Below are positions 1 to 64,000 of a DNA stretch of 64,000 nt, in pieces. Both the position numbers and the translations under genes were made by a program. The notes below the pieces were generated by a model. The model made no database searches. It was not told the DNA's origin and saw only the letters and a list, made by a program, of their open reading frames with translations. The stretch is from Cerasicoccus frondis (GTDB taxonomy: Bacteria > Verrucomicrobiota > Verrucomicrobiia > Opitutales > Cerasicoccaceae), in contig JAVDPC010000007.1 in assembly GCA_031296915.1 (NCBI GenBank), positions 164,019 through 228,018 on the forward strand, written 5' to 3'. The stretch's first letter is position 1; every line of letters starts with the position of its first letter.

Positions 1-1
1 C

Positions 2-604
2 GGCAGCTACGCTGAGAAGATCGACCTCGATGAGACGATGGCCAAGGTCACCAAGATGCGTGGCCGCGAGGCCAACACGGACGACCTTTACAGCTACCTG
101 ATGTATCCCGACGTCTACAAGCAGCTCGTCGATTTCGTGAAGGAGTTCGGGCACTCCCGAGTGTTGCCGACCCCGGCCTTCTTCTACGGCCTCAAGCCCG
201 GCGAGGAAATTTCCGTCGAGATCGAAGCCGGCAAGACGCTCTTCGTGAAGCTCATCCACGTGGGCGACGCCAACTCCGACGGCAACCGCACCATCACCTT
301 CGAGATGAATGGCCGCGCCCGCGAAACCGTCGTCCGCGACAAGTCTATCGCCACCGAAAGCCAGAAGCGCGCGCAAGCCGATCCGGGTGACGACAAGCAG
401 GTTGGCTCGCCGATCCCGGCCATGGTCAGCAGCGTGGCCGTCAGCGTGGGCAACAAGGTCAAGAAGGGCGACAAGCTCGTCGTCCTCGAAGCCATGAAGA
501 TGCAGAGCACGGTCTACGCGCCGTGCGACGGCGTCGCGCAGGAAGTCACCGTCAAGACTGGCGACCAAGTCGACGCCAAAGACCTCCTCGTCCGCCTCGG
601 CTAG
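2..604 (+). CDS. pyc: Pyruvate carboxylase C-terminal part (biotin carrier region), 5' truncated by window
   Basis: The reading frame is open from the window edge (codon at 2) to the TAG at 602-604, so about 200 C-terminal residues of a longer protein are seen. The last ~75 residues form a biotinyl/lipoyl domain. The EAMKM motif is at 488-502, with the biotin-accepting Lys encoded at 497-499. The preceding part (YLMYPDVYKQ, then LPTPAFFYGLKPGEE) matches the carboxyltransferase-tail/allosteric region found in pyruvate carboxylase, which makes oxaloacetate from pyruvate, ATP and bicarbonate in the cytoplasm. An oxaloacetate or methylmalonyl decarboxylase alpha subunit is less likely, because the PYC tetramerisation-type segment just before the biotinyl domain is present. 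A clear Rho-independent terminator follows at 684-717, so this is the end of a transcription unit. Confidence 0.88.
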   Translation, partial: GSYAEKIDLDETMAKVTKMRGREANTDDLYSYLMYPDVYKQLVDFVKEFGHSRVLPTPAFFYGLKPGEEISVEIEAGKTLFVKLIHVGDANSDGNRTITFEMNGRARETVVRDKSIATESQKRAQADPGDDKQVGSPIPAMVSSVAVSVGNKVKKGDKLVVLEAMKMQSTVYAPCDGVAQEVTVKTGDQVDAKDLLVRLG

Positions 605-646
605 CCAGCCAGCCAGCCTCCGGGCAGCGTGCCGCTGCACCCATCG

Positions 647-665
647 ATTTGCCCATTGGGCAAAT
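647..665. repeat. 19-bp palindrome, copy 1
   Basis: ATTTGCCCATTGGGCAAAT is a palindrome around a central T. A sister copy with G/C swapped at two symmetric positions lies at 44143-44161. Both copies sit shortly upstream of a copy of the GCGGATCG hairpin repeat (808-843 and 44180-44214), so the two motifs may belong to one composite intergenic element. Confidence 0.6.
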
Positions 666-683
666 GGCCAACAAAACGAATTC

Positions 684-717
684 AAAAACGGCGTCCGCTC
701 AGGGCGCCGTTTTTTTT
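684..717 (+). terminator. Rho-independent terminator after pyc
   Basis: A 10-bp perfect stem (AAAAACGGCG at 684-693 pairing with CGCCGTTTTT at 705-714) is followed by a continuing T run to 717. It lies 80 bp after the stop codon of the carboxylase gene, on the same strand. Confidence 0.9.
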
Positions 718-807
718 GCTAGGGTAGGGCGCCGCTTACCATTCTACTTTGCTCATGGCAAGTAGGCCGAGCCGCCGCGCTGCCGCTTCGCCCAAATCCA
801 TCACTCC

Positions 808-843
808 AAGGTGGCGCGGATCGTCCCCGATCCGCAGTTTCAT
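808..843 (+). repeat. GCGGATCG hairpin repeat, copy 1
   Basis: The segment contains GCGGATCG followed by its inverted partner CGATCCGC around a short centre, flanked by AAGGTGGC and AGTTTCAT. The same element, including both flanks, is at 44180-44214 and an inverted copy of the core is at 44451-44480. It resembles a REP-type dispersed intergenic palindrome. The stretch 605-997 holds nothing else recognisable apart from the 19-bp palindrome and the terminator. Confidence 0.6.
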
Positions 844-997
844 TTGTCATGTACGGCTCGCGCTTGCGCGATGGGACGTTGCCTTTCTCCCAATCAAGGT
901 TAGGTCACCGCCTCATAAACCCTTACGGATATTACTGGGTTGGGTGCTTTACCTTGCGCGCCGCCTGACAAGGCAACAGCATCACGGCGCTACCACG

Positions 998-1849
998 ATG
1001 AAACTTGCAGCTTTTCATTTGATTCGCGCGATGGAGCGAAGTTTGCCTTTGCCAGTGTTGCACGTGGCTTTGGGGCCGATGGTAAGCTCCGCCAATCGGC
1101 GTGAACGGGCATACCATGCCAAGCAAGCTGAAGCCATGGGAAAGCTGCCGGTTGATTGGTTTGCGGGCGAGGACCACGCCGTGACGGTCGCCGCCGAGCG
1201 GACGCAATACCACTACTCGCGCTTCATGAATTTCTGGCCGGACCGCTTTCAGGCGCCGCGCTGGGCTGAGCGAATCGACGCCTCGGCGCTGGAAGGCTGG
1301 CCGCGTGATCGCCCGTTGGTCTTGGCCACACTGCACGCCGGGCGTCTCTTCATGTTGCACTATGCGCTGCGCGCGCAAGGGGTGGCGGCGGCCACGCTGA
1401 TCGGCGGTTCGACGCGGAACCGCTCCGCCGTCAAGCGCGCCAAAGACCGCTGTGCGGCAGGGCGGGGGCCCGCGGTTTTTTCGCGCAGCCAATTGAAGGG
1501 CGCATTCCAACACGTTCGGGCCGGCAATTGCCTGATCGTGGCGATGGACAAGCCGTCGGAGCACATGGCCACGGTGGACTTCGGCGGCGCGCCGATCCGG
1601 CTGTCTGATGGCGCCGTCCGCATTGCCGAGATGAACGAGGCTGCGCTTGCGGCCTGCCTCATCGTGGAGACTGCGCCCTGGCGCTATCGGATTTGCCTGG
1701 GCGAGCCGATGACCGATCTCAGCGATATCGAGGGCGCCGTGAGGCGCTTGTCCGCCGACTTCGCGCAGATGCTCCGTCCGTATCCTGCCCAGTGCGGCTG
1801 GGAAACGCTGGACTGCCTGCGCTCACCCGACTCGCTGGCCGTGGCGTGA
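998..1849 (+). CDS. LpxL/HtrB-like lysophospholipid acyltransferase family protein
   Basis: The 283-residue protein has the fold signature of the LpxL/LpxM lauroyl-acyltransferase group: a first core block around residues 105-120 (LVLATLHAGRLFMLHYAL), then a Gly-rich block and a later basic/hydrophobic block (LIVAMDKPSE, FGGAPIRLSDGAVRIAEM). Such enzymes transfer acyl chains to lipid A precursors or other membrane lipids at the inner membrane. The usual His-X4-Asp/Glu motif reads HAGRLF here, so His is kept but the acidic partner is not obvious; the exact reaction is therefore uncertain. The frame is open further upstream to 749, but that part overlaps intergenic repeats and has unnatural Arg/Pro-rich composition, so the ATG at 998 is preferred. 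No close operon partner is present. Confidence 0.68.
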   Translation: MKLAAFHLIRAMERSLPLPVLHVALGPMVSSANRRERAYHAKQAEAMGKLPVDWFAGEDHAVTVAAERTQYHYSRFMNFWPDRFQAPRWAERIDASALEGWPRDRPLVLATLHAGRLFMLHYALRAQGVAAATLIGGSTRNRSAVKRAKDRCAAGRGPAVFSRSQLKGAFQHVRAGNCLIVAMDKPSEHMATVDFGGAPIRLSDGAVRIAEMNEAALAACLIVETAPWRYRICLGEPMTDLSDIEGAVRRLSADFAQMLRPYPAQCGWETLDCLRSPDSLAVA

Positions 1850-2761
1850 CCAGGCGGCTGGGGTGGAGTCAGGCAATGCTCAAGGCAGTGTTCTACCCAA
1901 GGTGGAGCCCGCTGTCCCGACCGCGCTTGTTTCATCCAGTGGGGTGGCAGAGAGGCAATAGCTAGCCTGATCGGGGCACCGGGCTTCACCTGTTAAAATA
2001 GCTTTTTTGCAGTCTCCACCGTGCCTGCCCGCGGTTTCGTAGAATGGTAAATTTAATGCTTTAAAGTTCACTTAATGCTTGCGCTTGGCTGATTAGTGAG
2101 TATGATCGCATTTTCACTTAATTAACTGACAAACGCCATGTCTGCCATTTCTCCATTTTCCAACGTCCACCCGCCATAACGGGTGGCTAGTCGAGTCGAT
2201 GTGACCTCGAATGCATTCGTTCGCGTGTGATGTTGTCGCCGTTGATCAAGCCCATTCGCCCCCGCGCTGGTGACAGCAGCCCGGTTGGCGACGCTTGTAG
2301 GCGTTAATGCGGTTAACCGCCGCGCAACTTCACGCCCGATTATGTCAGCTTGCCCTTCCGAGCATCGACGTATGGACGCCCGACACAACGGGGCGCCAGC
2401 GTTCCGCTGGGCTGATCATTTCACATTCGAAAAGATTGGCGCCGTCGGAGCGCACCTCTCCTGCGCCGCTGATTGGCGTCGGGGTGGTTGCCTGTTCTTT
2501 GATATTTCGATCTGATCGCATTTTACCCCCCCGGGGGGGTGGGGGGGTGTGGCTTTTATTTAACTTTGGACTGCTTTCCACCCACCCCCCCCCCCCCCCC
2601 CCCCCGGCCCCCCGGCCCAAGGACGCCTCAGATGGTTTTCTGAAGGCTGAGTTTTTTACTCGGCTTGCCATTGGGAAGAGGCGATCTTCTGTCGGAGCTG
2701 ACAGATTAATGGTTGACGGAAATAAATCTCCCATCAACATATCAAAATAAATTGATGCGTT
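1850..2761. other. Long gene-free region upstream of metF with G/C homopolymers
   Basis: About 900 bp without a convincing gene. Short open frames on either strand show no family resemblance and have low-complexity Pro or Gly runs. The region holds a C7-G7-T-G7 block at 2526-2547 and a C21 run at 2585-2605. AT-rich promoter-like DNA lies at 2040-2130. No riboswitch that I know, in particular no SAM-I type, could be recognised ahead of metF. Confidence 0.6.
2526..2618. repeat. Homopolymeric G/C tracts able to pair with each other
   Basis: C7 (2526-2532), G7 (2533-2539), T, G7 (2541-2547), then after about 37 bases a CCCA step and C21 (2585-2605), GG, C6, GG, CCC. The G7TG7 block is complementary to the CCCACCC-type block, so the transcript could form a very stable hairpin 140-230 bases ahead of metF. 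The length of the C run may be a sequencing or assembly artefact, or it may vary by slippage. Confidence 0.7.
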
Positions 2762-3646
2762 ATGTCTCGTAGAATTATATCCAAGATGGCTGAAGGTCAC
2801 AAAGTGATCTCGGCAGAGTTTTTTCCGCCCAAAACTGAAGAAGGCGCCCGGCAGATCCTGCGCACCGCCAACGCTTTGAAGCAGTATCAGCCGGACTTCG
2901 TCTCCATCACCTATGGCGCGGGTGGTTCTGGCCGTGAGCGCACGATTGAGTACGGCGAGTTGCTGCGTGATTTATTCGATTTCGAAGTCATGCCGCACCT
3001 GACTTGCGTGGGCCACTCGAAGGACGAACTGGCGGGCATTTTGGACCGCTTCCAGAAGAGTGATTTCCACAACATCATGACCCTGCGTGGCGACCCGCCA
3101 AAGGGGCAGGCTGATTTCAAGCCTCACCCTGAGGGCTTGGCCTACGCGTCAGATCTCGTGGCCTTCATTAAGGAGCGCTATCCCGAGTTCTGCCTCGGCG
3201 TTGGCGGCTACCCGGAGAAGCACCCGGAGGCGCTGGACATGGAAACCGACCTCGCCAACCTGAAGATCAAGGTCGACGCAGGCGCGGATTTTATCACCAC
3301 GCAGCTCTTCTTTAACAATGCGGATTATGCGCGCTTTGTGGATGCGTGCCGGGCGCGTGGCATCGAGATCCCGATTTTGCCTGGCATCATGGCGGCTTTG
3401 TCCTTTGATCAAGTGCAGCGTTTCAGCGCCTTCTGCGGGTCAACCGTTCCGCGTGAGCTCCTCGGCAAGCTGGAGTTGGTCAAAGATGATGCGGCTGCCT
3501 CCGAAGCAGTGGGCGTCGACTGGGCTTTCCAGCAAATTCGAGACCTTCTGGATAAAGGCGCGCCGGGCGTGCACCTTTATATCCTCAATCGCTCGAACAT
3601 CGCAGTGGAGCTCATTGAACGATTGCGGGCGGAGAAGGCGCTGTAG
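2762..3646 (+). CDS. metF: Methylenetetrahydrofolate reductase
   Basis: The 294-residue protein is a complete MTHFR TIM barrel. The N-terminal SAEFFPPKTEEG block, the THF/FAD segment VSITYGAGGSGRERT, the HLTCVGHSKDEL block, the NIMTLRGDPP block and FITTQLFFNNADYARFV are all present in family order. The enzyme reduces 5,10-methylene-THF to 5-methyl-THF, the methyl donor for methionine synthesis, using FAD. Length is normal for the bacterial enzyme and there is no eukaryote-like regulatory extension. ATG at 2762 is used; a second ATG at residue 9 would remove only the basic MSRRIISK segment. The gene stands alone, with a G/C-homopolymer leader upstream and a repeat element downstream, so regulation in the leader is possible but not shown. 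Confidence 0.95.
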   Translation: MSRRIISKMAEGHKVISAEFFPPKTEEGARQILRTANALKQYQPDFVSITYGAGGSGRERTIEYGELLRDLFDFEVMPHLTCVGHSKDELAGILDRFQKSDFHNIMTLRGDPPKGQADFKPHPEGLAYASDLVAFIKERYPEFCLGVGGYPEKHPEALDMETDLANLKIKVDAGADFITTQLFFNNADYARFVDACRARGIEIPILPGIMAALSFDQVQRFSAFCGSTVPRELLGKLELVKDDAAASEAVGVDWAFQQIRDLLDKGAPGVHLYILNRSNIAVELIERLRAEKAL

Positions 3647-3657
3647 AATCAGCTGTC

Positions 3658-3871
3658 TTTTTTAACCACGAGGGACACGAGGAGCGCGAAGTTTCTCAGC
3701 TCGTGATTTTTCACGCGTAGACCCAAAGAAAGCATTTCCAGAACTTTGGGTCTTCGGGTCTTGGCGTGAGTTTCAAACTCGCCTCGCTGGCTTCCCGCTC
3801 TTCCTGCCTAAAAACTACGTTTCGCTGGGTATTCCTTCTTCGTGCTCATCGTGTCCTTTGTGGTTAAAAAA
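3658..3871. repeat. MITE-like element with 22-bp terminal inverted repeats
   Basis: The ends TTTTTAACCACGAGGGACACGA (3659-3680, given here for reference as two overlapping blocks TTTTTAACCACG and GAGGGACACGA) and the inverse at 3849-3870 match with two differences. Inside is a nested inverted repeat: CACGCGTAGACCCAAAG against CTTTGGGTC...GGCGTG (3712-3767). A 16-bp direct repeat AACTCGCCTCGCTGGC occurs twice (near 3776 and 3870). The inner motif belongs to the same family as copies near 61090-61160, 62880-62950 and 63970-64000. There is no gene inside. Confidence 0.6.
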
Positions 3872-3912
3872 CTCGCCTCGCTGGCTACGAAGTCCTCCCA
3901 GTAAAACCGCAC

Positions 3913-3942
3913 AAAAAAGCCGGCCATTGCTGGCAGGCTTTT
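3913..3942 (-). terminator. Rho-independent terminator of the 4975-3967 gene pair
   Basis: Read on the minus strand, AAAAGCC-TGCC pairs with GGC-CGGCTTTT around a short loop and is followed by further T residues. It lies 25 bp beyond the stop codon of the winged-helix gene. Confidence 0.75.
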
Positions 3943-3966
3943 GGTGACTTCGATGACAGGAGGCCG

Positions 3967-4338
3967 CTAGGCGGTGACGCCTTTGAGCACGCTGGCTTTG
4001 GACTTGGTCTTCGAGCCCATCGACTGGGCGGCCTGCATTAGCGCGACTTCCAGCGATTCCAGGTATTTGACGAACTTGCGTCGACCAGCGGCGGACAGGC
4101 GGACAATGGTCCGGGCGCGGTTGCCAGCCAGGGATTTTTTCGCGATGACGATCTTTTCTTCCTCCAGCAGCTTGAGGTGCCGGTTCAGATTGCCGTCGGT
4201 GAGGTCGCAGGCTTCCTTGAGTTCGCTGAAGCTCAGGCCAGCGTCCGATTCAGCGATCGCGGCGATCATGGCTAAGCGCTTGGGTTCGTGGAAGATACGT
4301 TCCAGATTTTCGTAAGGATTGTCCGATTTTTTACTCAT
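3967..4338 (-). CDS. Winged-helix transcriptional regulator (MarR/ArsR-like)
   Basis: The 123-residue protein carries a single winged helix-turn-helix domain: PKRLAMIAAIAESDAGLSF, helix 2/3 around LKEACDLTDGNLNRHLKLLE, and the wing with KKSLAGNRARTIVRLSAAGR. This matches the small one-domain regulators of the HTH_34/MarR-like type. ATG at 4338 is chosen because the frame upstream only duplicates the end of the neighbour. The start overlaps the preceding gene's stop (4331) by 8 bp, so the two are translationally coupled. In this type of pair the regulator and the adjacent membrane protein probably form one small unit; the signal sensed is unknown. A hairpin terminator follows. Confidence 0.8.
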   Translation of the reverse strand: MSKKSDNPYENLERIFHEPKRLAMIAAIAESDAGLSFSELKEACDLTDGNLNRHLKLLEEEKIVIAKKSLAGNRARTIVRLSAAGRRKFVKYLESLEVALMQAAQSMGSKTKSKASVLKGVTA

Positions 4339-4975
4339 AACTTTGGGACAGGTTGGGGAGCCCGAAAAAGCTCCAGATAGTGCGGCCTTCGGCCTCGTCG
4401 TAGTGCAAAACAAGGCCGCCGAGCCATTCACCGATGAAAAATACGCCGCCCATCACCAGGGACTGCTGCCAAGCCCACTGCGGCCACAGCAGGCACACGC
4501 CGCCAGCCGCCAGATACCAGGCGCCGACCCAGCAAATGTGCCGGGGCAAAACCCGCCGCGTGCTGAGGTTGGCCAAGCCGTAAAGGGACATCCACAGGCC
4601 AGGAAGCAACTCCACGCTACCTTGTCGGATGCAGGCTACCGTCGCAAAGGCGCCGGCAACAAAAGCTGGGACAACTTCCAGCGCGGGCTTGAGGCTTTGC
4701 CAGTCTCGATCAGCTTCTTCGTCGTTCAGAAACCAGTAAACGAGCGCCCCGTAGTTCAAGAGCAGACTTGCGGCCAATACCGCGCCCCATGCGCTGAGCA
4801 AACCGACTAAATCACAGGGAATGTAACCCGCGCGTATGGCCAGCGCCGCCGCCAATGCAGTGCAACCCCCCAATGCGCGCGCCCGGCCTGAATAGCCTTT
4901 AAAGCGCTGCTTCGTCAATATGTGACGCTTGAGTTCGCGCACTTCGCGCAGCGCATGATGCAAGCCGAAGGACAT
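4331..4975 (-). CDS. Multi-pass membrane protein of unknown function paired with a winged-helix regulator
   Basis: The 214-residue protein has a basic N-terminal segment (ALREVRELKRHILTKQRF) and then five to six hydrophobic segments, including ALGGCTALAAALAIRAGYI, LLSAWGAVLAASLLLNYG, VVPAFVAGAFATVACI and SLVMGGVFFIGEWLGGLVL. A charged loop NDEEADRDWQSLKP lies between the second and third. I do not recognise a named family with certainty. It is the first gene of a two-gene unit and overlaps the regulator start. ATG at 4975 is preferred over an in-frame TTG at 5011; the interval between them contains copies of the CTTTGC dyad half-sites. Confidence 0.72.
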   Translation of the reverse strand: MSFGLHHALREVRELKRHILTKQRFKGYSGRARALGGCTALAAALAIRAGYIPCDLVGLLSAWGAVLAASLLLNYGALVYWFLNDEEADRDWQSLKPALEVVPAFVAGAFATVACIRQGSVELLPGLWMSLYGLANLSTRRVLPRHICWVGAWYLAAGGVCLLWPQWAWQQSLVMGGVFFIGEWLGGLVLHYDEAEGRTIWSFFGLPNLSQSYE

Positions 4976-5056
4976 GTTTCTTTGTATGGCAAAGTTACTT
5001 TGCAAAAGCAAGTAAAAGTTTACGAAAGGCCCGTGGATACTGGCTTTGGGCCTGGG

Positions 5057-5527
5057 CTAGTCGCCTGACATTTCCCGGTAATGCTGATACTGCCGCTTGC
5101 GTAACTCCTCCCGAGTCAGTCCGCCACGTGGGCTTTCAGGCGTCTGAAAGTCGTAAACTTGCACGTTCGACGCGACAGGCGCGAGGATGGTGCGGATGGC
5201 CTCCTGATGCGTGGGGTCTTGCTCATAAGCGCGCAATGCGGCTTCGCTCTCGAACACCATCAGCACGCCATAGTCATAGTTTTGCACGACCTTGCGTTCC
5301 CCAGGGATGCCGACGCCGTGGGCAACGCTGATGACTCCAGGATAATCTTTCCACGCTTCGGATTGCTCGGCGATGCGCTCTCTGGCCTCGCTGTCGGCTG
5401 GGTCCTTCAGGCTCACCGCAACAAAATGGTAAACGTGGCCGCCATTAGACAAATCCGCCGTCGGCATGGTTTGACAGCCAGCCAACGCCATGAATAAACC
5501 AATGATGATGAAATTAGCGCGAAGCAT
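5057..5527 (-). CDS. Lipoprotein with Dabb (stress-responsive alpha/beta barrel) domain
   Basis: The 156-residue product begins with a lipoprotein signal peptide (MLRANFIIIGLFMALAGCQT) with a LAGC lipobox, so the mature protein would start at Cys17 and be membrane-anchored. The rest is a dimeric ferredoxin-like Dabb domain: HVYHFVAVSLKDPAD at the start, VISVAHGVG in the middle, then YDYGVLMVFESEAALRAYEQ and a TILAPVASNVQVYDF strand. Dabb proteins are small homodimers whose roles are mostly unknown. The frame extends upstream to 5629, but the signal peptide fixes the start at 5527. It diverges from the gene starting at 5596, with 68 bp between them for both promoters. Confidence 0.82.
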   Translation of the reverse strand: MLRANFIIIGLFMALAGCQTMPTADLSNGGHVYHFVAVSLKDPADSEARERIAEQSEAWKDYPGVISVAHGVGIPGERKVVQNYDYGVLMVFESEAALRAYEQDPTHQEAIRTILAPVASNVQVYDFQTPESPRGGLTREELRKRQYQHYREMSGD

Positions 5528-5595
5528 GGGCGACAGCCTTAGCGAGCCGTCGCTGGCGGCAAGCTTTTTTCCCAAGCAGGGGAGGGAGGTTGCCT

Positions 5596-6585
5596 GTGGC
5601 TGAGCGGGTGAATCGCGCGCGTCGGCCACTGTTTAGCTGGCGAAATTTCGAGCGTGTCGTCTTGGCGCTTTGCTGGTTGGCGCTGGTTGTATTGAGCGCG
5701 GTTGGTTATTGGGGGCGCGAAGACTGGCGGTTGGATTTGCTCGCGAATTTTAGGATGCAGTATTATTTTGCTGCGCTGGTGTTGTGCGTTGTCGCGGCGT
5801 GGCGCAGCTTTCGCATCATCTTTTGCTTGAGCCTCGCGGTCTTCCTTTGGAACGGCGCCCTGGTGTTTAACTTTGCACCGCAAAGTGAAGAGTCGCCTGA
5901 TCATATTTATCGAGCGATCAGCGCCAATGTCTACACGAAGAATACCCAGATTGATCGCGTGGTGGAGTACATCCGCCAGCAAGAGCCGGACTTTGTTGCG
6001 TTGATTGAAATCACCGAAGCCTGGGAAGAGACTTTGGACGAGCTCAAAGACATTTTTCCCTATGAGCGCCGGCAGATGTGGGGCGGTCGCTATGGCGCCG
6101 TCATCTTATCCAAGTATCCGCCTACGCCGGAAGGAAGAGTGCAGGGTTATGCGGGAGTGGGTTCGATACCGTTGGAGGTTATGACGCCGGACGGTCCCTT
6201 GTTGGTGCTGCTGATTCACCCGCTGTCGCCGACGAATGAGCGCTCATGGAACTATCGCAAAAATGCGCTCAAGGCGATTGCAGACTTTGCGGCGGCGAAT
6301 GAGGCGCGTGCGCCGCTCCTTGTGATGGGGGACATGAACACGACGCAGTGGTCGCCATTTTATCAAGACTTTGTAACGCAAAGTAACTTGAATCCGGTTG
6401 CGACGAGCTTCTTTCCCCGGCGTACCTGGCCGACGCGCAATCCGCTGCTATGGATACCGATTGACCAGTTTTTCCTGTCCGATGAATTGGCGCCCGTATC
6501 GCAATGGACGGGGCCCGATGTCGGCAGTGATCATTACCCGATTGGCTTGGACTTTTGCTTTGCAACGCAAAGTAACGGCGAATAA
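5596..6585 (+). CDS. Membrane-anchored endonuclease/exonuclease/phosphatase (EEP) family protein
   Basis: The 329-residue protein has three hydrophobic N-terminal segments (about residues 20-95), then an EEP-fold domain facing the periplasm. Markers are ISANVYTKN with the first metal-binding Asn, DFVALIEITEAWEE with the Glu, HPLSPTN, the LVMGDMNTTQWSP Asp/Asn pair, and the final GSDHYPIGLDF His. This set is typical of DNase I-like phosphoesterases of the EEP superfamily; the substrate is unknown. A strong ribosome site GGAGGGAGG at 5581-5589 sits 6 bp before a GTG at 5596, so GTG is preferred to the abutting TTG at 5590. The gene carries three copies of the CTTTGC dyad (5871, 6369, 6558). Confidence 0.82.
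   Translation: MAERVNRARRPLFSWRNFERVVLALCWLALVVLSAVGYWGREDWRLDLLANFRMQYYFAALVLCVVAAWRSFRIIFCLSLAVFLWNGALVFNFAPQSEESPDHIYRAISANVYTKNTQIDRVVEYIRQQEPDFVALIEITEAWEETLDELKDIFPYERRQMWGGRYGAVILSKYPPTPEGRVQGYAGVGSIPLEVMTPDGPLLVLLIHPLSPTNERSWNYRKNALKAIADFAAANEARAPLLVMGDMNTTQWSPFYQDFVTQSNLNPVATSFFPRRTWPTRNPLLWIPIDQFFLSDELAPVSQWTGPDVGSDHYPIGLDFCFATQSNGE
5871..5885. repeat. CTTTGC-N3-GCAAAG dyad, exact copy
   Basis: CTTTGCACCGCAAAG lies inside the EEP-family gene, encoding Phe-Ala-Pro-Gln-Ser. It is one of six exact copies of this dyad in the window. Confidence 0.75.
6558..6572. repeat. CTTTGC-N3-GCAAAG dyad, exact copy
   Basis: CTTTGCAACGCAAAG lies at the very end of the EEP-family gene, encoding Phe-Ala-Thr-Gln-Ser. 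A one-mismatch copy is 175 bp upstream at 6369-6383. Confidence 0.75.
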
Positions 6586-6589
6586 CGTG

Positions 6590-7162
6590 TTACTTTTTGA
6601 GCCGCATCGTGTGGACTTGAATCGGGGCGCCGCAGGAGTCATCAAAGGCGATGGCGGCTTCGACTCCATGTCGGGCAATGGCGGCTGGGTCTTTGAGACG
6701 GTCATAGCTTGCGTGCATGGAGCCCAAGGCGTATTCCCGCCCGGCGCCGATGGCCCAAAAGCGTGAATACTCGTTGACATTGCGGTAGCTGCTGAAGCCT
6801 AAAATACCCTTGGGCGAAATCAGCAGTCCGTCCAACTGGGAGGACTCAACGGGCTGGCTTTTATCCTCGCTGGTTTCGAGAAAGAAGTCAGTGCGCAAGA
6901 TGGGATGGAGGCCGCGCAGGGTGTCGAAGACTCCCTGGCGAGAATGGTCGTCCAATGCGTCGGGGTAGTCGCGGATCAGCGTTTCGACGATATTGCCCAA
7001 TGCGCCCCAGCCGATCAGCCCGACCCAGCAAGGGCCCCACTTGTAGAGTTTGTGGCTGTTCACCTTATGCTGGGGCGGCACTTTCAGCGTGCCGGCGGTA
7101 AAGAGTGAGTCCGACGCAATGGCGACGCGGTTTCCTTTTTCAACAGCAACAACTACCGACAT
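6590..7162 (-). CDS. Proteasome/HslV-type Ntn-hydrolase fold protein
   Basis: The 190-residue protein aligns by pattern with proteasome beta/HslV subunits. It has a short first strand after Met-Ser (SVVVAVEKGNRVAIASDS), then TAGTLKVPPQHKVNSHKLYK in place of the HslV SLGN...KVRRL block. Next come WVGLIGWGALGNIVETLI for the Gly-rich turn and helix 1, LLISPKGILGFSS, and finally FWAIGAGREYALGSMHASYD and a helix AAIARHGVEAAIAFDDSCG. After Met removal the N-terminal residue would be Ser rather than the usual Thr. No HslU or other ATPase is adjacent, so it may act alone or be a non-peptidase Ntn hydrolase. It faces the EEP gene tail to tail, with 4 bp between stops. Confidence 0.72.
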   Translation of the reverse strand: MSVVVAVEKGNRVAIASDSLFTAGTLKVPPQHKVNSHKLYKWGPCWVGLIGWGALGNIVETLIRDYPDALDDHSRQGVFDTLRGLHPILRTDFFLETSEDKSQPVESSQLDGLLISPKGILGFSSYRNVNEYSRFWAIGAGREYALGSMHASYDRLKDPAAIARHGVEAAIAFDDSCGAPIQVHTMRLKK

Positions 7163-7289
7163 GGCTGCATTTTCCTCGTTGAGCGCGGCAACGCCACACT
7201 AAACTTTGCGAGAATCCACCGGTAGGTCGCTACGGAATTGTCTCACGATGCGGCTTGATATGAACGTCGGTGGTCTGCTAACAAGGCGC

Positions 7290-8822
7290 ATGCGAAAAAT
7301 CTTCAGCTTCGTGCTACTGGTGGCCACGGCAATTGCCTGGTTCTCCGTAGTCGCCCCTGCTCAGGAGAATGGCTCGACCCTGGACGCCGCTCCCGCCAAG
7401 GAATCCCAGACTGCTTCGGCGAAGCCAACTGACCCGGATGCACAGCAAACGACCACACTCGATGAGGCCGATGACTTGGTCGACAGCGGCATGGACGAGT
7501 TTGGCGAATCGCTGAGGGCTTCAGTCCGCGAGTTGGCCAGCGAAGCAGCCCAAGCAACTGGCTTGAGCAGTGAGATTTCGACGTTCCTCAACTTCAAGAT
7601 TGGCAGCTTTCAGGTGAAGGATTTGTCCGTGAGCTTCGTCATCCTGCTCGTGGCCATGATGATGCGCAACGTGATCACGCGCATCTTTTTCAAGCGCCTG
7701 CAAGGCTTGGCGAAGAAAACGAAATTTGAGCACGACGACGAGTTGCTCGACGTGCTGGAAAAGCCGTTCTCCATATTCCTGCTCATCCTGGGCATCTACC
7801 TGGCGATCTTGGTCCTGCCGCTCAGTTCGATGGTGGAAGGCCTGGTAGGCGATCTCTTCCGTGGCTTCACCATGGTGCTCGCCGTCTGGGGCATGCTCCG
7901 CGCAACGGATGTCTTCACCAAAGCAATTTCTGAGAACTTGGCCGGACGCGGCTCGGCCCTGCATGGCTTCATTCCCACGATTAACAAGACGCTGAAAATA
8001 TTCATTGTGATCGTCGGCGTGCTGCTCGTCATTGACAACCTCGGCTACAATGTGGGCGGGATTCTGGCGACACTTGGCCTTGGCGGCGCCGCAATCGCCT
8101 TTGCCTCTCAAGATACGATTAAGAACCTGTTCGGCACGTTCATGATCATGCTCGACCGTCCGTTTAAGGTTGGCGACTGGATCATGGTCGGCGACAAAGT
8201 CGATGGCGACGTTGAAGAAATTGGCCTGCGTTCGACCAAGGTGCGCACTTGGCCGAAGACGGTTATTTCGATTCCCAACGGCGTCCTCGCCAATGAGTAT
8301 ATCAACAATTGGACGCGCATGCCGAAGCGTCGCGTAAAGCAGGTCATCGGCATCACCTACGAGGCGACAGCCGAGGATATGGAGGCGCTGGTGCAGGACA
8401 TTCGCCAGATATTGCGCAACGACGAAGGCGTGAACCAAGAGTTCATCCTCGTCAACTTCACTGACTTCGGCAGCAGCTCGCTGGATATCCTCGTTTATTA
8501 TTTTTCGCTGTCGACGAAGTGGCTCGAATACATGGACGTGCGTCAGCGCGTGAATTGCAAGATCATGCGCGCGATCCGTGACCGTGGTTTGTCCGTGGCC
8601 TTCCCCACGCGCACGCTTTACCTCGATGGCCAAGTGGCGCGCAACATGGCGCAAGTCGACTACGAAGACCGTTGGATGGAGCAGTCGCGCCGCGGTGGAT
8701 TGGGTGGTGCTCGCCCGGCTGACACCGGCCACGATCCGAACCGTCCTCCAGGGCAACTTGGTGGCGGCGGCGACGGCGAAGGCCGACTCCCCGGCGACTT
8801 CGGTTCGCAATTGCCAATGTAG
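7290..8822 (+). CDS. MscS-family mechanosensitive ion channel
   Basis: The 510-residue protein starts with a signal peptide (MRKIFSFVLLVATAIAWF, then VVAPAQ), has an acidic periplasmic segment of about 100 residues, then four to five membrane helices. The MscS core is clear: the pore helix GGILATLGLGGAAIAFASQD, then DTIKNLFGTFMIMLDRPFKVGDWI and the beta domain with IGLRSTKVRT and ISIPNGVLANEYINNW. It opens under membrane tension to release solutes in osmotic downshock. The C-terminus has a Gly/Arg/Pro-rich tail of about 55 residues. The frame is open from 7206; ATG at 7290 is chosen because it begins the signal peptide and has a modest AAGG ribosome site. It is transcribed divergently from the Ntn-hydrolase gene. 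Confidence 0.9.
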   Translation: MRKIFSFVLLVATAIAWFSVVAPAQENGSTLDAAPAKESQTASAKPTDPDAQQTTTLDEADDLVDSGMDEFGESLRASVRELASEAAQATGLSSEISTFLNFKIGSFQVKDLSVSFVILLVAMMMRNVITRIFFKRLQGLAKKTKFEHDDELLDVLEKPFSIFLLILGIYLAILVLPLSSMVEGLVGDLFRGFTMVLAVWGMLRATDVFTKAISENLAGRGSALHGFIPTINKTLKIFIVIVGVLLVIDNLGYNVGGILATLGLGGAAIAFASQDTIKNLFGTFMIMLDRPFKVGDWIMVGDKVDGDVEEIGLRSTKVRTWPKTVISIPNGVLANEYINNWTRMPKRRVKQVIGITYEATAEDMEALVQDIRQILRNDEGVNQEFILVNFTDFGSSSLDILVYYFSLSTKWLEYMDVRQRVNCKIMRAIRDRGLSVAFPTRTLYLDGQVARNMAQVDYEDRWMEQSRRGGLGGARPADTGHDPNRPPGQLGGGGDGEGRLPGDFGSQLPM

Positions 8823-8947
8823 TGCTTGAAGCGATTTTCGGGCAAATCCGCTCATTGTCCGGGCAACCTTTTACTTGATCCCAGGGCTCAACGCCCTATG
8901 ACTGGTGTTTCCGTCTGATCTTTTATCAACTTTAACCAATGCACGCC

Positions 8948-9334
8948 ATGAAGCCGGAGATTATCAAAAAACTAGATTGCATGAGCCCGCAATTCCTCGT
9001 GGCGGACTTGGACCGCTCCATCAAGTTTTACACTGAGACTTTGGGGTTTCAGCTCAACTTCCGCTACATGGATTTCTATGCGGGCATCAATTGCAATGGG
9101 CACTCCATTCACCTGAAAGCCTGTCAGCCCTACACTGAGCACCAGAATCGAAAAATTGCCGAGGGGCATGTGGACGTCACTTTTGGCGTCATCGACATCG
9201 AGGCGGTTTATGAGGAAGTCTGCCAGGCTGGGGCGGAGATCGTGCAGCCCTTGCGGGTCATGCCCTACGGCACGGAGTTTTACATTGCCGACCCGGACCG
9301 AAACATCATCGCATTCTTTTGGAGCGAGGGTTGA
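8948..9334 (+). CDS. VOC family (glyoxalase/bleomycin-resistance fold) protein
   Basis: The 128-residue protein is a single VOC module pair: SPQFLVADLDRSIKFYTETL with FQLNFRYMDFYAGINCNGHS, then HVDVTFGVIDIEAVYEEVCQ and PLRVMPYGTEFYIADPDRNI. Likely metal ligands are the His in GHSIHLKAC, the His in EGHVDVTF and the Glu of GTEFYIADP. VOC enzymes range from glyoxalases to dioxygenases and resistance proteins, and the substrate cannot be told from sequence. ATG at 8948 is preferred to 8939 (three residues earlier); both are possible. The gene stands alone. Confidence 0.85.
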   Translation: MKPEIIKKLDCMSPQFLVADLDRSIKFYTETLGFQLNFRYMDFYAGINCNGHSIHLKACQPYTEHQNRKIAEGHVDVTFGVIDIEAVYEEVCQAGAEIVQPLRVMPYGTEFYIADPDRNIIAFFWSEG

Positions 9335-9672
9335 ACCGGCAACTTGAGGAAGCGTTCGCTCGCTCCTGATGAACGGTCTATCCGTACCGAAAATAGAACG
9401 TTGTTTTACCGTTTTATAGCTCTATCTCGAAACCTGCCTTGGCGTTACCCACTGGAGGGCGACGCTCTGTCGTCGCATCAGCTTGTTGTCGGATTTTTTA
9501 ATTGCTGTCTTGTCTTTATTGCCAGGAATAGATTGAAAACATTTTACTGTACGATGTTACATAAATAAACTGGCTAAATGCTTCAACTGGCACTGAAAGG
9601 CTTACTACTCTTCGTTTGTTGAGTGATGTTTTTGAAGCTTAAAAGATACCGCTCTGAAAAAAGAAAGCTGAA
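9335..9672. other. Gene-free stretch between VOC protein and membrane protein
   Basis: About 340 bp, AT-richer toward its right end. A 74-codon open frame at 9344-9568 has no family resemblance and no ribosome site, so it is not called. No hairpin terminator or repeat was recognised. Confidence 0.5.
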
Positions 9673-10230
9673 TTGAAAAGAGAGTTTGAAGATAATCCTT
9701 ACCCTGAAACAGGTTATAAGCTGTTTCGTGATGGAACTGACTTGGTCTTTTACCCTGATGGAGGTTATTTCCCTTGTCGATGCGTGAAAACCAACGCACA
9801 GGAAGGACTTGAGGAAGTTTTTGAAACTGCGGTAGATGACGCATTGCTAAGGTCAATCCTCGGCTTGTTTATACCGAGAAGGTTACTGAGCGGTGTGATG
9901 GGGGAGAACCATGTGATTATGCAGATCTACCTTCGCAAAGACCTTGCCCTTAAAAGGAAGGCTTTGAGGTTTTTCATGGCTATGTCTATAGCGGCTGGAG
10001 TCTTGCTGATGGTGTCTGCGTTACTTGGCCAAAGTCTTCTACTTGGGTTGGTCTCAGGATTTTTATTTTTGGTATTTATCGTCCTTCGGAGAGTAAGCAG
10101 TATTCTTAGGGTTAATAAATGGAAACGAGACAGATTGCGGCTAACGGGGGCTGGTTTGTTGTTCGTGGAAACCCTCCAGCGCGAGGATTCGAACAAGTCG
10201 CCACAGGCGATGCCTAACGCAGCAACCTAG
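9673..10230 (+). CDS. Small membrane protein with cytoplasmic flanks, unknown function
   Basis: The 185-residue protein has two adjacent transmembrane helices near residues 97-140 (FFMAMSIAAGVLLMVSALLG and LLLGLVSGFLFLVFIVLRRV). The N-terminal part contains YPDGGYFPCRCVKTNA, a motif also known from membrane proteins of Planctomycetes/Verrucomicrobia that are otherwise undescribed. Here only part of the Cys/His pattern is seen. The tail KWKRDRLRLTGAGLLFVETL is basic. The start is a TTG at 9673, because an in-frame stop lies at 9655. The gene is less GC-rich than its neighbours and stands alone, convergent with recQ. Confidence 0.6.
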   Translation: MKREFEDNPYPETGYKLFRDGTDLVFYPDGGYFPCRCVKTNAQEGLEEVFETAVDDALLRSILGLFIPRRLLSGVMGENHVIMQIYLRKDLALKRKALRFFMAMSIAAGVLLMVSALLGQSLLLGLVSGFLFLVFIVLRRVSSILRVNKWKRDRLRLTGAGLLFVETLQREDSNKSPQAMPNAAT

Positions 10231-10297
10231 CCTAGACTTTCCCATCCAACTCGCGGTGATAACAGAGCAACGCCCTCCAGCTAAGCAGACGCCGCCC

Positions 10298-12388
10298 TCA
10301 AGCGCTCGCCGCTGGGGCGGCGCTGGCGTTGATCAGCTCCAGGAACGGCGGGAGGATGCTTCGGGCTTTTTGTGGGCCGATGCCTTTGATGGACATCGCT
10401 TCCTCGGCGTTCGCTGGTTTGAGGGCGGCCATTTGCTGGAGCACGGTGTTGGGGAAGATCGTGTAGGCAGGCGGGTTGCCGCGCTTGCGGCGCATGTCGT
10501 TGCGCAGCTTCACGAGCTGCTCGTAAAGGGCGTCGTCGGGCTCGGCGGCTTGGACGATGGCGTCATCAGTTTCCGGCCAGACGAGCTTGGGGCGCAGTTC
10601 GCCAAACATCACTTTGCTGCCGGAGTCGGTTAGCTCAAGCAGTGGGTAGTCTCCTTCGGTCACGGTCAGGTAGCCGCTGTTTTCCAACTCGTTGAGCAGC
10701 TTGCCGACGAACTCCGTGCCGTGCTCTTTCAAGATGCCGTGCGTGGACAGCTTGTCCAAGCCGGGGTCGACGATGACCTTGGCCTGGCTGCCGGTGAGGC
10801 ACTTGATGATGCGGTCGCGGCCGTAACGCGCCTCCCAATGGTGACGACTGCGGCGGACGGACATCCGGGCGACGCCGCTCAGCGCCTTTTGCACCACGAG
10901 CGCCTTGTCTTCATCGACGGGGCCAACGTTGCCCGGGCGATGACGACAGCGGTCGCACTGGCCGCATTCGGCGGCGTCGGCGTCTTCGAAGTATTCGAGA
11001 ATCCACTGCTGGCGGCAGCTCTTGGCGTAGGCAAATTGAATCAACCGGCGCAGCTTGTCCTCGTCGCGTTGGCGCTTGATGAGGAGCCCGCGCGCATCGA
11101 GCCCGAGCTCGCTGGCGAGACGCACACGCTTGAGCACCCGTGTGCCACGCAGGCGCGAGCCCGGCACGTCAAAGCGCTCGATGGCGCCGCAGCGGCGCAG
11201 TTGGCTGATGGCGGAGCTGACGGCCATGCCGTTTACTTTGCCCGGCAAAGTATCGCAGATTTCTTCCATGGAGAGGAAGGCCTCGTTGTTCTCATTCACG
11301 TTCCTTTGCAATACAGAGTGAATGCTGTGGATGAGGCTCAGCGGCGGGTTGGCGCCTTCGATAAAAAACTCCTGCGTGGTCTTGTCGGCGTAGCAGAACA
11401 GCATCTCGCAGTAGGCGGGTTTGCCATCGCGGCCGGCGCGCCCGGCTTCCTGGTAGTAGGCCTCGACGCTGCCCGGCATTTCGTAGTGTGCGACGAAACG
11501 GATGTCCGACCGGTCGATGCCCATGCCAAAGGCGTTCGTGGCGACGGCAATGGGGACCTCGCCGCGGACAAAGCGGTCTTGCGCGGCGTCGCGCTCACTG
11601 GGCGTCATGCCGCCGTGGTAAATGACGTGCTGCACGAACTCCTCGCGTAGTAGCGTGGACACCTCTTCGACGGACTTGCGGCGCGCGCAGTAGATAATAC
11701 CGACGCCGTTGTTTTCGATGAGCTGGCGGATGCGCTTAATCTTGTCCTTGCGCTTGTCGATTTGCTTGATCGCAAAGGAGAGGTTGTCGCGGCCAAAGCC
11801 GGAAACAAACGTCGCCGGCTTACGCAGCTTGAGGTTGTTGGCGATGTCTTCGCGGACCTCAGGCGTGGCCGTTGCGGTGAAGGCCGCGCAGCACGGGTGG
11901 CCGATCTTTTCCAGGGCCTCGCCGAGGCGTTGGTAGTCGGGGCGGAAGTCATGGCCCCATTGGGAAATACAGTGCGCTTCGTCGACCGCGAACAGCGAGA
12001 TCTTCACGCCCTTCAATGAGTCGATAAACGACTGCGCGCGGAAGCGCTCGGGTGCGACGTAAACCAGCTTGAGCTCGCCGCGGCGAAGGTCGTCGAGGCA
12101 GGCGCGTTGCTCATCCCAGCTTTGCGAGCTGTTGATCATGGCCGCCGCAATGCCGCGCGCATTGAGCGCGTCGACCTGGTCTTTCATCAGCGCGATGAGC
12201 GGCGAGATGACGAGCGTCACCCCGGGTAGCATCAGCGCGGGGAGCTGGTAGCAGAGGCTCTTGCCGCCACCGGTCGGCATGATGACCAACGTGTCGCGCC
12301 CGCCGATGATTGATTCGACGATTTCGTCTTGCGGCTCGCGAAATTGCTCGAAGCCGAAATGTTTTTTAAGTCCTTGGGCGGGCGTCAT
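10298..12388 (-). CDS. recQ: ATP-dependent DNA helicase RecQ
   Basis: The 696-residue protein has the full RecQ plan. The Q-motif is FGFEQFREPQDE, Walker A is MPTGGGKSLCYQ (about residues 37-48), motif II is VDEAHCISQWGHDFRPDY, and the aromatic-rich loop and FTATATPEV follow. Helicase domain 2 carries YYQEAGRAGRDG. The zinc subdomain cysteines are in SCRQQWILEYF and ECGQCDRCRH, followed by the winged helix (FVGKLLNELENSGYLTVTEG). A C-terminal HRDC domain has NDMRRKRGNPPAYTIFPN and SIKGIGPQKA. The enzyme unwinds DNA 3'-5' in recombinational repair. The gene is monocistronic. An exact CTTTGC dyad lies within it at 11236-11250. Confidence 0.96.
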   Translation of the reverse strand: MTPAQGLKKHFGFEQFREPQDEIVESIIGGRDTLVIMPTGGGKSLCYQLPALMLPGVTLVISPLIALMKDQVDALNARGIAAAMINSSQSWDEQRACLDDLRRGELKLVYVAPERFRAQSFIDSLKGVKISLFAVDEAHCISQWGHDFRPDYQRLGEALEKIGHPCCAAFTATATPEVREDIANNLKLRKPATFVSGFGRDNLSFAIKQIDKRKDKIKRIRQLIENNGVGIIYCARRKSVEEVSTLLREEFVQHVIYHGGMTPSERDAAQDRFVRGEVPIAVATNAFGMGIDRSDIRFVAHYEMPGSVEAYYQEAGRAGRDGKPAYCEMLFCYADKTTQEFFIEGANPPLSLIHSIHSVLQRNVNENNEAFLSMEEICDTLPGKVNGMAVSSAISQLRRCGAIERFDVPGSRLRGTRVLKRVRLASELGLDARGLLIKRQRDEDKLRRLIQFAYAKSCRQQWILEYFEDADAAECGQCDRCRHRPGNVGPVDEDKALVVQKALSGVARMSVRRSRHHWEARYGRDRIIKCLTGSQAKVIVDPGLDKLSTHGILKEHGTEFVGKLLNELENSGYLTVTEGDYPLLELTDSGSKVMFGELRPKLVWPETDDAIVQAAEPDDALYEQLVKLRNDMRRKRGNPPAYTIFPNTVLQQMAALKPANAEEAMSIKGIGPQKARSILPPFLELINASAAPAASA
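11236..11250. repeat. CTTTGC-N3-GCAAAG dyad, exact and extended copy
   Basis: The palindrome extends to TACTTTGC-CCG-GCAAAGTA (11234-11252). It lies inside recQ and encodes Thr-Leu-Pro-Gly-Lys, a different frame from the copies in the EEP gene. Confidence 0.75.
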
Positions 12389-12531
12389 GCTGCCCTAACT
12401 AACTGCACGGAAATGCAGTGAGTCGAGGCTGAATTTGCCGGAAGTTTTTAGTCGTTGAGCGAGAGGTGTTTGGAGATGGTGATTTCTCGTTGTTCGCCCC
12501 CTTGGGAATCTTGCGCTGACTGGAATTCCGG

Positions 12532-12559
12532 TTGACTTTTCGCTGTTTGAGGATGCAAT
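12532..12559 (+). promoter_or_regulatory. Candidate sigma70-type promoter for the PEP-CTERM gene
   Basis: TTGACT (12532-12537) is followed after 16 bp by TGCAAT (12554-12559), 27 bp before the ATG at 12586. The match to the -10 box is only four of six. Confidence 0.3.
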
Positions 12560-12585
12560 GTTTTTAAACGCTTCACCCCAGCACT

Positions 12586-13287
12586 ATGTCCTCTTTTTCT
12601 ATTCTCTCATCGTTGTTTGCGGCCACTGTGTTCGTCGCCAGCACGAGCAGCGCGCAATTGTTGATCATCGGTGGAACTGACCCCGATTACCTCAACAACG
12701 GCAGCTTCGAAACCGAAACGAATTGGTGGATCGGGGAGTTGGATAACGCGACTACCTTGTCCAGCAACCTGGGCGTCAACCAGGGGTTTTTACAGCGAGA
12801 CAACATAACGCCTCCAGATGGCGACTGGTATGCGGTCGTGGGCGCAAACCTGGACCGGGAAGACCTGCGTGGGTTTTATCAGGATACGGGGTATGACCTC
12901 GTGGAAGGCGACACGTTCAACCTTAGTTTCTGGCATGCCGAGCACTATGCGCTGGAGTCGGGAGACAGCTTTTCCTGGATGCTGTTTACGACCAGCACGA
13001 ATACCGACCAGGGCGTGGTGGATAGCATCATCGCCTCTGGCGATGTTGACGTGGTGCTCGACAATGAGTTTGTCAAAGTCGCGGCCAACGGAATCGGTGA
13101 AGTGACCAGTGATCTCGAAGGAGCGCGGCTGTTCATCGCATTTTTGCCAACGGGATTGAACAACGACTATGTTGCGCTCGACGAAGTCAACCTTTCGCTG
13201 GTGCCCGAGCCTGGAGTTTACGCGCTGATGATGGGGGTGGTTGTCCTGGGCGGACTATTCTGGCGTCGCCGTTACTATTCGCGATAG
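12586..13287 (+). CDS. PEP-CTERM sorting domain-containing secreted protein
   Basis: The 233-residue protein has an N-terminal signal peptide (MSSFSILSSLFAATVFVAST). The central part looks like a carbohydrate-binding/jelly-roll type domain (NNGSFETETNWWIGEL, FYQDTGYDLVEGDTFNLSFW, FVKVAANGIGEV, YVALDEVNLSLV). It ends with the PEP-CTERM signal: VPEPGVYALMMGVVVLGGLF and a basic RRRYYSR tail. PEP-CTERM proteins are exported and processed by an exosortase, often with extracellular polysaccharide; no exosortase is in this window. The gene is convergent with the DUF4129 gene, their ends overlapping by 13 bp. Confidence 0.9.
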   Translation: MSSFSILSSLFAATVFVASTSSAQLLIIGGTDPDYLNNGSFETETNWWIGELDNATTLSSNLGVNQGFLQRDNITPPDGDWYAVVGANLDREDLRGFYQDTGYDLVEGDTFNLSFWHAEHYALESGDSFSWMLFTTSTNTDQGVVDSIIASGDVDVVLDNEFVKVAANGIGEVTSDLEGARLFIAFLPTGLNNDYVALDEVNLSLVPEPGVYALMMGVVVLGGLFWRRRYYSR

Positions 13288-14372
13288 GCGACGATGATCT
13301 GCGGCGTGAGCTCTTCCATGGTCGTCGCGTCGAATTCGTTGGTTGCTTCGTCGTGATAGCATGCCCGGTAAAATAGGTCGTTGATCGACTCGCAGAGGGG
13401 GGCGGGGATGCCGCGCTCTGTGGTTAAACTTTCGGCTATTTCCTGCGGGGTGGCCGCGACGTCATGTGGGAAGCCGAGCTTGATCAGCGCTTTCAACATT
13501 TCGTGGTAGCTGTAGATGATGCGCTCGCGGGGGGATTGCCGCCCCAGCGCTTTCTTGAATTGCTCAGCGATGCGGTGAAAGGCGGAATCGGTGTTTTCAA
13601 ACGGTGCGTCGGCGACTTCCTGTTTCTCGCTAAAGAAGCGAATCAGGTACGGGAGTAAAAAATAAGCCATCGCCGCGAGCACCACGAAGTCCCACCACTT
13701 TATCTGGTGCTTTTGAGTGGTTGCTGCGGCTCGTTCCATCACGAAGGCAGGCGCCTTGGCGGGATTGAGTTCGACGCCCATCAGGTGAAGCAGCACCCCG
13801 AGCACGAGGTAAATTGCCAGGATGCCAGCGCTAAGCCCAAGGATGATCAATGCGAGTTGACCATGATCCCGCCAGGACAGATACGCCCGGGACTCGGGAG
13901 GGTCGTAGGTGAGTTGCAAGGCGAGGATCAGCAGCAGCGGGATGCACCAGAAGAACAGCTTTCCGGCCAAGCCCCAGAATGCAGCGCCTAACGCCAGGAA
14001 AATGCCGATCCGCATGAGGACATCGGTTTGCGACTGTGCGCGCGTCGCTGTCAGGCCGATCAGCCCGAAGCCGACGGCCATTGCCACACGCTTGGCGGCG
14101 GGGCTGTCGGTCATCAGGTTGGCCCCAATGAGAAGCGCGAGGACCGGCAGGACTATTTTCCAGCGACCTTCCATGTATTCCCAATCCATGTCGCTGACCT
14201 TGACCAGGTATTCATTGAGTGCGACGGCGATGCAGATGCCGAAAATAATGAGCACTGTCGTGCTAATGGCGCTGCCCGTGGACAGCGGTCCCCAGGCGCC
14301 GGCCCACAGGGGCAACATGCTGAGGGAAAAGATCGACAACGCGTGCCAATATTGGGGCGTCAGCTGCCTCAC
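13275..14372 (-). CDS. Membrane protein with C-terminal DUF4129-type domain
   Basis: The 365-residue protein has about eight hydrophobic segments, then a large cytoplasmic or periplasmic C-terminal domain after residue ~250. That domain has the DUF4129 pattern: an RERIIYSYHEMLKALIKLGF block, then ATPQEIAESLTTERG and a late INDLFYRACYHDEATNEF. Such proteins regularly follow MoxR and DUF58 genes, and this is the third gene of such an operon. The start is a GTG at 14372 that overlaps the TGA of the DUF58 gene (GTGA), so it is translationally coupled. The frame upstream of that merely overlaps DUF58. Its role is unknown; it may be a scaffold or transglutaminase-related membrane partner. Confidence 0.82.
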   Translation of the reverse strand: MRQLTPQYWHALSIFSLSMLPLWAGAWGPLSTGSAISTTVLIIFGICIAVALNEYLVKVSDMDWEYMEGRWKIVLPVLALLIGANLMTDSPAAKRVAMAVGFGLIGLTATRAQSQTDVLMRIGIFLALGAAFWGLAGKLFFWCIPLLLILALQLTYDPPESRAYLSWRDHGQLALIILGLSAGILAIYLVLGVLLHLMGVELNPAKAPAFVMERAAATTQKHQIKWWDFVVLAAMAYFLLPYLIRFFSEKQEVADAPFENTDSAFHRIAEQFKKALGRQSPRERIIYSYHEMLKALIKLGFPHDVAATPQEIAESLTTERGIPAPLCESINDLFYRACYHDEATNEFDATTMEELTPQIIVAYRE

Positions 14373-15640
14373 AGCGGACCCTCCAGCATGGACTTTTCCA
14401 GGCCGCGTTCGATATCGACCCACCAAAACGCAGCTACTCGATTGCCGATCTGGGCCGCCAGTTGTTGGCGATTGGGCCGGGCGGCGCGGTCTTGCAGCGA
14501 TTTTTCATAAGCGACCATGCCTTCGTCGTCCAGGATCACCAAAAAGATCTGGCATGGTTTCCAGGCAAAGGGTTCGAGCAGTTCATCGAGCGCGTCGATG
14601 GAGAAATTGACACGACTTTGGATCAGCCAGAAGGTCGACCCGTCGCGGATGATATCCGGGTGTTCTTTTAGTTGCGCTTTGAGTGTCGATTCACTTTTTT
14701 CGCGAACGGGGATGAGCGCGTCGAGGATTGCGATGAGGTGCTGGTGACCACAGTCCGACGGCACAAACACCGATGGCTTGCTGTTGATGAGCACGCCGAT
14801 TGGTTGCCCGCTTTGGATGGTCTTAGCCGCAATGCTGCCCACCAGTTGCACGCCGTATTCTTCGGTGGAAACTTTGCCGGTGCCCGCGCGACCGGCCAGT
14901 GGCAAGTCCAGCAATATGAAGGTGTTTGCGGGCGTTATCTGCTCGTATTCGCGAACCATCAGCTCTTCGCTGCGCGCGGTTTGCGGCCAGTGAAGGTGCC
15001 GGTAGGGATCGCCGGGGACGTATTCGCGAACGCCGAGTTGGAGGTCACTTTCTCCCGCACGCGCCCGGGGCAAGCCTTCGGGAATCGCGTCGGGAATGCC
15101 GATGCCTGGCGGGCTTACAGGGACATTAAACACCTGCGGAAAAACGGAGAATTCCTGTTTCACGTCGAGCGTTCGTGTGAAAATAAACATGCCCAGAGGG
15201 TCGGACAACTCGATGCGAATTGGCCCAAGCGTGTAGCGTCCGCGGTCCATGTAGCACTCGGCGTTGTAGTGAAATTCGGTGGAGGAGTGGGGGGGGAGTA
15301 AGCCAGGAAGCGTCAGGTATTTGTCCGCCTCCATTTCGGGCTCGAAGTTATCATGCACCATGAGCCGAAAAATCGGAAACCAATGCCGGTTCTCGACAGT
15401 GATGGCGACGTCGACGCGTTCTCCCTCGCAAGCGCCGTCAACGCAGGTTCTATGGGCGCGAATTAATTGACGTTGCTGCAGGACGATCAGCGCGCAGCAA
15501 AAGCCAAATGTTGGAATGAACAGGCCCGCGAGCAGGTAAGCGGCGTTCTGTAGGTTCCACCCAAACATGATGAGCAGTCCCGAGCCGAACAGCGTGACGG
15601 CGCGGCTGATGCGTTGGCGCTTCTGCTCGCTGGCGGTCAT
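14369..15640 (-). CDS. DUF58 domain-containing protein
   Basis: The 423-residue protein has two N-terminal membrane helices (about residues 13-52), a beta-sandwich region, and the DUF58 block with GVREYVPGDPYRHLHWPQTA at about residues 205-224. A VWA-like fold follows (NTFILLDLPLAG). It is second in a MoxR-DUF58-DUF4129 operon: 3 bp separate it from moxR upstream and its stop overlaps the DUF4129 start. MoxR ATPases with VWA-fold partners are thought to act as chaperones in cofactor insertion or envelope assembly. The target of this set is not evident from the neighbours. Confidence 0.88.
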   Translation of the reverse strand: MTASEQKRQRISRAVTLFGSGLLIMFGWNLQNAAYLLAGLFIPTFGFCCALIVLQQRQLIRAHRTCVDGACEGERVDVAITVENRHWFPIFRLMVHDNFEPEMEADKYLTLPGLLPPHSSTEFHYNAECYMDRGRYTLGPIRIELSDPLGMFIFTRTLDVKQEFSVFPQVFNVPVSPPGIGIPDAIPEGLPRARAGESDLQLGVREYVPGDPYRHLHWPQTARSEELMVREYEQITPANTFILLDLPLAGRAGTGKVSTEEYGVQLVGSIAAKTIQSGQPIGVLINSKPSVFVPSDCGHQHLIAILDALIPVREKSESTLKAQLKEHPDIIRDGSTFWLIQSRVNFSIDALDELLEPFAWKPCQIFLVILDDEGMVAYEKSLQDRAARPNRQQLAAQIGNRVAAFWWVDIERGLEKSMLEGPL

Positions 15641-15643
15641 GGT

Positions 15644-16588
15644 TTACTGCGTGATCGGCACCTCGACGTTGTCCAGAATGTCGCGGATGACTGCGGCCGC
15701 CGAGTCGACATTGACGACTGAGCGAGTCTTTAAAATAATGCGGTGTGCGAGGACGAAACTCCCAACTTCTTTCACGGTGTCGGGGCGCACGAAATGCTCG
15801 CCCTTGAACAGGCTTTGCGCCTGGCTGGCGCGCATGAGCGCCAAGGAGCCACGCGGGCTCGCGCCGACGGCGATACGCTCGTCCTCGCGGGTGGCGGCCA
15901 TGATGCGCGCGATGTAGTCGAGGATGTTGGGCTCAATGTGGACCTCGCGCACGGCGGCCTGCGCTTCGAGCACTTCATTGACCGAGATGACTGGCTGCAC
16001 GTCGAGCACGGGGTGGTGCTTGACCTGCATCTGCATGACGCGCGCCTCCTCCTCGACGCTCGGGTAGCCGAGGGAGAGCTTGCCGAAAAAGCGGTCGAGC
16101 TGCGCCTCGGGCAGGGAGAAGGTCCCCTTGAGCTCGATCGGGTTTTGCGTGGCGATGACAAAGAACAGCCGCGGCAGGTCATGTGTCACGCCATCGACAG
16201 TGACGGTGTGTTCGCCCATGGCTTCGAGGAGGCTGGACTGCGTGCGTGGTGTGGCGCGGTTGATTTCGTCGGCAAGCAGGACGTTGGCAAAGACGGGCCC
16301 GCGACGGAACTCAAACTCGTTGCTTTGCCGGTTGAAGACGGCGACGCCAGTCACATCGGACGGCAGCAGGTCGGGGGTGAACTGGATACGCTTGAAGTCG
16401 CCGGAAATGGATTTGGCCAGCGTCCGCGCGAGGATCGTTTTGCCGACCCCGGGCATGTCCTCGATCAGCAGGTGGCCGTCGCAGACGAGGGCGATCAGCA
16501 CGCCCTGCATGGCGCCGGGCTTGCCGACAATGACGGACTCCAGGCTCTGGCGCAGCCGGGTGAGTTTGGTGAGTATATTCGAATCCAT
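15644..16588 (-). CDS. MoxR family AAA+ ATPase (first locus)
   Basis: The 314-residue protein is a complete MoxR ATPase. Walker A is GMPGVGKTILART (about residues 44-56), followed by IQFTPDLLPSDVTGVAVFNR, the Walker B region ANVLLADEINRATPRTQSSL, sensor 1 IATQNPIELKGTFSLPEAQL with DRF, and the lid with VGASPRGSLALMRAS. It heads the MoxR-DUF58-DUF4129 operon (16588-13275). A second MoxR, with different partners, lies at 59801-60793. Confidence 0.94.
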   Translation of the reverse strand: MDSNILTKLTRLRQSLESVIVGKPGAMQGVLIALVCDGHLLIEDMPGVGKTILARTLAKSISGDFKRIQFTPDLLPSDVTGVAVFNRQSNEFEFRRGPVFANVLLADEINRATPRTQSSLLEAMGEHTVTVDGVTHDLPRLFFVIATQNPIELKGTFSLPEAQLDRFFGKLSLGYPSVEEEARVMQMQVKHHPVLDVQPVISVNEVLEAQAAVREVHIEPNILDYIARIMAATREDERIAVGASPRGSLALMRASQAQSLFKGEHFVRPDTVKEVGSFVLAHRIILKTRSVVNVDSAAAVIRDILDNVEVPITQ

Positions 16589-16624
16589 AGCAGTGGCGGC
16601 AGAAAATCTTATTAATTAAAATGA

Positions 16625-16942
16625 TTAACTCATGAGGGTGGAGAAATATTTAATGACTTTTCCATCACGAATTATGGCAAACCCGCGACAACCGCATTTT
16701 TTAGCGAAATTTTCGGGAGGGCTACTAAATGACCAAAGTTCGTCTCCTTCCTCTAGTTGGCTGGTGAAGCTTTTCCATGCGGCTGTCACTTGCCCGAAGG
16801 GGCGCTCTTGGAATTTTGTCCTGACTTTGGCGATTGGAAGCTTGAATGCATCAGCTTTACTTTGCAGTTCAGCTTCCTCAAAGGAAGCTATGCTTCCTTG
16901 GTGCTGTAACCAGCTTGATGGTATGAGTCTTTCTTCCGACAT
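16625..16942 (-). CDS. Small conserved hypothetical protein
   Basis: The 105-residue protein has no signal peptide or membrane segment. Its most characteristic block is DELWSFSSPPENFAKKCGCR followed by GFAIIRDGKVIKYF. This resembles short cytosolic proteins found in many bacteria without assigned function. ATG at 16942 is used; the frame extends to a TTG at 16969. It lies 36 bp upstream of the MoxR start in the same direction, so it might be a weakly linked first gene of that operon. Base composition is more AT-rich than the neighbours. Confidence 0.55.
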   Translation of the reverse strand: MSEERLIPSSWLQHQGSIASFEEAELQSKADAFKLPIAKVRTKFQERPFGQVTAAWKSFTSQLEEGDELWSFSSPPENFAKKCGCRGFAIIRDGKVIKYFSTLMS

Positions 16943-17044
16943 ATTGGTGAAGTAGAGCTTTGCGGTCAATATTCGCTACGGATTGATAACACTGTGCCGG
17001 GCAAAGTCAAAGGGGGAGTCGCTGTGGATTGGGGATGTCGGGAA

Positions 17045-17127
17045 GGATCGCGAATTTCCACATTCGCCTCCATTCAACGACTTTTAAATTCAGATGGATT
17101 GGCAGCGATTGTGGAAATTCGCGATCC
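17045..17127 (+). promoter_or_regulatory. Perfect 18-bp inverted repeat in the ychF leader
   Basis: GGATCGCGAATTTCCACA (17045-17062) is repeated in inverse orientation at 17110-17127, with a 47-bp loop. It lies 104 bp upstream of the ychF start. It could form a long RNA hairpin or serve as a paired protein-binding site. A one-mismatch CTTTGC dyad is at 16992-17006 just upstream. Confidence 0.6.
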
Positions 17128-17230
17128 GCGCTTGATCCGCAGGCGGTTTGGCGCGCTTTCTTTCGCGATTGACGCCGGGCGGCTTTGGCCCTTGCGTTGC
17201 GGGTTTCTAAATAACCCGGATTTTTACATT

Positions 17231-18331
17231 ATGCTGCAAGCAGGCATCGTCGGACTGCCCAACGTGGGCAAGAGCACCCTTTTTAACGCCCTTACGCGCA
17301 CCCGCAAGGCGGAGGCCGCCAATTACCCATTTTGCACGATCGAGCCCAATGTGGGCGTGGTTGAAGTGCCGGACGAACGTCTGGAGCCGTTGCGCCAGAT
17401 CGCCAAGACCCAGGTGATCATTCCGGCGGCGATTGAGTTTGTGGACATCGCGGGGCTCGTCGCTGGCGCCAGCGAAGGTGAGGGCCTCGGCAATAAGTTT
17501 CTGGCCAACATCCGCGAGGTGGACGCTATTGTCCATGTGGTGCGCTGCTTTGATGACGACGACATCATCCATAAGATGGATACGGTCGACCCGATTCGCG
17601 ACATTGAGGTGATCAACACCGAACTCATCCTGGCCGACCTGCAAAGCGCCGAAAGCCAGCTCGACAAAAACCGCCGTCGCGCCAAGGGCCAGGACAAGGA
17701 AGCCGTCGCCAACGCCGCGTTGCTCGAAAAAATCGTCATGCACCTCAACGCCGGTAAGCCTGCCGTCACGATGGACTTGACCGACGACGAGCGCGAGCTG
17801 ATGAAGACCTTCTGCCTGCTCTCAGCCAAGGATGTGCTCTACGCCTGCAATGTGGGTGAGGAAGATCTCGCCAACGGTGGCAACGACTACACCGCGAAGG
17901 TCGCCGCCTGGGCCGGAGAGCACCACGGCGCCGGGTCCTGCGTGATTTGCGCCCGCATCGAGGAAGAGCTTTCCGAACTGGAGCCCGAAGAAGCCAAGGA
18001 ATTCTTGGCGGACCTCGGCGTCGATGGTTCGGGTGTGTCCGGCCTCATTCAGGCGGCTTACTCGCTGCTCGGCCTGGCGAGCTACTTCACCGCCGGCGAA
18101 AAAGAAGTTCGCGCTTGGACCTTCCACGTGGGCATGAAGGCCCCGCAATGCGCGGCCGTGATCCACACCGACTTCGAGAAAAAATTCATCAAGGCGGAAG
18201 TCGTGAGCTACCCGGACCTCGTGGCCGCAGGCTCAGTCGCCGCCGCGCGCGACGCGGGCAAATACCGTCTGGAAGGCAAGGAATACTTATTTAAGGACGG
18301 CGACGTCGCGCTGTTTAAGGTGGGCGGTTAA
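17231..18331 (+). CDS. ychF: Ribosome-associated ATPase YchF (Obg-like)
   Basis: The 366-residue protein has the YchF signature. The G1 motif is GLPNVGKST near the N-terminus ([18 protein letters not shown]), G2/G3 are [14 protein letters not shown] and [20 protein letters not shown], and the helical domain contains NRRRAKGQ. The altered base-recognition region, which makes the family ATP-specific, is in [11 protein letters not shown]. The C-terminal TGS domain has [20 protein letters not shown] and [17 protein letters not shown]. It binds ribosomes and links translation with stress response. ATG at 17231 matches the family's N-terminus; the frame continues upstream through a leader with a strong inverted repeat. 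Its stop overlaps the convergent gene's stop. Confidence 0.95.
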
Positions 18332-19419
18332 TCGCCGCCACACCCTCCGCCGCAACTGCCACCACAGGAGCTGCCTCCGTCGTCGCCATCGCCGCTGAAG
18401 AATCCGTCTTCACCGAAAAGGCTTTCGAACCAGCCGCCTTCGTTACGGCGGGAGTCGGTTGTGTTGTCGAAGTAGGTGCCGGATCCCGCATCGTTGCCGG
18501 CGTCCCCGGCGTAGATGCTGGAGGAAGATTCCCGCTTGCGGCTTTGGTCGCCGGCGATGACGCCTTCTGGGCCGATGGTGCGCAGATCCTGGCCGGTTTC
18601 ATCGACGACGCCTAAGTCGGAGCAAAAGATTTTCCGCTCGTGGCAGAGGTCGGACCAGACCCAGGCGTGGGTAAATGCATCCTGCACGCCGTAGTAATTA
18701 TGAAAGGCGGGCTCGGTGCTGAGTGGCGCTAGGCGGTTGCTGGACTTTGCGCGGGCTCCGTCGCCGCGGCGGATCATTTTACGGAAGGTCTTTTGCTGAG
18801 TCGCCTCGACGTGCATGTGCTGATGCAGCGCCATTACGACGGCTCCGGTAAACTGGTCGAACAAGCCGCGTTGTTGGCATAGATACGCGTCGTAAATTTC
18901 CTGTTTGGCGAAGATCGGCGCCAGGGATTCGCGCAGTTGGGCGTCGCTACTGTTCTTTGCGGAGAATTCGTTGGAGAAGCCGTTGATGTGGATCTCAATC
19001 GGGTGGGCGCCGACTTCGTGGCTGCGTAAAATGTTTACCTGCACGAGGAAGGTCATACCGGGCACGTGGTGCTCCAAGACGAGGGAGAGCTCATTGAAGA
19101 GTTCATTTTCCTGCGGATCGATCTCGCGCTCGAAGGCGTCCATGCAGAGGCGCAGGTCCTGCGGGATGCCTTGGTAGTCGTAGTAAAAATCGGTCGCGTC
19201 CTTGGACAGCCGGACGATGTTATCAACGCCGATAGCCTGCAGCGCGAGGTTGAGTGATTGAAGAATCGAAATCGCCGTGAAAGTCTGGCGAACTTCCTTG
19301 GGAGAAGAAAGACCTAGCGTTAAAAAGTGGGCGAGTTTGCCGAAGGCTTTGGTCGGCCTGCGACGCTCTATGTGGGAGAGTTCGGCAGGTTCTACAGTGA
19401 TGAGTGCTTTGTAGTACAT
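18328..19419 (-). CDS. Hypothetical protein with Gly/Cys-rich C-terminal tail
   Basis: The 363-residue protein has no signal peptide. The N-terminal half is helical (AISILQSLNLALQAIGVDNI), and the middle has HVPGMTFLVQVNILRSHEVG and VVMALHQHMHVEATQQKTFR. I do not recognise a family. The last 17 residues are [16 protein letters not shown], preceded by a Ser/Asp/Gly-rich linker. Similar Gly-Cys tails occur on proteins linked to the glycine-rich-domain (DUF1399-like) group. The upstream neighbour (16 bp away, same strand) is such a protein and also ends with a Cys motif, so the two probably work together. ATG at 19419 is chosen because the frame upstream only shadows the neighbour. Confidence 0.65.
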   Translation of the reverse strand: MYYKALITVEPAELSHIERRRPTKAFGKLAHFLTLGLSSPKEVRQTFTAISILQSLNLALQAIGVDNIVRLSKDATDFYYDYQGIPQDLRLCMDAFEREIDPQENELFNELSLVLEHHVPGMTFLVQVNILRSHEVGAHPIEIHINGFSNEFSAKNSSDAQLRESLAPIFAKQEIYDAYLCQQRGLFDQFTGAVVMALHQHMHVEATQQKTFRKMIRRGDGARAKSSNRLAPLSTEPAFHNYYGVQDAFTHAWVWSDLCHERKIFCSDLGVVDETGQDLRTIGPEGVIAGDQSRKRESSSSIYAGDAGNDAGSGTYFDNTTDSRRNEGGWFESLFGEDGFFSGDGDDGGSSCGGSCGGGCGGD

Positions 19420-19435
19420 TGTAGAGTCGGGTGGG

Positions 19436-19873
19436 TTAAGAGGCTTCGCAGGCGCCGCAGGCGGAGGCGGCAGGCCCAAGGTCGGGGTTATCCCAGAAGC
19501 GGATGCTGGGTGGCCCAAAGGCGCTTTTGTAAGCGGCGAGCGTTGCTCGATATTGATGGTGGTTTTGATCGACGGCGCCGCCGGGTGTGTGGTGGATGTA
19601 CTTGTCGAAGTGCTTTTTGCAAACAGCGTGATACTCGTAAGTGAAGAGAATGAATTCGTGCCAAGCAAGGTCGACTTTATGCGATGGCGTTAGTGGTGAA
19701 TTACTCTGTGAGACGAGCGTCAGAAAACGAATGACCTCTGTCAGAGCTTCAGTTGCTGTAGGCGCATCACAGGTTAGTGCGCGTGCAATCTTTTCACCGA
19801 GTAACGGTCGAGTTTGGATCAGTTTACACGCTATATTGCAGGCGTTAAGCTTTGGATAGTGAGCTTGTATCAT
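19436..19873 (-). CDS. Glycine-rich-domain-like (DUF1399-type) protein
   Basis: The 145-residue protein contains the core block of the glycine-rich domain-containing protein family: HKVDLAWHEFILFTYEYHAV, then KKHFDKYIHHTPGG and YRATLAAYKSAFGPPS. The conserved DxxWHxF-type motif and the HH pair are visible. The C-terminus ends ASACGACEAS, a short Cys/Ala-rich tail that echoes the Gly/Cys tail of the next gene. It is the first gene of a two-gene unit with 18328-19419. The biochemical role of the family in bacteria is not established. Confidence 0.7.
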   Translation of the reverse strand: MIQAHYPKLNACNIACKLIQTRPLLGEKIARALTCDAPTATEALTEVIRFLTLVSQSNSPLTPSHKVDLAWHEFILFTYEYHAVCKKHFDKYIHHTPGGAVDQNHHQYRATLAAYKSAFGPPSIRFWDNPDLGPAASACGACEAS

Positions 19874-19978
19874 GACAGTCGCAGTTCCCTGACGCTACCA
19901 TGTTGGGGGCAACGCGTGAATTACAATTTGAGAAAAGAATTGTAAGTCAATATTGCAGCCAGATCAGGGTGACTCAGG

Positions 19979-20371
19979 TTAGCAAGCGGCGCGTCCCAGG
20001 AGTGTATCGATCTTATCGGCGAATTTGCGGACTGATTCCAGGGGCTTGTTGAAAAACAAGTCCATGCCGGTGGCTTCGCGGCTGAGGTTGCGCTTGTTGA
20101 GATACAGCCCAGAACAGCCGACGATGTAAGTGTCCATATTGAAGGGGCCGTGTAGTCCCTTGCGGATTTGTTCGGCGATGGTAAACCCGTCAATGCCGAC
20201 CATGGCGATGTCCAGAACGATCAGGTCAAAGTGATTTGTTTTCAACAGATCAGAAGCCTCGGCGGCGTCTTCCGCTTCAGTGATGACGTATCCGCGCGGT
20301 GTAAGTATCAGGCGGATGAGTAGTCGTGATTCGTTACAGTCGTCGACCAAGAGTGCGTGTGGTTGGTTCAT
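19979..20371 (-). CDS. Stand-alone response-regulator receiver domain protein
   Basis: The 130-residue protein is one CheY-like receiver. The acidic pair is LLVDDCNES (Asp10/Asp11), the phosphorylatable Asp is in FDLIVLDIAMVGIDG (about residue 54), the Ser switch is in YIVGCSGLYLN and the conserved Lys is in DLFFNKPLESV. There is no output domain and no histidine kinase nearby, so it probably relays phosphate to, or inhibits, a partner encoded elsewhere. Confidence 0.9.
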   Translation of the reverse strand: MNQPHALLVDDCNESRLLIRLILTPRGYVITEAEDAAEASDLLKTNHFDLIVLDIAMVGIDGFTIAEQIRKGLHGPFNMDTYIVGCSGLYLNKRNLSREATGMDLFFNKPLESVRKFADKIDTLLGRAAC

Positions 20372-20673
20372 CGTAGGAATTTTATCCTACTAATAGCGAG
20401 TTATGCATTGATGACAAATGAATCAGTTATCTTCACAATTTGATTACAATGGGGGTCGTTACTATGTGTAGTGCATAGATAATTGATGGTTAGTGCTTAT
20501 CTAGTAAATTACTACAGTAGTTAGTGGATTAAAGATCGCCGCTATATGGCTAACATAGTTTCTTTAATTTGAGACTATGGGGAAGATGACCCACTTATCT
20601 TTTGGGGCGGCTGAAATACCGGAATGTGCGATATTTGAGGATGGTCAGCTAATCCACTGACGCAGTTCAATTA
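20372..20673. other. AT-rich gene-free stretch
   Basis: About 300 bp of AT-rich DNA between the receiver gene (which reads away from it) and the 3' end of the AlgJ-type gene. It likely holds the receiver promoter. Short repeated TAGTGC/TAGTTAG-type words are present, but no clear hairpin or operator could be defined. Confidence 0.5.
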
Positions 20674-21855
20674 TCATTGATTGGGCTTCATGTCTGGCGG
20701 CCAGGGAATTTGGCTGACGTTAAACCAATACCGTTCGAGTATTTCGAGCACGACAATATCCGGTTTTGTTTCTTCAATGAGCGACACATCCAAATCATAG
20801 TTCCATTTTGCAGTGTAGTGACGAAATGCCGGTTGTAAAAATGGCTCCATAGCTAAGAGGAAGGAGTCGTGAAAGATGAGAATTGATAAGTCGGTGCTGG
20901 CATTGGAATTCTCAAACTCGAAAAGCACATTATTGGTTCGATGGACCTTTTGAGGAAGCTTAACTTCTCGAGCGGGATTCGTTGGCTTTGCCGTCACGCG
21001 TATGTCGTCAATTTGTTCATCTAACAAGAGGAAGCTGGCTAAGTCCCCGCCTTTTCTGGAGGCGATGCCGAACTCATAGTCATCGTCGTTAAACAGAGGG
21101 ATTTCTGGCGCCAGTTGATGGAGCTCTTGAGTCAGCGTTTGTGCGCCTATGGATGCGCCTAGCTTGTTCCAGTGAGTGTCAGTGCGGTAGTAGAGCGTTT
21201 GCTCATGTTGTTTTTTCCCTTCGCGGAGTATAGGCTCCAGATCGACAAAGTTGAGCTCAGGGGCTGCACTGAGCCGGTTACGAATTGGATCGAGGTGGGG
21301 CGTCTTGATGACTGGCTTGATGTGCGCAGGTAAATACTCTGGATAGAGGCTTACCTTGTTCGGCGGAGTTACGATGAGGAAGAAAATGTCGCGCTCAGCC
21401 AACCAAGCGTTCCAGGCTTTGAGTTTGGCAATCGCGAGGTCTTGCTCTGCGTCAGACATATTCAGGACTCCGCGCCATTGATCGATGGTGTCGTCACGTC
21501 CACCTGAAGCCAGATACATCCAGCCGTCTTCTCCGCGTAGTACAGTGCCTGACCAGCCGGAGTAGTCCGGTAGCGTGTCACGAAGAAAATAGGCGGCGTG
21601 AATCATTTCCGAGCGTAAGCCAAAGCGGTCTTCGAAGTAGGCGGAGAACTCGCCGGGCCACTTCGCAAATTGTCCCGGATTGTTGGGGATGCTGGGCAGT
21701 GGAGCCAGCGTCCGGTTCTCCAAGTTTTCAGTATCCTCGTGTCGACTGAAAGGGATCAAGCACAGTGGTGTGAACAGGATTATAAAAAACACCAGGACAT
21801 GAGCGCGGGCTTCAGATAAACCTTTCGTATTCACTGACTGTGATTTGTGCTGCAT
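20674..21855 (-). CDS. AlgJ/AlgX-type SGNH-like O-acetyltransferase
   Basis: The 393-residue protein has one N-terminal membrane helix (VLVFFIILFTPLCLIPF) and then the DHHW/AlgX-type catalytic domain. It contains ENRTLAPLP and FEDRFGLRSEMIHA near the start, GEDGWMYLA, the catalytic block YYRTDTHWNKLGASIGAQ (Asp-x-His), and the late Ser block LIFHDSFLLAMEPFL. Such proteins take acetyl groups passed across the membrane by an MBOAT protein and place them on exopolysaccharide. It starts directly after the stop of the MBOAT gene with no gap, which supports a working pair. Confidence 0.88.
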   Translation of the reverse strand: MQHKSQSVNTKGLSEARAHVLVFFIILFTPLCLIPFSRHEDTENLENRTLAPLPSIPNNPGQFAKWPGEFSAYFEDRFGLRSEMIHAAYFLRDTLPDYSGWSGTVLRGEDGWMYLASGGRDDTIDQWRGVLNMSDAEQDLAIAKLKAWNAWLAERDIFFLIVTPPNKVSLYPEYLPAHIKPVIKTPHLDPIRNRLSAAPELNFVDLEPILREGKKQHEQTLYYRTDTHWNKLGASIGAQTLTQELHQLAPEIPLFNDDDYEFGIASRKGGDLASFLLLDEQIDDIRVTAKPTNPAREVKLPQKVHRTNNVLFEFENSNASTDLSILIFHDSFLLAMEPFLQPAFRHYTAKWNYDLDVSLIEETKPDIVVLEILERYWFNVSQIPWPPDMKPNQ

Positions 21856-23268
21856 CTAAAAACGGAAATACAGAAAAGGAGAATGCGTCGAACTGACCAT
21901 TAAAATGATCGCCAGGCAAAACAGGACGTAGAGCAGCACAAACTTGATGGTCTCAGTCCAATCAGAGAGAAAGGTCAAGGAATTGGTGCGCTGAGATAAC
22001 AGGCGAAATAATGGAGTTGCCGCGATGATGCCCACCGCCATGACGATCCATGCCTCGGTATCGACGACCATCGGAAGTGGGTAGTAGGCCACATCTGATG
22101 CGCCAAAGCCAAAGAGCACTCCAAGAAAACGCAGGGCTTCACCAAAGTCTTCCACCCGGAAAAACAACCAACCGATCAGCACGATAAAGATTAGGTAGAG
22201 ATGCTTTACGGGCGCCCAGAGACGATCAACCATGCGCCCCCACCAGCCGCGTTCGATGATCAGGAAGAAGCCGTGATACAGCCCCCAAATAAGGAAGGAC
22301 CAACTGGCGCCATGCCAGATGCCGCACAGGGCAAAAACCAAGGCCAGGTTGAAGGCGTTGCGCCACTTTCCGCAGCGGTTGCCTCCCAGTGGGATGTAAA
22401 GGTAGTCGCGAAACCAAGTAGACAATGTCAGATGCCAGCGCCGCCAGAACTCTTTTACGCTGCTCGCGATGTATGGGTAGTTGAAGTTCTCCGGGAAGCT
22501 GAAGCCAAACATGGCGCCCAGGCCGATCGCCATGTCGGAGTAGCCCGAAAAATCAAAGTATATCTGTAGGCCGTAGGCAAGCAGCGCCACCCAGACTAGT
22601 GCAGTGGTGCATTGGTCTGGCGGTAGGGCAAAAACGGTGTCCGCGACACCAGCCATGGCGTCAGCGATGATGACCTTCTTACTCAAGCCGATGATAAAGC
22701 GGCGTATTCCATACGCAAATTTTTCCCAAGTAATGCTACGCTCGGTCAATTCATGTGCGATGATTTCATAACGCACGATGGGGCCAGCGATGAGCTGTGG
22801 AAACATCGAGATATAGAGGGTCAGGTTGATCAGGCTGCGTTGCGGCGCTACGTGCCCGCGGTGGATGTCGATCAGGTAGGACAGTGCTTGAAAGGTGAAA
22901 AAGGAAATGCCGATGGGCAGTGGTATGTCTGGTAGGCGCACCCATTCGGCGGCCAGCGTAGTGTTGATCGTATCGCAAATTAGGTTCGTGTATTTGAAAA
23001 ACCCGAGAAGCGCCAGATTGCCAATAATGCCCAGGGTTAAGGGCAGTTTACGACGCTCTGCGCTGGTCTTGCCGATCCACAGTCCAGCGGCGTAATTCAT
23101 TACACACGAAAAGAGCAACAGCAGGACATAGAATGGCTCGCCCCAGGCGTAAAAGATCAGACTGGCAATGAGCAGGAAGACATTGCGCCAACTCCGTCGA
23201 CTCAGCCAGGCCCCGAGTAGGACGACTGGGAGAAACAGAAATAAAAATGTTGGTGAGCTAAAGACCAT
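21856..23268 (-). CDS. MBOAT family O-acyltransferase (AlgI-like)
   Basis: The 470-residue protein has ten or more membrane segments. It begins with the family pattern MVFSSPTFLFLFLPVVLLG and contains GISFFTFQALSYLIDIHRG, the FDFSGYSDMAIGLGAMFGF block and the catalytic His block FALCGIWHGASWSFLIWG. AlgI-type MBOATs move acetyl groups from the cytoplasm to the periplasm for polysaccharide O-acetylation. ATG at 23268 matches the usual N-terminus; the frame extends eight residues further. It is directly followed by the AlgJ-type gene and preceded 63 bp upstream by an ABC ATPase gene. Confidence 0.92.
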   Translation of the reverse strand: MVFSSPTFLFLFLPVVLLGAWLSRRSWRNVFLLIASLIFYAWGEPFYVLLLLFSCVMNYAAGLWIGKTSAERRKLPLTLGIIGNLALLGFFKYTNLICDTINTTLAAEWVRLPDIPLPIGISFFTFQALSYLIDIHRGHVAPQRSLINLTLYISMFPQLIAGPIVRYEIIAHELTERSITWEKFAYGIRRFIIGLSKKVIIADAMAGVADTVFALPPDQCTTALVWVALLAYGLQIYFDFSGYSDMAIGLGAMFGFSFPENFNYPYIASSVKEFWRRWHLTLSTWFRDYLYIPLGGNRCGKWRNAFNLALVFALCGIWHGASWSFLIWGLYHGFFLIIERGWWGRMVDRLWAPVKHLYLIFIVLIGWLFFRVEDFGEALRFLGVLFGFGASDVAYYPLPMVVDTEAWIVMAVGIIAATPLFRLLSQRTNSLTFLSDWTETIKFVLLYVLFCLAIILMVSSTHSPFLYFRF

Positions 23269-23331
23269 TCGCTTAGCAGCAGATTTGGCCAATATGCGTT
23301 TTGGAAAATGCCTCGGTAGGCAAACTTTTTC

Positions 23332-24132
23332 CTAACCAGTCTGGATGACAGAAAGCGCCCACCGCTCATTTGCGCGGCTGATTTGCACTGGCGAATTGAA
23401 AGCTTCGCTGAGCACCTCGCTGGTTAGTATGTCTGTGGTGACGCCTTGGGCGAGGGTTTGGCCGTTGCGGAGAATGAGCGTGTGGGAAAAGCCAGGCATG
23501 ATCTCTTCGACATGATGGGTGACGAGGATGATTGTTGGCGCCTCTGGCTGCCGGATCAGTTCCTCAATGCTGAGCATGAATTTTTCACGCATCACTGGAT
23601 CAAGCCCGGCGCATGGTTCGTCCAGAATGAGGAGCGCTGGTCGCGTCATCAGGGCTCGCGCGATGAAGACGCGTTGACGCTCTCCCTGACTTAGGTATAG
23701 CCAGGCGCGATCCGCAAGGTTGGCTACGCCCAGACGCTCCAGGCATTCTCGGGCGAAGTTGTCGTCCGCCATTTCCTGGTTACGGGTCCAGTAGCCTAGT
23801 TGCGCCTTCGGGCCACTGAGCACGGTATTGAGCGCAGTTTCATCGATGGGCACCTTTTGCGATATGCCAGAGCTGACGAGGCCAATGCGTTGACGCAACT
23901 TGGACCAGTCGGTCTTACCGTAGGTTTGCCCATCGATTTGGATTTTGCCGCGACTCGGAGTCAGGTAGGCGGTCATGGCTTGCAAAAGGGAGGTTTTGCC
24001 GGAGCCATTGGCGCCCAGGATTACCCAATGCTGTCCCTTATCCACGCGCCACGATACGTCGTGAAGTATCGTAGTTTCCCCACGGATAACGCTTAAGCCC
24101 TGGATGTCGATGATCGCGCTGCTGTCTGGCAT
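23332..24132 (-). CDS. Stand-alone ABC transporter ATP-binding protein
   Basis: The 266-residue protein is one ABC ATPase. Walker A is GANGSGKTSLLQ (about residues 38-49), the Q-loop region is RIGLVSSGISQ, the signature is LSQGERQRVFIARALM, Walker B is LLILDEPCAGLD and the H-loop is ILVTHHVEEIMPGF. The pattern is close to cytosolic single-domain ATPases of the ModF/YlmA type. No permease or binding protein is next to it, so its transport partner, if any, is not known. It lies 42 bp downstream of the lyase gene and in the same direction as the MBOAT gene. Confidence 0.85.
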   Translation of the reverse strand: MPDSSAIIDIQGLSVIRGETTILHDVSWRVDKGQHWVILGANGSGKTSLLQAMTAYLTPSRGKIQIDGQTYGKTDWSKLRQRIGLVSSGISQKVPIDETALNTVLSGPKAQLGYWTRNQEMADDNFARECLERLGVANLADRAWLYLSQGERQRVFIARALMTRPALLILDEPCAGLDPVMREKFMLSIEELIRQPEAPTIILVTHHVEEIMPGFSHTLILRNGQTLAQGVTTDILTSEVLSEAFNSPVQISRANERWALSVIQTG

Positions 24133-24174
24133 GCGGACAAGTTGTGCCGCTTCTGCCTGAAAGACAAGTGCGCC

Positions 24175-26046
24175 TTACCAGTCTGAGTAGGCGTCGGGGG
24201 AGATGAATTTGCTGGCGCCGCCGCCAGGGCGGAGCTCGACGAGGATGACCTCTTCGCTATTCGCGGGGAGCTTGACCGTGAAGCCGATCATTTTGGCGCC
24301 GGGGTTGGGGGCGTCGTAGTCGTGCGGAGGCGGGTCCATCTGGTAGATTTCCAGTTGCGCGTTGGCGGGAGATTTAACCACGAGCTTGAGCTGTTTGCCG
24401 TCTTGACGGAGCGTGGCGCAGGTCGGGCTGTCGATGGTTACGTCGGCGTGGGTGCCCATGCCCCAGCGGATTTCCGTTTCATGATCGAGCGTTTCCACGA
24501 CATCGCGCACGACGACCGTGCCATGCTCGTGGCGCCCCATACCGCGGCGGGCGGATTGGAGCTGTCCGGCGTAGACCGGGCTTGTGTCGATGATCGTGTG
24601 AGGGAAGGGGCCGTCGTCCACATCCTTGATGATGGAGGCGTCGCCTTGGACGTCCATATTTTGTCCGTCCACCATGAGTACGTTGTGGCTCTTGATGCCG
24701 AGCCGGAACACATCCCAACGCTGTTTGCCCCATAGCTGTATGTCGATGCTCTCAAGGCTGTAGTAGTCCTGCATGCCAAGGTCGATGGCCCAGCGTACGC
24801 CGTCGGACTCCATCACGAAAGTTCCTGCATCCATGTGGGCATGGCCGGCGGATGGCGAGCCGCCCTTGATGCCGTAAAACGTGGCGTTGGGATCCTCCCA
24901 ACTGGTGCGGTGGAAGGTTACTGGCACCTCGCCATCGCCATGCCAGTGATTGGCCATGGGAGCCTCGATGCCTTGCATCGGAGGGGCCCAGATCAGGGCG
25001 AATGGAAAGAGACGGTAGTCTGCGCCGTTGGGGTTGTGCTCCCGGTTCAGGAATTCTTCGAGCAGTGGGCGTTCGCGCCACAGGAGAGCGGGGTTCTGAG
25101 TGTAGTCGGCAAACCAGACCATCGAGGTGTTGAAGCCGTTGCGGATGCGGCAGTCCGAATAGTTGAAAAAGTCTCCACTGGGGCCGGAGGCGTGTAGGTA
25201 ATATTCGCTTGAGTCGAGAAAGCCGGGCGATTGAGCGAGATCAAAATCGCTTCCCAAAACCGAGTCGAGCGCATCGATCAGCAGAACGTTGAAGCTGGTG
25301 CCGTAGCTCCAGTACATCGGCCCTTCGGGGTAGGCGCCATCGGGTGCGTAGACGCCCATGCCGTAGTGGATGTTGTCCAGCGCGCGTTGAATCATCTGCT
25401 CCGCCAATTCCGGCTCGTCTTCGTAAATCGCCAGCGCGCCCATGACCATGCCGGCATGGCAGACTTGGTTCCAGTTGTTGGCGTGGTCTATCCACCACCA
25501 ATTTTCCGCCAATGAGGGCTGCAGACCTTTCTCCACAATAGCTTGGCGAATGGTAACGCGGGCTTCAGGGGAGAGTGCATCGTAGCACCAGTCGTAGCCG
25601 ATCGCCAGTGCGGCGGTCATCTCACCGGTGTCGAGAAAGTGTGAGGGATTCCAGTCGGAAAACTCAGCTACAGCGAGCATTTCAGCTTGTGCGCGAAGTG
25701 CGTATTTGGGGTCGCCGGTGAGGCGGTAGGCCAGGCCCAGGTAACCCATGCGACGGAGGCATGCGCGTGATGTTTCAAGGAGCCGACGGCCTTCAAGCTC
25801 GCGTTTGAGCGTAGGCAGTTCAACCATCTGATCAGCGAGTTCGATGACATGTTCGGATGCTTTGCGTAGCAACGCATCTTCCTTTAGCTTGGCGCGGAAA
25901 GCGTTTTCTTCACTGTCGGGGAGGAAGAGGCGCGGGTGCGTTTTGGCAGCTTTGGCCAGTAAGTTAGACATGTCTTCGGCCAAGGCGCGGGAGTGAGCTG
26001 TGGAAAAAATCGCCAGCAAAACGAGGGTTACTCGAATGAAAAGCAT
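24175..26046 (-). CDS. Secreted heparinase II/III-type polysaccharide lyase
   Basis: The 623-residue protein has a signal peptide (MLFIRVTLVLLAIFSTAHSR, cut near ALAED). It then has an (alpha/alpha) toroid with HPRLFLPDSEEN, IGYDWCYDALSPEARVTI, ENWWWIDHANNWNQVCHAGM and PDGAYPEGPMYWSYGTSF. This is the DUF4962/heparinase II N-terminal pattern. A beta-sandwich catalytic half follows, with SAGHAHMDAGTFVMESDGVR including the His pair. Such lyases cleave uronate-containing polysaccharides by beta-elimination in the periplasm or outside. The upstream AraC gene and downstream O-acetylation genes suggest a polysaccharide locus. ATG at 26046 is chosen over TTG at 26061 because it begins the signal peptide. 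Confidence 0.87.
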   Translation of the reverse strand: MLFIRVTLVLLAIFSTAHSRALAEDMSNLLAKAAKTHPRLFLPDSEENAFRAKLKEDALLRKASEHVIELADQMVELPTLKRELEGRRLLETSRACLRRMGYLGLAYRLTGDPKYALRAQAEMLAVAEFSDWNPSHFLDTGEMTAALAIGYDWCYDALSPEARVTIRQAIVEKGLQPSLAENWWWIDHANNWNQVCHAGMVMGALAIYEDEPELAEQMIQRALDNIHYGMGVYAPDGAYPEGPMYWSYGTSFNVLLIDALDSVLGSDFDLAQSPGFLDSSEYYLHASGPSGDFFNYSDCRIRNGFNTSMVWFADYTQNPALLWRERPLLEEFLNREHNPNGADYRLFPFALIWAPPMQGIEAPMANHWHGDGEVPVTFHRTSWEDPNATFYGIKGGSPSAGHAHMDAGTFVMESDGVRWAIDLGMQDYYSLESIDIQLWGKQRWDVFRLGIKSHNVLMVDGQNMDVQGDASIIKDVDDGPFPHTIIDTSPVYAGQLQSARRGMGRHEHGTVVVRDVVETLDHETEIRWGMGTHADVTIDSPTCATLRQDGKQLKLVVKSPANAQLEIYQMDPPPHDYDAPNPGAKMIGFTVKLPANSEEVILVELRPGGGASKFISPDAYSDW

Positions 26047-26123
26047 CGGCCAATTACCCAATAGCCCAAAGTGAGCGTCAATTCAATACCAGGGCCCTGC
26101 GCCGCGGTCGCGCGGCGGGTTTT

Positions 26124-27080
26124 TCACTTTTTGCGGTATTCACTGGGACTGCGCCCGGTGACTTCCTTAAACTGGCGGGAGAAAAAATACTCGTTACAGT
26201 AACCAAGCTTGAGTGCGATCTGCTTAATGAGCAGGTCGGACTCACGCAGGAGCAGGCAAGCCTTATTGATACGGGCGTAGACCTGGTAGCGCTGCGGGCT
26301 GCAGTTCATGATCTTTTTGAAGACGCGGGTAAAGTAATCAGCGCTGTAACCGCATTCGGTGGCGAGTGCGGCGGTGGTGATTTTGGCGCCGGGGTCTTGC
26401 TGAATGCGCATCGCGATTTGCGAGATCAGGCGGCGTTGATAACGATCATGACTGGCGGATTTATCTGCGCGGCTTCGCTGCGACTGAGTCAGCATCTCCA
26501 TGAGCAACGCGCGGAAGAAGGTGTCGGCAGTTAGGATCGACGCTTGAACCGTTTTCACTTTCGGCGCGAAAATGCTGATCGGCAATGGCGCGAAGATCAG
26601 GTACTGGTAGTGATCGTTGACGTACTGGAAGTAGGGATTTGACTGGAGGTTCTCGGCGTCGGGGCTGTCCTTGTAGTCCACGTAACACTGCCAGTACAGT
26701 TCGACAATGTGCCGGGTGACAGTTTCCGCCATATCAGCTTCGACGACATCGATGAGCTTCGGGCATTCCTTCGGCAGCACGGAGATCGCTTCCTGACCGC
26801 GTCGCAAATCAAACGCGATGAAGTTCGTGCCAATGGGGCGCTCCAGGTCTTGCACGACCCGATACCGGACTCCAGGACGAAACCAGTATAACTCGCCTTG
26901 CCGGACTTCCTGGCGCACGCCATCGACTTCTATCGTGCAGACGCCGCGCCAGAAGAACCACAGCTCATGGTTTTCGAGCGTCCTTGGGTTATGCCAGGGG
27001 TTATAATTTTCGACGTCACTGGGCCAATCGGAGCGCCCAACGTGCACCACATCAATTTCTAAATCCGACAGAAATGACAT
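26124..27080 (-). CDS. AraC family transcriptional regulator
   Basis: The 318-residue protein has a cupin-like sensing domain at the N-terminus (NHELWFFWRGVCTIEVDGVR, GELYWFRPGVRYRV). The C-terminal double helix-turn-helix domain has ITTAALATECGYSADYFTRV, FKKIMNCSPQRYQVYARI and IALKLGYCNEYFFSRQFKEV, ending in GRSPSEYRKK. Regulators of this kind usually bind a sugar or glycan fragment and activate an adjacent degradation locus. The lyase gene 63 bp downstream in the same direction is the obvious target. It lies 24 bp from the pyrG stop, so read-through from pyrG is possible. Confidence 0.93.
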   Translation of the reverse strand: MSFLSDLEIDVVHVGRSDWPSDVENYNPWHNPRTLENHELWFFWRGVCTIEVDGVRQEVRQGELYWFRPGVRYRVVQDLERPIGTNFIAFDLRRGQEAISVLPKECPKLIDVVEADMAETVTRHIVELYWQCYVDYKDSPDAENLQSNPYFQYVNDHYQYLIFAPLPISIFAPKVKTVQASILTADTFFRALLMEMLTQSQRSRADKSASHDRYQRRLISQIAMRIQQDPGAKITTAALATECGYSADYFTRVFKKIMNCSPQRYQVYARINKACLLLRESDLLIKQIALKLGYCNEYFFSRQFKEVTGRSPSEYRKK

Positions 27081-27104
27081 GGGGGGTAGTGGCTCATTTG
27101 AAGG

Positions 27105-28775
27105 TTAGGCGTCTTTCTGATGCTTGATCGCGGCTGCGATGAACGCGGCAAACAGCGGATGCGCGTGATTGGGCTTGGACTTGAATTCCGGGTGGAACTG
27201 CACGCCAACCATCCACGGGTGGTCAAACACTTCGGCAATTTCCACGAGGTTACGCTCGGGGTTAAAACCGGCGATGCGCAAGCCGCTGCGTTCGAGGATT
27301 TCGCGGAAGTCGTTGTTAAACTCGAAACGGTGGCGATGACGTTCGTGGATAATGAAGTCCTCGTCGGCCTGAGGCGCTCCGAGCACGTCAGCATAGGCGG
27401 CCCATGAGTGGGTGTCCGGCGTCAACTGGCATGGGTATGCGCCCAGGCGCATGGTGGCGCCTTTTTCGGTCACGCCCACCTGGTCGGCCATGATGTTAAT
27501 CACGGCGCTGTCGCAGGCGGGATCGAACTCCAGGCTATTCGCTTTGGGATAGCCCGCCACGTGGCGCGCGTATTCGATGACTAAAATTTGCATCCCCAGG
27601 CAGAGGCCGAAGTAGGGGATCATCTTGGTGCGCGCATACTCGGCGGCGGCGATTTTACCTTCGATGCCGCGGTCGCCAAAGCCTCCAGGCACCAGGATGC
27701 CGCCCAAGCCTTTCAAGTGCGCTTCCGGGCCGTCTTCTTCGATGGCTTCAGAATCGATGCGGACAATGTTCACGCCGCAGTCGTTGGATACGCCGGCATG
27801 AGTGAGGCTTTCGTAAACGCTCTTGTAGGCGTCTTGAAGTTCGATGTATTTGCCGACCACGCCGACATCCACGCGGTTGGCGGGATATTTCAGGCGGCGC
27901 ACAACGGACTTCCACTCCGCCATGTCGCTGTCGGGCGCATTCAGTCGCAGGTGATCGACCACCAAGTCGTCGAGGTTTTCTTGTGCGAGGCGAATGGGCA
28001 GCTCGTAGATGGAGGTCTCGACGTCCATTTCTTCGATAACCGCCTTGACCGGGATGTTGCAAAAGAGGCTGAGCTTCTGGCGTATATCCAGATTGATAGG
28101 CTGCTCCGTGCGGCACACGAGGATGTCCGGCTGGATGCCGATTTCGCGGAGCTTGGCGACAGATTGCTGGCTGGGCTTCGTCTTTAATTCGCCCGCGGCC
28201 TTGAGAAAGGGAATCAGGGTGACGTGGATGAACAACACGTTGTCAAAGCCGACTTCGAGGGCAAATTGACGCATGGCCTCCAGAAAAGGAAGCCCTTCAA
28301 TGTCGCCAACGGTGCCGCCAATTTCGGTGATCAGCACGTCCACGCGTTCTTCACCCTCCCCGGCGCCGCCGTAGATGTGGCGCTTAATTTCGTCGGTGAC
28401 GTGGGGGATCACCTGTACGGTTTTCCCAAGGAAGTCGCCACGCCGTTCCTTTTGGATGATCTCCTCGTAGATCTGACCCGAGGTCAAATTGTTGTGGCTG
28501 GAGAGGGTGCCGCTGGTAAAGCGTTCGTAGTGGCCGAGGTCCAGATCTGTCTCCGCGCCGTCGTCGAGCACGTACACTTCGCCATGCTGAAATGGGCTCA
28601 TCGTGCCGGGGTCGACGTTCAGATACGGGTCAAATTTTTGCAGACGACAGGTCAACCCGCGTTGCTCCAGCAGGGCGCCGAGTGCGCCCGCAGTCAGCCC
28701 CTTTCCGAGGGAGGACACCACACCGCCGGTGATGAAGATGAATTTCGTGTTCTGGGTTTCCGCTTGGTCAGCCAT
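27105..28775 (-). CDS. pyrG: CTP synthase
   Basis: The 556-residue protein is a full CTP synthase. The N-terminal amidoligase domain has FIFITGGVVSSLGKGLTAGA, DPYLNVDPGTMSPFQHGEVY, LGHYERF and EIGGTVGDIEGLPFLEAMRQ. The C-terminal class I glutamine amidotransferase domain has GGFGDRGIEGK, the nucleophile block FGLCLGMQILVIEYARH and the His/Glu pair in VGVQFHPEFKSKPN. It makes CTP from UTP, ATP and glutamine-derived ammonia in the cytoplasm. Length is normal for the family. It is first of six codirectional genes. Confidence 0.97.
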   Translation of the reverse strand: MADQAETQNTKFIFITGGVVSSLGKGLTAGALGALLEQRGLTCRLQKFDPYLNVDPGTMSPFQHGEVYVLDDGAETDLDLGHYERFTSGTLSSHNNLTSGQIYEEIIQKERRGDFLGKTVQVIPHVTDEIKRHIYGGAGEGEERVDVLITEIGGTVGDIEGLPFLEAMRQFALEVGFDNVLFIHVTLIPFLKAAGELKTKPSQQSVAKLREIGIQPDILVCRTEQPINLDIRQKLSLFCNIPVKAVIEEMDVETSIYELPIRLAQENLDDLVVDHLRLNAPDSDMAEWKSVVRRLKYPANRVDVGVVGKYIELQDAYKSVYESLTHAGVSNDCGVNIVRIDSEAIEEDGPEAHLKGLGGILVPGGFGDRGIEGKIAAAEYARTKMIPYFGLCLGMQILVIEYARHVAGYPKANSLEFDPACDSAVINIMADQVGVTEKGATMRLGAYPCQLTPDTHSWAAYADVLGAPQADEDFIIHERHRHRFEFNNDFREILERSGLRIAGFNPERNLVEIAEVFDHPWMVGVQFHPEFKSKPNHAHPLFAAFIAAAIKHQKDA

Positions 28776-28979
28776 GGAGCAAATTTGTATTCTAAAAAAG
28801 AAAAACGGGCGGCGGAGGCGACCGCTGCCCGGGTCTAAATAAAAAGGCGCGCTCAGCCCTCAGCGCAACCCGTTTTTCGCGCAGATGGCGAATTTTCTGC
28901 CCTGACTTGTGCAAGCCGTTGATCTTGAGCAGGAAATTCAGTCATTGATTCGCGACACTTGAATTCTAAACTTTCTCTC

Positions 28980-29441
28980 ATGCCCAATATCGAGGAATTA
29001 GCTGCGCAGCTTGCTGGCGACGATAAGTCACGCTATATGCCTTGGCTCGACGCCCTGTCCGAGGGCGCGTTCCTGCAGGGGGAAGCGCACTTGGGGGAGC
29101 GCGCCTTTAGCCTGACGGCGGAAGCTTGTGAAACGCCCAAGCAATTTTCGCTGCTGGTTGAGGCATTTGACGAACACGCGAAAGAGCACCCCTATGCCCC
29201 CAATGGGTTCAATTTGCTGGCCGATCATGTGGACGACTCTCCCGATTCTTTGGCGGACTGGATTGCCGCCGTGGAGTACTTCTACGACTGGCTTGCTCAA
29301 AAAAATCGCACTTCGCCCGGCTTGGCTCAGATACTGGATTACCTAAGCTGCTGTGTTGAGGCCCAGAAAAGCCTGCCTCACAAGGAAGCGCTGGTGGACG
29401 TCCTCACGGACATGCTCGATCGCTACGGATTTGAGGGATAA
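28980..29441 (+). CDS. Hypothetical acidic cytosolic protein
   Basis: The 153-residue protein is acidic and mainly helical, with no signal peptide or membrane segment. Blocks such as FNLLADHVDDSPDSLADWIA and YFYDWLAQKNRTSPGLAQIL are noticeable, but I recognise no family. ATG at 28980 is used; the frame reaches a TTG at 28959. It is divergent from pyrG and convergent with the thioesterase gene, whose stop is 8 bp beyond its own. Confidence 0.6.
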   Translation: MPNIEELAAQLAGDDKSRYMPWLDALSEGAFLQGEAHLGERAFSLTAEACETPKQFSLLVEAFDEHAKEHPYAPNGFNLLADHVDDSPDSLADWIAAVEYFYDWLAQKNRTSPGLAQILDYLSCCVEAQKSLPHKEALVDVLTDMLDRYGFEG

Positions 29442-29448
29442 GGCTCTT

Positions 29449-29889
29449 TCAGGGAAAGTATTGGTCGAAGTGTGCGACGACGTCTTTCGGCGGTTTCACG
29501 GGGCGCCCTTCGGGGCTCATGAATGCGTGTCGTGACGTCCCGGTGACCAATAACTCCTCTCCACGGCGCACTTCATAGCTGATATTAATGCGCAATGTGG
29601 GTGGTTCGTCGATAAAGCAGACGACTTGGACTTTGTCGTCAAAGAAAGCCGGTTTTTTATAGCTGGCGGAGATGTCGAGCACAGGCAGCAAATAGCCACG
29701 GGACTCCAGTTCGCGGTAGGAAAGGCCGATATTGTCCAACATCTCCACGCGGCACAGCTCGAACCACACAAAGTAATTTGTGTGGTAGACTATGCCCATC
29801 TTGTCGGTTTCGGCGTAACGGACGCGAATGTTGGTGGTCGATGAGATCACGCGTGGCAGAATGGGGGGCCACCAGCGTTTGCCAAGCAT
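29449..29889 (-). CDS. Acyl-CoA thioesterase, YbgC/4HBT family
   Basis: The 146-residue protein is one hot-dog domain: TTNIRVRYAETDKMGIVYHT with the catalytic Asp in the family's first motif, then NYFVWFELCRVEMLDNIGLS and ESRGYLLPVLDISASYKKPA. This matches the 4-hydroxybenzoyl-CoA thioesterase/YbgC group. YbgC-type enzymes hydrolyse acyl-CoAs and are often linked with the cell-envelope Tol-Pal system, but no tol genes are nearby. Starts considered are ATG at 29889 (used) and GTG at 29850, which is closer to the usual family N-terminus. It is divergent from the membrane protein gene at 29939. Confidence 0.88.
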   Translation of the reverse strand: MLGKRWWPPILPRVISSTTNIRVRYAETDKMGIVYHTNYFVWFELCRVEMLDNIGLSYRELESRGYLLPVLDISASYKKPAFFDDKVQVVCFIDEPPTLRINISYEVRRGEELLVTGTSRHAFMSPEGRPVKPPKDVVAHFDQYFP

Positions 29890-29938
29890 TTTGACTTGGC
29901 GCAGGCAACTTCCGTCGCGAACATGCTGGTTTTCCTTC

Positions 29939-30235
29939 ATGAGTAAAACAGACAGAGCTGCGCCGTCTCCCTTGTTTTGGGTGCTTCGATTCATCGCCTA
30001 TTTTCTGGGGGTGGTGCTTTTTCTCGGACTCACGGGTGGCGTGGTGTTCATCCTGGTGGGCGCATTTACCAACGCGGACAAAACCGTCATCGAGCGTGGG
30101 CTGTATGGTTTCCGACTCGGCGCTGAACTCGGCGGCAAAGTCTGGGCGCCGGCGATTAGTCTCGTGCTCTGTGTGATGCAGGCGCACAACGAGAAGCAAA
30201 AGCGCAAGCAGGCAAAGGAGCAGGATGAAGTTTAA
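29939..30235 (+). CDS. Small two-helix membrane protein
   Basis: The 98-residue protein has two membrane helices (LRFIAYFLGVVLFLGLTGGV and a weaker second near VWAPAISLVLCVMQ), an N-terminal MSKTDRAAPSP segment and a basic Lys/Gln-rich tail. No family is recognised. Its stop overlaps the start of the next gene by 11 bp, so the two are translationally coupled and probably form one envelope unit. Confidence 0.6.
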   Translation: MSKTDRAAPSPLFWVLRFIAYFLGVVLFLGLTGGVVFILVGAFTNADKTVIERGLYGFRLGAELGGKVWAPAISLVLCVMQAHNEKQKRKQAKEQDEV

Positions 30236-30818
30236 GCAGCGCCTCATTATCTTTGGTTTTGGCGCGATCATGGGCGCGATCATTGTGACGATCATCAAGG
30301 CCCAGCGCGCCCGGGACCGTGAACCCGCCACCATCAGCGCCAGCGCCGCGCCAAAGACGGAAGTGGATATCCAGCGCGAAGCTGTGCCGGGCATACTCCA
30401 GGCTTACCGTGAGCGACAGGTCCCGATGCAGTCGGACTTCATTAAATCATCGAAACTTTACGCACACCCGGACGACAATACTTACCGCCGTGTGTTGATC
30501 CTGCAGGGGCAGGAGCCAGAGCAAACCCTGCGCATCGAGGAAACCATCCTGAAGCGCGCACAGGGGGAGGTCGTGGACAGCGTGCGCGTCATGTCTGCGG
30601 ATCGGCTGGTTGTCACGCTCGAGTCCGGCGCTGCAAGCAGCGAGCTTGCGGACGCCGTTCAGCCATGGGGCTACCGCATCCAAAATCGTGGCGATGCTGC
30701 CGATCAATACATCCTTACGCTTGGCGCCAAGGAGCCGGAAACGGTGGCGGACGCCATCGTCAACGTCTCTGGCGTAGCCCATGTGGTCAGCGCCCAACCG
30801 CTTTACCTCGACCGATAA
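30225..30818 (+). CDS. Membrane-anchored hypothetical protein
   Basis: The 197-residue protein has a single N-terminal helix (LIIFGFGAIMGAIIVTII), then a soluble domain, likely periplasmic. The domain shows two similar alternating patterns, around QTLRIEETILKRAQGEVVDS to RLVVTLESG and around ADAVQPWGYRIQN to VADAIVNVSGVAHVV. This suggests a duplicated alpha/beta unit. No named family is recognised. It is coupled to the small membrane protein just upstream and converges with the large secreted protein gene. Confidence 0.6.
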   Translation: MKFKQRLIIFGFGAIMGAIIVTIIKAQRARDREPATISASAAPKTEVDIQREAVPGILQAYRERQVPMQSDFIKSSKLYAHPDDNTYRRVLILQGQEPEQTLRIEETILKRAQGEVVDSVRVMSADRLVVTLESGAASSELADAVQPWGYRIQNRGDAADQYILTLGAKEPETVADAIVNVSGVAHVVSAQPLYLDR

Positions 30819-30841
30819 TTTGCACTAAAGGGATCCAGGGA

Positions 30842-33800
30842 CTAATCTAGCTGGACGCGCAGGCGGCCAAAGCTTGGCAATGAGCCTCCGTCCACCAAGT
30901 TGATTTCCACGCGCTCGGAGTCGGCGTCTGGCGTCGTTGCAGCCTCGAACCAAACGCCTGGCCCACTGCGCCAGGTGCTGAGGTCATCCGAGACCTCGAA
31001 AATGTAGGTGAGATCGTCTCGTTGGAGCAGGCGGTCATAGGCAAAGGCGGGAGCGCCCCCATCCAGGAATGCTTCGACCAGCGGCCCGACATCGCGGGAG
31101 CGCGGGTTGAGGTTGAGCGCGTATTCGAGCAGGTTGATGACGCCGTCGCCATCAGGATCGGCGAAGAGTCCGCTGATGGCTTCGTCCGCCAGTTCAGTTT
31201 CGTTGAAGTGTTCACTGCGCCAAATATCTATGCCGCTGCCGCCTGCGATGAAGGTGTCGGACTCGATGGGGAACATCCCCACATGAACGGCGGGCACATC
31301 GATCGGCTGGATGTAGGTGGCGGGGATGTGGCTGGGGGCGGCTAGCTCCGCTGAAAAGCTGACGCCGTCGGCCAATGGTTGTTTGAGGCGGTAGAGCAGC
31401 ACCCAGTATTGGGCGACATCCTCTTCGAGAATGATTTCGCCGGTGTTGAAGGTGACGGTTCCGTTATCGGCGTCGTAGGCGCCTTCGTCGCTGATGAGGA
31501 AATCGTTCTCATCGAGCACGCCGTTGTAGTCGGCGTCAATGGCCAGCGAGACACTTTCAATATCGTTTACTTCGTCTAGCGTGCCTTGGGCGGTGAAGGT
31601 GATGGGACCAGCGATGGCGGTTCCATTTTCCGCGCTGACGGCAATGGTGAGCACGGCTATATCCAATTGATCAGTCGGGAAGTTGCGCGTTTGCGGCTCC
31701 TCGCCATCCGCGCGGCCAACGGCGAGTTCGAGGTCGTATTCGATATCGAAGCCAAAGGTGGAAGTGTCTCCGGTCGTCGGATGGGTGGCCGTCATGGTCA
31801 GCGTGTTGCTGAAGGGTGGGGGGGAGAGCAGCGTCCAGCGCCCAGTGGAGTCGACGGTGGTGCGGCCAAGGTAGCGACGCCCCTGTATGGGGATGGCGGG
31901 CATGCTCGGCGGGTTGTCGAAAATCTCGATGAGGCTGCCTTCGGGAATGTCGGTTAGGCTGGGGACTTCTCCACGGAGAATGTTGTCCCGCAACACACCG
32001 CGAATCGGCGGCAGTTGGTCGTTGTTGCCGCTGTTGGTCAGGCCAATGCCGCCCAATGTGTTGTCATAGATGCGATTGCGGACAATGGAGTTGCCGCTGG
32101 CGCCGTCAACTTCCACGCCGTAGCGATCATTGCCGACGATGATGTTGCGGCGGCCTTCAATAAACGTTGAGCCAGCGATGACTTCCAGTCCCTGGCCGCC
32201 CACGAGGTTGCGGGTTGCGCCGTTTTCAATCAGCACGCCGCTCAGGTCGTTGGGTATTTTATCGCGAAACGACGTCACCCCAATGTAGTTGCCGCTGATG
32301 ATGTTGCCAGTGGAGCCAGAGCCGGTTAAGCGGACGCCATTGCCATTGTTGCTGCCGATGACGTTGTCATCCCGTCCGGGAATGGAGCCGATCCGGTTGC
32401 TGGCGGAGTCGATGAGCAACACGCCGTCGCCATCGTTGGGCTGAGGGGCGCGTCCACGGGAAACGCCAATGGAGTTGGCCTGCACGGTGTTTTGCTGGCC
32501 GCCATCGATCACGATGCCCGCGTCACGGTCGCCGCGGAGCCCATTGCCGACTATGCTGTTACCCGTGAGAATGGTCCGATCGCCGATGTAATTGCCCGTC
32601 GTATCCTTCAGGTAGATGCCCGCGTATTCGTTGTTGAGGATGTTCAGCGTGCTGACCAGGTTGCTGCCGCCTCCATCGATGTAGACGCCCAGGATGTTAT
32701 CGCTGATCTGCGCGTTGCTTTTGTGGCGGGAGACGACACTCACGCCCTGGCTGTTTTGGACAAGGATGCCCACGCCAATCGGCGGACCGTCGGCCGGGTC
32801 GCCCGGATCTGGTTCGTGGTTGCCGCTTTCGGAAATGTCGTTGTTCAAGAGGACCGTGAGGTTTTGGAAATCACCGGTAGCGTCCTCAAATTTGATTCCT
32901 GCATCGGTGTTGTATCGGATGAGGTTCTGTTCGTCCTGATTGACGCTGCCGATTTCGTTGGCCAGCACTTCACCAGTTATTTTGATGCCGACTGTGTTCG
33001 GCGCGGTGGTTTTGAAATCGTCCAGGCCAATGTAGTTATTGAAAATGCGATTGGGCTCCTGGCTTGGGTCGGAAGCTTGATCTGCGCCCGCGCTCTCGAT
33101 CAGTATGCCAGCCTCGGTGCAATTGGAGATGACGTTGTAGCCCCGGTATTCGGCGCCCAGATCGAAGGGGTTGGGGGGCGGGTCTAAGACGAAGACTTGC
33201 TCGCCGGGCTGCCCGATGGTGTTGCCATAGGTCCCGTTGCGCAGGTGGATGCCGACCTTGCACTTTGATTCTTCGGCAGGGGGGGAGAAGCCATGTTCTG
33301 AGCCAAGTTGCACGCCCCAGATGCGGTTGCTGTGCGTGGTGAAGCCTTCGATGAGGATGCCCGCGCCATCGGGTTGCCCGAAAATGTGCAGGTCGAGAAA
33401 ACCATGGTACTCGCCAATGTCATTATCGTGAGCGCCATCGCGGATGTGGATGCCTGCTTCGCCGCTGGGCGAATAGCCCACTGGGGCAGGGTATACGCTG
33501 GTGACTGTGTCGCCGATGTTCAGGCGGGTAATTTTATTAAAAGCCGTTTCGGAGCCTTCGAGGATGATGCCGCTGTCGTCGTTGCCGACGATGGAGCTGC
33601 GCTCGCCAAAACCGCCGGGCGTCAGGCTGCCAATCAGGTTGTTTTGCGGTCCGTCTTTCAGGCGAATGCCTGCGCCCTGATTGTTGAGTTCGACGGCGCC
33701 GGACTCATTGAAGTAGTCGATGCCCGTGTAAATGCCGTCGAGCTGATTATCGGTTACGCCATCGCCTTCGAGGCGGATGCCGTCGCCGTTGTTGCCGGCC

Positions 33801-36800
33801 GGTGCGATCCAGCGGATAACACTGTTGGTGATGCCGGATTGCAGGAACACGCCATGGCCATTGTTTTCAATGATGTCGCTGTAGCGCGGGACCACGTTGT
33901 CGTTTTCGCCAATGATATTGAAGTTGCTGCCGTTGCGAACGAGTACGCCGTGGCCTTCATTGAAACGGACTGTGCCCGGGGTCACCTGATTGTAGCTTGC
34001 TCCGTTGTCGATTAAGACGCCGCCATCGCCGTTATACTCAAAGGCGCCCAGGACATCGAGCGTGGATACCTGCGACAGCTCGAAGATGTTGTATTTTACC
34101 TCCGGTCCATCAAGCACGAGGCCATAGCCGATGCAGTCGATGGCGAAGGTATTCAGGAAGCGGTTATTGCGGGCGCCTTCGCTGAGCATGATGCCGTTCA
34201 AGCCACAGTTTTCGATGCGCACGTTTTTCAGCTCGATGTTGTTGGAGTTGACGATGTGAACGCCGTTGAGGCCGAAGTTGCGCAGCACCATGTTTTCCAA
34301 GGTGATGCCTTCCTGATCTTCAATGAGAAAACCGTCCTGGTTACCCAGGCCGGAGCCATCAAAAATAGCCGACAAATTAAAGGAGTCGCCGTTGGTGATG
34401 GCGGGCAGGGGGGAGGTCAACGCGATGACTGGCATGTCGCCTTCGGGCGTCGTCACGCCGAGGAAAATAGTGTCTGCCGACGATGGACCGCCCGCGCTGT
34501 TCTCGTCGTTGTGGACGTAATCGGTCTCCCGGGGAATGACGGGATCTTCCTCCTCTGCGTGTTGTTCGATGGCGCGCCCAAGGGTGCCGTTGGCAATGGC
34601 AAACGCCTCGTAAATGCTGATTTCGCCGTCGGGCGCATTGCTGAAGTCGAGCTTCGAAATCGTAATCGACAGACTCTGGGGGCCGAAGCCTTTGGCGGGG
34701 CCTTTGGGGTTGGCCACGGTGAAGGGGATTGCATCCGTCAGGTAGCCATCCAGGCTGATCGCCACCGTGTGCGCGCCGTCTTCCAAATTATCCGGCACGC
34801 GCACAGTAATTTCTGTTTCGCTGGCGTTGAAGACGGGCAAGGGGTTCCCAAAGTCGCCATCGAAGACAGCTTCGTTGTGCAGGCTGCGTTTCCCGTCGAA
34901 GTAGTTTCCGCGGATGTGGACCATGTCTCCGGCGGCCACGATTCTGGGCGTAATGACGTCGGGGTCGTCAACATCGACTTCGGGAGGCGGAGTGTAGACG
35001 AATTGCTGAGCCTGGTGCTTCAACGCGTAAGACGTGGTGAGGTTGCCTTCGTTGTCCTCGATGCAAATGCCGGCGGCGCGCTGGGAGCCAAATTCATCGC
35101 TCCAGCCATCGGGCACGGCGATGGTCACATTGAAGCCATCGTAGGCGAGAATCTCCGCCTGAAGTTCACCGGAGGAACTGCCGTCGGTGCTGTCAAAGCG
35201 GCAAAAGGACACGGTGAAGTCGTCTTGCGACTCGGGCAAGTTACTGCACGTCACGACTACGCGGTCGTCCGTGCGTCCTTGCACTGGGCGAAAGCTGCGA
35301 ATGGTGGGATCGAACGGATTGCCGACCACGATGACAAAGCGCTCGACTGCTAGGGTGCTGGGCAAAATGTAGCCATAAAAGCGCTCAAGCGTGTTGCCGA
35401 TGAAGCTGAGTTTTTTGGTGATGTTGAGCGTGTTGGTGATCGTGGTACCAAAGCCTTCGGCGATTGCTTCGGCGCCATTCTCGATGCCGAGCTTGATCAG
35501 CTTGTTGCCGTAAATGGCGAAGGTGGTGTCATAGTAGGATTTCAGGAGCTCAAGCACGCGAATCTTGGTGAAATCTCCCGTGCCGCCAAGTTGGCTGACG
35601 AGGAGGCCGCCGGTGTTGTCGATCTGCAGGTTGACGAAGTCGTTGAGGCAGGAAGCGTCGTCGAAAATCGTCAAGTCGACCACGGCGCCGAACAAGTCGA
35701 TGGTGGTTTGGATTAAATTGACGGCGAGGGCGGTGTTCCATTTCCGTTCGCCATCGGGCAGGCGGTTGATGAGGAATGTTTGGCTGGCGCTCGCGAGGCC
35801 AATGGAATGATCGAGTAGGAAGAAATCAGTGCCATACCAGAGATTGCCGCTGTAGGCTTCCACGCAGTAGACCGTGGGGAAATCAAGGGGGAGGGATACC
35901 TGATTGTTCGCGAGCGACTTTTCGGAGGGAAGCACGCTGGGAAGCAGTGACTTGACCCACTTCACCGCGACGCCGAGCACGTTGATGTTATCCGTGAACA
36001 AACTGGCGGCGACTGAGCCGTTTTGAAACAGCTCCTGGGAATCGAAAATGTGATCTTCGTCCAGATTCTCCAGCGTGGCGAAACCGCTGAACAACTCATC
36101 CGGGTCAATGTCATAAAAGTAGAGCTGCCAGTCATTGGGCGTGTAGTCACCATCAACTTCGACGGATAAAATGAATTCGCCTGGCGCGTCCTCATTCGCT
36201 TTCACCGTGGCCTTCAGCTCCGGTGTGGTGACGGGGATCGTGCCTGTGCGGTCGCTGATGAGGTCATAGATGCGAACCTCTGTGCCGTCGATGGTGTTGT
36301 CTTTTTGCGATGATCGTGGATTGCGCCGGGCAAGTGGCGAGACTGGCGTTGACATCACTTCCAGCGTCGTTTCCAGCAGATCCACCATCGCGTCCTCAAA
36401 GACTGGATTGCCGAAAAAACTGCGCCCATCGCCGCTGAGATCGCTGATGACCTGTCCAGCAGCGGCGTTATTGGCGTTGAGAATGCTCAGGATCATGTCG
36501 CCACGTTCGCCATCACGGGTGGTCAGCGCGGGGCTCAGGTAGCCCATCGCTGATGCCGTGGAGGCGGCGTCGATCACGGCGCTGCTCTCATCAAGCCCCA
36601 CCATCGTCAGAAAGATTGGATCATCGCGGTCGCGGATTGCCCAGACGGCATGAGGCCGGTCGGCGGGAAGTTCAACCACGAGCGACTCGCCGCCGGATGT
36701 CAGTTTATCGACGGTAAAGCCGTCCGGAGTGATGAAGTAGCCGGCTGGATTGACGCCAGGGGGAAAATCAAAACTCACGCTGACATCGCGCGTCAATTGG

Positions 36801-37123
36801 AACGGAATGGGGAAGGTAATGGCGGCTCCGCCTGACTGCTGGATTTCCAATTCCCCGGACGCGGTGTTGTCATCCAAAGTGACCGTGAGGGTTGTTTCGG
36901 TCACGCTGCTGACGGTAACTTCGCTTCCACCGATGCTTACCGTATAGTCCTCATCGAGGTCGAATGAGCCAGTGACGGTTAATTCGTCACCCGAACTGGC
37001 GGAGGTTGGCTCGTAATCATAGCCTGAATATAGCGGGTTAAAGTCCTGCGCGTTGGCGAGATGAGCTAGCAGAACTGGCAGCAGTAGAAGCGCTGCTGGC
37101 GGAAAACGTAGTAGGCTGATCAT
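30842..37123 (-). CDS. Giant secreted protein with IPT/TIG domains and a long parallel beta-helix
   Basis: The 2093-residue protein has a signal peptide (MISLLRFPPAALLLLPVLLA, then ANAQ). An IPT/TIG-like domain (about residues 30-120) is followed by a unique region and two more IPT/TIG-like domains (about 605-810). A right-handed beta-helix of roughly 900 residues follows (about 880-1770), built from Asn-rich rungs such as NNIELKNVRIENCGLNGIML and NNRIW/NNTVQANSIG turns. The final 100 residues carry FADPDGDGVINLLEYALNLN and a TYIFEVSDDLSTW block, a C-terminal layout common in large secreted proteins of Verrucomicrobia. It probably binds or processes a polysaccharide, or acts as an adhesin; no catalytic residues can be assigned. 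Confidence 0.85.
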   Translation of the reverse strand: MISLLRFPPAALLLLPVLLAHLANAQDFNPLYSGYDYEPTSASSGDELTVTGSFDLDEDYTVSIGGSEVTVSSVTETTLTVTLDDNTASGELEIQQSGGAAITFPIPFQLTRDVSVSFDFPPGVNPAGYFITPDGFTVDKLTSGGESLVVELPADRPHAVWAIRDRDDPIFLTMVGLDESSAVIDAASTASAMGYLSPALTTRDGERGDMILSILNANNAAAGQVISDLSGDGRSFFGNPVFEDAMVDLLETTLEVMSTPVSPLARRNPRSSQKDNTIDGTEVRIYDLISDRTGTIPVTTPELKATVKANEDAPGEFILSVEVDGDYTPNDWQLYFYDIDPDELFSGFATLENLDEDHIFDSQELFQNGSVAASLFTDNINVLGVAVKWVKSLLPSVLPSEKSLANNQVSLPLDFPTVYCVEAYSGNLWYGTDFFLLDHSIGLASASQTFLINRLPDGERKWNTALAVNLIQTTIDLFGAVVDLTIFDDASCLNDFVNLQIDNTGGLLVSQLGGTGDFTKIRVLELLKSYYDTTFAIYGNKLIKLGIENGAEAIAEGFGTTITNTLNITKKLSFIGNTLERFYGYILPSTLAVERFVIVVGNPFDPTIRSFRPVQGRTDDRVVVTCSNLPESQDDFTVSFCRFDSTDGSSSGELQAEILAYDGFNVTIAVPDGWSDEFGSQRAAGICIEDNEGNLTTSYALKHQAQQFVYTPPPEVDVDDPDVITPRIVAAGDMVHIRGNYFDGKRSLHNEAVFDGDFGNPLPVFNASETEITVRVPDNLEDGAHTVAISLDGYLTDAIPFTVANPKGPAKGFGPQSLSITISKLDFSNAPDGEISIYEAFAIANGTLGRAIEQHAEEEDPVIPRETDYVHNDENSAGGPSSADTIFLGVTTPEGDMPVIALTSPLPAITNGDSFNLSAIFDGSGLGNQDGFLIEDQEGITLENMVLRNFGLNGVHIVNSNNIELKNVRIENCGLNGIMLSEGARNNRFLNTFAIDCIGYGLVLDGPEVKYNIFELSQVSTLDVLGAFEYNGDGGVLIDNGASYNQVTPGTVRFNEGHGVLVRNGSNFNIIGENDNVVPRYSDIIENNGHGVFLQSGITNSVIRWIAPAGNNGDGIRLEGDGVTDNQLDGIYTGIDYFNESGAVELNNQGAGIRLKDGPQNNLIGSLTPGGFGERSSIVGNDDSGIILEGSETAFNKITRLNIGDTVTSVYPAPVGYSPSGEAGIHIRDGAHDNDIGEYHGFLDLHIFGQPDGAGILIEGFTTHSNRIWGVQLGSEHGFSPPAEESKCKVGIHLRNGTYGNTIGQPGEQVFVLDPPPNPFDLGAEYRGYNVISNCTEAGILIESAGADQASDPSQEPNRIFNNYIGLDDFKTTAPNTVGIKITGEVLANEIGSVNQDEQNLIRYNTDAGIKFEDATGDFQNLTVLLNNDISESGNHEPDPGDPADGPPIGVGILVQNSQGVSVVSRHKSNAQISDNILGVYIDGGGSNLVSTLNILNNEYAGIYLKDTTGNYIGDRTILTGNSIVGNGLRGDRDAGIVIDGGQQNTVQANSIGVSRGRAPQPNDGDGVLLIDSASNRIGSIPGRDDNVIGSNNGNGVRLTGSGSTGNIISGNYIGVTSFRDKIPNDLSGVLIENGATRNLVGGQGLEVIAGSTFIEGRRNIIVGNDRYGVEVDGASGNSIVRNRIYDNTLGGIGLTNSGNNDQLPPIRGVLRDNILRGEVPSLTDIPEGSLIEIFDNPPSMPAIPIQGRRYLGRTTVDSTGRWTLLSPPPFSNTLTMTATHPTTGDTSTFGFDIEYDLELAVGRADGEEPQTRNFPTDQLDIAVLTIAVSAENGTAIAGPITFTAQGTLDEVNDIESVSLAIDADYNGVLDENDFLISDEGAYDADNGTVTFNTGEIILEEDVAQYWVLLYRLKQPLADGVSFSAELAAPSHIPATYIQPIDVPAVHVGMFPIESDTFIAGGSGIDIWRSEHFNETELADEAISGLFADPDGDGVINLLEYALNLNPRSRDVGPLVEAFLDGGAPAFAYDRLLQRDDLTYIFEVSDDLSTWRSGPGVWFEAATTPDADSERVEINLVDGGSLPSFGRLRVQLD

Positions 37124-37641
37124 GGCAGTGGTGAAGCTGGAGTTTATCCGGATGGAAAACGGTCATTTGCCAAGGCAAGATCTTTACCTGCGCATGCCGC
37201 TTCCTCATGCGAGCGTCAACAAGCCATACTGGGATTGCCTGATTGTTGCAAGGTTAAAGGCCCTAGTGGTTCGTTGGGGAACAATGCCTAACGCCGCCGC
37301 TTGCTCGGGATGCATTGGTTCTATTATGCAGCAAAGCGCCGCACTTTCAGGGCTTCGCCCAATAGTGGGTTACAGTCTGCTGCCTGCTGTAGGCAGACAG
37401 TCATTGGGTTGCCAAATACCAAAAATTGGCAACTGTTCGCCGTCTTTACGGCATTAAAATGGTGAGTGTGTCCAGCGGCGGAATGAAGCTTGATCTTACA
37501 GCGCCCTTCAAGCTCTATCCGGCTGGCTCAAGTCGGGGGCTAAAAACTGAAAATGACTACCGTCCCTGCCGTTAGCGGCTAGAAAACCAGCGCCTCAGTG
37601 ATGCTGAGACGGTAACCATGACGGGCGACTTGGAGTATCGC
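37124..37641. other. Gene-free region with a short hairpin
   Basis: About 520 bp upstream of the giant protein gene and downstream of the RHH gene. An open frame at 37122-37457 has mixed composition and no family resemblance. A 9-bp perfect stem (GTTGCCAAT-type at 37408-37433, loop ACCAAAA-like) and smaller palindromes such as CTGCCTGCTGTAGGCAG are present, but with no T run, so no terminator is called. Confidence 0.5.
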
Positions 37642-37830
37642 TTACTCAGTGACTCGGTCGAGAGCCGTTGCGATAAAGTTCGAGCGGTTGCGGTTCTCCA
37701 GTGCTGCGAGCTTGTCGATGCGATCGATAAGGTCGGCTGGCAGCGAGATGGAGATCTGCGTCTTGCCCGGTGCGCGCTTCGTTACGGTTTTGCCCTTGGT
37801 CTTGGTGCTTTTGGTCGTTTTTCTAGGCAT
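37642..37830 (-). CDS. Ribbon-helix-helix (CopG-type) protein
   Basis: The 62-residue protein has a Lys/Thr-rich N-terminal arm (RKTTKSTKTKGKTVTKR) followed by an RHH fold: strand TQISISLPADLI, helix IDRIDKLAALEN and helix RSNFIATALDRVTE. RHH proteins bind DNA as dimers and often serve as antitoxins or small repressors. No toxin gene is adjacent, so it is either an autonomous regulator or an orphan. Its ATG is at 37828-37830, next to the tRNA-Tyr gene on the same strand. Confidence 0.72.
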   Translation of the reverse strand: MPRKTTKSTKTKGKTVTKRAPGKTQISISLPADLIDRIDKLAALENRNRSNFIATALDRVTE

Positions 37831-37899
37831 AGTGTTTTAGCCAGTTTTTGTTTATGTTTACTTCACAGAAGATAGGCTAAATTCATTCCTGAATTGAAG

Positions 37900-37986
37900 T
37901 GGTGGTGGGAGGGCGATTCGAACGCCCGAACCGATTACCGGAACAGATTTACAGTCTGCGTGCTTTGGCCGCTTGCATATCCCACC
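37900..37986 (-). tRNA. tRNA-Tyr (anticodon GTA), CCA encoded
   Basis: On the minus strand the sequence folds into a class II tRNA. The 7-bp acceptor stem is GGTGGGA/TCCCACC, and the anticodon stem-loop CAGACTGTAAATCTG carries GTA. A long variable arm follows (CCGGTAATCGG-type). The T-arm is GGGCG-TTCGAAT-CGCCC. The 3' CCA is encoded at 37900-37902. Confidence 0.95.
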
Positions 37987-38438
37987 GTTTCTTCGGACCC
38001 ACGTGATGTGGGCTTCAGGAAAACGCTCTGTTGTAGAGCTATGCGCTGACTTGCCAAGCGTTTTTTTTCAAAAAAATGCATGTCGTCTGTTTCGGATGTC
38101 GGGAATTCGAATCTGGTGTTTTCGATACAGGTCTGAGTTTAGTTACTATCTTTTGCGTGTTGTCTATGATGGTTGAACTCCTGAAAAATCAAAATGTTCA
38201 ACCTCAAAGCGATTTAGGACAACATGGCTAGTCGGTAGCCGTGTTGTGCGGATTAAATTCCGTTCATGTAAATCTCATTACTTTTATTAACGGACTGAAT
38301 TAATTGGTCTTAATGCAAGTTGATGAAAATAATCGACAAATCAAGTTATGGACCCGGATTTTTGCGCTTTTTTTACAGACGGGAATGACTTTGACAGCAT
38401 TCCGGGAAACTCCCACATTCACCAACGGGAATTGCAAA
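37987..38438. other. AT-rich region upstream of the ClC pair and of tRNA-Tyr
   Basis: About 450 bp, probably holding the divergent promoters of tRNA-Tyr and the ClC operon. The frame of the first ClC gene stays open to 38304, but that part has no family resemblance. A small CCCACGTGATGTGGG hairpin lies at about 38000-38014. Confidence 0.45.
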
Positions 38439-39866
38439 ATGGCGACAGGAGAACCGGATATCGAAGAGAAGATCGATTGGCGCAAAGCGCTTTTCACACG
38501 TGAAGCCTGGTGGGGCTACTTGGTGGTGGCTCTGGGTGGTTTGGCCGCCGGCGCCGGCGCGATGTACTTCTGTGGCGTCGAGATCTTTTGCGGCGCTTAC
38601 GTGCGGGATTGGAACAATAAGGAGCCATGGCTTGCGTTCATCGTCATGCCGACTTTTCTGATCCTCATCATCTATCTGCGCGATCACTTCTTTTGCGGGA
38701 CGGATGGCACTGGCATTCCCCAAACCATTGCTGCGCTTAAGCTGCGTGAAGGCCCGACTCGCGACGCGGTATTGTCGATTCGCATTGCCGCAGGCAAACT
38801 GATTCTCACCACCCTGGCGCTTCTGGCGTATTTATCCGTGGGGCGTGAAGGCCCATCGGTGCAGCTCGGCGCTTGCTTTATGCGCTGTTGCAATCGCTTT
38901 GCGACATTTCCCGCGCACTTGGTCCAGCGTGGCCTGATCCTCGCCGGTGGAGCGGCTGGCATTGCTGCGGCTTTCAATGCGCCGATTGCTGGCGTGGTCT
39001 TTGCGATGGAAGAAATCGGCCGTCGTTTTGATAAAGAAAACATGGGCACGTTGGTGCGCACGGTGATTCTGGCTTGCTTGGTCTGCACCGTTTTTCTGGG
39101 CAATTACTACTTCTACGGCGACCTGGATAAGGATCGTGATCCGCTGATGTTTGATTCGATTGGCCAATATCTAATCGTGCCGATTATCGCGATTATTGGC
39201 GGATTGTTGGGAGGTCTCTTTGCCCGGACATTGTTGTTTTGCATGCCCTACGTCAGCCGGGCGATGAAGAAAAATTTTGTCATCACCGCCGGCTTAATTG
39301 GCTTGGCGTGCGCGTCGTTGGCGTTCTTCACCGAGGGCGGCGCAATGGGCAGCGGCTACGCGCAGGCGCAGGCTTTATTGGTCGACGGCAGCCCGGCTTA
39401 CAAGGAATCCCTGTCCGAGCACCACCTGAACATTCTGGAGGAAGCTAAGAGCCACGTGACGCCGTTTTACTTCCTCTGGCGAGCCCTGGCGACTTTTCTG
39501 GTGCTGTTGACCGCGATTCCTGGCGGGTTGTTTGATCCATCTTTTTCCGTGGGCGCAGGGCTTGGGCACACGCTGTTCCCGATGTTTTCCTGGTCGGGCG
39601 CTCCAGAGCAGGCCGTCATTTTACTCTTTATCGTCGCTTACTTTTCGGGTGTGGTGCAAAGCCCGATGACGTCCTTTATCATCTTATTGGAAATGACCGG
39701 GGTGACGATGTTTGCGCTGCCATTAGCGCTCACCGCCATGCTGGCCTATGAGGTGTCCCGACTTGTCTGCCCCACGGCGCTTTATGAAGCGCTGGCGTTT
39801 AACTTCCTAAAGAGCGCAACTTGCGTTCCAGAGGAGCCGAAAACGCCGGAGAAGCAGGCGTCATGA
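38439..39866 (+). CDS. ClC family chloride channel/transporter, first of tandem pair
   Basis: The 475-residue protein has the ClC helix pattern. The first anion-binding motif reads GTGIPQT (usual GSGIP), the second is VGREGPSVQLGACF with the gating Glu, and the third includes GGLFDPSFSVGAGLGH (GxFxP type). The internal proton-pathway Glu is in FAMEEIGRRF. Both Glu residues suggest an H+/Cl- exchanger rather than a pure channel. The Thr in place of Ser at the central anion site is unusual. There is no CBS domain. The start at ATG 38439 (MATGEPDIEEK) is preferred to 38304. Its stop overlaps the next gene's start (ATGA). Confidence 0.88.
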   Translation: MATGEPDIEEKIDWRKALFTREAWWGYLVVALGGLAAGAGAMYFCGVEIFCGAYVRDWNNKEPWLAFIVMPTFLILIIYLRDHFFCGTDGTGIPQTIAALKLREGPTRDAVLSIRIAAGKLILTTLALLAYLSVGREGPSVQLGACFMRCCNRFATFPAHLVQRGLILAGGAAGIAAAFNAPIAGVVFAMEEIGRRFDKENMGTLVRTVILACLVCTVFLGNYYFYGDLDKDRDPLMFDSIGQYLIVPIIAIIGGLLGGLFARTLLFCMPYVSRAMKKNFVITAGLIGLACASLAFFTEGGAMGSGYAQAQALLVDGSPAYKESLSEHHLNILEEAKSHVTPFYFLWRALATFLVLLTAIPGGLFDPSFSVGAGLGHTLFPMFSWSGAPEQAVILLFIVAYFSGVVQSPMTSFIILLEMTGVTMFALPLALTAMLAYEVSRLVCPTALYEALAFNFLKSATCVPEEPKTPEKQAS

Positions 39867-41671
39867 GCAAGGCCTGGATTTTGAATCTGCCAGACTGGAT
39901 GCGCGCCCGTTTTACTGACGGGCAGCGTTTTTTAATCCTCTGCACGGTGGCTGGCGTATTGTGTGGTTTGGCGGCGGTGGCGTTTCATTTGGCGATCCAC
40001 GGGTTGTTCCATTGGCTCTGGCACACGGCCAAAGAATTTGGCGAAGAAAGCGCCTGGCTTTTTCCACTGATTCTAGGTCTGGCGCCCGCGATTGGCGGTT
40101 TGCTGGTGGGCATCATTTTGACCAAACTGGCGCCCAATGCGGTGGGCAGCGGCATCCCGCAAACTAAGTCCGCCTTTTACAATGATTTTGGCGTCATCAA
40201 GCTGAGTGACGGCGTCTGGCGCTTCGTGCTGGGCACGCTTTATGTGGGGCTGGGCAATGCGCTGGGGCGTGAAGGTCCCACCGTCCATATGTGTGCGGCG
40301 ATTTCTTCCAAGCTCGGGCAATCCTTTGGCTTGGCCAAGGTGCGCATTCAGGCGCTCGTGCCGGTGGGCATGGGCGCGGGCATTGCGGCGGCCTTTAATG
40401 CGCCGTTGTCCGCGATTACCTTCGTGTTTGAGGAGTTGCTGGATGACTTTTCCTCGAAGGCTCTGGGCGGCATTGTGGTCGCCGTGGTGGTGGCGGCGGC
40501 GGTGTCGCGCATTATCCTGGGGGAGGACCCGGTCTTATCGGTGGACATCAACGAAGTCTACGTGACGAACTACTGGATGCTGGTCGCGATCCCCATTGGG
40601 CTCCTTTGCGGAGTGATCGGCCATGGCTTTGTGCAGAGTCTGTTGTGGACGCGCGCTCAATTGAGGATCAGCAAAGTTCCCGCCTGGTTACGCCCAGCTT
40701 CCGGCGGCCTCGCCATGGGCATTATCGGGGTGACCGCCTGGTATGTGACCGGCCTGTTTGGCGACAGTCAAAGCGGCGTTTTCTCGATCGGCTACGAAAG
40801 CCTGACCCAGGCGTTCGAGAACAACCTCGTCATCACGGTCATGCTGATGCTGTTCGTGTTTAAGTTTATCGCTGTGATCATTTGCTACGCCACGGGTGGT
40901 TCCGGAGGCTTGTTTTCGCCGACGCTCTTTCTCGGCGGGATGTTGGGCGGCATCATCGGCGCTTTGTTGGTCCAACTGAATGTCAGCACCGGTTTGTTCG
41001 ATTTACCCGAGGCGAATCAAGTGGTTGGCGCCTGCGTGCTGTTGGGCATGGGCGCGTTGTTTGCCTCGATTGTCCGCTGCCCGTTTACGTCGTTGCTCAT
41101 TATCTTTGAAATGACGCGCAACTACGCGCTCATCCTGCCGCTCATGGCGGGCAACATGATTTCCTACTACCTCGCCAGTCGACTGCTGCGCGTGCCGCTC
41201 TATAACTCTCTTTTGCTGCAAGACGGTCTAAACCTGCGGAAGATGCCGGCCTATCAGGGCGCCCAGGATTACCGCAATTTGCCGGTATCGACGATCATGA
41301 CCTATGACGCTGTTACGGTGCGGTCAGACCTGTCTTCCAGCGAGAACTTAAAGGCTATTGAAAAGCCGCACCACGGCTATCCCGTGGTGGATGACGAGGG
41401 CAAGCTGGTCGGCGTCATTTGCCACCACGAGATGGAAGAATTCGTTGCTGCTGGCGAAGATTTACCGCTGAGTGATAAAGTATGTAGTCGCCAGATTTTC
41501 AGTGTGACGCCCGACACCTCCATCCGCGCGGCGGCGGGCAAGCTGATCAAGGAAGACGTCCTCCAGGTGCCCGTCGTGTCCGAAAAGGACGAAAAGCGCC
41601 TCATCGGCGTGCTGACCCTGCACGACATTGCGCGCCAGCAAAACACGGTCAGCGAGCAAATGGGCCGCTAA
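39863..41671 (+). CDS. ClC family chloride channel/transporter with C-terminal CBS pair
   Basis: The 602-residue protein has the ClC core: GSGIPQTKSAFY, LGREGPTVHMCAAISS with the gating Glu, FVFEELLDDF, and GGSGGLFSPTLFLGGMLGGI. Two CBS domains follow (about residues 470-600: STIMTYDAVTVRSDLSSSEN and DKVCSRQIFSVTPDTSIRAA). CBS domains usually bind adenine nucleotides and regulate transport. ATG at 39863 overlaps the TGA of the first ClC gene, so the two are made together. ClC proteins are dimers; a hetero-pair is conceivable but not shown. Confidence 0.9.
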   Translation: MSKAWILNLPDWMRARFTDGQRFLILCTVAGVLCGLAAVAFHLAIHGLFHWLWHTAKEFGEESAWLFPLILGLAPAIGGLLVGIILTKLAPNAVGSGIPQTKSAFYNDFGVIKLSDGVWRFVLGTLYVGLGNALGREGPTVHMCAAISSKLGQSFGLAKVRIQALVPVGMGAGIAAAFNAPLSAITFVFEELLDDFSSKALGGIVVAVVVAAAVSRIILGEDPVLSVDINEVYVTNYWMLVAIPIGLLCGVIGHGFVQSLLWTRAQLRISKVPAWLRPASGGLAMGIIGVTAWYVTGLFGDSQSGVFSIGYESLTQAFENNLVITVMLMLFVFKFIAVIICYATGGSGGLFSPTLFLGGMLGGIIGALLVQLNVSTGLFDLPEANQVVGACVLLGMGALFASIVRCPFTSLLIIFEMTRNYALILPLMAGNMISYYLASRLLRVPLYNSLLLQDGLNLRKMPAYQGAQDYRNLPVSTIMTYDAVTVRSDLSSSENLKAIEKPHHGYPVVDDEGKLVGVICHHEMEEFVAAGEDLPLSDKVCSRQIFSVTPDTSIRAAAGKLIKEDVLQVPVVSEKDEKRLIGVLTLHDIARQQNTVSEQMGR

Positions 41672-41736
41672 TGACTGCCCACCTGACTCTTTCTTTGGAC
41701 TGGCGCACCATAAAGTCGGAGACGCGGTTTTCCTGA

Positions 41737-42198
41737 TCAATGGTCGTGCCCGTCGTGGGACTCGTGCTCCTTGGTGGATTCGCCCACGTTGAAAGTCGCC
41801 TGCAAACCGGCGGAAAACTCGGTTTTCTGCTCGGCTGTCAGCCGTGCCTTGGGATGCATCCAGGTGTAGCTTTCCAATGGCATCCAGCCCTCGTGGACGG
41901 CTTCGTAGGCCTCATCGGCATCGCCCATGTCCGCCCTGGAGATGTTGAAATGCTCGCGGCCATGTTCCACGTGATCGCTGATCCACCACGAAACGGGCGC
42001 CAGCTTGGCGTACCAGGGCCACACGGTCTCGTTGGAATGACAATCCGCGCAGGCGTTGGTGAAGAATTCCTTCGTCTGCGGGTTGGCCCAGGTAACGGTG
42101 TGCTCGACGGGTGGATTGCTGGTGGTGACGGGGATAAACTGAATGCCGACGGCAATGATAACGAGCGTGATTAATATCTTGGGGAGAAGCTTTTTCAT
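41737..42198 (-). CDS. Haem-binding domain protein (membrane-anchored, c-type CxxCH)
   Basis: The 153-residue protein has one N-terminal helix (LPKILITLVIIAVGIQFIP) and a periplasmic domain with NACADCHSNETVWPWYAKLA, a CxxCH c-type haem motif, followed by APVSWWISDHVEHGREHFNI. This is the pattern of the Haem_bd family, often seen with cytochrome and copper genes. The His-rich tail (HESHDGHDH) may bind metal. No redox partner is adjacent. Confidence 0.85.
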   Translation of the reverse strand: MKKLLPKILITLVIIAVGIQFIPVTTSNPPVEHTVTWANPQTKEFFTNACADCHSNETVWPWYAKLAPVSWWISDHVEHGREHFNISRADMGDADEAYEAVHEGWMPLESYTWMHPKARLTAEQKTEFSAGLQATFNVGESTKEHESHDGHDH

Positions 42199-42239
42199 GC
42201 GCCTGCTTTTTAGGCGTTAAGGCGCTGTTTTACAAGAGT

Positions 42240-42842
42240 TTAAGTCATTTCCTTGTTGCGACTGAATCTCCGCGATTCGCGCAGGTAAAAACGCTCTAGG
42301 TGGCGGACGATTTCGTTCATCGGTTGCGCGTCCGTGTAGAAGCAGGCCCCGGCTTGCAGGTAGACTGGCTCACGCTCGGAAAGCAGGTCGGCGATGCGTT
42401 GGCGCGGGTTTTCCACGTTGAGTAGGGGGCGGTTGCTGTTGCCGCTGGTGCGCTGTAGAATGGTGTCCGGGCTGGCGAACAAACACGCGACCAAACCGCG
42501 TCGCTTAAGCTCGTCAATCATGCCCGGCGCCATGACGAGGCCGCCGCCACAGGAAACCACACAACCTTCGTCGGCATGGCCACCGTGGACAAAGTCATGC
42601 TCCAATTGTCGGAAAAACGCTTCGCCTTCAGCTGCGAATATTTTCGGGATCGGCCGACCATCGGCTTCTTCAATGGAGCGGTCGGAGTCCAGGTGCTTCA
42701 TGCCCAAACGACGCGCCAAAGCCCGGCCCACCGTGCTCTTGCCGGTGCCCATGAACCCGACCAAATAGAGGTTTGGCCGCGGTTTCGCCGTTTTCTTTGC
42801 CGTATGCGTCATCGTTAGTGGCCATGCGGTTTTAGTGGCCAT
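42240..42842 (-). CDS. aroK: Shikimate kinase
   Basis: The 200-residue protein has Walker A LVGFMGTGKSTVGRALARRL, the shikimate-binding DSD-type block KHLDSDRSIEEADGRPIPKI with FRQLEHDF, and the CGGGLVMAPG motif. The lid has RTSGNSNRPLL, followed by the final adenine loop. It phosphorylates shikimate at the 3-hydroxyl in aromatic amino acid synthesis. There is a basic N-terminal extension of about 20 residues; ATG at 42812 is an alternative start. It is divergent from the polyprenyl synthase gene. Confidence 0.93.
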   Translation of the reverse strand: MATKTAWPLTMTHTAKKTAKPRPNLYLVGFMGTGKSTVGRALARRLGMKHLDSDRSIEEADGRPIPKIFAAEGEAFFRQLEHDFVHGGHADEGCVVSCGGGLVMAPGMIDELKRRGLVACLFASPDTILQRTSGNSNRPLLNVENPRQRIADLLSEREPVYLQAGACFYTDAQPMNEIVRHLERFYLRESRRFSRNKEMT

Positions 42843-42959
42843 TGCTCAATGTGAACGGCCTGTTCGCTGGCGCAAGTTCTAAGCTGCGTGGACTTTACGA
42901 TAATGGCACAAAAAGCGCTTATCGCTTGAAATACTGGCAATTAACTCCATTTTCTTCTC

Positions 42960-44102
42960 ATGTCGCTAAGCGCTGCTACTAACTTTTGGCCTCGAAAAAA
43001 GAAAGCGAAGTCATCAGACCCCTTGGAAATGTTGCTCACGCTGGAAGAAGACCTCCATGCGTGCATCACCATGGAACTCAAAGAGTTAGAGGATCACATT
43101 GCGCAGCATCAGCCGCTGGAGCCGGCATGGCTCAGCCTCAAGTCCTTCCTCCGCCGTCCGGGCAAGCGCCTGCGTCCGCTCCTGTTTTTGTTGAGCTACA
43201 ATCTCTTTGACCAGCGGGATACGCCGCCGCCTCGCGCCGCTTTTCGGGTGGCGGGCGCCTTGGAACTTTTTCATGGGTTTGCGCTCATTCACGACGATTT
43301 GATTGACCGCTCGGAGTCCCGACGCGGCAAGCCCACGCTCCACCGCGCGCTGGAATGCGACGTCACCAACGGCGAGCGCAACGCGCAAAGCCTGGCTCTC
43401 GTCCTTGGCGACATCCTCTTCGGCTTCGCTATGGAGTGCTTCATCGATCCCGAGCTTCCGGCGGACCGCGCGCAGGCCGCCATGCGTTATTTCCTGCGCA
43501 TTGCCCAGGAAACCGGCATGGGGCAGGCCGCCGAAATCGCCCATCTGGACTTGCCGTTGAGCGTTATTCGCGAATCTGAAATCGAGCAAACTTACCACCT
43601 CAAGACCACGCGCTACACCATTGAGTGCCCGCTGGTTCTCGGCGCGTTGCTCGCTGGCGCGGACAATGACGTGCGCCGCGCTTTGGCGGATTTCGCCAAG
43701 CCGCTCGGCCTCGCATTTCAGATCGAAAACGACCTGCACGAAGTCGAGCTGCTCCCTGACGGCGCCCCCGATCTTGTCTATGACTTTCATTGCGGCGTGA
43801 AGACCCTCGTGCTCAAGCGCCTCCACGATGCGCTCACAGTGGCGGATCAGGCGCTCCTGGAAAAAGCCCTGAAGAATTCTCAATCGCAGGAAGGTTTGGC
43901 CGAGCTTGCGCACTTGGTTGCGAAGTCGGGCATCATCCGCACGATGCGCAATGAAGTCCGCCAACACTTCAACGCCGCGCGCCGCGCCTTGCATCACTCA
44001 GGCTTGCCCGCGTTGCAAATTGCGTTTCTGGAGTCGGTGGTGGAGTTCATCCAGAGTAACCGCCAGCACTCCGAATCCGACGCCAAGTCCGGCGTTGCTT
44101 AG
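42960..44102 (+). CDS. Polyprenyl synthetase family protein
   Basis: The 380-residue protein has the trans-isoprenyl diphosphate synthase fold. It has the basic GKRLRPLLFLLSYNLF block, the first Asp-rich motif LIHDDLIDRSESRRGKPTLH and the LALVLGDILFGFAME helix. The second Asp-rich position reads FQIENDLHEVEL, where the usual DDxxD is only partly kept. It makes linear prenyl diphosphates from IPP and an allylic primer. The weak second motif and the long N-terminus suggest either a special chain-length enzyme or one that needs a partner. It stands alone, and a repeat-rich region follows. Confidence 0.82.
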   Translation: MSLSAATNFWPRKKKAKSSDPLEMLLTLEEDLHACITMELKELEDHIAQHQPLEPAWLSLKSFLRRPGKRLRPLLFLLSYNLFDQRDTPPPRAAFRVAGALELFHGFALIHDDLIDRSESRRGKPTLHRALECDVTNGERNAQSLALVLGDILFGFAMECFIDPELPADRAQAAMRYFLRIAQETGMGQAAEIAHLDLPLSVIRESEIEQTYHLKTTRYTIECPLVLGALLAGADNDVRRALADFAKPLGLAFQIENDLHEVELLPDGAPDLVYDFHCGVKTLVLKRLHDALTVADQALLEKALKNSQSQEGLAELAHLVAKSGIIRTMRNEVRQHFNAARRALHHSGLPALQIAFLESVVEFIQSNRQHSESDAKSGVA

Positions 44103-44142
44103 CCCCAGCCTCCGGCTGGACCGTCGAATGCGTTGCATCCGG

Positions 44143-44161
44143 ATTTGCGCATTGCGCAAAT
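44143..44161. repeat. 19-bp palindrome, copy 2
   Basis: ATTTGCGCATTGCGCAAAT is the sister of the palindrome at 647-665, with compensating changes at two symmetric positions. The compensation argues that the pairing or dyad symmetry itself matters. Confidence 0.6.
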
Positions 44162-44179
44162 GACCAATCCAACTGAATG

Positions 44180-44214
44180 AAGGTGGCGCGGATCGTCTCG
44201 ATCCGCAGTTTCAT
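44180..44214 (+). repeat. GCGGATCG hairpin repeat, copy 2
   Basis: It shares AAGGTGGCGCGGATCGTC and the following ATCCGCAGTTTCAT with the copy at 808-843, differing by a base or two in the loop. Confidence 0.65.
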
Positions 44215-44450
44215 CCGCTCTCGAAAAGGTAGGGCGCAGTCTCCAGACAAGCCGCTGCACAGGAGTGGTTTTAATCAATGACTCTGAGGTAACGCCCGTT
44301 ATCCTTAACGGGCAGTTTCAGCGGAGTGGCAAAGGTAGCGGCCAGCGTCCCAGCTGGCCAAGCGTGGAACGAAAGTGGTTAAATCGGTCCGCGCCGAACC
44401 CATATCCGCGAAATGTGCCATGCGGATAATCATTTGCCGACGGCCTACAT

Positions 44451-44480
44451 CGTGCGGATCGAGGACGATCCGCGCTACCT
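44451..44480 (-). repeat. GCGGATCG hairpin repeat, inverted copy 3
   Basis: On the minus strand it reads GAGGTAGCGCGGATCGTCCT and continues CGATCCGCAC. This is the same hairpin core with less conserved flanks, and it faces copy 2 about 240 bp away. Confidence 0.55.
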
Positions 44481-44606
44481 CAGAGTGATTGCTTCAGGCT
44501 GAGAGGAAAGCGGCGGCTGCGCCCTACCTTCAGTCACGTTGCCTCACCATGGCGGCAATGCCGCCATCACAATGCGTTAGCATTGGGGGTGCAGGGCTGC
44601 GCCCTG

Positions 44607-45995
44607 CTACTGGGCGGCCACCAAGTCGTAGCCGCGCCATTCGGAGATGGTGACGTCGGCGAACTCGCCCATCGGCAGAGCCTTGTCCACGAAGACGGAG
44701 CCATCGATGTCGGGCGCGTCCCACTGGGTGCGGGCGACGCCGGGCTCCTCGACGAGCACGCGGACCTGGCGGCCTTTCATGGACTCGTTCTTTTTCTCCG
44801 CTACGCGCTGCAGGGCGGCCATGGCGGAGTTCCAACGCTTCTTGCGCGTCATGTGGTGGATGTGGCCATCCATTTTGTAGGCGCGGGTGCCTTCTTCCTT
44901 GGAGTATTCAAACACGCCGGCGCGCTCGAACTCCGCAGTTTCGATAAACTCCAGCAGCTCGGCGTGGTCGGCCTCGGTCTCGCCGGGGAAGCCGACGATG
45001 AACGTCGTGCGGATCGCGATGTCTGGAATCGTGGCGCGCATGCGCTTAACGAGGTCGCGGATGTAGGCGCTGTCGGTTTCGCGGCGCATGAGGCCGAGCA
45101 TGTTGTCGGAAATGTGCTGGAGCGGCATGTCGACGTAGCGGGCGAGCTTGTCGCAATCGGCAATGGCCTGCATCAGCTCGTCGGACCAGTGGGCGGGGTG
45201 GGTGTAGAGCAGGCGGATCCAGAAGTCGCCCTCGATCTGGTTAAGCTCGCGAATGAGCGTGGCCAGGGATTCGCCCTTGGACGAGTCCACGGGGCTGCGC
45301 GGGTTGGGGCGCGCGTCTTCCCACTTGTCCATGCCGAAGTAGGTCGTGTCCTGCGAAATGAGGTTCAGCTCCTTGCAGCCATTGGCCACGAGCTGGCGGG
45401 CTTCCTTGACGACGCTTTCGATGGTGCGGCTGCGGTGGCGTCCGCGGATTTTCGGGATGATGCAGAACGAGCACGGGTGGTTGCAGCCCTCGGCGATCTT
45501 GATGTAGGCCGAGTGGTCGGGCGTCAGGCGGAAGCGCGGCGTGTCGTAGTCGGGGATGTAAACCGGCTTCACGGACACTAGGTCGTCGCCCTGTTCCCCG
45601 TCTGCCTTATATTTCCCGAGCAGTTGGTTGATGATGGGCGCGATGTCCTTGATCTGGTCCAGGCCGATGAAGGCGTCGACTTCGGGCATCAGCGCAGGCA
45701 GCTCCGTCTTAAAACGCTGGGACAGGCAACCGGCAACGATCAGCTTTTGCTCACCCTTGCGGCCGGCCTGTTCGCGGTCTGCGGCGGCGTCCTGAATCGC
45801 GGCGATGGATTCGCGCTTGGCGGCGTCGATAAACGAGCAGGTATTGACGACGAGCACGTCGGCCAGCTCGGGGTCGGGCGTGAGCGTCATGCCCGCCTCG
45901 GCGAGATGTCCCATCATGATCTCGGAGTCGATCAGGTTCTTGGCGCAGCCAAGCGATACAAAGCCAACGGTCGTCGTTTCAACCAATGTTTTCAT
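44607..45995 (-). CDS. rimO: Ribosomal protein S12 methylthiotransferase
   Basis: The 462-residue protein is a complete RimO. The N-terminal MTTase domain has the three cluster-binding Cys in SLGCAKNLIDSE, VNTCSFIDAA and VAGCLSQRF. The radical SAM CxxxCxxC is EGCNHPCSFCIIPKIRGRHR, and the strand YTHPAHW and VGFPGETEADH blocks follow. A C-terminal TRAM domain ends the protein (GRQVRVLVEEPG...). It methylthiolates Asp of ribosomal protein S12. Two insertions after the radical SAM core (about ARPNPRSPVDSSKGE) are within family variation. The gene stands alone. Confidence 0.95.
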   Translation of the reverse strand: MKTLVETTTVGFVSLGCAKNLIDSEIMMGHLAEAGMTLTPDPELADVLVVNTCSFIDAAKRESIAAIQDAAADREQAGRKGEQKLIVAGCLSQRFKTELPALMPEVDAFIGLDQIKDIAPIINQLLGKYKADGEQGDDLVSVKPVYIPDYDTPRFRLTPDHSAYIKIAEGCNHPCSFCIIPKIRGRHRSRTIESVVKEARQLVANGCKELNLISQDTTYFGMDKWEDARPNPRSPVDSSKGESLATLIRELNQIEGDFWIRLLYTHPAHWSDELMQAIADCDKLARYVDMPLQHISDNMLGLMRRETDSAYIRDLVKRMRATIPDIAIRTTFIVGFPGETEADHAELLEFIETAEFERAGVFEYSKEEGTRAYKMDGHIHHMTRKKRWNSAMAALQRVAEKKNESMKGRQVRVLVEEPGVARTQWDAPDIDGSVFVDKALPMGEFADVTISEWRGYDLVAAQ

Positions 45996-46134
45996 AAGAG
46001 CAAGAAAAGCAGCGTATCAGGACGATTTTTGGCCGAAAATCAATGCTTATCGGCGGGGGCGAATTAATCGTAGTCTAGAGGTCAATTGCATTTTAGTTAC
46101 AGTTTATAAGTCAATTTTGCCGATATGTTGCAAC

Positions 46135-46935
46135 CTAATCATTTTCCCGATCAATTATGATATCTTTGATTTTTGGTAGGTCTGCTTGCTTAATATTAGC
46201 GTTATCGATTAATCTTTTGAGTAATTCTGGTGTCAGATCGATGTCTTTTTCTCTCAAAATTGCGAGTAATTCTTGACCAACTTCTGTAGAAATAATTTTA
46301 TTCTTGAGATCATAATGCGAGTGGCGAACGTAGAAATATGTGTAGGATCCCAGCCAAATCAATCCAATAAGAGCTCCAAGAACACCGGATACATCCAAGA
46401 CGATAGTGAGTGGTGAATTATGCCGAACAGATACGAGATCGATCCTGTTATCAATTGATTTATGATTGTAATTCGGCCAGTTTTTATCCGCGAGCTCATC
46501 CGAATAGCGTCTCCACATTCCCAGTAAATCAAGTGCTGTATCGCGATCTAGAATGTCAAGGTTATTAGCGTTGCATATTGCCTCTTTCATTATTTCAGAA
46601 CGTATATTACGATGCTGATCAATCAGTTCTCGAAAATGATTTTTAGAGTTTCCATAAGGGTCATAACTTCTACTAACGAAATGATCCGTTCTAGACTTCA
46701 TTAGCTCCTTTTTGATGAAATCAATCAAGTCGAGTCGAAAATCTAATTCGCTGAATAAACGATTCGCAGAATCCGAGTAACCAGACATTGCATCGATTGC
46801 CCGTTTTTCGTGATGGTGCAGGAATAGACTCGTCCTTAAGTCAATTTCATCAATTAAGTTCAGAATGTTCGATGTTTGATCAGCAAAAGTTCTACCGACA
46901 CTCTGATTACAGATTAATTTTATTTTTCTTCTCAT
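46135..46935 (-). CDS. Hypothetical AT-rich orphan with one membrane helix
   Basis: The 266-residue protein is mostly charged helix, with one membrane segment near residues 190-208 (VLGALIGLIWLGSYTYFYV). The soluble N-terminal part has HHHEKRAIDAMSGYSDSANR. No family is recognised. The base composition is markedly AT-richer than that of rimO and the ABC1 gene on either side, and it stands alone. It may have been gained by transfer. Confidence 0.55.
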   Translation of the reverse strand: MRRKIKLICNQSVGRTFADQTSNILNLIDEIDLRTSLFLHHHEKRAIDAMSGYSDSANRLFSELDFRLDLIDFIKKELMKSRTDHFVSRSYDPYGNSKNHFRELIDQHRNIRSEIMKEAICNANNLDILDRDTALDLLGMWRRYSDELADKNWPNYNHKSIDNRIDLVSVRHNSPLTIVLDVSGVLGALIGLIWLGSYTYFYVRHSHYDLKNKIISTEVGQELLAILREKDIDLTPELLKRLIDNANIKQADLPKIKDIIIDREND

Positions 46936-47038
46936 TAAGTATTATCAATTTTTTAGCATTTCTAAGGGAGCCGAATGTTCATTGGGCTGAGAAAGCATTT
47001 AGCCATTGAATCAGCAAGGCAGAAAACCACCCGTCTAG

Positions 47039-47236
47039 TCACCAATGGTGGCTAGATGATATCGTACTAGAGATCGGGTTAGCACAAGAGTTGACCCAAT
47101 GGATAATGTCATAGGTGACTTTGCCAGTGTCTTCCATGTCGTAGTGGTTGCAGGTATACAGGCCGAGGAAGTGGAACTCGTCCATCTCGGCGGGGCTACG
47201 GCCCTTATCCAGACATTCGTAACTAGGCTTTTTCAT
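47039..47236 (-). CDS. Short hypothetical protein, possibly a gene fragment
   Basis: A 65-codon frame starts with ATG at 47236 (MKKPSYECLDKGRSPAEMDE). It shows protein-like composition (FHFLGLYTCNHYDMEDTGK) but no recognisable family and no clear ribosome site. It could be real or a remnant. Confidence 0.3.
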   Translation of the reverse strand: MKKPSYECLDKGRSPAEMDEFHFLGLYTCNHYDMEDTGKVTYDIIHWVNSCANPISSTISSSHHW

Positions 47237-47779
47237 ACAGGCTTGTTTTAAATTCGAACGTCGATAAGTAAATTGATTTTGTCAATTTCGGATAACATTG
47301 TAAGAACCTTGGGTAATCGCCGCAATGACAGAGCGTCGCCTTTTAGCTTAGAGACGGAATTGCAGGCTGGTTTGGCGTAACTAGGCCTTTCGCACTTCCC
47401 CTCGCAACCCACCCCGTCATCCTGCGTCTACCCTACCCATGGTTTAGACCAAGACATTCCCATGGTTGTGACCAAACCCTTACCACGTACGCGACGAAGC
47501 GTCGGCGATGCTTCTGGGAAGAGTCGGCGACGCTTCGATTGACAGTCGGCGACGCTTCGATTGACAGTCGGCGACGCTTGGTCGCGCAGTGGGCGATACT
47601 TAGCCCGCTCGGGGGCTCACCTCAGGGCCGACTTTTCATGGTGAAAGTATGCCGATTTTGTCCGCCGGAAGCGAACGAAATCGAGAGGAAAAAGGAAAAA
47701 AATTAACGCGCACAAAGTGCGCGTGTGCTGAGGTGGGGAAGTGTTGAGGTGGGGAAGTTGCAGGGGGCGGGATGACATT
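47237..47779. other. Gene-free region with tandem repeats
   Basis: About 540 bp. It holds a five-unit 22-bp tandem repeat (47501-47610), a near-duplicate pair of CCCATGGTT...GACCAA words at about 47435-47475, a GCGCACAAAGTGCGC hairpin near 47709 and a doubled TGAGGTGGGGAAG word near 47730-47757. No gene is supported. Confidence 0.6.
47501..47610 (+). repeat. 22-bp tandem repeat, five units
   Basis: Units start at 47501, 47523, 47545, 47567 and 47589. Units 2 and 3 are identical (GTCGGCGACGCTTCGATTGA plus CA). Units 1, 4 and 5 share the GTCGGCGAYGCTT-type first half and then diverge. There are no unique spacers, so it is not a CRISPR array. Confidence 0.8.
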
Positions 47780-49096
47780 CTATGCCGTCGCGGTTAGCTC
47801 GTCGGGGATCTCGGCGCGAATCACCGAGCGCAGTTGCGCCAGCAGGTTGTAGAGGCCGTAGTAGGCGCGGTTGAGGTAGATCGCGTGGCGGCTGCCGCGG
47901 GCGGTGTTGAGGCGCTTGATCTCGGGGTCCTTCTGCGTGCGCTCGCTGAAGTCGTAAATCTCGCGGATGTAGGCTTCGTCGCCGAAGTCGAATTCGCCGT
48001 GTTGGAATGGCCGCGAGAGTAGTTCGATGGACTCGCGGTAAAGCTCGCGCAGCATGACGCGCTCCTGAGCTTTGTCGCTGCTCTGGATCAGGCCGAGGCC
48101 TTCGAGCATGGATTCGAAATGGGCGTTGTCGAGGACGCGGTTCATATCGAGCAGTTGGAAATACTCGCGGTAGAAGTCGTCCTCCAGCTTTTTGACGCAG
48201 CCGAAGTCGAGCACGTAAAGGTGCTCATCGGCGCTGATCAGGAAGTTGCCAGGGTGGGGGTCGGCGTGGAATTCACGCAACTCGTGCACCTGAAAATGAT
48301 AGAAGTCCCACATGGCCTGGCCGATGCGATTGCGCGCTTCCTGGCTGGGATTGGTTTCGATGAACTTATCCAGCGGCATGCCGTTGATCCACTCCATCGT
48401 GAGGATGCGCTTGCTGGAAAAGTCCGGGTAATACTTGGGGAAGCGCACTTCGGGCAAATGCGCGGACTTGGCGGTGAGCTCCTGTGAGCGCTTCAGCTCA
48501 AGTTCGTAATCCGTCTCTTCGAGCAGGCGTTCCTCGACCTCCTCGAAGTAGTAGTCGATCTCCTTGGTGGTGAGGCCGATCATCTTCATCGCGATGGGCT
48601 TCACGAGGCGGAGGTCGGACTGCAAACTTTGCGCGACGCCCGGATACTGTATCTTCACCGCGAAGGTGTCATCGCCAATCGTCGCCTGGTGCACCTGGCC
48701 GATGGAGGCGGCGTTGACGGCGGATTTGGTAAAGGTCTCAAAAATGTCGCTCGGGCCTTGGCCAAACTCTTGCTTAAACGTGCGCACGACGAGCGGGTAG
48801 GAGAGAGGCGGCGCGGAATACTGCGCCTGCGCGAACTGCTTTTGGTAGGCTGCGGGCAGGATGTTCTGGTCGATGCTGAGCATCTGCGCGACTTTGAGCG
48901 GGCCGCCCTTGAGCTTGCTGAATGCGGCGTAGGTTTCCTCGGCGTTTTCCTCGTGCAGTCGAGCGCGATCGTCCTCGCCCGTGGTGAGCTTTTTTCCGTA
49001 ATACTTGGCGTAGTTACCACCGATTTTCGCGCCGGTCTTCACGAGGGATGCGGCGCGGGTCAGCTTGTGTTTCGGAATGGAGCGTTGTTCCTTCAT
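47780..49096 (-). CDS. ABC1/AarF/UbiB family atypical kinase
   Basis: The 438-residue protein has the UbiB-type features. The KxGQ-like extension is KLKGGPLKVAQMLSIDQNI, the Ala-rich nucleotide loop is SAVNAASIGQVHQA, the Lys block is AVKIQYPGVAQSLQSD, the catalytic loop is FHADPHPGNFLISAD and the metal Asp is in LYVLDFGCVK. These atypical kinases act in ubiquinone or isoprenoid lipid biology in membranes; the true substrate is unsettled. The family is often found beside a TetR-type gene. Here one lies 1.1 kb upstream on the same strand, with a PEP-CTERM gene between. Confidence 0.9.
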   Translation of the reverse strand: MKEQRSIPKHKLTRAASLVKTGAKIGGNYAKYYGKKLTTGEDDRARLHEENAEETYAAFSKLKGGPLKVAQMLSIDQNILPAAYQKQFAQAQYSAPPLSYPLVVRTFKQEFGQGPSDIFETFTKSAVNAASIGQVHQATIGDDTFAVKIQYPGVAQSLQSDLRLVKPIAMKMIGLTTKEIDYYFEEVEERLLEETDYELELKRSQELTAKSAHLPEVRFPKYYPDFSSKRILTMEWINGMPLDKFIETNPSQEARNRIGQAMWDFYHFQVHELREFHADPHPGNFLISADEHLYVLDFGCVKKLEDDFYREYFQLLDMNRVLDNAHFESMLEGLGLIQSSDKAQERVMLRELYRESIELLSRPFQHGEFDFGDEAYIREIYDFSERTQKDPEIKRLNTARGSRHAIYLNRAYYGLYNLLAQLRSVIRAEIPDELTATA

Positions 49097-49147
49097 CGAA
49101 TGCTCTAGCTAACGAATGCGCCTGGAATTCGCAAGTCACTCGCTTAC

Positions 49148-49182
49148 AAAAAAATCACCAGCGGCAGCATGCCCACTGGTGA
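49148..49182 (-). terminator. Rho-independent terminator after PEP-CTERM gene
   Basis: On the minus strand TCACCAG pairs with CTGGTGA (49176-49182 and 49155-49161) around a loop that can extend the stem, followed by a run of seven T. It lies 29 bp past the stop of the 49211-50047 gene. Confidence 0.85.
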
Positions 49183-49210
49183 CTTCTAGAGATAACATGA
49201 AGAAAGTTGA

Positions 49211-50047
49211 TTAACGGCGTCGGCGCAACCAGAGGAGGCCGAGGGTCGCCGCGCCGAGCATCATTGCATAGTGCCCGGGCTCGGGAACGGAGGTTGGCGT
49301 GACGTCCGCCCAGCTTGTGCCGACGCGGATTTCGTCGACGTTCAGCGGTTGAGTGGCGGAGTACTCCTTGTCGAAGAGCAGGTATTGCGCGTCCGCGAGA
49401 TAACCGCCAGTGTCTGACAGTGTCACGGTGGGTGGTGTGTCCGTGCCAAACGTTGAGCTGTCTGGGTTTACCCACAGATTAGCGACGCCCGCGCCGCCTC
49501 CATTTGGCTTATAAGAGACGACGATAAACAGCGTGGTGTTGGGCAGGTATTCAGTCGTGTCGACCATCGTAGAAGCGCTGCCGATTCCTTTGTTGGAGCC
49601 GTCCAGTCCGATGTTAAAGGCGTTGGCGTTATCAGCATCCAGGGCGACGCTGAATGCCGCTGCTTTCTTGCTTGTTGTATCGCTCAACGTAAAGAGCGGT
49701 CCATTGGCTACGTCGGTGGGAAGGGCTGAGATATCAGTCAGTTCAAAGAGGAACGAGTAGTAGATCGTTGCGCCGGTGGAGTTGCCAGTGGGAGTGAAAG
49801 GTAAGCCATAAGTGTTCGTCCCGCCCTCGTCCAATACGGAAAATTTATTGCCTTGGGAATCCGCCAGGCCGCTGACTGCCGTTAATGAACCTGAGGTGAC
49901 GGTGGTGTCTGATCGACCGGTGCCGGACCAGCCAGTCGGAACTTGCGTTCCTGCCGCATCGTCAAAAGGTTCGTAGGCCAACAAGACGCCGTGGCTCTGA
50001 GATGCGGCTAAGGCGCCAAGGGAAAGGATGCTGAGGTAGATTTTCAT
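49211..50047 (-). CDS. PEP-CTERM sorting domain-containing secreted protein
   Basis: The 278-residue protein has a signal peptide (MKIYLSILSLGALAASQSHG), a lectin-like beta-sandwich region (YEPFDDAAGTQVPTGWSGTG near the start, then YYSFLFELTDISALP), and the sorting signal VPEPGHYAMMLGAATLGLLW with an Arg-rich end (LRRRR). Export and anchoring would need an exosortase encoded elsewhere. It has its own hairpin terminator and so appears monocistronic. Confidence 0.9.
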   Translation of the reverse strand: MKIYLSILSLGALAASQSHGVLLAYEPFDDAAGTQVPTGWSGTGRSDTTVTSGSLTAVSGLADSQGNKFSVLDEGGTNTYGLPFTPTGNSTGATIYYSFLFELTDISALPTDVANGPLFTLSDTTSKKAAAFSVALDADNANAFNIGLDGSNKGIGSASTMVDTTEYLPNTTLFIVVSYKPNGGGAGVANLWVNPDSSTFGTDTPPTVTLSDTGGYLADAQYLLFDKEYSATQPLNVDEIRVGTSWADVTPTSVPEPGHYAMMLGAATLGLLWLRRRR

Positions 50048-50202
50048 AAACTATTGCTTGAGGGTGTGCCGACTCCCTTCATGGGGATGCGGGATATTGG
50101 GACCCTTAATACAATAGCTGCCTCAGCGGCGGACAAATTTATTGAAATTCATCGACTGCGCCAAAAGCATACACTTTTCTGTAGGAGCATTTGTTCACTC
50201 GA

Positions 50203-50853
50203 TTAGCTGGCCTTGAATTCGCCCGCGAGAAAACGCACGAGGTCGAATGCGCTGTCGACGACTTGTGCGCCAATCAAATCAAACCCCAAAGTGACTGATT
50301 TCTCGATTAATGCATCCGTTCTTTGAAATTGATCGCTCTCATCTTTGAGCCAGAAGTCGATGATGAATAAGAGCTGCGCATACACGAGCCCCGGATAAGC
50401 TTGGTTCAATTTGCCGCGTTCGGGGACTTCTTTCGTCGTTTTCGCCTCTTCCAGCACCGGTTTTATGTATGCCAGAAACGCATCACGGAATTTGCTGAGT
50501 GAACCGTGGCAGATCAATTGCATGCCGGGAAAGCGCAGCAGCATGAACGAGCGGTAATCCAGCGCCCCTTCGAGAAATGTGTAGTAAAACGCCGCTAGCT
50601 TTTGCTGGGCGGGATACTCCGCGTAGTCCTCGTCTGCCTCAAGCGTGGCGACGGTGTCTGTGATCAGCGCTTTCCAGACCTCGCCTTCGAGCGATTCAAA
50701 GTTCGCAAAGTGTGCGTAGAAAGCCTTTTCGGTCACGCCCTGTTCTTTGGCAAAGCGGCGCACGCTGGCTGGCGGTTCACCGTTATCGAGCAGGGCGTCG
50801 AGGTAGGCGTCGATCCACGCCTGGCGGGACATCTGGGCGGCTTTTTTCGGCAT
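50203..50853 (-). CDS. TetR family transcriptional regulator
   Basis: The 216-residue protein begins with a TetR-type helix-turn-helix: QAWIDAYLDALLDNGEPPAS, then RRFAKEQGVTEKAFYAHFAN. An all-helical ligand domain follows (FYYTFLEGALDYRSFMLLRF, LLFIIDFWLKDESDQFQR). Its ligand and targets are unknown. The nearby ABC1 kinase gene is a plausible target, because TetR and ABC1 genes are frequent neighbours. Confidence 0.85.
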   Translation of the reverse strand: MPKKAAQMSRQAWIDAYLDALLDNGEPPASVRRFAKEQGVTEKAFYAHFANFESLEGEVWKALITDTVATLEADEDYAEYPAQQKLAAFYYTFLEGALDYRSFMLLRFPGMQLICHGSLSKFRDAFLAYIKPVLEEAKTTKEVPERGKLNQAYPGLVYAQLLFIIDFWLKDESDQFQRTDALIEKSVTLGFDLIGAQVVDSAFDLVRFLAGEFKAS

Positions 50854-51024
50854 AGCGGTAAGGTTACGCGCCTGGCTGCAAAACTCAAGGCTGCTCAGTT
50901 GGTTTTTACTGGGTGAATTTTGTCTGGGTCGAGTAGACTGTTTGGCTTTTCTTCTGCGGGAAAGGGAGTATGCTTACAGTAGTTTCTGTCCCCCAAAGCA
51001 CACCTAAGCATTACTTGAAAACCC

Positions 51025-51897
51025 ATGAATCCGTTAACTTTGTTTGCCAAAAAGCGGGCGCAGTCCGTGCAGTCGCGTTTGGCCATCCATACGATTTCCC
51101 TGGATGTGAAAGGGGTCGAAAACAAGCTGCGCGTCATCGCGGAGGCCGGTTACGCAGGCGTGTCCCTCTGGCGACAGGATGTCATGGAGAAACCGCCGGC
51201 CGAAATCCGCAAGCTGCTCAAGGAATACAAGCTCGAGGCGGCGTCTTATTGCCGTGGCGGATTCTTTGCCGCGACTGACGCGAATGCCCGTCGCTCCGCC
51301 ATTTACGATACCGAACGCTGCATCGACGAGGCGGAGGTGGTCGGCGCATCGGCGGTGCTGATCATTCCCGGTGGCGACCCACATCAGTCGATGGACGACA
51401 GCCGCGCGCAAGTGCGCGAAGCGCTGGAACAACTCGTCCCCTATGCGGAGAAAAAGCATGTTCGCCTGGCCCTCGAAGCTCAGCACCCGATGCACGCTGA
51501 CGAGCGTGGCTGCATCAACACCCTGCGTGAAGCCAATGACCTTGTGGAGCAAATTGGCTCAACCTACCTCGGCGTTTGCGTGGACACTTACCAGCAGTGG
51601 TGGGACTCATCTCTGGGCCACGAAATCGCGCGCTCCGGTGAGAGCGACAGGCTGTTCTGTCTGCATGTGGCAGATTGGAAAACGCCGACGCTCGACTTCC
51701 TGAACGATCGCGGCATTCCTGGCGAAGGCTGCATTGAGCTGCGCCGCATTTGCCAGCAAATGGATGAAGCAGGCTTTGACGGCCTGATCGAAATCGAAGT
51801 CTTTTCCAACCGCTGGTCCCAGGATGACCCAGTGCATTTTCTGCACGAAGTAAAGTTCGCCTGCCGCGACTACATCGAGCCACAAGGCGGCGGCTAG
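51025..51897 (+). CDS. Sugar phosphate isomerase/epimerase (xylose isomerase-like TIM barrel)
   Basis: The 290-residue protein is an AP endonuclease 2-type TIM barrel. Blocks are RLAIHTISLDVKGVENKLRV, EAGYAGVSLWRQD, ASAVLIIPGG and HVRLALEAQHPMHADERGCI (likely metal Glu). Also present are YLGVCVDTYQQWWD (Asp), LFCLHVADWKTP (His/Asp), GIPGEGCIELRRIC and FDGLIEIEVFSNRW (last Glu). These fit a metal-dependent isomerase or epimerase of inositol- or keto-sugar type; the substrate is not known. It stands alone, with a long hairpin overlapping its stop codon. Confidence 0.88.
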   Translation: MNPLTLFAKKRAQSVQSRLAIHTISLDVKGVENKLRVIAEAGYAGVSLWRQDVMEKPPAEIRKLLKEYKLEAASYCRGGFFAATDANARRSAIYDTERCIDEAEVVGASAVLIIPGGDPHQSMDDSRAQVREALEQLVPYAEKKHVRLALEAQHPMHADERGCINTLREANDLVEQIGSTYLGVCVDTYQQWWDSSLGHEIARSGESDRLFCLHVADWKTPTLDFLNDRGIPGEGCIELRRICQQMDEAGFDGLIEIEVFSNRWSQDDPVHFLHEVKFACRDYIEPQGGG

Positions 51898-51959
51898 AGA
51901 TAACATGAAGTTGCCGGGTTGAGCAAGTGCTGGACCCGGCAACTTCATGTTATATCTAG
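51894..51959. repeat. 26-bp inverted repeat spanning the end of the isomerase gene
   Basis: The left arm at 51894-51919 (CTAGAGATAACATGAAGTTG and GCCGGGT) pairs with 51934-51959 with a single mismatch, around a 14-bp loop. There is no T run, so it is not a typical terminator. The 17-bp end CTAGAGATAACATGAAG also occurs alone at 49186-49202, which suggests a dispersed element. Confidence 0.75.
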
Positions 51960-51973
51960 TGAAAACCGATTAA

Positions 51974-51988
51974 CTTTGCATCGCAAAG
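51974..51988. repeat. CTTTGC-N3-GCAAAG dyad, exact copy (intergenic)
   Basis: CTTTGCATCGCAAAG lies in the 136-bp gap between the isomerase and the batE stop, just after the long inverted repeat. Confidence 0.75.
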
Positions 51989-52033
51989 CGAGTTGCTCCC
52001 GTGCTGGAGGACGATACTCCGGGGAGCCGACTA

Positions 52034-52768
52034 TTAATCCCAAATCGGCGCGAAGGCAGTCTTGGAAAGCCAGCCGATTTTATCTTCACCCAGGGAGACG
52101 AGGAAGTAATCGCCATGCTGCTCGCGGATCTGCGCCAGTTGCCCGGCTTTGACTGAACCCGCCGCCGGGCTGGTCGATGTCGGCGCTACACTGAGCGTGG
52201 CTTCGTCACTTAAAACGACGCCTTGCTGTCCACGTTGATGCCAGCCGAAAAGCCCCATGCCACTCACCGCGAGTAGAACTATGCTGAGTGCGGTCAGGCC
52301 GCCGCGGAGCGGTCCTTTCCATCGATACATCGGCGCCAGGATTACCAGGGCGACGGTGACCCAAAATGAAATCGCCGCGAGCCAAGCCCACAGGTTGACC
52401 GGCGCCAGATTGCCGATGATTTGCGGCCAAGTAGGCGCATCGGGAGTGAGCTGCGCGGCTTCTTGGGTGAGCTCGAGATTGGCCTGAATGTCGGGGTTGC
52501 GTGGATCGAGCGCCAGCGCTTTCTCGTAATGCAACACCGCAGGTCCAAAGTCGTCGAGTTGATAATAGGCATTCCCCAAGTTGTAATGCACATTGGCCGA
52601 TTGGTGGTCGGGTAGCATTTGCTGATAAGCCTCGATGGCCGGTTCATACTGCTCGTCCTGGTAAAGCGCGTTGGCTTGTTCGAACAGGGCTTCAGGCGAC
52701 TCGGCGCGCGCCACAACTGCGGCGATCATGGCGGCGAAAAAGAAGACGATGCGCATGAGTTTTTTCAT
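52034..52768 (-). CDS. batE: BatE-type TPR and SH3-like protein
   Basis: The 244-residue protein has a signal peptide (MKKLMRIVFFFAAMIAAVVA), two to three TPR units (EALFEQANALYQDEQYEPAI; NVHYNLGNAYYQLDDFGPAV), two membrane helices (LWAWLAAISFWVTVALVI and ALSIVLLAVSGMGLFGW), and a C-terminal SH3-like domain (GQLAQIREQHGDYFLVSLGE). This order matches BatE of aerotolerance operons. It is last in the operon; its ATG overlaps the BatD stop (ATGA). Confidence 0.87.
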   Translation of the reverse strand: MKKLMRIVFFFAAMIAAVVARAESPEALFEQANALYQDEQYEPAIEAYQQMLPDHQSANVHYNLGNAYYQLDDFGPAVLHYEKALALDPRNPDIQANLELTQEAAQLTPDAPTWPQIIGNLAPVNLWAWLAAISFWVTVALVILAPMYRWKGPLRGGLTALSIVLLAVSGMGLFGWHQRGQQGVVLSDEATLSVAPTSTSPAAGSVKAGQLAQIREQHGDYFLVSLGEDKIGWLSKTAFAPIWD

Positions 52769-54543
52769 TGTTTGCCTCCCAGTGCGTTGACGGTTTGTTC
52801 GAGCTTTGAGTATTCCGCGTTGAAATCGATGGCGCTGCCATCCAGTCCGCCAAAGCGAACAGCGTCCCCGGCCTCCATGAACTCAAGCGCGTTTTGAATG
52901 CTGGCTGCTTCCAAGCCCAAAGTTGCGGCGAGCGCCTCGATGTCGGCGATGGTCAAAGACTCCGGCGCTTGCTCCACGTGGCGACCAGCGGCAGCCTGCA
53001 CAGTGCGTTGCGCGGCTGCGTAGAAGTCAGCGGCGTTGCGCTCGTTGGCGGCCTTTTGCGCGGCGGCGAGCTCTGCCTTGGTCGCCTGATTGGCGCGCAC
53101 ATTGCGGGCGTAGATGCTGTCGTTTTCCAGGCGCAGTTTTTGGCGGCGGGAAAAGAACATTAGCCCAATCGCAAACAAGGGAACGACCTGCGCCGCAAGG
53201 AACGCCGGGTGGGTGACGATCGGCTTGATCGTGCGCACAAACTTACCGGGCGCGGTGGCGATGGGCAACAGTTCGGGGCCGCGACGCGAGGCGACAGGAT
53301 TTCGCTTGGGCCGCGTGGCGTTCGGGTTTTCTTTTACCGTGATCGCCTGCCCGGGGATGGGCATTTCGATGTATTGCGTGCTTTCCGGATCGAAGAAGTT
53401 GAAGTTGATTTCAGGTGTTGTGAGGTCGCCAGCGTCGCGTGGAATGAGCGTATACTCAAAGGTTTTGGCGCCGGTGTAGCCCATCGGGTCGGCGGAGAAA
53501 AATTCCTCTTCCGGCGGGTAATCACGCCATGCGTCGGACTCTGCGAGCGTCGGAGCCTGCAGACGGTCGAAGTTGCCTTGACCGCGCACAGTCAGCGTCA
53601 TGGTCAACGGCTCGCCCGCCATGCCACTGCTTTCCGAGAGGCGTGGTCGGTCGACGGTAAACGTACCAATGCCTCCGGTGAAGTATGTCGGCCGACCTTC
53701 CTCGGGCAGGGGTTGCACGTCGATGTCGTTGTCTTCCGTGTAAAGCGACACTTGCTGCATTTCGTAGCGACTGCCAAAAAACTGATCAAACATGCTGCGT
53801 GTGCGGCGCTGCTGTTGCCGGCTGTTCAGCGTGATGTTGAGGTCTGACTGAATGACCATTGGCTGTGGTCCAGCCTTGAGCGGCGTGATCTTTACCTCGA
53901 AGCTGACTTCACGCAGCAAGCGGCCATCGCGCTCCACGTCGCGAGTCTGCTGGTTGCCGAATTCGCTGATCGTGAACGAGTCGTTGCCCTTGGCGTGGAA
54001 GGGCGAACCTTGGCGCGCCGAGGCCAGTTGAATGATTTCGCTGGGGTCGTAAATCACCCTCAGTTTGGCCAGCACGGCCTCGCCAACGTAGATCTGCTCG
54101 CGTGGTAATTCCAACTCGGACCAGACCGTAGTTTGCAAGCCTTCCACCACGCGAATCGTTGTGGATGGGATTTCCACCTTGCGGCCCGCCACCTCGACTT
54201 CAAAGCCGGGTATCGTATACACGCCCTGCTTCACGCCGGTCACCTGATACTGGTATGTCTTCGAAATGGTGCGCGTCATGTGGCCATTGAAAATGTTGAC
54301 GCTGGACCCCTGCGAGATGCCGGCGAACTCAATGGACAGCCCGTCAATCTCGGGCAGCTCCGGCGGCTGAATCTGCGGATCAATTTCCGAACTGCGTAGC
54401 GTAAATTGATAAACGCCGGTCTGCCCCTGGCGGATTTCCTGGTTGGCCTCACTGCCGGCCTGAATGTTTTGCGCTTGCGCCGCTCCGCTCATGAGCAGCG
54501 CGATTAACATGAATAGGCGTGGAAGATACTTCGTCATTACCAA
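52765..54543 (-). CDS. batD: BatD family protein
   Basis: The 592-residue protein has a signal peptide (MLIALLMSGAAQAQ within the first 25 residues). A series of beta-sandwich repeats follows, typical of BatD: EIRQGQTGVYQFTLRSSEID, REQIYVGEAVLAKLRVIYDP, GMAGEPLTMTLTVRGQGNFD. One membrane helix sits near residue 455 (HPAFLAAQVVPLFAIGLMFF), with a cytoplasmic helical tail of about 120 residues. BatD is thought to scaffold VWA partners at the membrane. It overlaps the BatB-BatC gene by 7 bp at its start and batE at its end. Confidence 0.9.
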   Translation of the reverse strand: MVMTKYLPRLFMLIALLMSGAAQAQNIQAGSEANQEIRQGQTGVYQFTLRSSEIDPQIQPPELPEIDGLSIEFAGISQGSSVNIFNGHMTRTISKTYQYQVTGVKQGVYTIPGFEVEVAGRKVEIPSTTIRVVEGLQTTVWSELELPREQIYVGEAVLAKLRVIYDPSEIIQLASARQGSPFHAKGNDSFTISEFGNQQTRDVERDGRLLREVSFEVKITPLKAGPQPMVIQSDLNITLNSRQQQRRTRSMFDQFFGSRYEMQQVSLYTEDNDIDVQPLPEEGRPTYFTGGIGTFTVDRPRLSESSGMAGEPLTMTLTVRGQGNFDRLQAPTLAESDAWRDYPPEEEFFSADPMGYTGAKTFEYTLIPRDAGDLTTPEINFNFFDPESTQYIEMPIPGQAITVKENPNATRPKRNPVASRRGPELLPIATAPGKFVRTIKPIVTHPAFLAAQVVPLFAIGLMFFSRRQKLRLENDSIYARNVRANQATKAELAAAQKAANERNAADFYAAAQRTVQAAAGRHVEQAPESLTIADIEALAATLGLEAASIQNALEFMEAGDAVRFGGLDGSAIDFNAEYSKLEQTVNALGGKQ

Positions 54544-57119
54544 TCCTTTCGTTTGCCTTCGTCGTCGCGATTAGACTCGCGCCGTCCGTAGCCGGATACC
54601 GGCAATTTCTTTTCTGATCGTTTTAAAGATTCCAAGAGGCGCCGTGCGTCATCGCGCGACATCACGCCCAGAGGAACGGCTTCGCCGGTCGGCTCGCCTT
54701 CGCCTGCTTCCTGCATGGCGGCGGCGCGGGCGGCGGCTTCCTCGGCGGCGCGCTGAGCGTCTTCTTCAGACAGTTGCATGGATGGCTTTTCGCCGGGCTC
54801 CTGCGACTCTTCGCCACTTTCTTCAGCGAGGGATTCTTCTTCGCCGGGTTGCTCGCCGTCCTGCATATCTTGGATCATCTGGTCAACTTCTTCCGAGTCG
54901 CGCTCAGCGCCATGGGTTTCCTCGCCCTCCTGTTCGCCGTTTTCAGAATCCGCCGCATCCTGTTCGCCGGTTTGTTCTTCACCGGATTCTTCGGACTGCT
55001 CACCTTGCTCTTGCTCGGCCTGATCCTGTTCGCCCGACTGTTGTTCCTGCTCTTCGGAGGTCTGCTCGCTTTGTTCGCCTTGCTCACCTTGCTGGTCTTG
55101 TTGGCTGTCGGAGTTCTGTTGTTGATCCTGATTCTGCTCGCCGGACTGTTGCTGATCTTGTTGTTGCTGATCCTGCTGTTGCTGTTGGTCGGAATTCTGT
55201 TGCTGCTGGTCCTGATTCTGCTGGTCCTGGTTTTGTTGATCTTGGTTCTGCTGATCCTGCTCCGGGACGAGCTTGCGCAGTTCCTCAATGACGCGCTCCA
55301 TTTCGGCCTGGGTGTCTTTGTTTTCAATGCGCTGGTTGACGCGCTTCAGGTCGTGCAAATCGCGCTTCAGGTCTTCTGTTTGCTTAGACACGTAGTTGTA
55401 ATTATACGCGGCGTCCTCACCTGCTGGGTTGAGTTCCAGTGAGCTCTTGAAGTCGTTGGCTGCTTGTTCCCAAGCTTTGCTAATGGGTGTTGCGGCGCTT
55501 TGCGCCTCCTTGGCGGCGGTCGCGGTCTCATCTCTCAGCGCCTTGGCTTGTTCCGCAAACTGCAGCGCCTGCATTGCCTTTTGTTGGATACTTTGCAATG
55601 CAGAGTTCTTTTCCTCGGACGACAAACTGTTGTCATTTAATACCTGTGCTTCACGCAACACCTGATTGCCTTGCTGGATGGCGATCTCGGTCTGGCGGTT
55701 GGCTTCTTCGCCTTGTTGGACGATGGTGGGTAGGTCGGTCCCGCCCAGCTTTTCCTTGGCGGCGGCATAGCGTAGCGAGCCAAGATTATAAAATGCATCG
55801 GCTTGCAACTCGAAGTCGGTTGTCGCCAACGCCTTGCCGTAAGCGGCTTGAGCTGCTTCGATTTGCCCGAGCGACTGAAGTGAGTTGCCGAGGTTAAACG
55901 CGGCTTGCGCGTTGAGCGGGTTGGCTTCCAGTTCCGTTTTGAATTCCTCCGCCGCCGCCGCGTAGTCGCCATTGCGATAAAGGCGCTCGCCCTCACGCAC
56001 GCTGGCGGAGAGGTCACTCATGGCAAAAGTCACGACGAGTAGGATGACCCATGTGGCAGCCTTCATTGCGGTGCGGGCGGCGTTGGACGCACCGCTGCTG
56101 GCCTTTACTTTGCGACGCAAAGTAATGCGGCGCGTGCCGATGAGCGGCTCCCAGGCAAGCAGGATTATCGCAATGCCCAGCGGCCATTGAAAGCGCTCCA
56201 GCCAGACTTTCTGCATGCGCGATGCGAGCTCTTGTTCAGGGATGGCCTCAAGGCCGGCTTCGTAAACTTGCTCCAGCCCATAGCCGGTCGGGCCCAGCGG
56301 CGTGTAGAAGCCGTCGGTGACCTCGGCGATCTCACTCAGCGTATCGGCGTCGAGTTGGGTGCGGACGAGTTGGCCGTTGTCATCACGCAGGTAGCCCATG
56401 CGGCCATAGCGATCTTTCACCGGGATGAGTTCGCCTTCCGCCGTGCCGACGCCGACCGTGTAAATCGTAATGCCGTTGTCCGCCGCTTCCTTGGCCCGCG
56501 CGATGCCGTCTTCTTCAAGGTCTTCACCATCGGTGATCAGGACCAAAATCTTGTGGTTATTCTTATCCGGAAAGGCAGCCTCGGCTTCATTGATTGCACG
56601 GGCGATATCGGTGCCGCCGAGTGAAATGACGTCGGTGTTGACGGCTTCGAGGGACTGGCGAAACGCGTCGTAGTCCAGCGTGAGCGGGCATTGGAGAAAG
56701 GCGTTGCCAGCAAAGGCCACGAGGCCCACGCGGTCGCCTTCCAACTTGTCGATGAAGTCCAGCACGGCCAGCTTTGAGCGCTCCAAGCGGTCGGGCTTGA
56801 TGTCCTTGGCGAGCATGCTGCGGGAGACGTCCATGACGAACATGATGTCGATGCCCTTGCTCTTCGTCTCGCGCCAGGTGAAGCCCCATTGTGGACGCGC
56901 CAGCGCAAAGAGCAGCAGTGCGAGTGCGGTTAAGATCAACCCGTTTTTTAAACGGCGGCGCATCGGGCTATAGCTCGCGAGGAGTTGCTTGACGAGACGG
57001 TCGCTGGCAAACTCGCGCACCCGCTTTTTGCGGGCGCGGCTATTGGCCAAAAATAATCCGCCCAGCAGCAGAAGCGCCACAGGAATCGCAAGCAACCAAC
57101 TGGTGTATTCGAAGTTCAT
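54537..57119 (-). CDS. BatB-BatC fusion: VWA domain, TPR and long Gln/Glu-rich tail
   Basis: The 860-residue protein joins two usual Bat proteins. Residues 1-335 are BatB-like: two N-terminal helices, then a VWA domain with the MIDAS motif IMFVMDVSRSMLAKD (DxSxS), LGGTDIARAI and LVLITDGEDLEE, and a helix near 310. Residues ~355-630 are BatC-like, with a helix, then TPR units GDYAAAAEEFKTELEANPLN and AQAAFNLGNSLQSLGQIEAA. Residues ~630-860 are a low-complexity Gln, Glu, Asp and Ser tail with QNQDQQNQDQQ-type repeats. The N-terminal ATG overlaps the batA stop. Exact dyad CTTTGC-N3-GCAAAG lies at 56108-56122 in the linker. The fusion implies both parts work in one complex. Confidence 0.88.
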   Translation of the reverse strand: MNFEYTSWLLAIPVALLLLGGLFLANSRARKKRVREFASDRLVKQLLASYSPMRRRLKNGLILTALALLLFALARPQWGFTWRETKSKGIDIMFVMDVSRSMLAKDIKPDRLERSKLAVLDFIDKLEGDRVGLVAFAGNAFLQCPLTLDYDAFRQSLEAVNTDVISLGGTDIARAINEAEAAFPDKNNHKILVLITDGEDLEEDGIARAKEAADNGITIYTVGVGTAEGELIPVKDRYGRMGYLRDDNGQLVRTQLDADTLSEIAEVTDGFYTPLGPTGYGLEQVYEAGLEAIPEQELASRMQKVWLERFQWPLGIAIILLAWEPLIGTRRITLRRKVKASSGASNAARTAMKAATWVILLVVTFAMSDLSASVREGERLYRNGDYAAAAEEFKTELEANPLNAQAAFNLGNSLQSLGQIEAAQAAYGKALATTDFELQADAFYNLGSLRYAAAKEKLGGTDLPTIVQQGEEANRQTEIAIQQGNQVLREAQVLNDNSLSSEEKNSALQSIQQKAMQALQFAEQAKALRDETATAAKEAQSAATPISKAWEQAANDFKSSLELNPAGEDAAYNYNYVSKQTEDLKRDLHDLKRVNQRIENKDTQAEMERVIEELRKLVPEQDQQNQDQQNQDQQNQDQQQQNSDQQQQQDQQQQDQQQSGEQNQDQQQNSDSQQDQQGEQGEQSEQTSEEQEQQSGEQDQAEQEQGEQSEESGEEQTGEQDAADSENGEQEGEETHGAERDSEEVDQMIQDMQDGEQPGEEESLAEESGEESQEPGEKPSMQLSEEDAQRAAEEAAARAAAMQEAGEGEPTGEAVPLGVMSRDDARRLLESLKRSEKKLPVSGYGRRESNRDDEGKRKDW
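56108..56122. repeat. CTTTGC-N3-GCAAAG dyad, exact and extended copy
   Basis: The palindrome extends to TTACTTTGCGACGCAAAGTA plus A (56105-56125). It lies at the BatB-BatC junction and encodes Thr-Leu-Arg-Arg-Lys, a different frame from the Phe-Ala-x-Gln copies. Confidence 0.75.
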
Positions 57120-58159
57120 GGCAGTCGTTTGAAGCGGGTGTTGCCGAGCAGTTGCTCCAGCGAGATCAGGGTCAGGCCGAGCAGCGCCGGCCAGAAAAAC
57201 AGTTCTTCATACTCGGCGTAGTGCTTTAGCTTGACCTCGGTTTTTTCGAGCTCGTCGATGTCTTGATAGATCGCGGCGAGCTCCTCGGTGTTGGTGGCGC
57301 GGTAGAATTTGCCATTGGTGATTTCGGCGATTTTCTCCAGCGTTTCTTCGTCCACAAAACTTTCCTGAAAAGAACGCGAGGGGATGACATTTCCATCCTG
57401 GTCACGTAGAGGAACCCCGTAACGGTCGGTGCGAGGCACCGGCACACGGCCGGTTTTACCTGCGGCGATGGTGTAAATTTTCACGTCGAATGACTCCGCG
57501 GCTTCGGCGGCGGCGATGGGCGGCAACTGTCCTACGGTGTCTTCGCCATCGGTCAGGAGAATCACCACGCGGCTTTTGGCAGGGAGATCGCGCAGGCGAT
57601 TGGCGCTCATGCCAATGGCTGGTCCGATCGCGGTGCCGGCCCCATCGATGATGCCCAGCTCAAGTCGCTCGAGATTGCGCCGCAGCCAATCGTGGTTCAG
57701 CGTGAGCGGGCTTACGAGGAACGGTTGCTTGGCAAAGGCGATCAGACCAATGCGGTCGTTTGGGCGCTCTTCGATGAAGTCATTGATGACGCGCTTCACG
57801 ATGTCGAGGCGCGTGGCCAAGTCCCTTTGCGTTGCAAAGTCGAGTGCGGCCATTGAACCGGAGACGTCCACCGCGAGCACGATGTCGATGCCGCTCGCTT
57901 CGACTTCGGAATGGCCCTTGCCAATCTGCGGACGCGCCATGGCGACGATCAATGCCGCCAGCGCGAGCAAGCGAAGGAAGAAGAGAAAACCACCCGCGCG
58001 GCTCTTGGCCTGCTTGGCGACGTCGCGCGCAATCGCGGTCGATGAAAAGAGTAATGACGCCGAGCGACCGGTGCGCCCCTTGATAAAGAGCAGGATGGGG
58101 AGCGCGAGGAGGAACCAAAGTATCCACGGGTCGCGAAATTCGAATCCGTCTTGAATCAT
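57116..58159 (-). CDS. batA: BatA-type VWA domain membrane protein
   Basis: The 347-residue protein has N-terminal helices (ILWFLLALPILLFIKG and FLFFLRLLALAALIVAMA), then a VWA domain with MIDAS DIVLAVDVSGSMAALD, DGAGTAIGPAIGMSANRLRD and VVILLTDGEDTVGQ, and a last helix (LFFWPALLGLTLISLEQLLG). This is the aerotolerance BatA layout. It overlaps the DUF4381 stop (ATGA) upstream and the BatB start downstream. A dyad copy is at 57825-57839. Confidence 0.92.
   Translation of the reverse strand: MIQDGFEFRDPWILWFLLALPILLFIKGRTGRSASLLFSSTAIARDVAKQAKSRAGGFLFFLRLLALAALIVAMARPQIGKGHSEVEASGIDIVLAVDVSGSMAALDFATQRDLATRLDIVKRVINDFIEERPNDRIGLIAFAKQPFLVSPLTLNHDWLRRNLERLELGIIDGAGTAIGPAIGMSANRLRDLPAKSRVVILLTDGEDTVGQLPPIAAAEAAESFDVKIYTIAAGKTGRVPVPRTDRYGVPLRDQDGNVIPSRSFQESFVDEETLEKIAEITNGKFYRATNTEELAAIYQDIDELEKTEVKLKHYAEYEELFFWPALLGLTLISLEQLLGNTRFKRLP
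57825..57839. repeat. CTTTGC-N3-GCAAAG dyad, exact copy
   Basis: CTTTGCGTTGCAAAG inside batA; on the coding strand it encodes Phe-Ala-Thr-Gln-Arg. Confidence 0.75.
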
Positions 58160-58758
58160 GCCGTTACCTCCGGGGTTGATGCTTTGGCTTGCTGCTCGGC
58201 CTCGTCCACGAAGTTACGCGCGGTGTTGAGGAGGTCCTGGCGCTCTTCGTCGCCAAAGGCATGTTGCGCGAATTTCGCCAAGTCGCAGAGCTCCAGAAAC
58301 CGCGCCAGCGTATCCAGAGACTTGCCGGGCAGGCGGTTACTTTGCTTGGCGTGCTGGAGGAATTCTTCGGTCGTTTGCTCCGGCGCGCGCAGGGCGTAGG
58401 CGCGTTCCAGGTAAACGCGCAACGCGTCGGAGACGGTTACGGAAAACGCCTTGTCATCCTGGCCGTTGGCGAGGCTCGATGCTTCGCCCAGGCGCAGGCG
58501 CGCCTCCTCGGCGGGGGAGAGCGTGCGCGCCGGTGGCTTGCGCTTGGCGAGCCAGACAGTCAGCACGATCAGGCCAATGACGGCTGCCACGATGAGCGCG
58601 GTGATCCACGGCCAGTTCTGCTCCCAGTAGGAGGTGGGCCGCAGGCCGCGCATTGGGCGCAGGCCGGTCGCCTCCTGCGCGAAAGCCATGGCGGGCGCGG
58701 TCATGATAAATGCCGTTAAGCTTTGCCGGACAAAGTTAATTTGCGATGCAAAGTTCAC
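58156..58758 (-). CDS. DUF4381-type single-helix protein of the Bat operon
   Basis: The 200-residue protein has an N-terminal signal-like segment (LTAFIMTAPAMAFAQ), one membrane helix (ITALIVAAVIGLIVLTVWLA) and a cytoplasmic helical domain (FSVTVSDALRVYLERAYALR). The size and place between DUF58 and BatA match DUF4381 proteins. Translation starts at a GTG (58756-58758) with AAAGGAG seven bases upstream, inside the end of the DUF58 gene. Two one-mismatch copies of the CTTTGC dyad lie in the first codons (58721-58735 and 58739-58753). Confidence 0.82.
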   Translation of the reverse strand: MNFASQINFVRQSLTAFIMTAPAMAFAQEATGLRPMRGLRPTSYWEQNWPWITALIVAAVIGLIVLTVWLAKRKPPARTLSPAEEARLRLGEASSLANGQDDKAFSVTVSDALRVYLERAYALRAPEQTTEEFLQHAKQSNRLPGKSLDTLARFLELCDLAKFAQHAFGDEERQDLLNTARNFVDEAEQQAKASTPEVTA

Positions 58759-59682
58759 TCAGTGTCTCCTTTGGCTGCGGGATTCAAAGTAGCGGCGAAG
58801 ATTGTTCACGTAAGGCTCGCCGGTGGTGACGGGGAGGGCGCCGACGCCGGCTTGACGCAGCCCGCGATGCAGCCCGGCCAGGCGTTCGCGGTTTTGCTTG
58901 GCGTAGAGCTGGCGGACCTTGGCGCTGCTGGTGTCGATGTCGACCAGTTGGCCGGTCTCGGCATCTTCCAGTGAGATGATGCCGATGTCGGGCAGCTCGA
59001 CTTCGCGGCGGTCGGAGATCAGAATCGTCGTCAGATCATGGCGGCGATTGGTGATGCCGAGCGCGCGGAAAAGGTCGTCGCCCTGTCGCTCCTCGGGCGT
59101 GGGCAAGCGGCCGTCGGGGCCTTGCAAGAAGTCCGTCAGCAGAAACACGATGGCCTTGCGCTTGATCATGTGGTTCACCGTGTCCAGCGCCTTGACGACA
59201 TTCGTGCCGGTGTGGCGTGGCTCGTGGAAAAGGATTTCGCGAATGACGCGCAGCACGTGTTGGCGGCCCTTGCGCGGCGGGATGTATTGCTCGACCTCGT
59301 CCGTGAAGAGGAGCAGGCCGACTTTGTCGTTGTTCTTGGTGGCGGAGAAAGCGAGCACGCTGGCGATCTCGGCCGCGAGTTCGCGCTTGGACTCATCCAG
59401 TGAGCCAAAGGCGCCCGAGGCCGACAGGTCGACCATGAGCACGATGGTCAGCTCACGTTCTTCGCGGAATTGCTTGATGAACGGGCGGTCCATCTTCGCG
59501 GTGACGTTCCAGTCGATCGCGCGGACATCATCGCCGGGTGCGTATTCGCGGACTTCCTCGAAGTCCATCCCGCGCCCCTTGAACACGCTGTGGTAGGCGC
59601 CGGTCAGCGAGTCCGTAACGAGTCGATTCGTCCGGATTTCGATCTGGCGCACCTTGCGCAATATTTCACGGGTGGAGGGCAT
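58759..59682 (-). CDS. DUF58 domain-containing protein of the Bat operon
   Basis: The 307-residue protein is the soluble type of DUF58, without membrane helices. The family block EVREYAPGDDVRAIDWNVTA (about residues 43-62) precedes a VWA-like fold with TIVLMVDLSASGAFGSLDES (DxSAS) and a late IVFLLTDFLQGP. It lies 118 bp downstream of moxR, with an AT-rich inverted repeat in the gap, and its end is coupled to the DUF4381 start. Confidence 0.93.
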   Translation of the reverse strand: MPSTREILRKVRQIEIRTNRLVTDSLTGAYHSVFKGRGMDFEEVREYAPGDDVRAIDWNVTAKMDRPFIKQFREERELTIVLMVDLSASGAFGSLDESKRELAAEIASVLAFSATKNNDKVGLLLFTDEVEQYIPPRKGRQHVLRVIREILFHEPRHTGTNVVKALDTVNHMIKRKAIVFLLTDFLQGPDGRLPTPEERQGDDLFRALGITNRRHDLTTILISDRREVELPDIGIISLEDAETGQLVDIDTSSAKVRQLYAKQNRERLAGLHRGLRQAGVGALPVTTGEPYVNNLRRYFESRSQRRH

Positions 59683-59800
59683 TTTGGAGTGAGCAAATTA
59701 AAGATTAAAAATTAAAGTGGGAATTGCGGAGAGGGACTTGGCCTGCGGGTAGCAGTGGGCCCTCTCTTTAATTTTTAATTTGTTTACTTTAATCTAAGAT
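59683..59800. repeat. AT-rich inverted repeat between moxR and DUF58
   Basis: AAATTAAAGATTAAAAATTAAAG-type sequence near 59696-59716 faces CTTTAATTTTTAATTTG near 59764-59780. It can form a long AU-rich hairpin in the operon mRNA, which might attenuate or separately process the moxR part. Confidence 0.55.
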
Positions 59801-60793
59801 TTAGGGAACCGGCACGGTTTCCAAAATCTTATAAACCAGTTGCTCGCTGGTGAAGTCTTCCGCCTCGGCTTCGTAGGAGGGGATGACGCGGTGGCGGAGC
59901 ACGTCGACGCCGATCGTTTTGATGTCCTGTGGGGTCACGTAGCCGCGGCCGTTGAGGAACGCCCAGGCCTTGGCGGCGAGGGTGATGGCGATCGTGGCGC
60001 GCGGGCTGGCGCCAAATTGTACGAAGTTGTCAATGTTCAGGCCGTAGTCGCTCGGCTTGCGGGTCGCAAAGACCAGATCAACCACGTAATCGCGGACCTT
60101 TTCGTCGATGTAAATTTCGTCGACGACCTTGCGCGCTTCGAGAATCTGCTCCGGTGTGATGACGGGCGTGATGTCCATTTTGGGCGCGGTCGAGGCCATG
60201 GCGTCGAGGATCTGGCGCTCTTCGGCGCGCGACGGGTAGCCGATCTTCAGCTTGAGCATGAAGCGATCAACCTGCGCCTCGGGCAGCGGGTAGGTGCCCT
60301 CCTGGTCGATCGGGTTTTCCGTGGCCAACACGAGGAACGGCGCGGGCAGCTTGTGCGTCTCGTCGCCGAGCGTTACCTGGCGCTCCTGCATCGCTTCGAG
60401 CAGGGCGGACTGCACCTTGGCCGGCGCGCGGTTAATTTCGTCGGCCAGGACGATGTTCGCGAAGACCGGGCCTTTCTTGGTGAAGAATTCGCCCTTTTGC
60501 GGGTTGTAAATAAGCGTGCCGACGATGTCGGCGGGCAGCAGGTCGGGCGTGAACTGGATGCGCGAAAAGTCGGCGTGGATCGCGCTGGCCAGCGTGCGCA
60601 CGGAGAGGGTTTTCGCGAGGCCTGGGACACCTTCGAGCAGCACGTGGCCGTTGGCCAAAATGCCGACGATGAGGCGGTCAACCAGGTATTGCTGGCCGAC
60701 GATGACCTTCGCGATCTCCTGCCGCAATTGCGGGACCCAGGCGGAGGCCTCTTTCACGCGTTCATTGACTTCTGAAAGGGAGGATGCGGACAT
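59801..60793 (-). CDS. moxR: MoxR family AAA+ ATPase of the Bat operon
   Basis: The 330-residue protein has Walker A GVPGLAKTLSVRTLA, where Ala replaces the usual Gly before Lys (GLAKT, common in this MoxR subgroup). It also has IQFTPDLLPADIVGTLIYNP, FANIVLADEINRAPAKVQSA, the sensor block LATENPIDQEGTYPLPEAQV and the lid FGASPRATIAITLAAKAW. It heads the operon moxR-DUF58-DUF4381-batA-batBC-batD-batE. ATG at 60793 is preferred to the more upstream 60841. Confidence 0.94.
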   Translation of the reverse strand: MSASSLSEVNERVKEASAWVPQLRQEIAKVIVGQQYLVDRLIVGILANGHVLLEGVPGLAKTLSVRTLASAIHADFSRIQFTPDLLPADIVGTLIYNPQKGEFFTKKGPVFANIVLADEINRAPAKVQSALLEAMQERQVTLGDETHKLPAPFLVLATENPIDQEGTYPLPEAQVDRFMLKLKIGYPSRAEERQILDAMASTAPKMDITPVITPEQILEARKVVDEIYIDEKVRDYVVDLVFATRKPSDYGLNIDNFVQFGASPRATIAITLAAKAWAFLNGRGYVTPQDIKTIGVDVLRHRVIPSYEAEAEDFTSEQLVYKILETVPVP

Positions 60794-61178
60794 AGCTGAT
60801 TGGTTTAGGTTAAGCCCGAGGCCTTGCCTTTTCCCCAGCAAGGCTCGCTAGGTCGAGAAAGACACGGGTTCAGGTGGTTGGTTTCAATAATTCTGAGTGC
60901 CAGCGGAGGAAATATATTCCGCAAAAATCAGCAAAAACGATGCACGTTTCAGGTCAAGGCCGTATGCTGGGGGTGCTGAAACGGGCTGGCGGGGGAAGAT
61001 TGCCTGTGGATCGTGGTCACATAGCAAGCGCACGATAGAAAATAGCCTGAATGGCAGTGCACTGACTGAACGTGGAGGGTAGGGGCTCCGGGTCTTAGCG
61101 TGAACCACTCATGCGTTTTTGAATCTCACGCAAAGACGCAAAGACCCAAAGGGAATACGAGGAAAGATACTCTGACCG
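60794..61178. other. Junction between Bat operon and cassette array
   Basis: About 385 bp with no gene. The left part should hold the moxR promoter. From about 61080 a palindromic repeat occurs (GGGTCTTAGCGTGAAC ... TCTCACGCAAAGACG plus CAAAGACCC) that is shared with 62886-62940 and 3712-3767. GAACGTGGAGGG at 61068-61079 resembles the site ends at 63396 and may be a decayed outermost attC-like site. Confidence 0.5.
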
Positions 61179-61240
61179 AACGCTAAGGGTATGTGCGGAA
61201 AATGCGCCAGCATTTTTCGTCACATATCCCGATTTTTTCT
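61179..61240 (-). repeat. attC-like site 1
   Basis: AACGCTAAG (61179-61187) leads into a hairpin GGGTATGTG...CACATATCCC with inner CG and GAAAATGC/GCATTTTT pairs and loop GCCA (61187-61230), including unpaired bases. The expected GTT end on the gene side is not clear here. Confidence 0.65.
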
Positions 61241-61249
61241 ATTCATTCA

Positions 61250-61840
61250 CTATTGAATTCTATCAACGATTCTTCTCACCTCTTTGAAATCCTTATATGG
61301 CCTTAGCTCCCAAGGTATTACACTAAAATCTAAGCTCCACATCGAATCGCATTCATCACATTGATACCACCTGATCCCTGAGACCTTAGACTCATACAAA
61401 TTTAATATTCCTTGGCCATTACAGCAAGATTTTGGGCTGCTGCGAATAATGAACGAACATAGTTTGCATTTTCGTGCCTCAAATCCTATAGGTGGTTGAC
61501 CAATGGAAACAACAGCATAGCCACCACATTCTGAGCAACGTGTAGCTCCATCAACCTCTGCTAAACTCGCTTTAGCACCCAAGGATTCTAATGAAACGAT
61601 AAGTTCTTCAGCATCAGATAAACTAGAAACCACCAAGCGTTTAGACTTACCTCCTAGGATAGATGAGCACACGTCTTGATGATTCAATGGAGGCTGCAGT
61701 ATAACATACCTTCTCAGCAAGTCCAAAACTCTTTCCCTGAGTTGCTCGTCCATTGCTTTCAGCTCTTTAAAGGATTTAGCCGTAGGTTTTTCAACCTCGC
61801 TCCATCCAGTGAAAGCAACACTAGTCAGATCTTCTTTCAT
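61250..61840 (-). CDS. Cassette gene: hypothetical protein with Cys pairs
   Basis: The 196-residue protein has several CxxC-type pairs (RCSECGGY, KCKLCSF, SCCNG, QCDECDSMW), likely zinc-binding. The N-terminal helical part carries LVVSSLSDAEELIVSLESLG. No family is recognised. The start codon is 3 bp from the next attC-like site and the stop 10 bp from site 1, so the gene fills its cassette. Confidence 0.65.
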   Translation of the reverse strand: MKEDLTSVAFTGWSEVEKPTAKSFKELKAMDEQLRERVLDLLRRYVILQPPLNHQDVCSSILGGKSKRLVVSSLSDAEELIVSLESLGAKASLAEVDGATRCSECGGYAVVSIGQPPIGFEARKCKLCSFIIRSSPKSCCNGQGILNLYESKVSGIRWYQCDECDSMWSLDFSVIPWELRPYKDFKEVRRIVDRIQ

Positions 61841-61842
61841 AG

Positions 61843-61913
61843 AACGCTAAGCTGTGGCACGAAGTGAGCGGAGCGAACGGAGTTGTCCACAAGCGACTTG
61901 TTCGAATCTTTCG
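61843..61913 (-). repeat. attC-like site 2
   Basis: AACGCTAAG (61843-61851) is followed by CTGTGG...TCCACAAG and inner AGTGAGC/AGCG pairs, then CGACTTGTTCG near 61893-61903, which supplies the GTT end. Pairing is weaker than in the other sites. Confidence 0.6.
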
Positions 61914-62348
61914 TTACCATTCATGTGAGATTTCTCCGAGATAGACTAGTTCAACACCAGAAGCCAAAAAAGAACGCGGATTCGATACTTGGCGATGTTC
62001 TCCGAACTTGGGTTGATGATCAATCCCCATCATCGCGAAACTGTTATAGTCTGCGATTCCCAATTCTCTGAGCTTCTCTTCGACAATGGGAGCCCATTTT
62101 TCAACCCAAGAGTGGCCTACAAACATTTTCTCCAGGCTTGAACTTTCTTTCGAGCTAAATCCAAATTCAAAAAAATCATGATCAAACCATGTCTCTCCTT
62201 GAGATGCGATGAACTCACTAAGAGGTAATTCGTCGTTATCTTCATTTTCTTCGTCGAAATACGATTCATCCTCTTTAAAGAATTCCTTGCAACGATTGCC
62301 ATCTGAAAATTTGCAAATCCAAAATTGTGATCTAATTCTTTTGGCCAT
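61914..62348 (-). CDS. Cassette gene: Imm22-like immunity protein candidate
   Basis: The 144-residue protein resembles the immunity protein 22 (DUF4284) pattern: SQFWICKFSDGNRCKEFF near the start, an acidic stretch (YFDEENEDNDELPLSEFI), then TWFDHDFFEFGF with the typical W-F-D-x-D-F/E arrangement, and SSLEKMFVGHSW. Such proteins neutralise toxins of polymorphic or contact-dependent systems. No toxin is adjacent, which fits a stand-alone cassette. The assignment is by eye and should be treated as tentative. Confidence 0.55.
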   Translation of the reverse strand: MAKRIRSQFWICKFSDGNRCKEFFKEDESYFDEENEDNDELPLSEFIASQGETWFDHDFFEFGFSSKESSSLEKMFVGHSWVEKWAPIVEEKLRELGIADYNSFAMMGIDHQPKFGEHRQVSNPRSFLASGVELVYLGEISHEW

Positions 62349-62359
62349 ATAATTTTTCG

Positions 62360-62412
62360 AACGCTAAGAGTAGGTGCGATGTGAATCGTCACCTACCTCG
62401 GTTGGTTGTGCT
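62360..62412 (-). repeat. attC-like site 3
   Basis: AACGCTAAG (62360-62368), hairpin GTAGGTG-CGAT-GTGA-ATCG-T-CACCTAC (62370-62396) with one extra-helical T, then CTCGGTTGGTTG giving GTT ends. The coding frame to its right runs into the site. Confidence 0.72.
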
Positions 62413-62684
62413 TTTGGTCCTTCTATGTGAAGTAAAAGAACCTCTTTCAATTCAGATTCGGTTACAGGCTTAGATTCCGTCCCCCATTCATTGCGACAGC
62501 GCTCAGCCATCGAGGTCCATTCCGATGCGATTGATCTTATATCCTGATCTATTTCTTCGCCTTGCATTTCGTTCTGCGTCGATAGGCATGCATAGTAGAA
62601 TTCAATGAACTCCAAATTCCCAAACACGTATTGATTCGCATGATGAACCAAAGAGCGAAAGCTTGTTGAGAATTGCTTATTCAT
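62364..62684 (-). CDS. Cassette gene: hypothetical helical protein
   Basis: The 106-residue protein is helical and soluble (VFGNLEFIEFYYACLSTQNE, DQDIRSIASEWTSMAERCRN). The size and helix pattern recall small immunity-type proteins, but no family is recognised. The last 15-20 residues (KAQPTEVGDDSHRTYS) are encoded by the attC-like site, so the frame seems to have been extended by the site. Confidence 0.6.
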   Translation of the reverse strand: MNKQFSTSFRSLVHHANQYVFGNLEFIEFYYACLSTQNEMQGEEIDQDIRSIASEWTSMAERCRNEWGTESKPVTESELKEVLLLHIEGPKAQPTEVGDDSHRTYS

Positions 62685-62695
62685 TTTTGCTGCAC

Positions 62696-62905
62696 AACGC
62701 TAAGAGTAGCTGACCGTCATGAAGCGCCGAAAGGCGCGGAATGAAGGGTCAGCTATCTTGACTGGTTCGGTTGCTGGTTGCGGTTGCATGGTCGTGGAGT
62801 GGGAATCTTTGTAGGTGGGTTTCAGGTGGATAGCAATTCCTCAGTGTGATGGGAATACCTTTTCTGTCGTGAAGTGGCTTTGGGTTTCCGGTTCTTGGCG
62901 TGAAC
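62696..62905 (-). repeat. 210-bp direct repeat, copy 1 (contains attC-like site 4 and gene-less unit)
   Basis: The attC-like site has AACGCTAAG (62696-62704) and a 9-bp perfect outer stem TAGCTGACC/GGTCAGCTA (62707-62755) with an inner GCGCC-GAAA-GGCGC hairpin, then GACTGGTTCGGTTG. The rest is a gene-less segment ending with the GGTTCTTGGCGTGAAC word. The whole is about 90% identical to 63791-64000. The region 62756-62979 has no gene. Confidence 0.75.
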
Positions 62906-62979
62906 AACTCATGCGTTAATGAATCTCACGCGAAGACCCAAAGGCGCGAAGAGTTTCTTAGGAGTGGCAATGTTGACCG

Positions 62980-63042
62980 AACGTCGAGGTCTCACGCGGC
63001 GCTTGTCGCCGTTGTGAGCACCGCCTTGATATGCTTATTGTT
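62980..63042 (-). repeat. attC-like site 5
   Basis: AACGTCGAG (62981 on) leads to a stem CTCAC-G-CGGCG / CGCCG-TT-GTGAG (about 62991-63017, loop CTTGT-like) with asymmetric bulge, and the gene-side end GTTTAAA at 63038-63044 overlaps the gene stop. Confidence 0.55.
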
Positions 63043-63382
63043 TAAATTGTGGATCATGGTCGATAGCTCCGAGAACGGCATCGTCTCCTTCATAAAATCG
63101 CTTCAACCTCGCCAACATCTCATCCTTGGTATTGTGCAGTTCGCAACCAACGATCCAAGCATCATGACTCGGAAGCTGATACATGTTCTTCTTTAATTCG
63201 TCTGACCATTCTGTTTCGCGAACAACTTGCCTAAGAAGTGCGGAAATCAGGTTAAGGTAACCATCTTTCGTTCCAAGCAAAGTAGACTCGTCCGTATGCT
63301 CAGAAGCGATAACACAAGAAGCTGAATCATCGGTGATCGATGACTCAAGAAGTTCTAGTGCTTGTTGCAGTTTGGGATCCAT
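63035..63382 (-). CDS. Cassette gene: hypothetical protein
   Basis: The 115-residue protein is acidic and soluble (LQQALELLESSITDDSASCV, YLNLISALLRQVVRETEW, HDAWIVGCELHNTKDEMLAR). No family is recognised. It starts 14 bp from attC-like site 6 and ends inside site 5. Confidence 0.6.
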   Translation of the reverse strand: MDPKLQQALELLESSITDDSASCVIASEHTDESTLLGTKDGYLNLISALLRQVVRETEWSDELKKNMYQLPSHDAWIVGCELHNTKDEMLARLKRFYEGDDAVLGAIDHDPQFKQ

Positions 63383-63395
63383 TTCATATCTGCAT

Positions 63396-63458
63396 AACGT
63401 GGAGGGTATATGCGAAAATGCGCCAGCATTTTACGTCATATATCCCGCTTGGTTAGCG
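63396..63458 (-). repeat. attC-like site 6
   Basis: AACGTGGA (63396 on), hairpin GGGTATATG-CG-AAAATGC-GCCA-GCATTTT-A-CG-T-CATATATCCC (63404-63446) with extra-helical A and T, and GGTTAGCG at 63451-63458. The stem is almost the same as in site 1. Confidence 0.75.
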
Positions 63459-63780
63459 CTTCTACAGTTGGTATAGCTTTCCACCACAGGTAGAGAGTTG
63501 TTAGCCCATATAATCCAGCGCCGAGAAATGCGCATATCGCAATATTTATTTTGCCGTTGAATATAAGCAAACAACTGGTGAATAACCATAAAACAAAAAG
63601 TAACAGGGCTGGAATCTGGGTCCAGCGCCAATTCATCAACATTCCGAGGCCAACCAAATAACCTAAGCAGACGGATGTTAGCCCGAACCAACTCAAGCCA
63701 AGGCCATTCTTAAGGAGAGCAATCGTTGCTCCAAGCAATAGAACGATCCCCATGCGCTGAATGTGATTCGGATATTTCAT
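63436..63780 (-). CDS. Cassette gene: small four-helix membrane protein
   Basis: The 114-residue protein is nearly all membrane helix: MGIVLLLGATIALLKNGLG, LTSVCLGYLVGLGMLMNW, QIPALLLFVLWLFTSCLLIF and IAICAFLGAGLYGLTTLYLW. No family is recognised. The stop codon lies inside attC-like site 6, and the start is 10 bp from site 7. Confidence 0.65.
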   Translation of the reverse strand: MKYPNHIQRMGIVLLLGATIALLKNGLGLSWFGLTSVCLGYLVGLGMLMNWRWTQIPALLLFVLWLFTSCLLIFNGKINIAICAFLGAGLYGLTTLYLWWKAIPTVEALTKRDI

Positions 63781-63790
63781 CTACTTCGCT

Positions 63791-64000
63791 AACGCTAAGA
63801 GTAGCTGACCGTCATGGAGCGCCTAAAGGCGCGGAATGAAGGGTCAGCTATCTCGACTGGTTCGGTTGCTGGTTGCGGTTGCATGGTGGAGGAGTGGAAT
63901 TGGTTGTAGGTGGGTTTCAGGTAGATGGCAATTCCTCAGTGTGATTGGAATGCCTTTTCTGTAGTGGAGTGGCTTTGGGTCTCCGGGTCTTGGCGTGAAC
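63791..64000 (-). repeat. 210-bp direct repeat, copy 2 (contains attC-like site 7), cut by window end
   Basis: The attC-like site starts with AACGCTAAG (63791-63799) and a stem TAGCTGACC/GGTCAGCTA (63802-63850) with inner GCGCC-TAAA-GGCGC, followed by GACTGGTTCGGTTG. The loop change from GAAA to TAAA leaves pairing intact. The similarity to copy 1 continues to the last base of the window, so the unit probably extends beyond it. Confidence 0.75.

Follow-up and report, generated by a model that had tools for sequence, protein, structure and literature searches.

What kind of element are the small minus-strand genes and hairpins that crowd the right-hand end of this 64,000-nucleotide stretch of DNA (the window)? 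Our results make it very probable that they make up the distal end of the cassette array in a sedentary chromosomal integron of an Opitutia-like member of the Verrucomicrobiota. Within 61,069-64,000 the array has seven attC sites; its cassettes, all on the minus strand, comprise five with a coding gene and copies of a gene-less one of ~285 bp. It adjoins a conserved MoxR-type operon (Table 1). Contig C7, which carries the window, stops at window base 64,000, so nothing is sequenced to the right of the array.

Several features of the window point to this reading. The sequence AACGCTAAG, which the first-pass annotation had placed at five boundaries, occurs exactly five times in the whole window, in every case within 61,179-63,799, against a chance expectation of 0.31; five occurrences were reached in 0 of 100 shuffles. 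Both of the pairs of near-identical hairpins that it described were found, at 92% identity each: 61,198-61,234 with 63,414-63,450, and 62,696-62,905 with 63,791-64,000, where the match runs over 210 nt and exceeds the hairpin itself. The cassettes are AT-richer than their surroundings, as it had claimed, with a GC content of 0.41-0.49 from 61 kb onward versus 0.55-0.65 over 56-61 kb (500-base steps). Other details needed revision. The hairpin sites are present, at lengths of 48-72 nt and not the 40-60 bp first given; five minus-strand ORFs of 106-196 aa each have their 3' end at an attC-like site, but the cassettes at 62,698-62,981 and 63,791-64,000 are gene-less. The array does occupy the position at which it was first said to start, 61,179, but reaches ~110 bases further left (61,069-61,178), and in the last site (61,179-61,238) the R'' end no longer reads AAC. 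Four of the five coding cassettes have no match in Pfam (E 0.1) or NCBIfam (E 0.01), and Rfam gave 0 matches in the whole window at gathering thresholds.

Table 1. Features of the array and of its left border, in window coordinates.
Feature	Position	Strand	Evidence
MoxR-type AAA ATPase gene, first of the conserved operon; distal border of the array	59801..60841	-	AAA_3 (Pfam, 219 bits) plus AAA lid (residues from 60,793)
Truncated last cassette: front of gene-less cassette fused to 3' half of attC	61069..61178	-	Direct repeats D2, D9; sequence
attC, R'' decayed (AAA for AAC)	61179..61238	-	Held-out model 41.4; R1 73.7 bits (R1 training site); fold z -2.94
Coding cassette, 196 aa	61250..61840	-	ORF; no Pfam or NCBIfam match
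Weak attC candidate, CGAAC ... AGCGTT, arms imperfect	61843..61904	-	Cassette boundary; held-out model 10.2 (background); fold z -0.61
Coding cassette for a 144-aa member of the DUF4284/Immunity protein 22 family	61914..62348	-	PF14112 E 7.2e-10, 40.2 bits, cut-off 27
attC	62360..62407	-	Held-out model 43.3; R1 60.5 bits (training site); fold z -3.59
Coding cassette, 106 aa, 3' end overlapping attC	62364..62684	-	ORF; no Pfam or NCBIfam match
attC of gene-less cassette	62696..62767	-	Held-out model 45.7; R1 40.5 bits, E 4.9e-9 (not an R1 training site); fold z -5.75
Gene-less cassette, ~285 bp, attC plus inverted repeat of ~26 nt per arm	62698..62981	-	14 aligned genome copies; no codon periodicity
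Weak attC candidate	62980..63031	-	Fold z -2.48; held-out model 10.7 (background)
Coding cassette, 115 aa	63035..63382	-	ORF; no Pfam or NCBIfam match
attC	63396..63454	-	Held-out model 40.0; R1 75.3 bits (training site); fold z -2.79
Coding cassette, 114 aa, small membrane protein-like by eye	63436..63780	-	ORF; no Pfam or NCBIfam match
attC of second gene-less cassette	63791..63862	-	Held-out model 49.9; R1 43.8 bits, E 5.6e-10 (not an R1 training site); fold z -5.53
Second gene-less cassette, cut by contig end	63791..64000	-	92% identity to 62,696-62,905 over 210 nt

The attC sites were assessed with models of our own. A rule-based scan was too permissive and was replaced by a two-arm motif with pairing and by covariance models. 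MAFFT alignments mixing long and short sites misplaced the inner arm, so the short type (A6) and the long type (A7) were given separate models. A held-out motif model, trained on 15 non-window sites that are paralogues from the same genome, scored 40-50 at five of the seven window sites and no higher than 13.7 anywhere else in the window. Covariance model R1, a check of the kind that the first-pass annotation had proposed, recovered the same five, two of them (62,696 and 63,791) without having been trained on them. It found no attC left of 61,069, where the MoxR-type operon starts, which bears out the view that this is the distal end. In single-stranded DNA folding six of the seven sites beat their shuffles. 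Among the points against the array reading, two of the seven sites (61,843 and 62,980) score no better than background with the held-out model, and one of them, 61,843-61,904, folds no better than its shuffles.

The same genome encodes an integron integrase well over the family cut-off, as expected if the first-pass reading of an integron cassette array is right. The intact gene lies at the end of contig C38 (TIGR02249 373.2 bits, cut-off 265; 372.5 bits by hmmscan), and its nearest named relatives come from Opitutia/Puniceicoccaceae MAGs. The closest solved structure is the integron integrase 2a3v (E 7.8e-70, aligned residues 103-412), which we take to be VchIntIA (the PDB entry title gives site-specific recombinase IntI4). 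Tyrosine recombinases share the catalytic set R, K, H, R, H, Y, and R229, K254, H360, R363, H386 and Y395 of this IntI are invariant across 15 aligned proteins. The enzyme is predicted to be active. On C38 the integrase gene and the array diverge, and AACTTAAG^TT leads into a gene-less cassette; this point lies ~135 bases upstream of the earliest start codon listed, and after the junction the order is gene-less cassette, attC, gene. We take this junction to mark a putative attI.

We envision a scenario in which the C38 integrase would insert circular cassettes at attI and excise them at attC, acting on attC as folded single strands. Uptake at one site and excision at the other would cause cassettes to pile up one way, in a single orientation and with the oldest farthest from attI. 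The decayed last cassette sits at the distal end of the array, and cassette age probably rises leftward. C38 and C7, which no sequence joins, are likely the two ends of one array. The orientation of the window array fits an integrase and attI lying to its right. A link between the two contigs was also sought in synteny of moxR with genes that we take to be dnaX (from its sequence) and typA. dnaX lies ~9-12 kb from moxR in G007, G008 and G009, with the operon between them in G007 and G008 (the two inspected), and typA is near moxR in G003 but on contig C20 of the present genome. The orientation in our genome misfits one simple insertion, and we draw no conclusion from the synteny.

Comparison within the family places the array in context. 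Each of the 10 family genomes has a homologue of the first gene of the MoxR-type operon, and the operon order is common to G002, G003, G007 and G008. At E <= 1e-40 IntI was found in all four same-genus genomes and in none of the six family genomes of other genera. With 150 candidates scored per genome, R1 gave 31 matches in our genome and 4, 18 and 10 in the three same-genus genomes, whereas the six genomes from other genera had 1, 2, 0, 0, 2 and 0. In three pairings the integrases of this genus share only 37-42% of their residues, yet attC sites are common to the same-genus genomes. Three family genomes have attC matches and no IntI at E <= 1e-40; attC alone therefore does not imply an integrase nearby.

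Further arrays elsewhere in the genome raise the possibility that the window array is a group of attC sites standing at moxR with no integrase of its own (a CALIN), and that the C38 IntI belongs to another array. C7, C32 and C53 each end inside an array reading toward a chromosomal flank whereas only C38 has an intI end; C17 holds an array bounded within one contig with no IntI match; and G005, a genome with no IntI at E <= 1e-40, has six attC matches within a single stretch of 14 kb. Set against this, the same gene-less cassette is found on C38 and C7 (92% identical), C38 itself breaks off inside its array, and CALIN counts are inflated by broken assemblies according to a passage of PMC9024848. 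We consider a CALIN less likely than not here; its cassettes would still be integron cassettes, and it overlaps with our preferred explanation. That no integron is involved, and the hairpins are dispersed repeats lying by chance between small genes, we regard as close to negligible. The inverted-repeat arms of the gene-less cassette do match short stretches outside the arrays (on C4, at C7:27,888 and on C22), and a lone decayed copy of the cassette lies on C1. However, the sites stand at gene ends in one orientation with exact recombination points, IntI is present in the genome, and attC counts among the relatives track the presence of IntI. We therefore favor the model of a sedentary chromosomal integron.

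Within this integron the gene-less cassette stands out. Its 14 aligned copies in the genome have exact recombination points, show no codon periodicity, and are conserved across the whole body, beyond attC. Its homologue was sought in plasmid and phage collections, with no match. We take its inverted repeat to be real. A count of pairs with the structure one column off gave 40.7% of cells paired, and a -1 slide gave 85.8%; with this slide, changes on both sides occur in just 3 pairs (5 cells), and covariation is unproven. The cassette could supply the cassettes downstream of it with a promoter or an insulator, or it could be a passenger, multiplied through a well-recombining attC with no effect on its neighbours, which would rival the promoter or insulator role and not the integron. 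We rate the passenger as nearly an even prospect. In favor of a passenger, sigma-70-like sites number three in 60,900-64,000 versus 5.0 expected, with none inside a gene-less cassette, and a TTGCCA-17-TACAAA pair noted by eye keeps TTGCCA in 12 of the 14 copies while its second half varies and the copy in G002 does not preserve the pair. The attC of the cassette is of a uniform type, with a mean column identity of 94% across 13 sites selected as this type, 11 of which end gene-less copies, and on C38 the cassette holds the first position after the attI-like junction. Conservation throughout the cassette body argues against a passenger, as does the sense promoter activity reported for most of 29 Vibrio gene-less cassettes in passages of PMC11014356, where such activity is also described as not predictable in silico. 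The Vibrio cassettes are likewise gene-less, with exact boundaries and many copies (45 of one family in V. vulnificus CMCP6); ours differs in its inverted repeat of ~26-nt arms and in having no homologue in the plasmid and phage collections.

The integrase itself seems to have an unusual N-terminus. In profile comparison the core-binding domain of the family itself is matched by residues ~13-97 at 93.9%, whereas none of 50 column shuffles exceeded 1.6%, and IntI seems to carry a divergent second core-binding domain there. Sequence profiles detected such a domain in 21 of 30 integrases scanned (37 loci tried, 29 plus our own protein scanned; L088-L093, L107 and L122, eight with a frame below 270 aa from the match start, were left out, and the tree was in addition built without the fragment L121). 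Simple tyrosine recombinases, integron integrases included, have one core-binding and one catalytic domain according to a passage of PMC8138268. The C38 IntI, like 2a3v and these enzymes, has both, but its sequence suggests a second core-binding-like domain ahead of them and not the single one before the catalytic domain. Deltaproteobacterial clade 15 integrases are ~120 aa longer through gene fusion, in a passage of PMC2426708 that does not say at which end. Among the papers listed from the open PMC literature (titles, abstract starts and passages) we found nothing on a tandem-domain IntI, and no paper there combined integron integrase, N-terminal extension and attC. We speculate, while thinking it unlikely in its entirety, that an IntI subfamily, chiefly of Verrucomicrobiota and Spirochaetota, has tandem core-binding domains, that the extra domain provides a further point of contact with folded attC or with attI and so lets divergent integrase lineages of one genus work the same attC family, and that the gene-less cassette is spread in this genome by the system and serves between gene cassettes as a mobile promoter or insulator.

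Verrucomicrobiota integrons and non-coding cassettes in many copies have both already been published; Verrucomicrobiota stand in a list of phyla with integrons in a passage of PMC8618304, and titles, abstract starts and passages of the papers listed from the open PMC literature yielded nothing on integrons in Opitutia. As in the Vibrio superintegrons and other sedentary chromosomal integrons, IntI exceeds the TIGR02249 cut-off, and a junction with a putative attI leads into a unidirectional array of small, mostly unknown genes with mutually similar attC sites. Unlike in those, the integrase has a predicted extra N-terminal domain, one attC family is common to same-genus genomes whose IntI are 37-42% identical (three pairings), and the present assembly breaks inside arrays. 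Our findings add a well-supported chromosomal integron to a phylum with few described ones and supply a within-family comparison in which IntI follows the genus (4/4 versus 0/6). The multicopy gene-less cassette offers a case outside Vibrio for the question of promoter versus passenger. If confirmed by structure, the tandem core-binding architecture would set this enzyme apart from integron integrases as described, with one such domain, and would make the recognition of attC and attI testable in a new way.

The right end of the window, from 61,179 to 64,000, has the features of an integron cassette array, and what the first-pass annotation observed there is confirmed. It had reported AACGCTAAG at five boundaries; the 64-kb window holds five occurrences, all within this stretch, where chance would give 0.31 in the whole window and none of 100 shuffles reached five. 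Minus-strand ORFs terminate at the hairpin sites as described, both pairs of near-identical sites were found, and the claim of AT-richer cassettes matches a drop in GC from 0.55-0.65 to 0.41-0.49 in the region. Seven attC candidates were placed here, and folded as single-stranded DNA six are better than their shuffles and one (61,843-61,904) is not. A two-arm attC motif with pairing, trained on 15 sites outside the window that are paralogues from the same genome, scored five window sites at 40.0-49.9, compared with a top score of 13.7 elsewhere in the window on both strands; sites 62,980 (10.7) and 61,843 (10.2) were indistinguishable from background. The proposed covariance-model check, run with our own model of 13 short attC sites (R1), recovered the same five sites; three of these were in its training set, and the two long, untrained ones matched at E values of 5.6e-10 and 4.9e-9. 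An integron cassette array is the supported interpretation.

Positions of integron-related features (C, contigs of this genome; L, loci fetched from this genome or its relatives; G002, a genome of the same genus)
Feature	Position	Strand
IntI gene	C38:46800-48044 = L017:1492-2736	minus
Last cassette of the window's array	window 61,069-61,178	
Cassette gene, DUF4284/Immunity protein 22 family	window 61914-62348	
Second small array, gene-less cassette and GNAT acetyltransferase cassette (C7, ~30 kb left of window)	L050:6633-8264	
Array of ~12 attC sites within one contig, no IntI match there (C17)	L047:7304-17126	
Lone gene-less cassette, attC end damaged, upstream of a gene (C1)	L051:6828-7110	
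Short stretch of the gene-less cassette's repeat, upstream of moxR (G002)	L152:4520-4580	

We take the left end of the array to be distal. R1 found no attC left of 61,069 in the window, and there, at the array's end, a MoxR-type operon starts whose first gene has homologues in all ten family genomes and whose order is common to the four genomes read (G002, G003, G007 and G008). The last cassette is a fossil, in which the front of a cassette that carries no gene is joined to half an attC, and the repeat stretch in G002 lies on the same side of moxR, in the same orientation.

This genome encodes a single integron integrase that passes the cut-off of its family, with 373.2 bits at C38:46809-47741. 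The catalytic residue set of tyrosine recombinases is invariant in an alignment of 15 proteins. On C38, transcription of intI leads away from its array. At ~135 bases upstream of the first start codon listed for the gene, AACTTAAG^TT runs into a gene-less cassette, followed by an attC, a gene start and the contig end. Among named relatives, L081-L092 are the closest over most of the protein's length; they come from Puniceicoccaceae, Opitutales and other Opitutia, at 56-60% identity, which places the host probably in or near Opitutia. Upstream of intI the contig runs out within 2 kb in 11 of the 12, and three contig ends in G002 (C2, C4 and C8) fall at integron parts; arrays seem to break assemblies. 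The window's own contig, C7, stops at the right edge of the window, so that this assembly has none of the right flank in which the first-pass annotation proposed to look for the integrase. No sequence joins C38 to C7. C7, C32 and C53 each have the appearance of a distal end, so the window's array may instead be a CALIN, a cluster of attC sites without its own integrase, a reading that we regard as possible, short of likely.

IntI is 414 residues long, of which only residues 102/103-412 align to TIGR02249 and to 2a3v, a solved integron integrase. In a profile comparison the first ~100 residues matched the proteins' own core-binding domain at 93.9% probability. Four other regions and two reversed controls gave 0.1%, and 50 column shuffles never exceeded 1.6%; among solved structures the best match to the N-terminal profile was 2a3v (residues 17-57, E 0.0053). 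Phage_int_SAM_4 matched the N-terminal part alone in 2 of 11 members (best 3.8e-7), our own protein being without a match. By profile the domain is present in 21 of 30 integrases scanned (our own and 20 of 29 others), 11 of these positives being the training set, and in all 21 the profile also matches the normal core-binding domain (E <= 0.025). Carriers comprise 13 Verrucomicrobiota, 6 Spirochaetota, 1 Planctomycetota and 1 unnamed; the nine proteins lacking it come from five Pseudomonadota, one Deltaproteobacterium, one Nitrospinota and two Verrucomicrobiota (one a fragment). On a tree of 29 integrases one change explains this distribution, with low support (46/9). Judged from sequence, the N-terminal part would be a divergent second core-binding-like domain, a duplication.

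IntI was found at E <= 1e-40 in all four genomes of the genus and in none of six from other genera. Three same-genus proteins are over the cut-off, that of G001 with one in-frame TGA; that of G002 is broken, at a contig end. Identity is 37% between our genome (G000) and either G001 or G003, 42% between G001 and G003, and 53-66%, in pieces, between ours and the broken G002 protein, yet moxR products are 90-99% identical among the four. In a survey of ten genomes of the family with 150 candidates scored in each, R1 matches at E <= 0.01 numbered 31 in our genome, 4, 18 and 10 in the same-genus genomes, and 1, 2, 0, 0, 2 and 0 in the others. Strong sites occur in G002 and G003; three of those in G003 stand upstream of its intI frame, at a distance of 0.7-1.8 kb. 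The low IntI identity beside conserved moxR products and shared R1 sites suggests that integrases have been exchanged while the attC family was retained. Six and two attC matches were also seen in loci of G005 (L159) and G008 (L160), family members from other genera, neither genome having IntI at E <= 1e-40.

The gene-less cassette, ~285 bp long, was aligned in 14 copies on C1, C7, C17, C21, C32, C38, C45 and C53, with two copies truncated at contig ends. Copies start with TTCGGT right after the recombination point and end in an attC, with damaged ends in the C1 copy, the C45 copy and one C32 copy. The attC is of a uniform type, also found on two gene cassettes of C17, and the cassette contains an inverted repeat with ~26-nt arms. 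Substitutions among the copies have no codon periodicity, and the longest ORF varies. Seven of the 32 spans between listed attC sites in four mapped arrays include the gene-less cassette; the true cassette number is slightly higher, since one such span on C32 hides an additional attC. G002 has one partial copy (80%), matches in G001 and G003 lie mostly within the attC part, and none was found in six genomes of other genera in the family or in plasmid and phage collections. Vibrio likewise has multicopy non-coding cassettes: PMC1382264 describes one family with 45 copies in V. vulnificus CMCP6. In PMC11014356, 29 gene-less cassettes of Vibrio were tested and most are reported to have sense promoter activity. 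By analogy the cassette here could be a promoter; no promoter-like site stands out within it, and a passenger is about as likely. The lone C1 copy is possibly an insertion away from attI that has since decayed.

Verrucomicrobiota already appear in the list of integron phyla in PMC8618304, and the integron described here is therefore a further example of a described kind. Its gene-less cassette family and the architecture of its integrase are the features that deserve a look.
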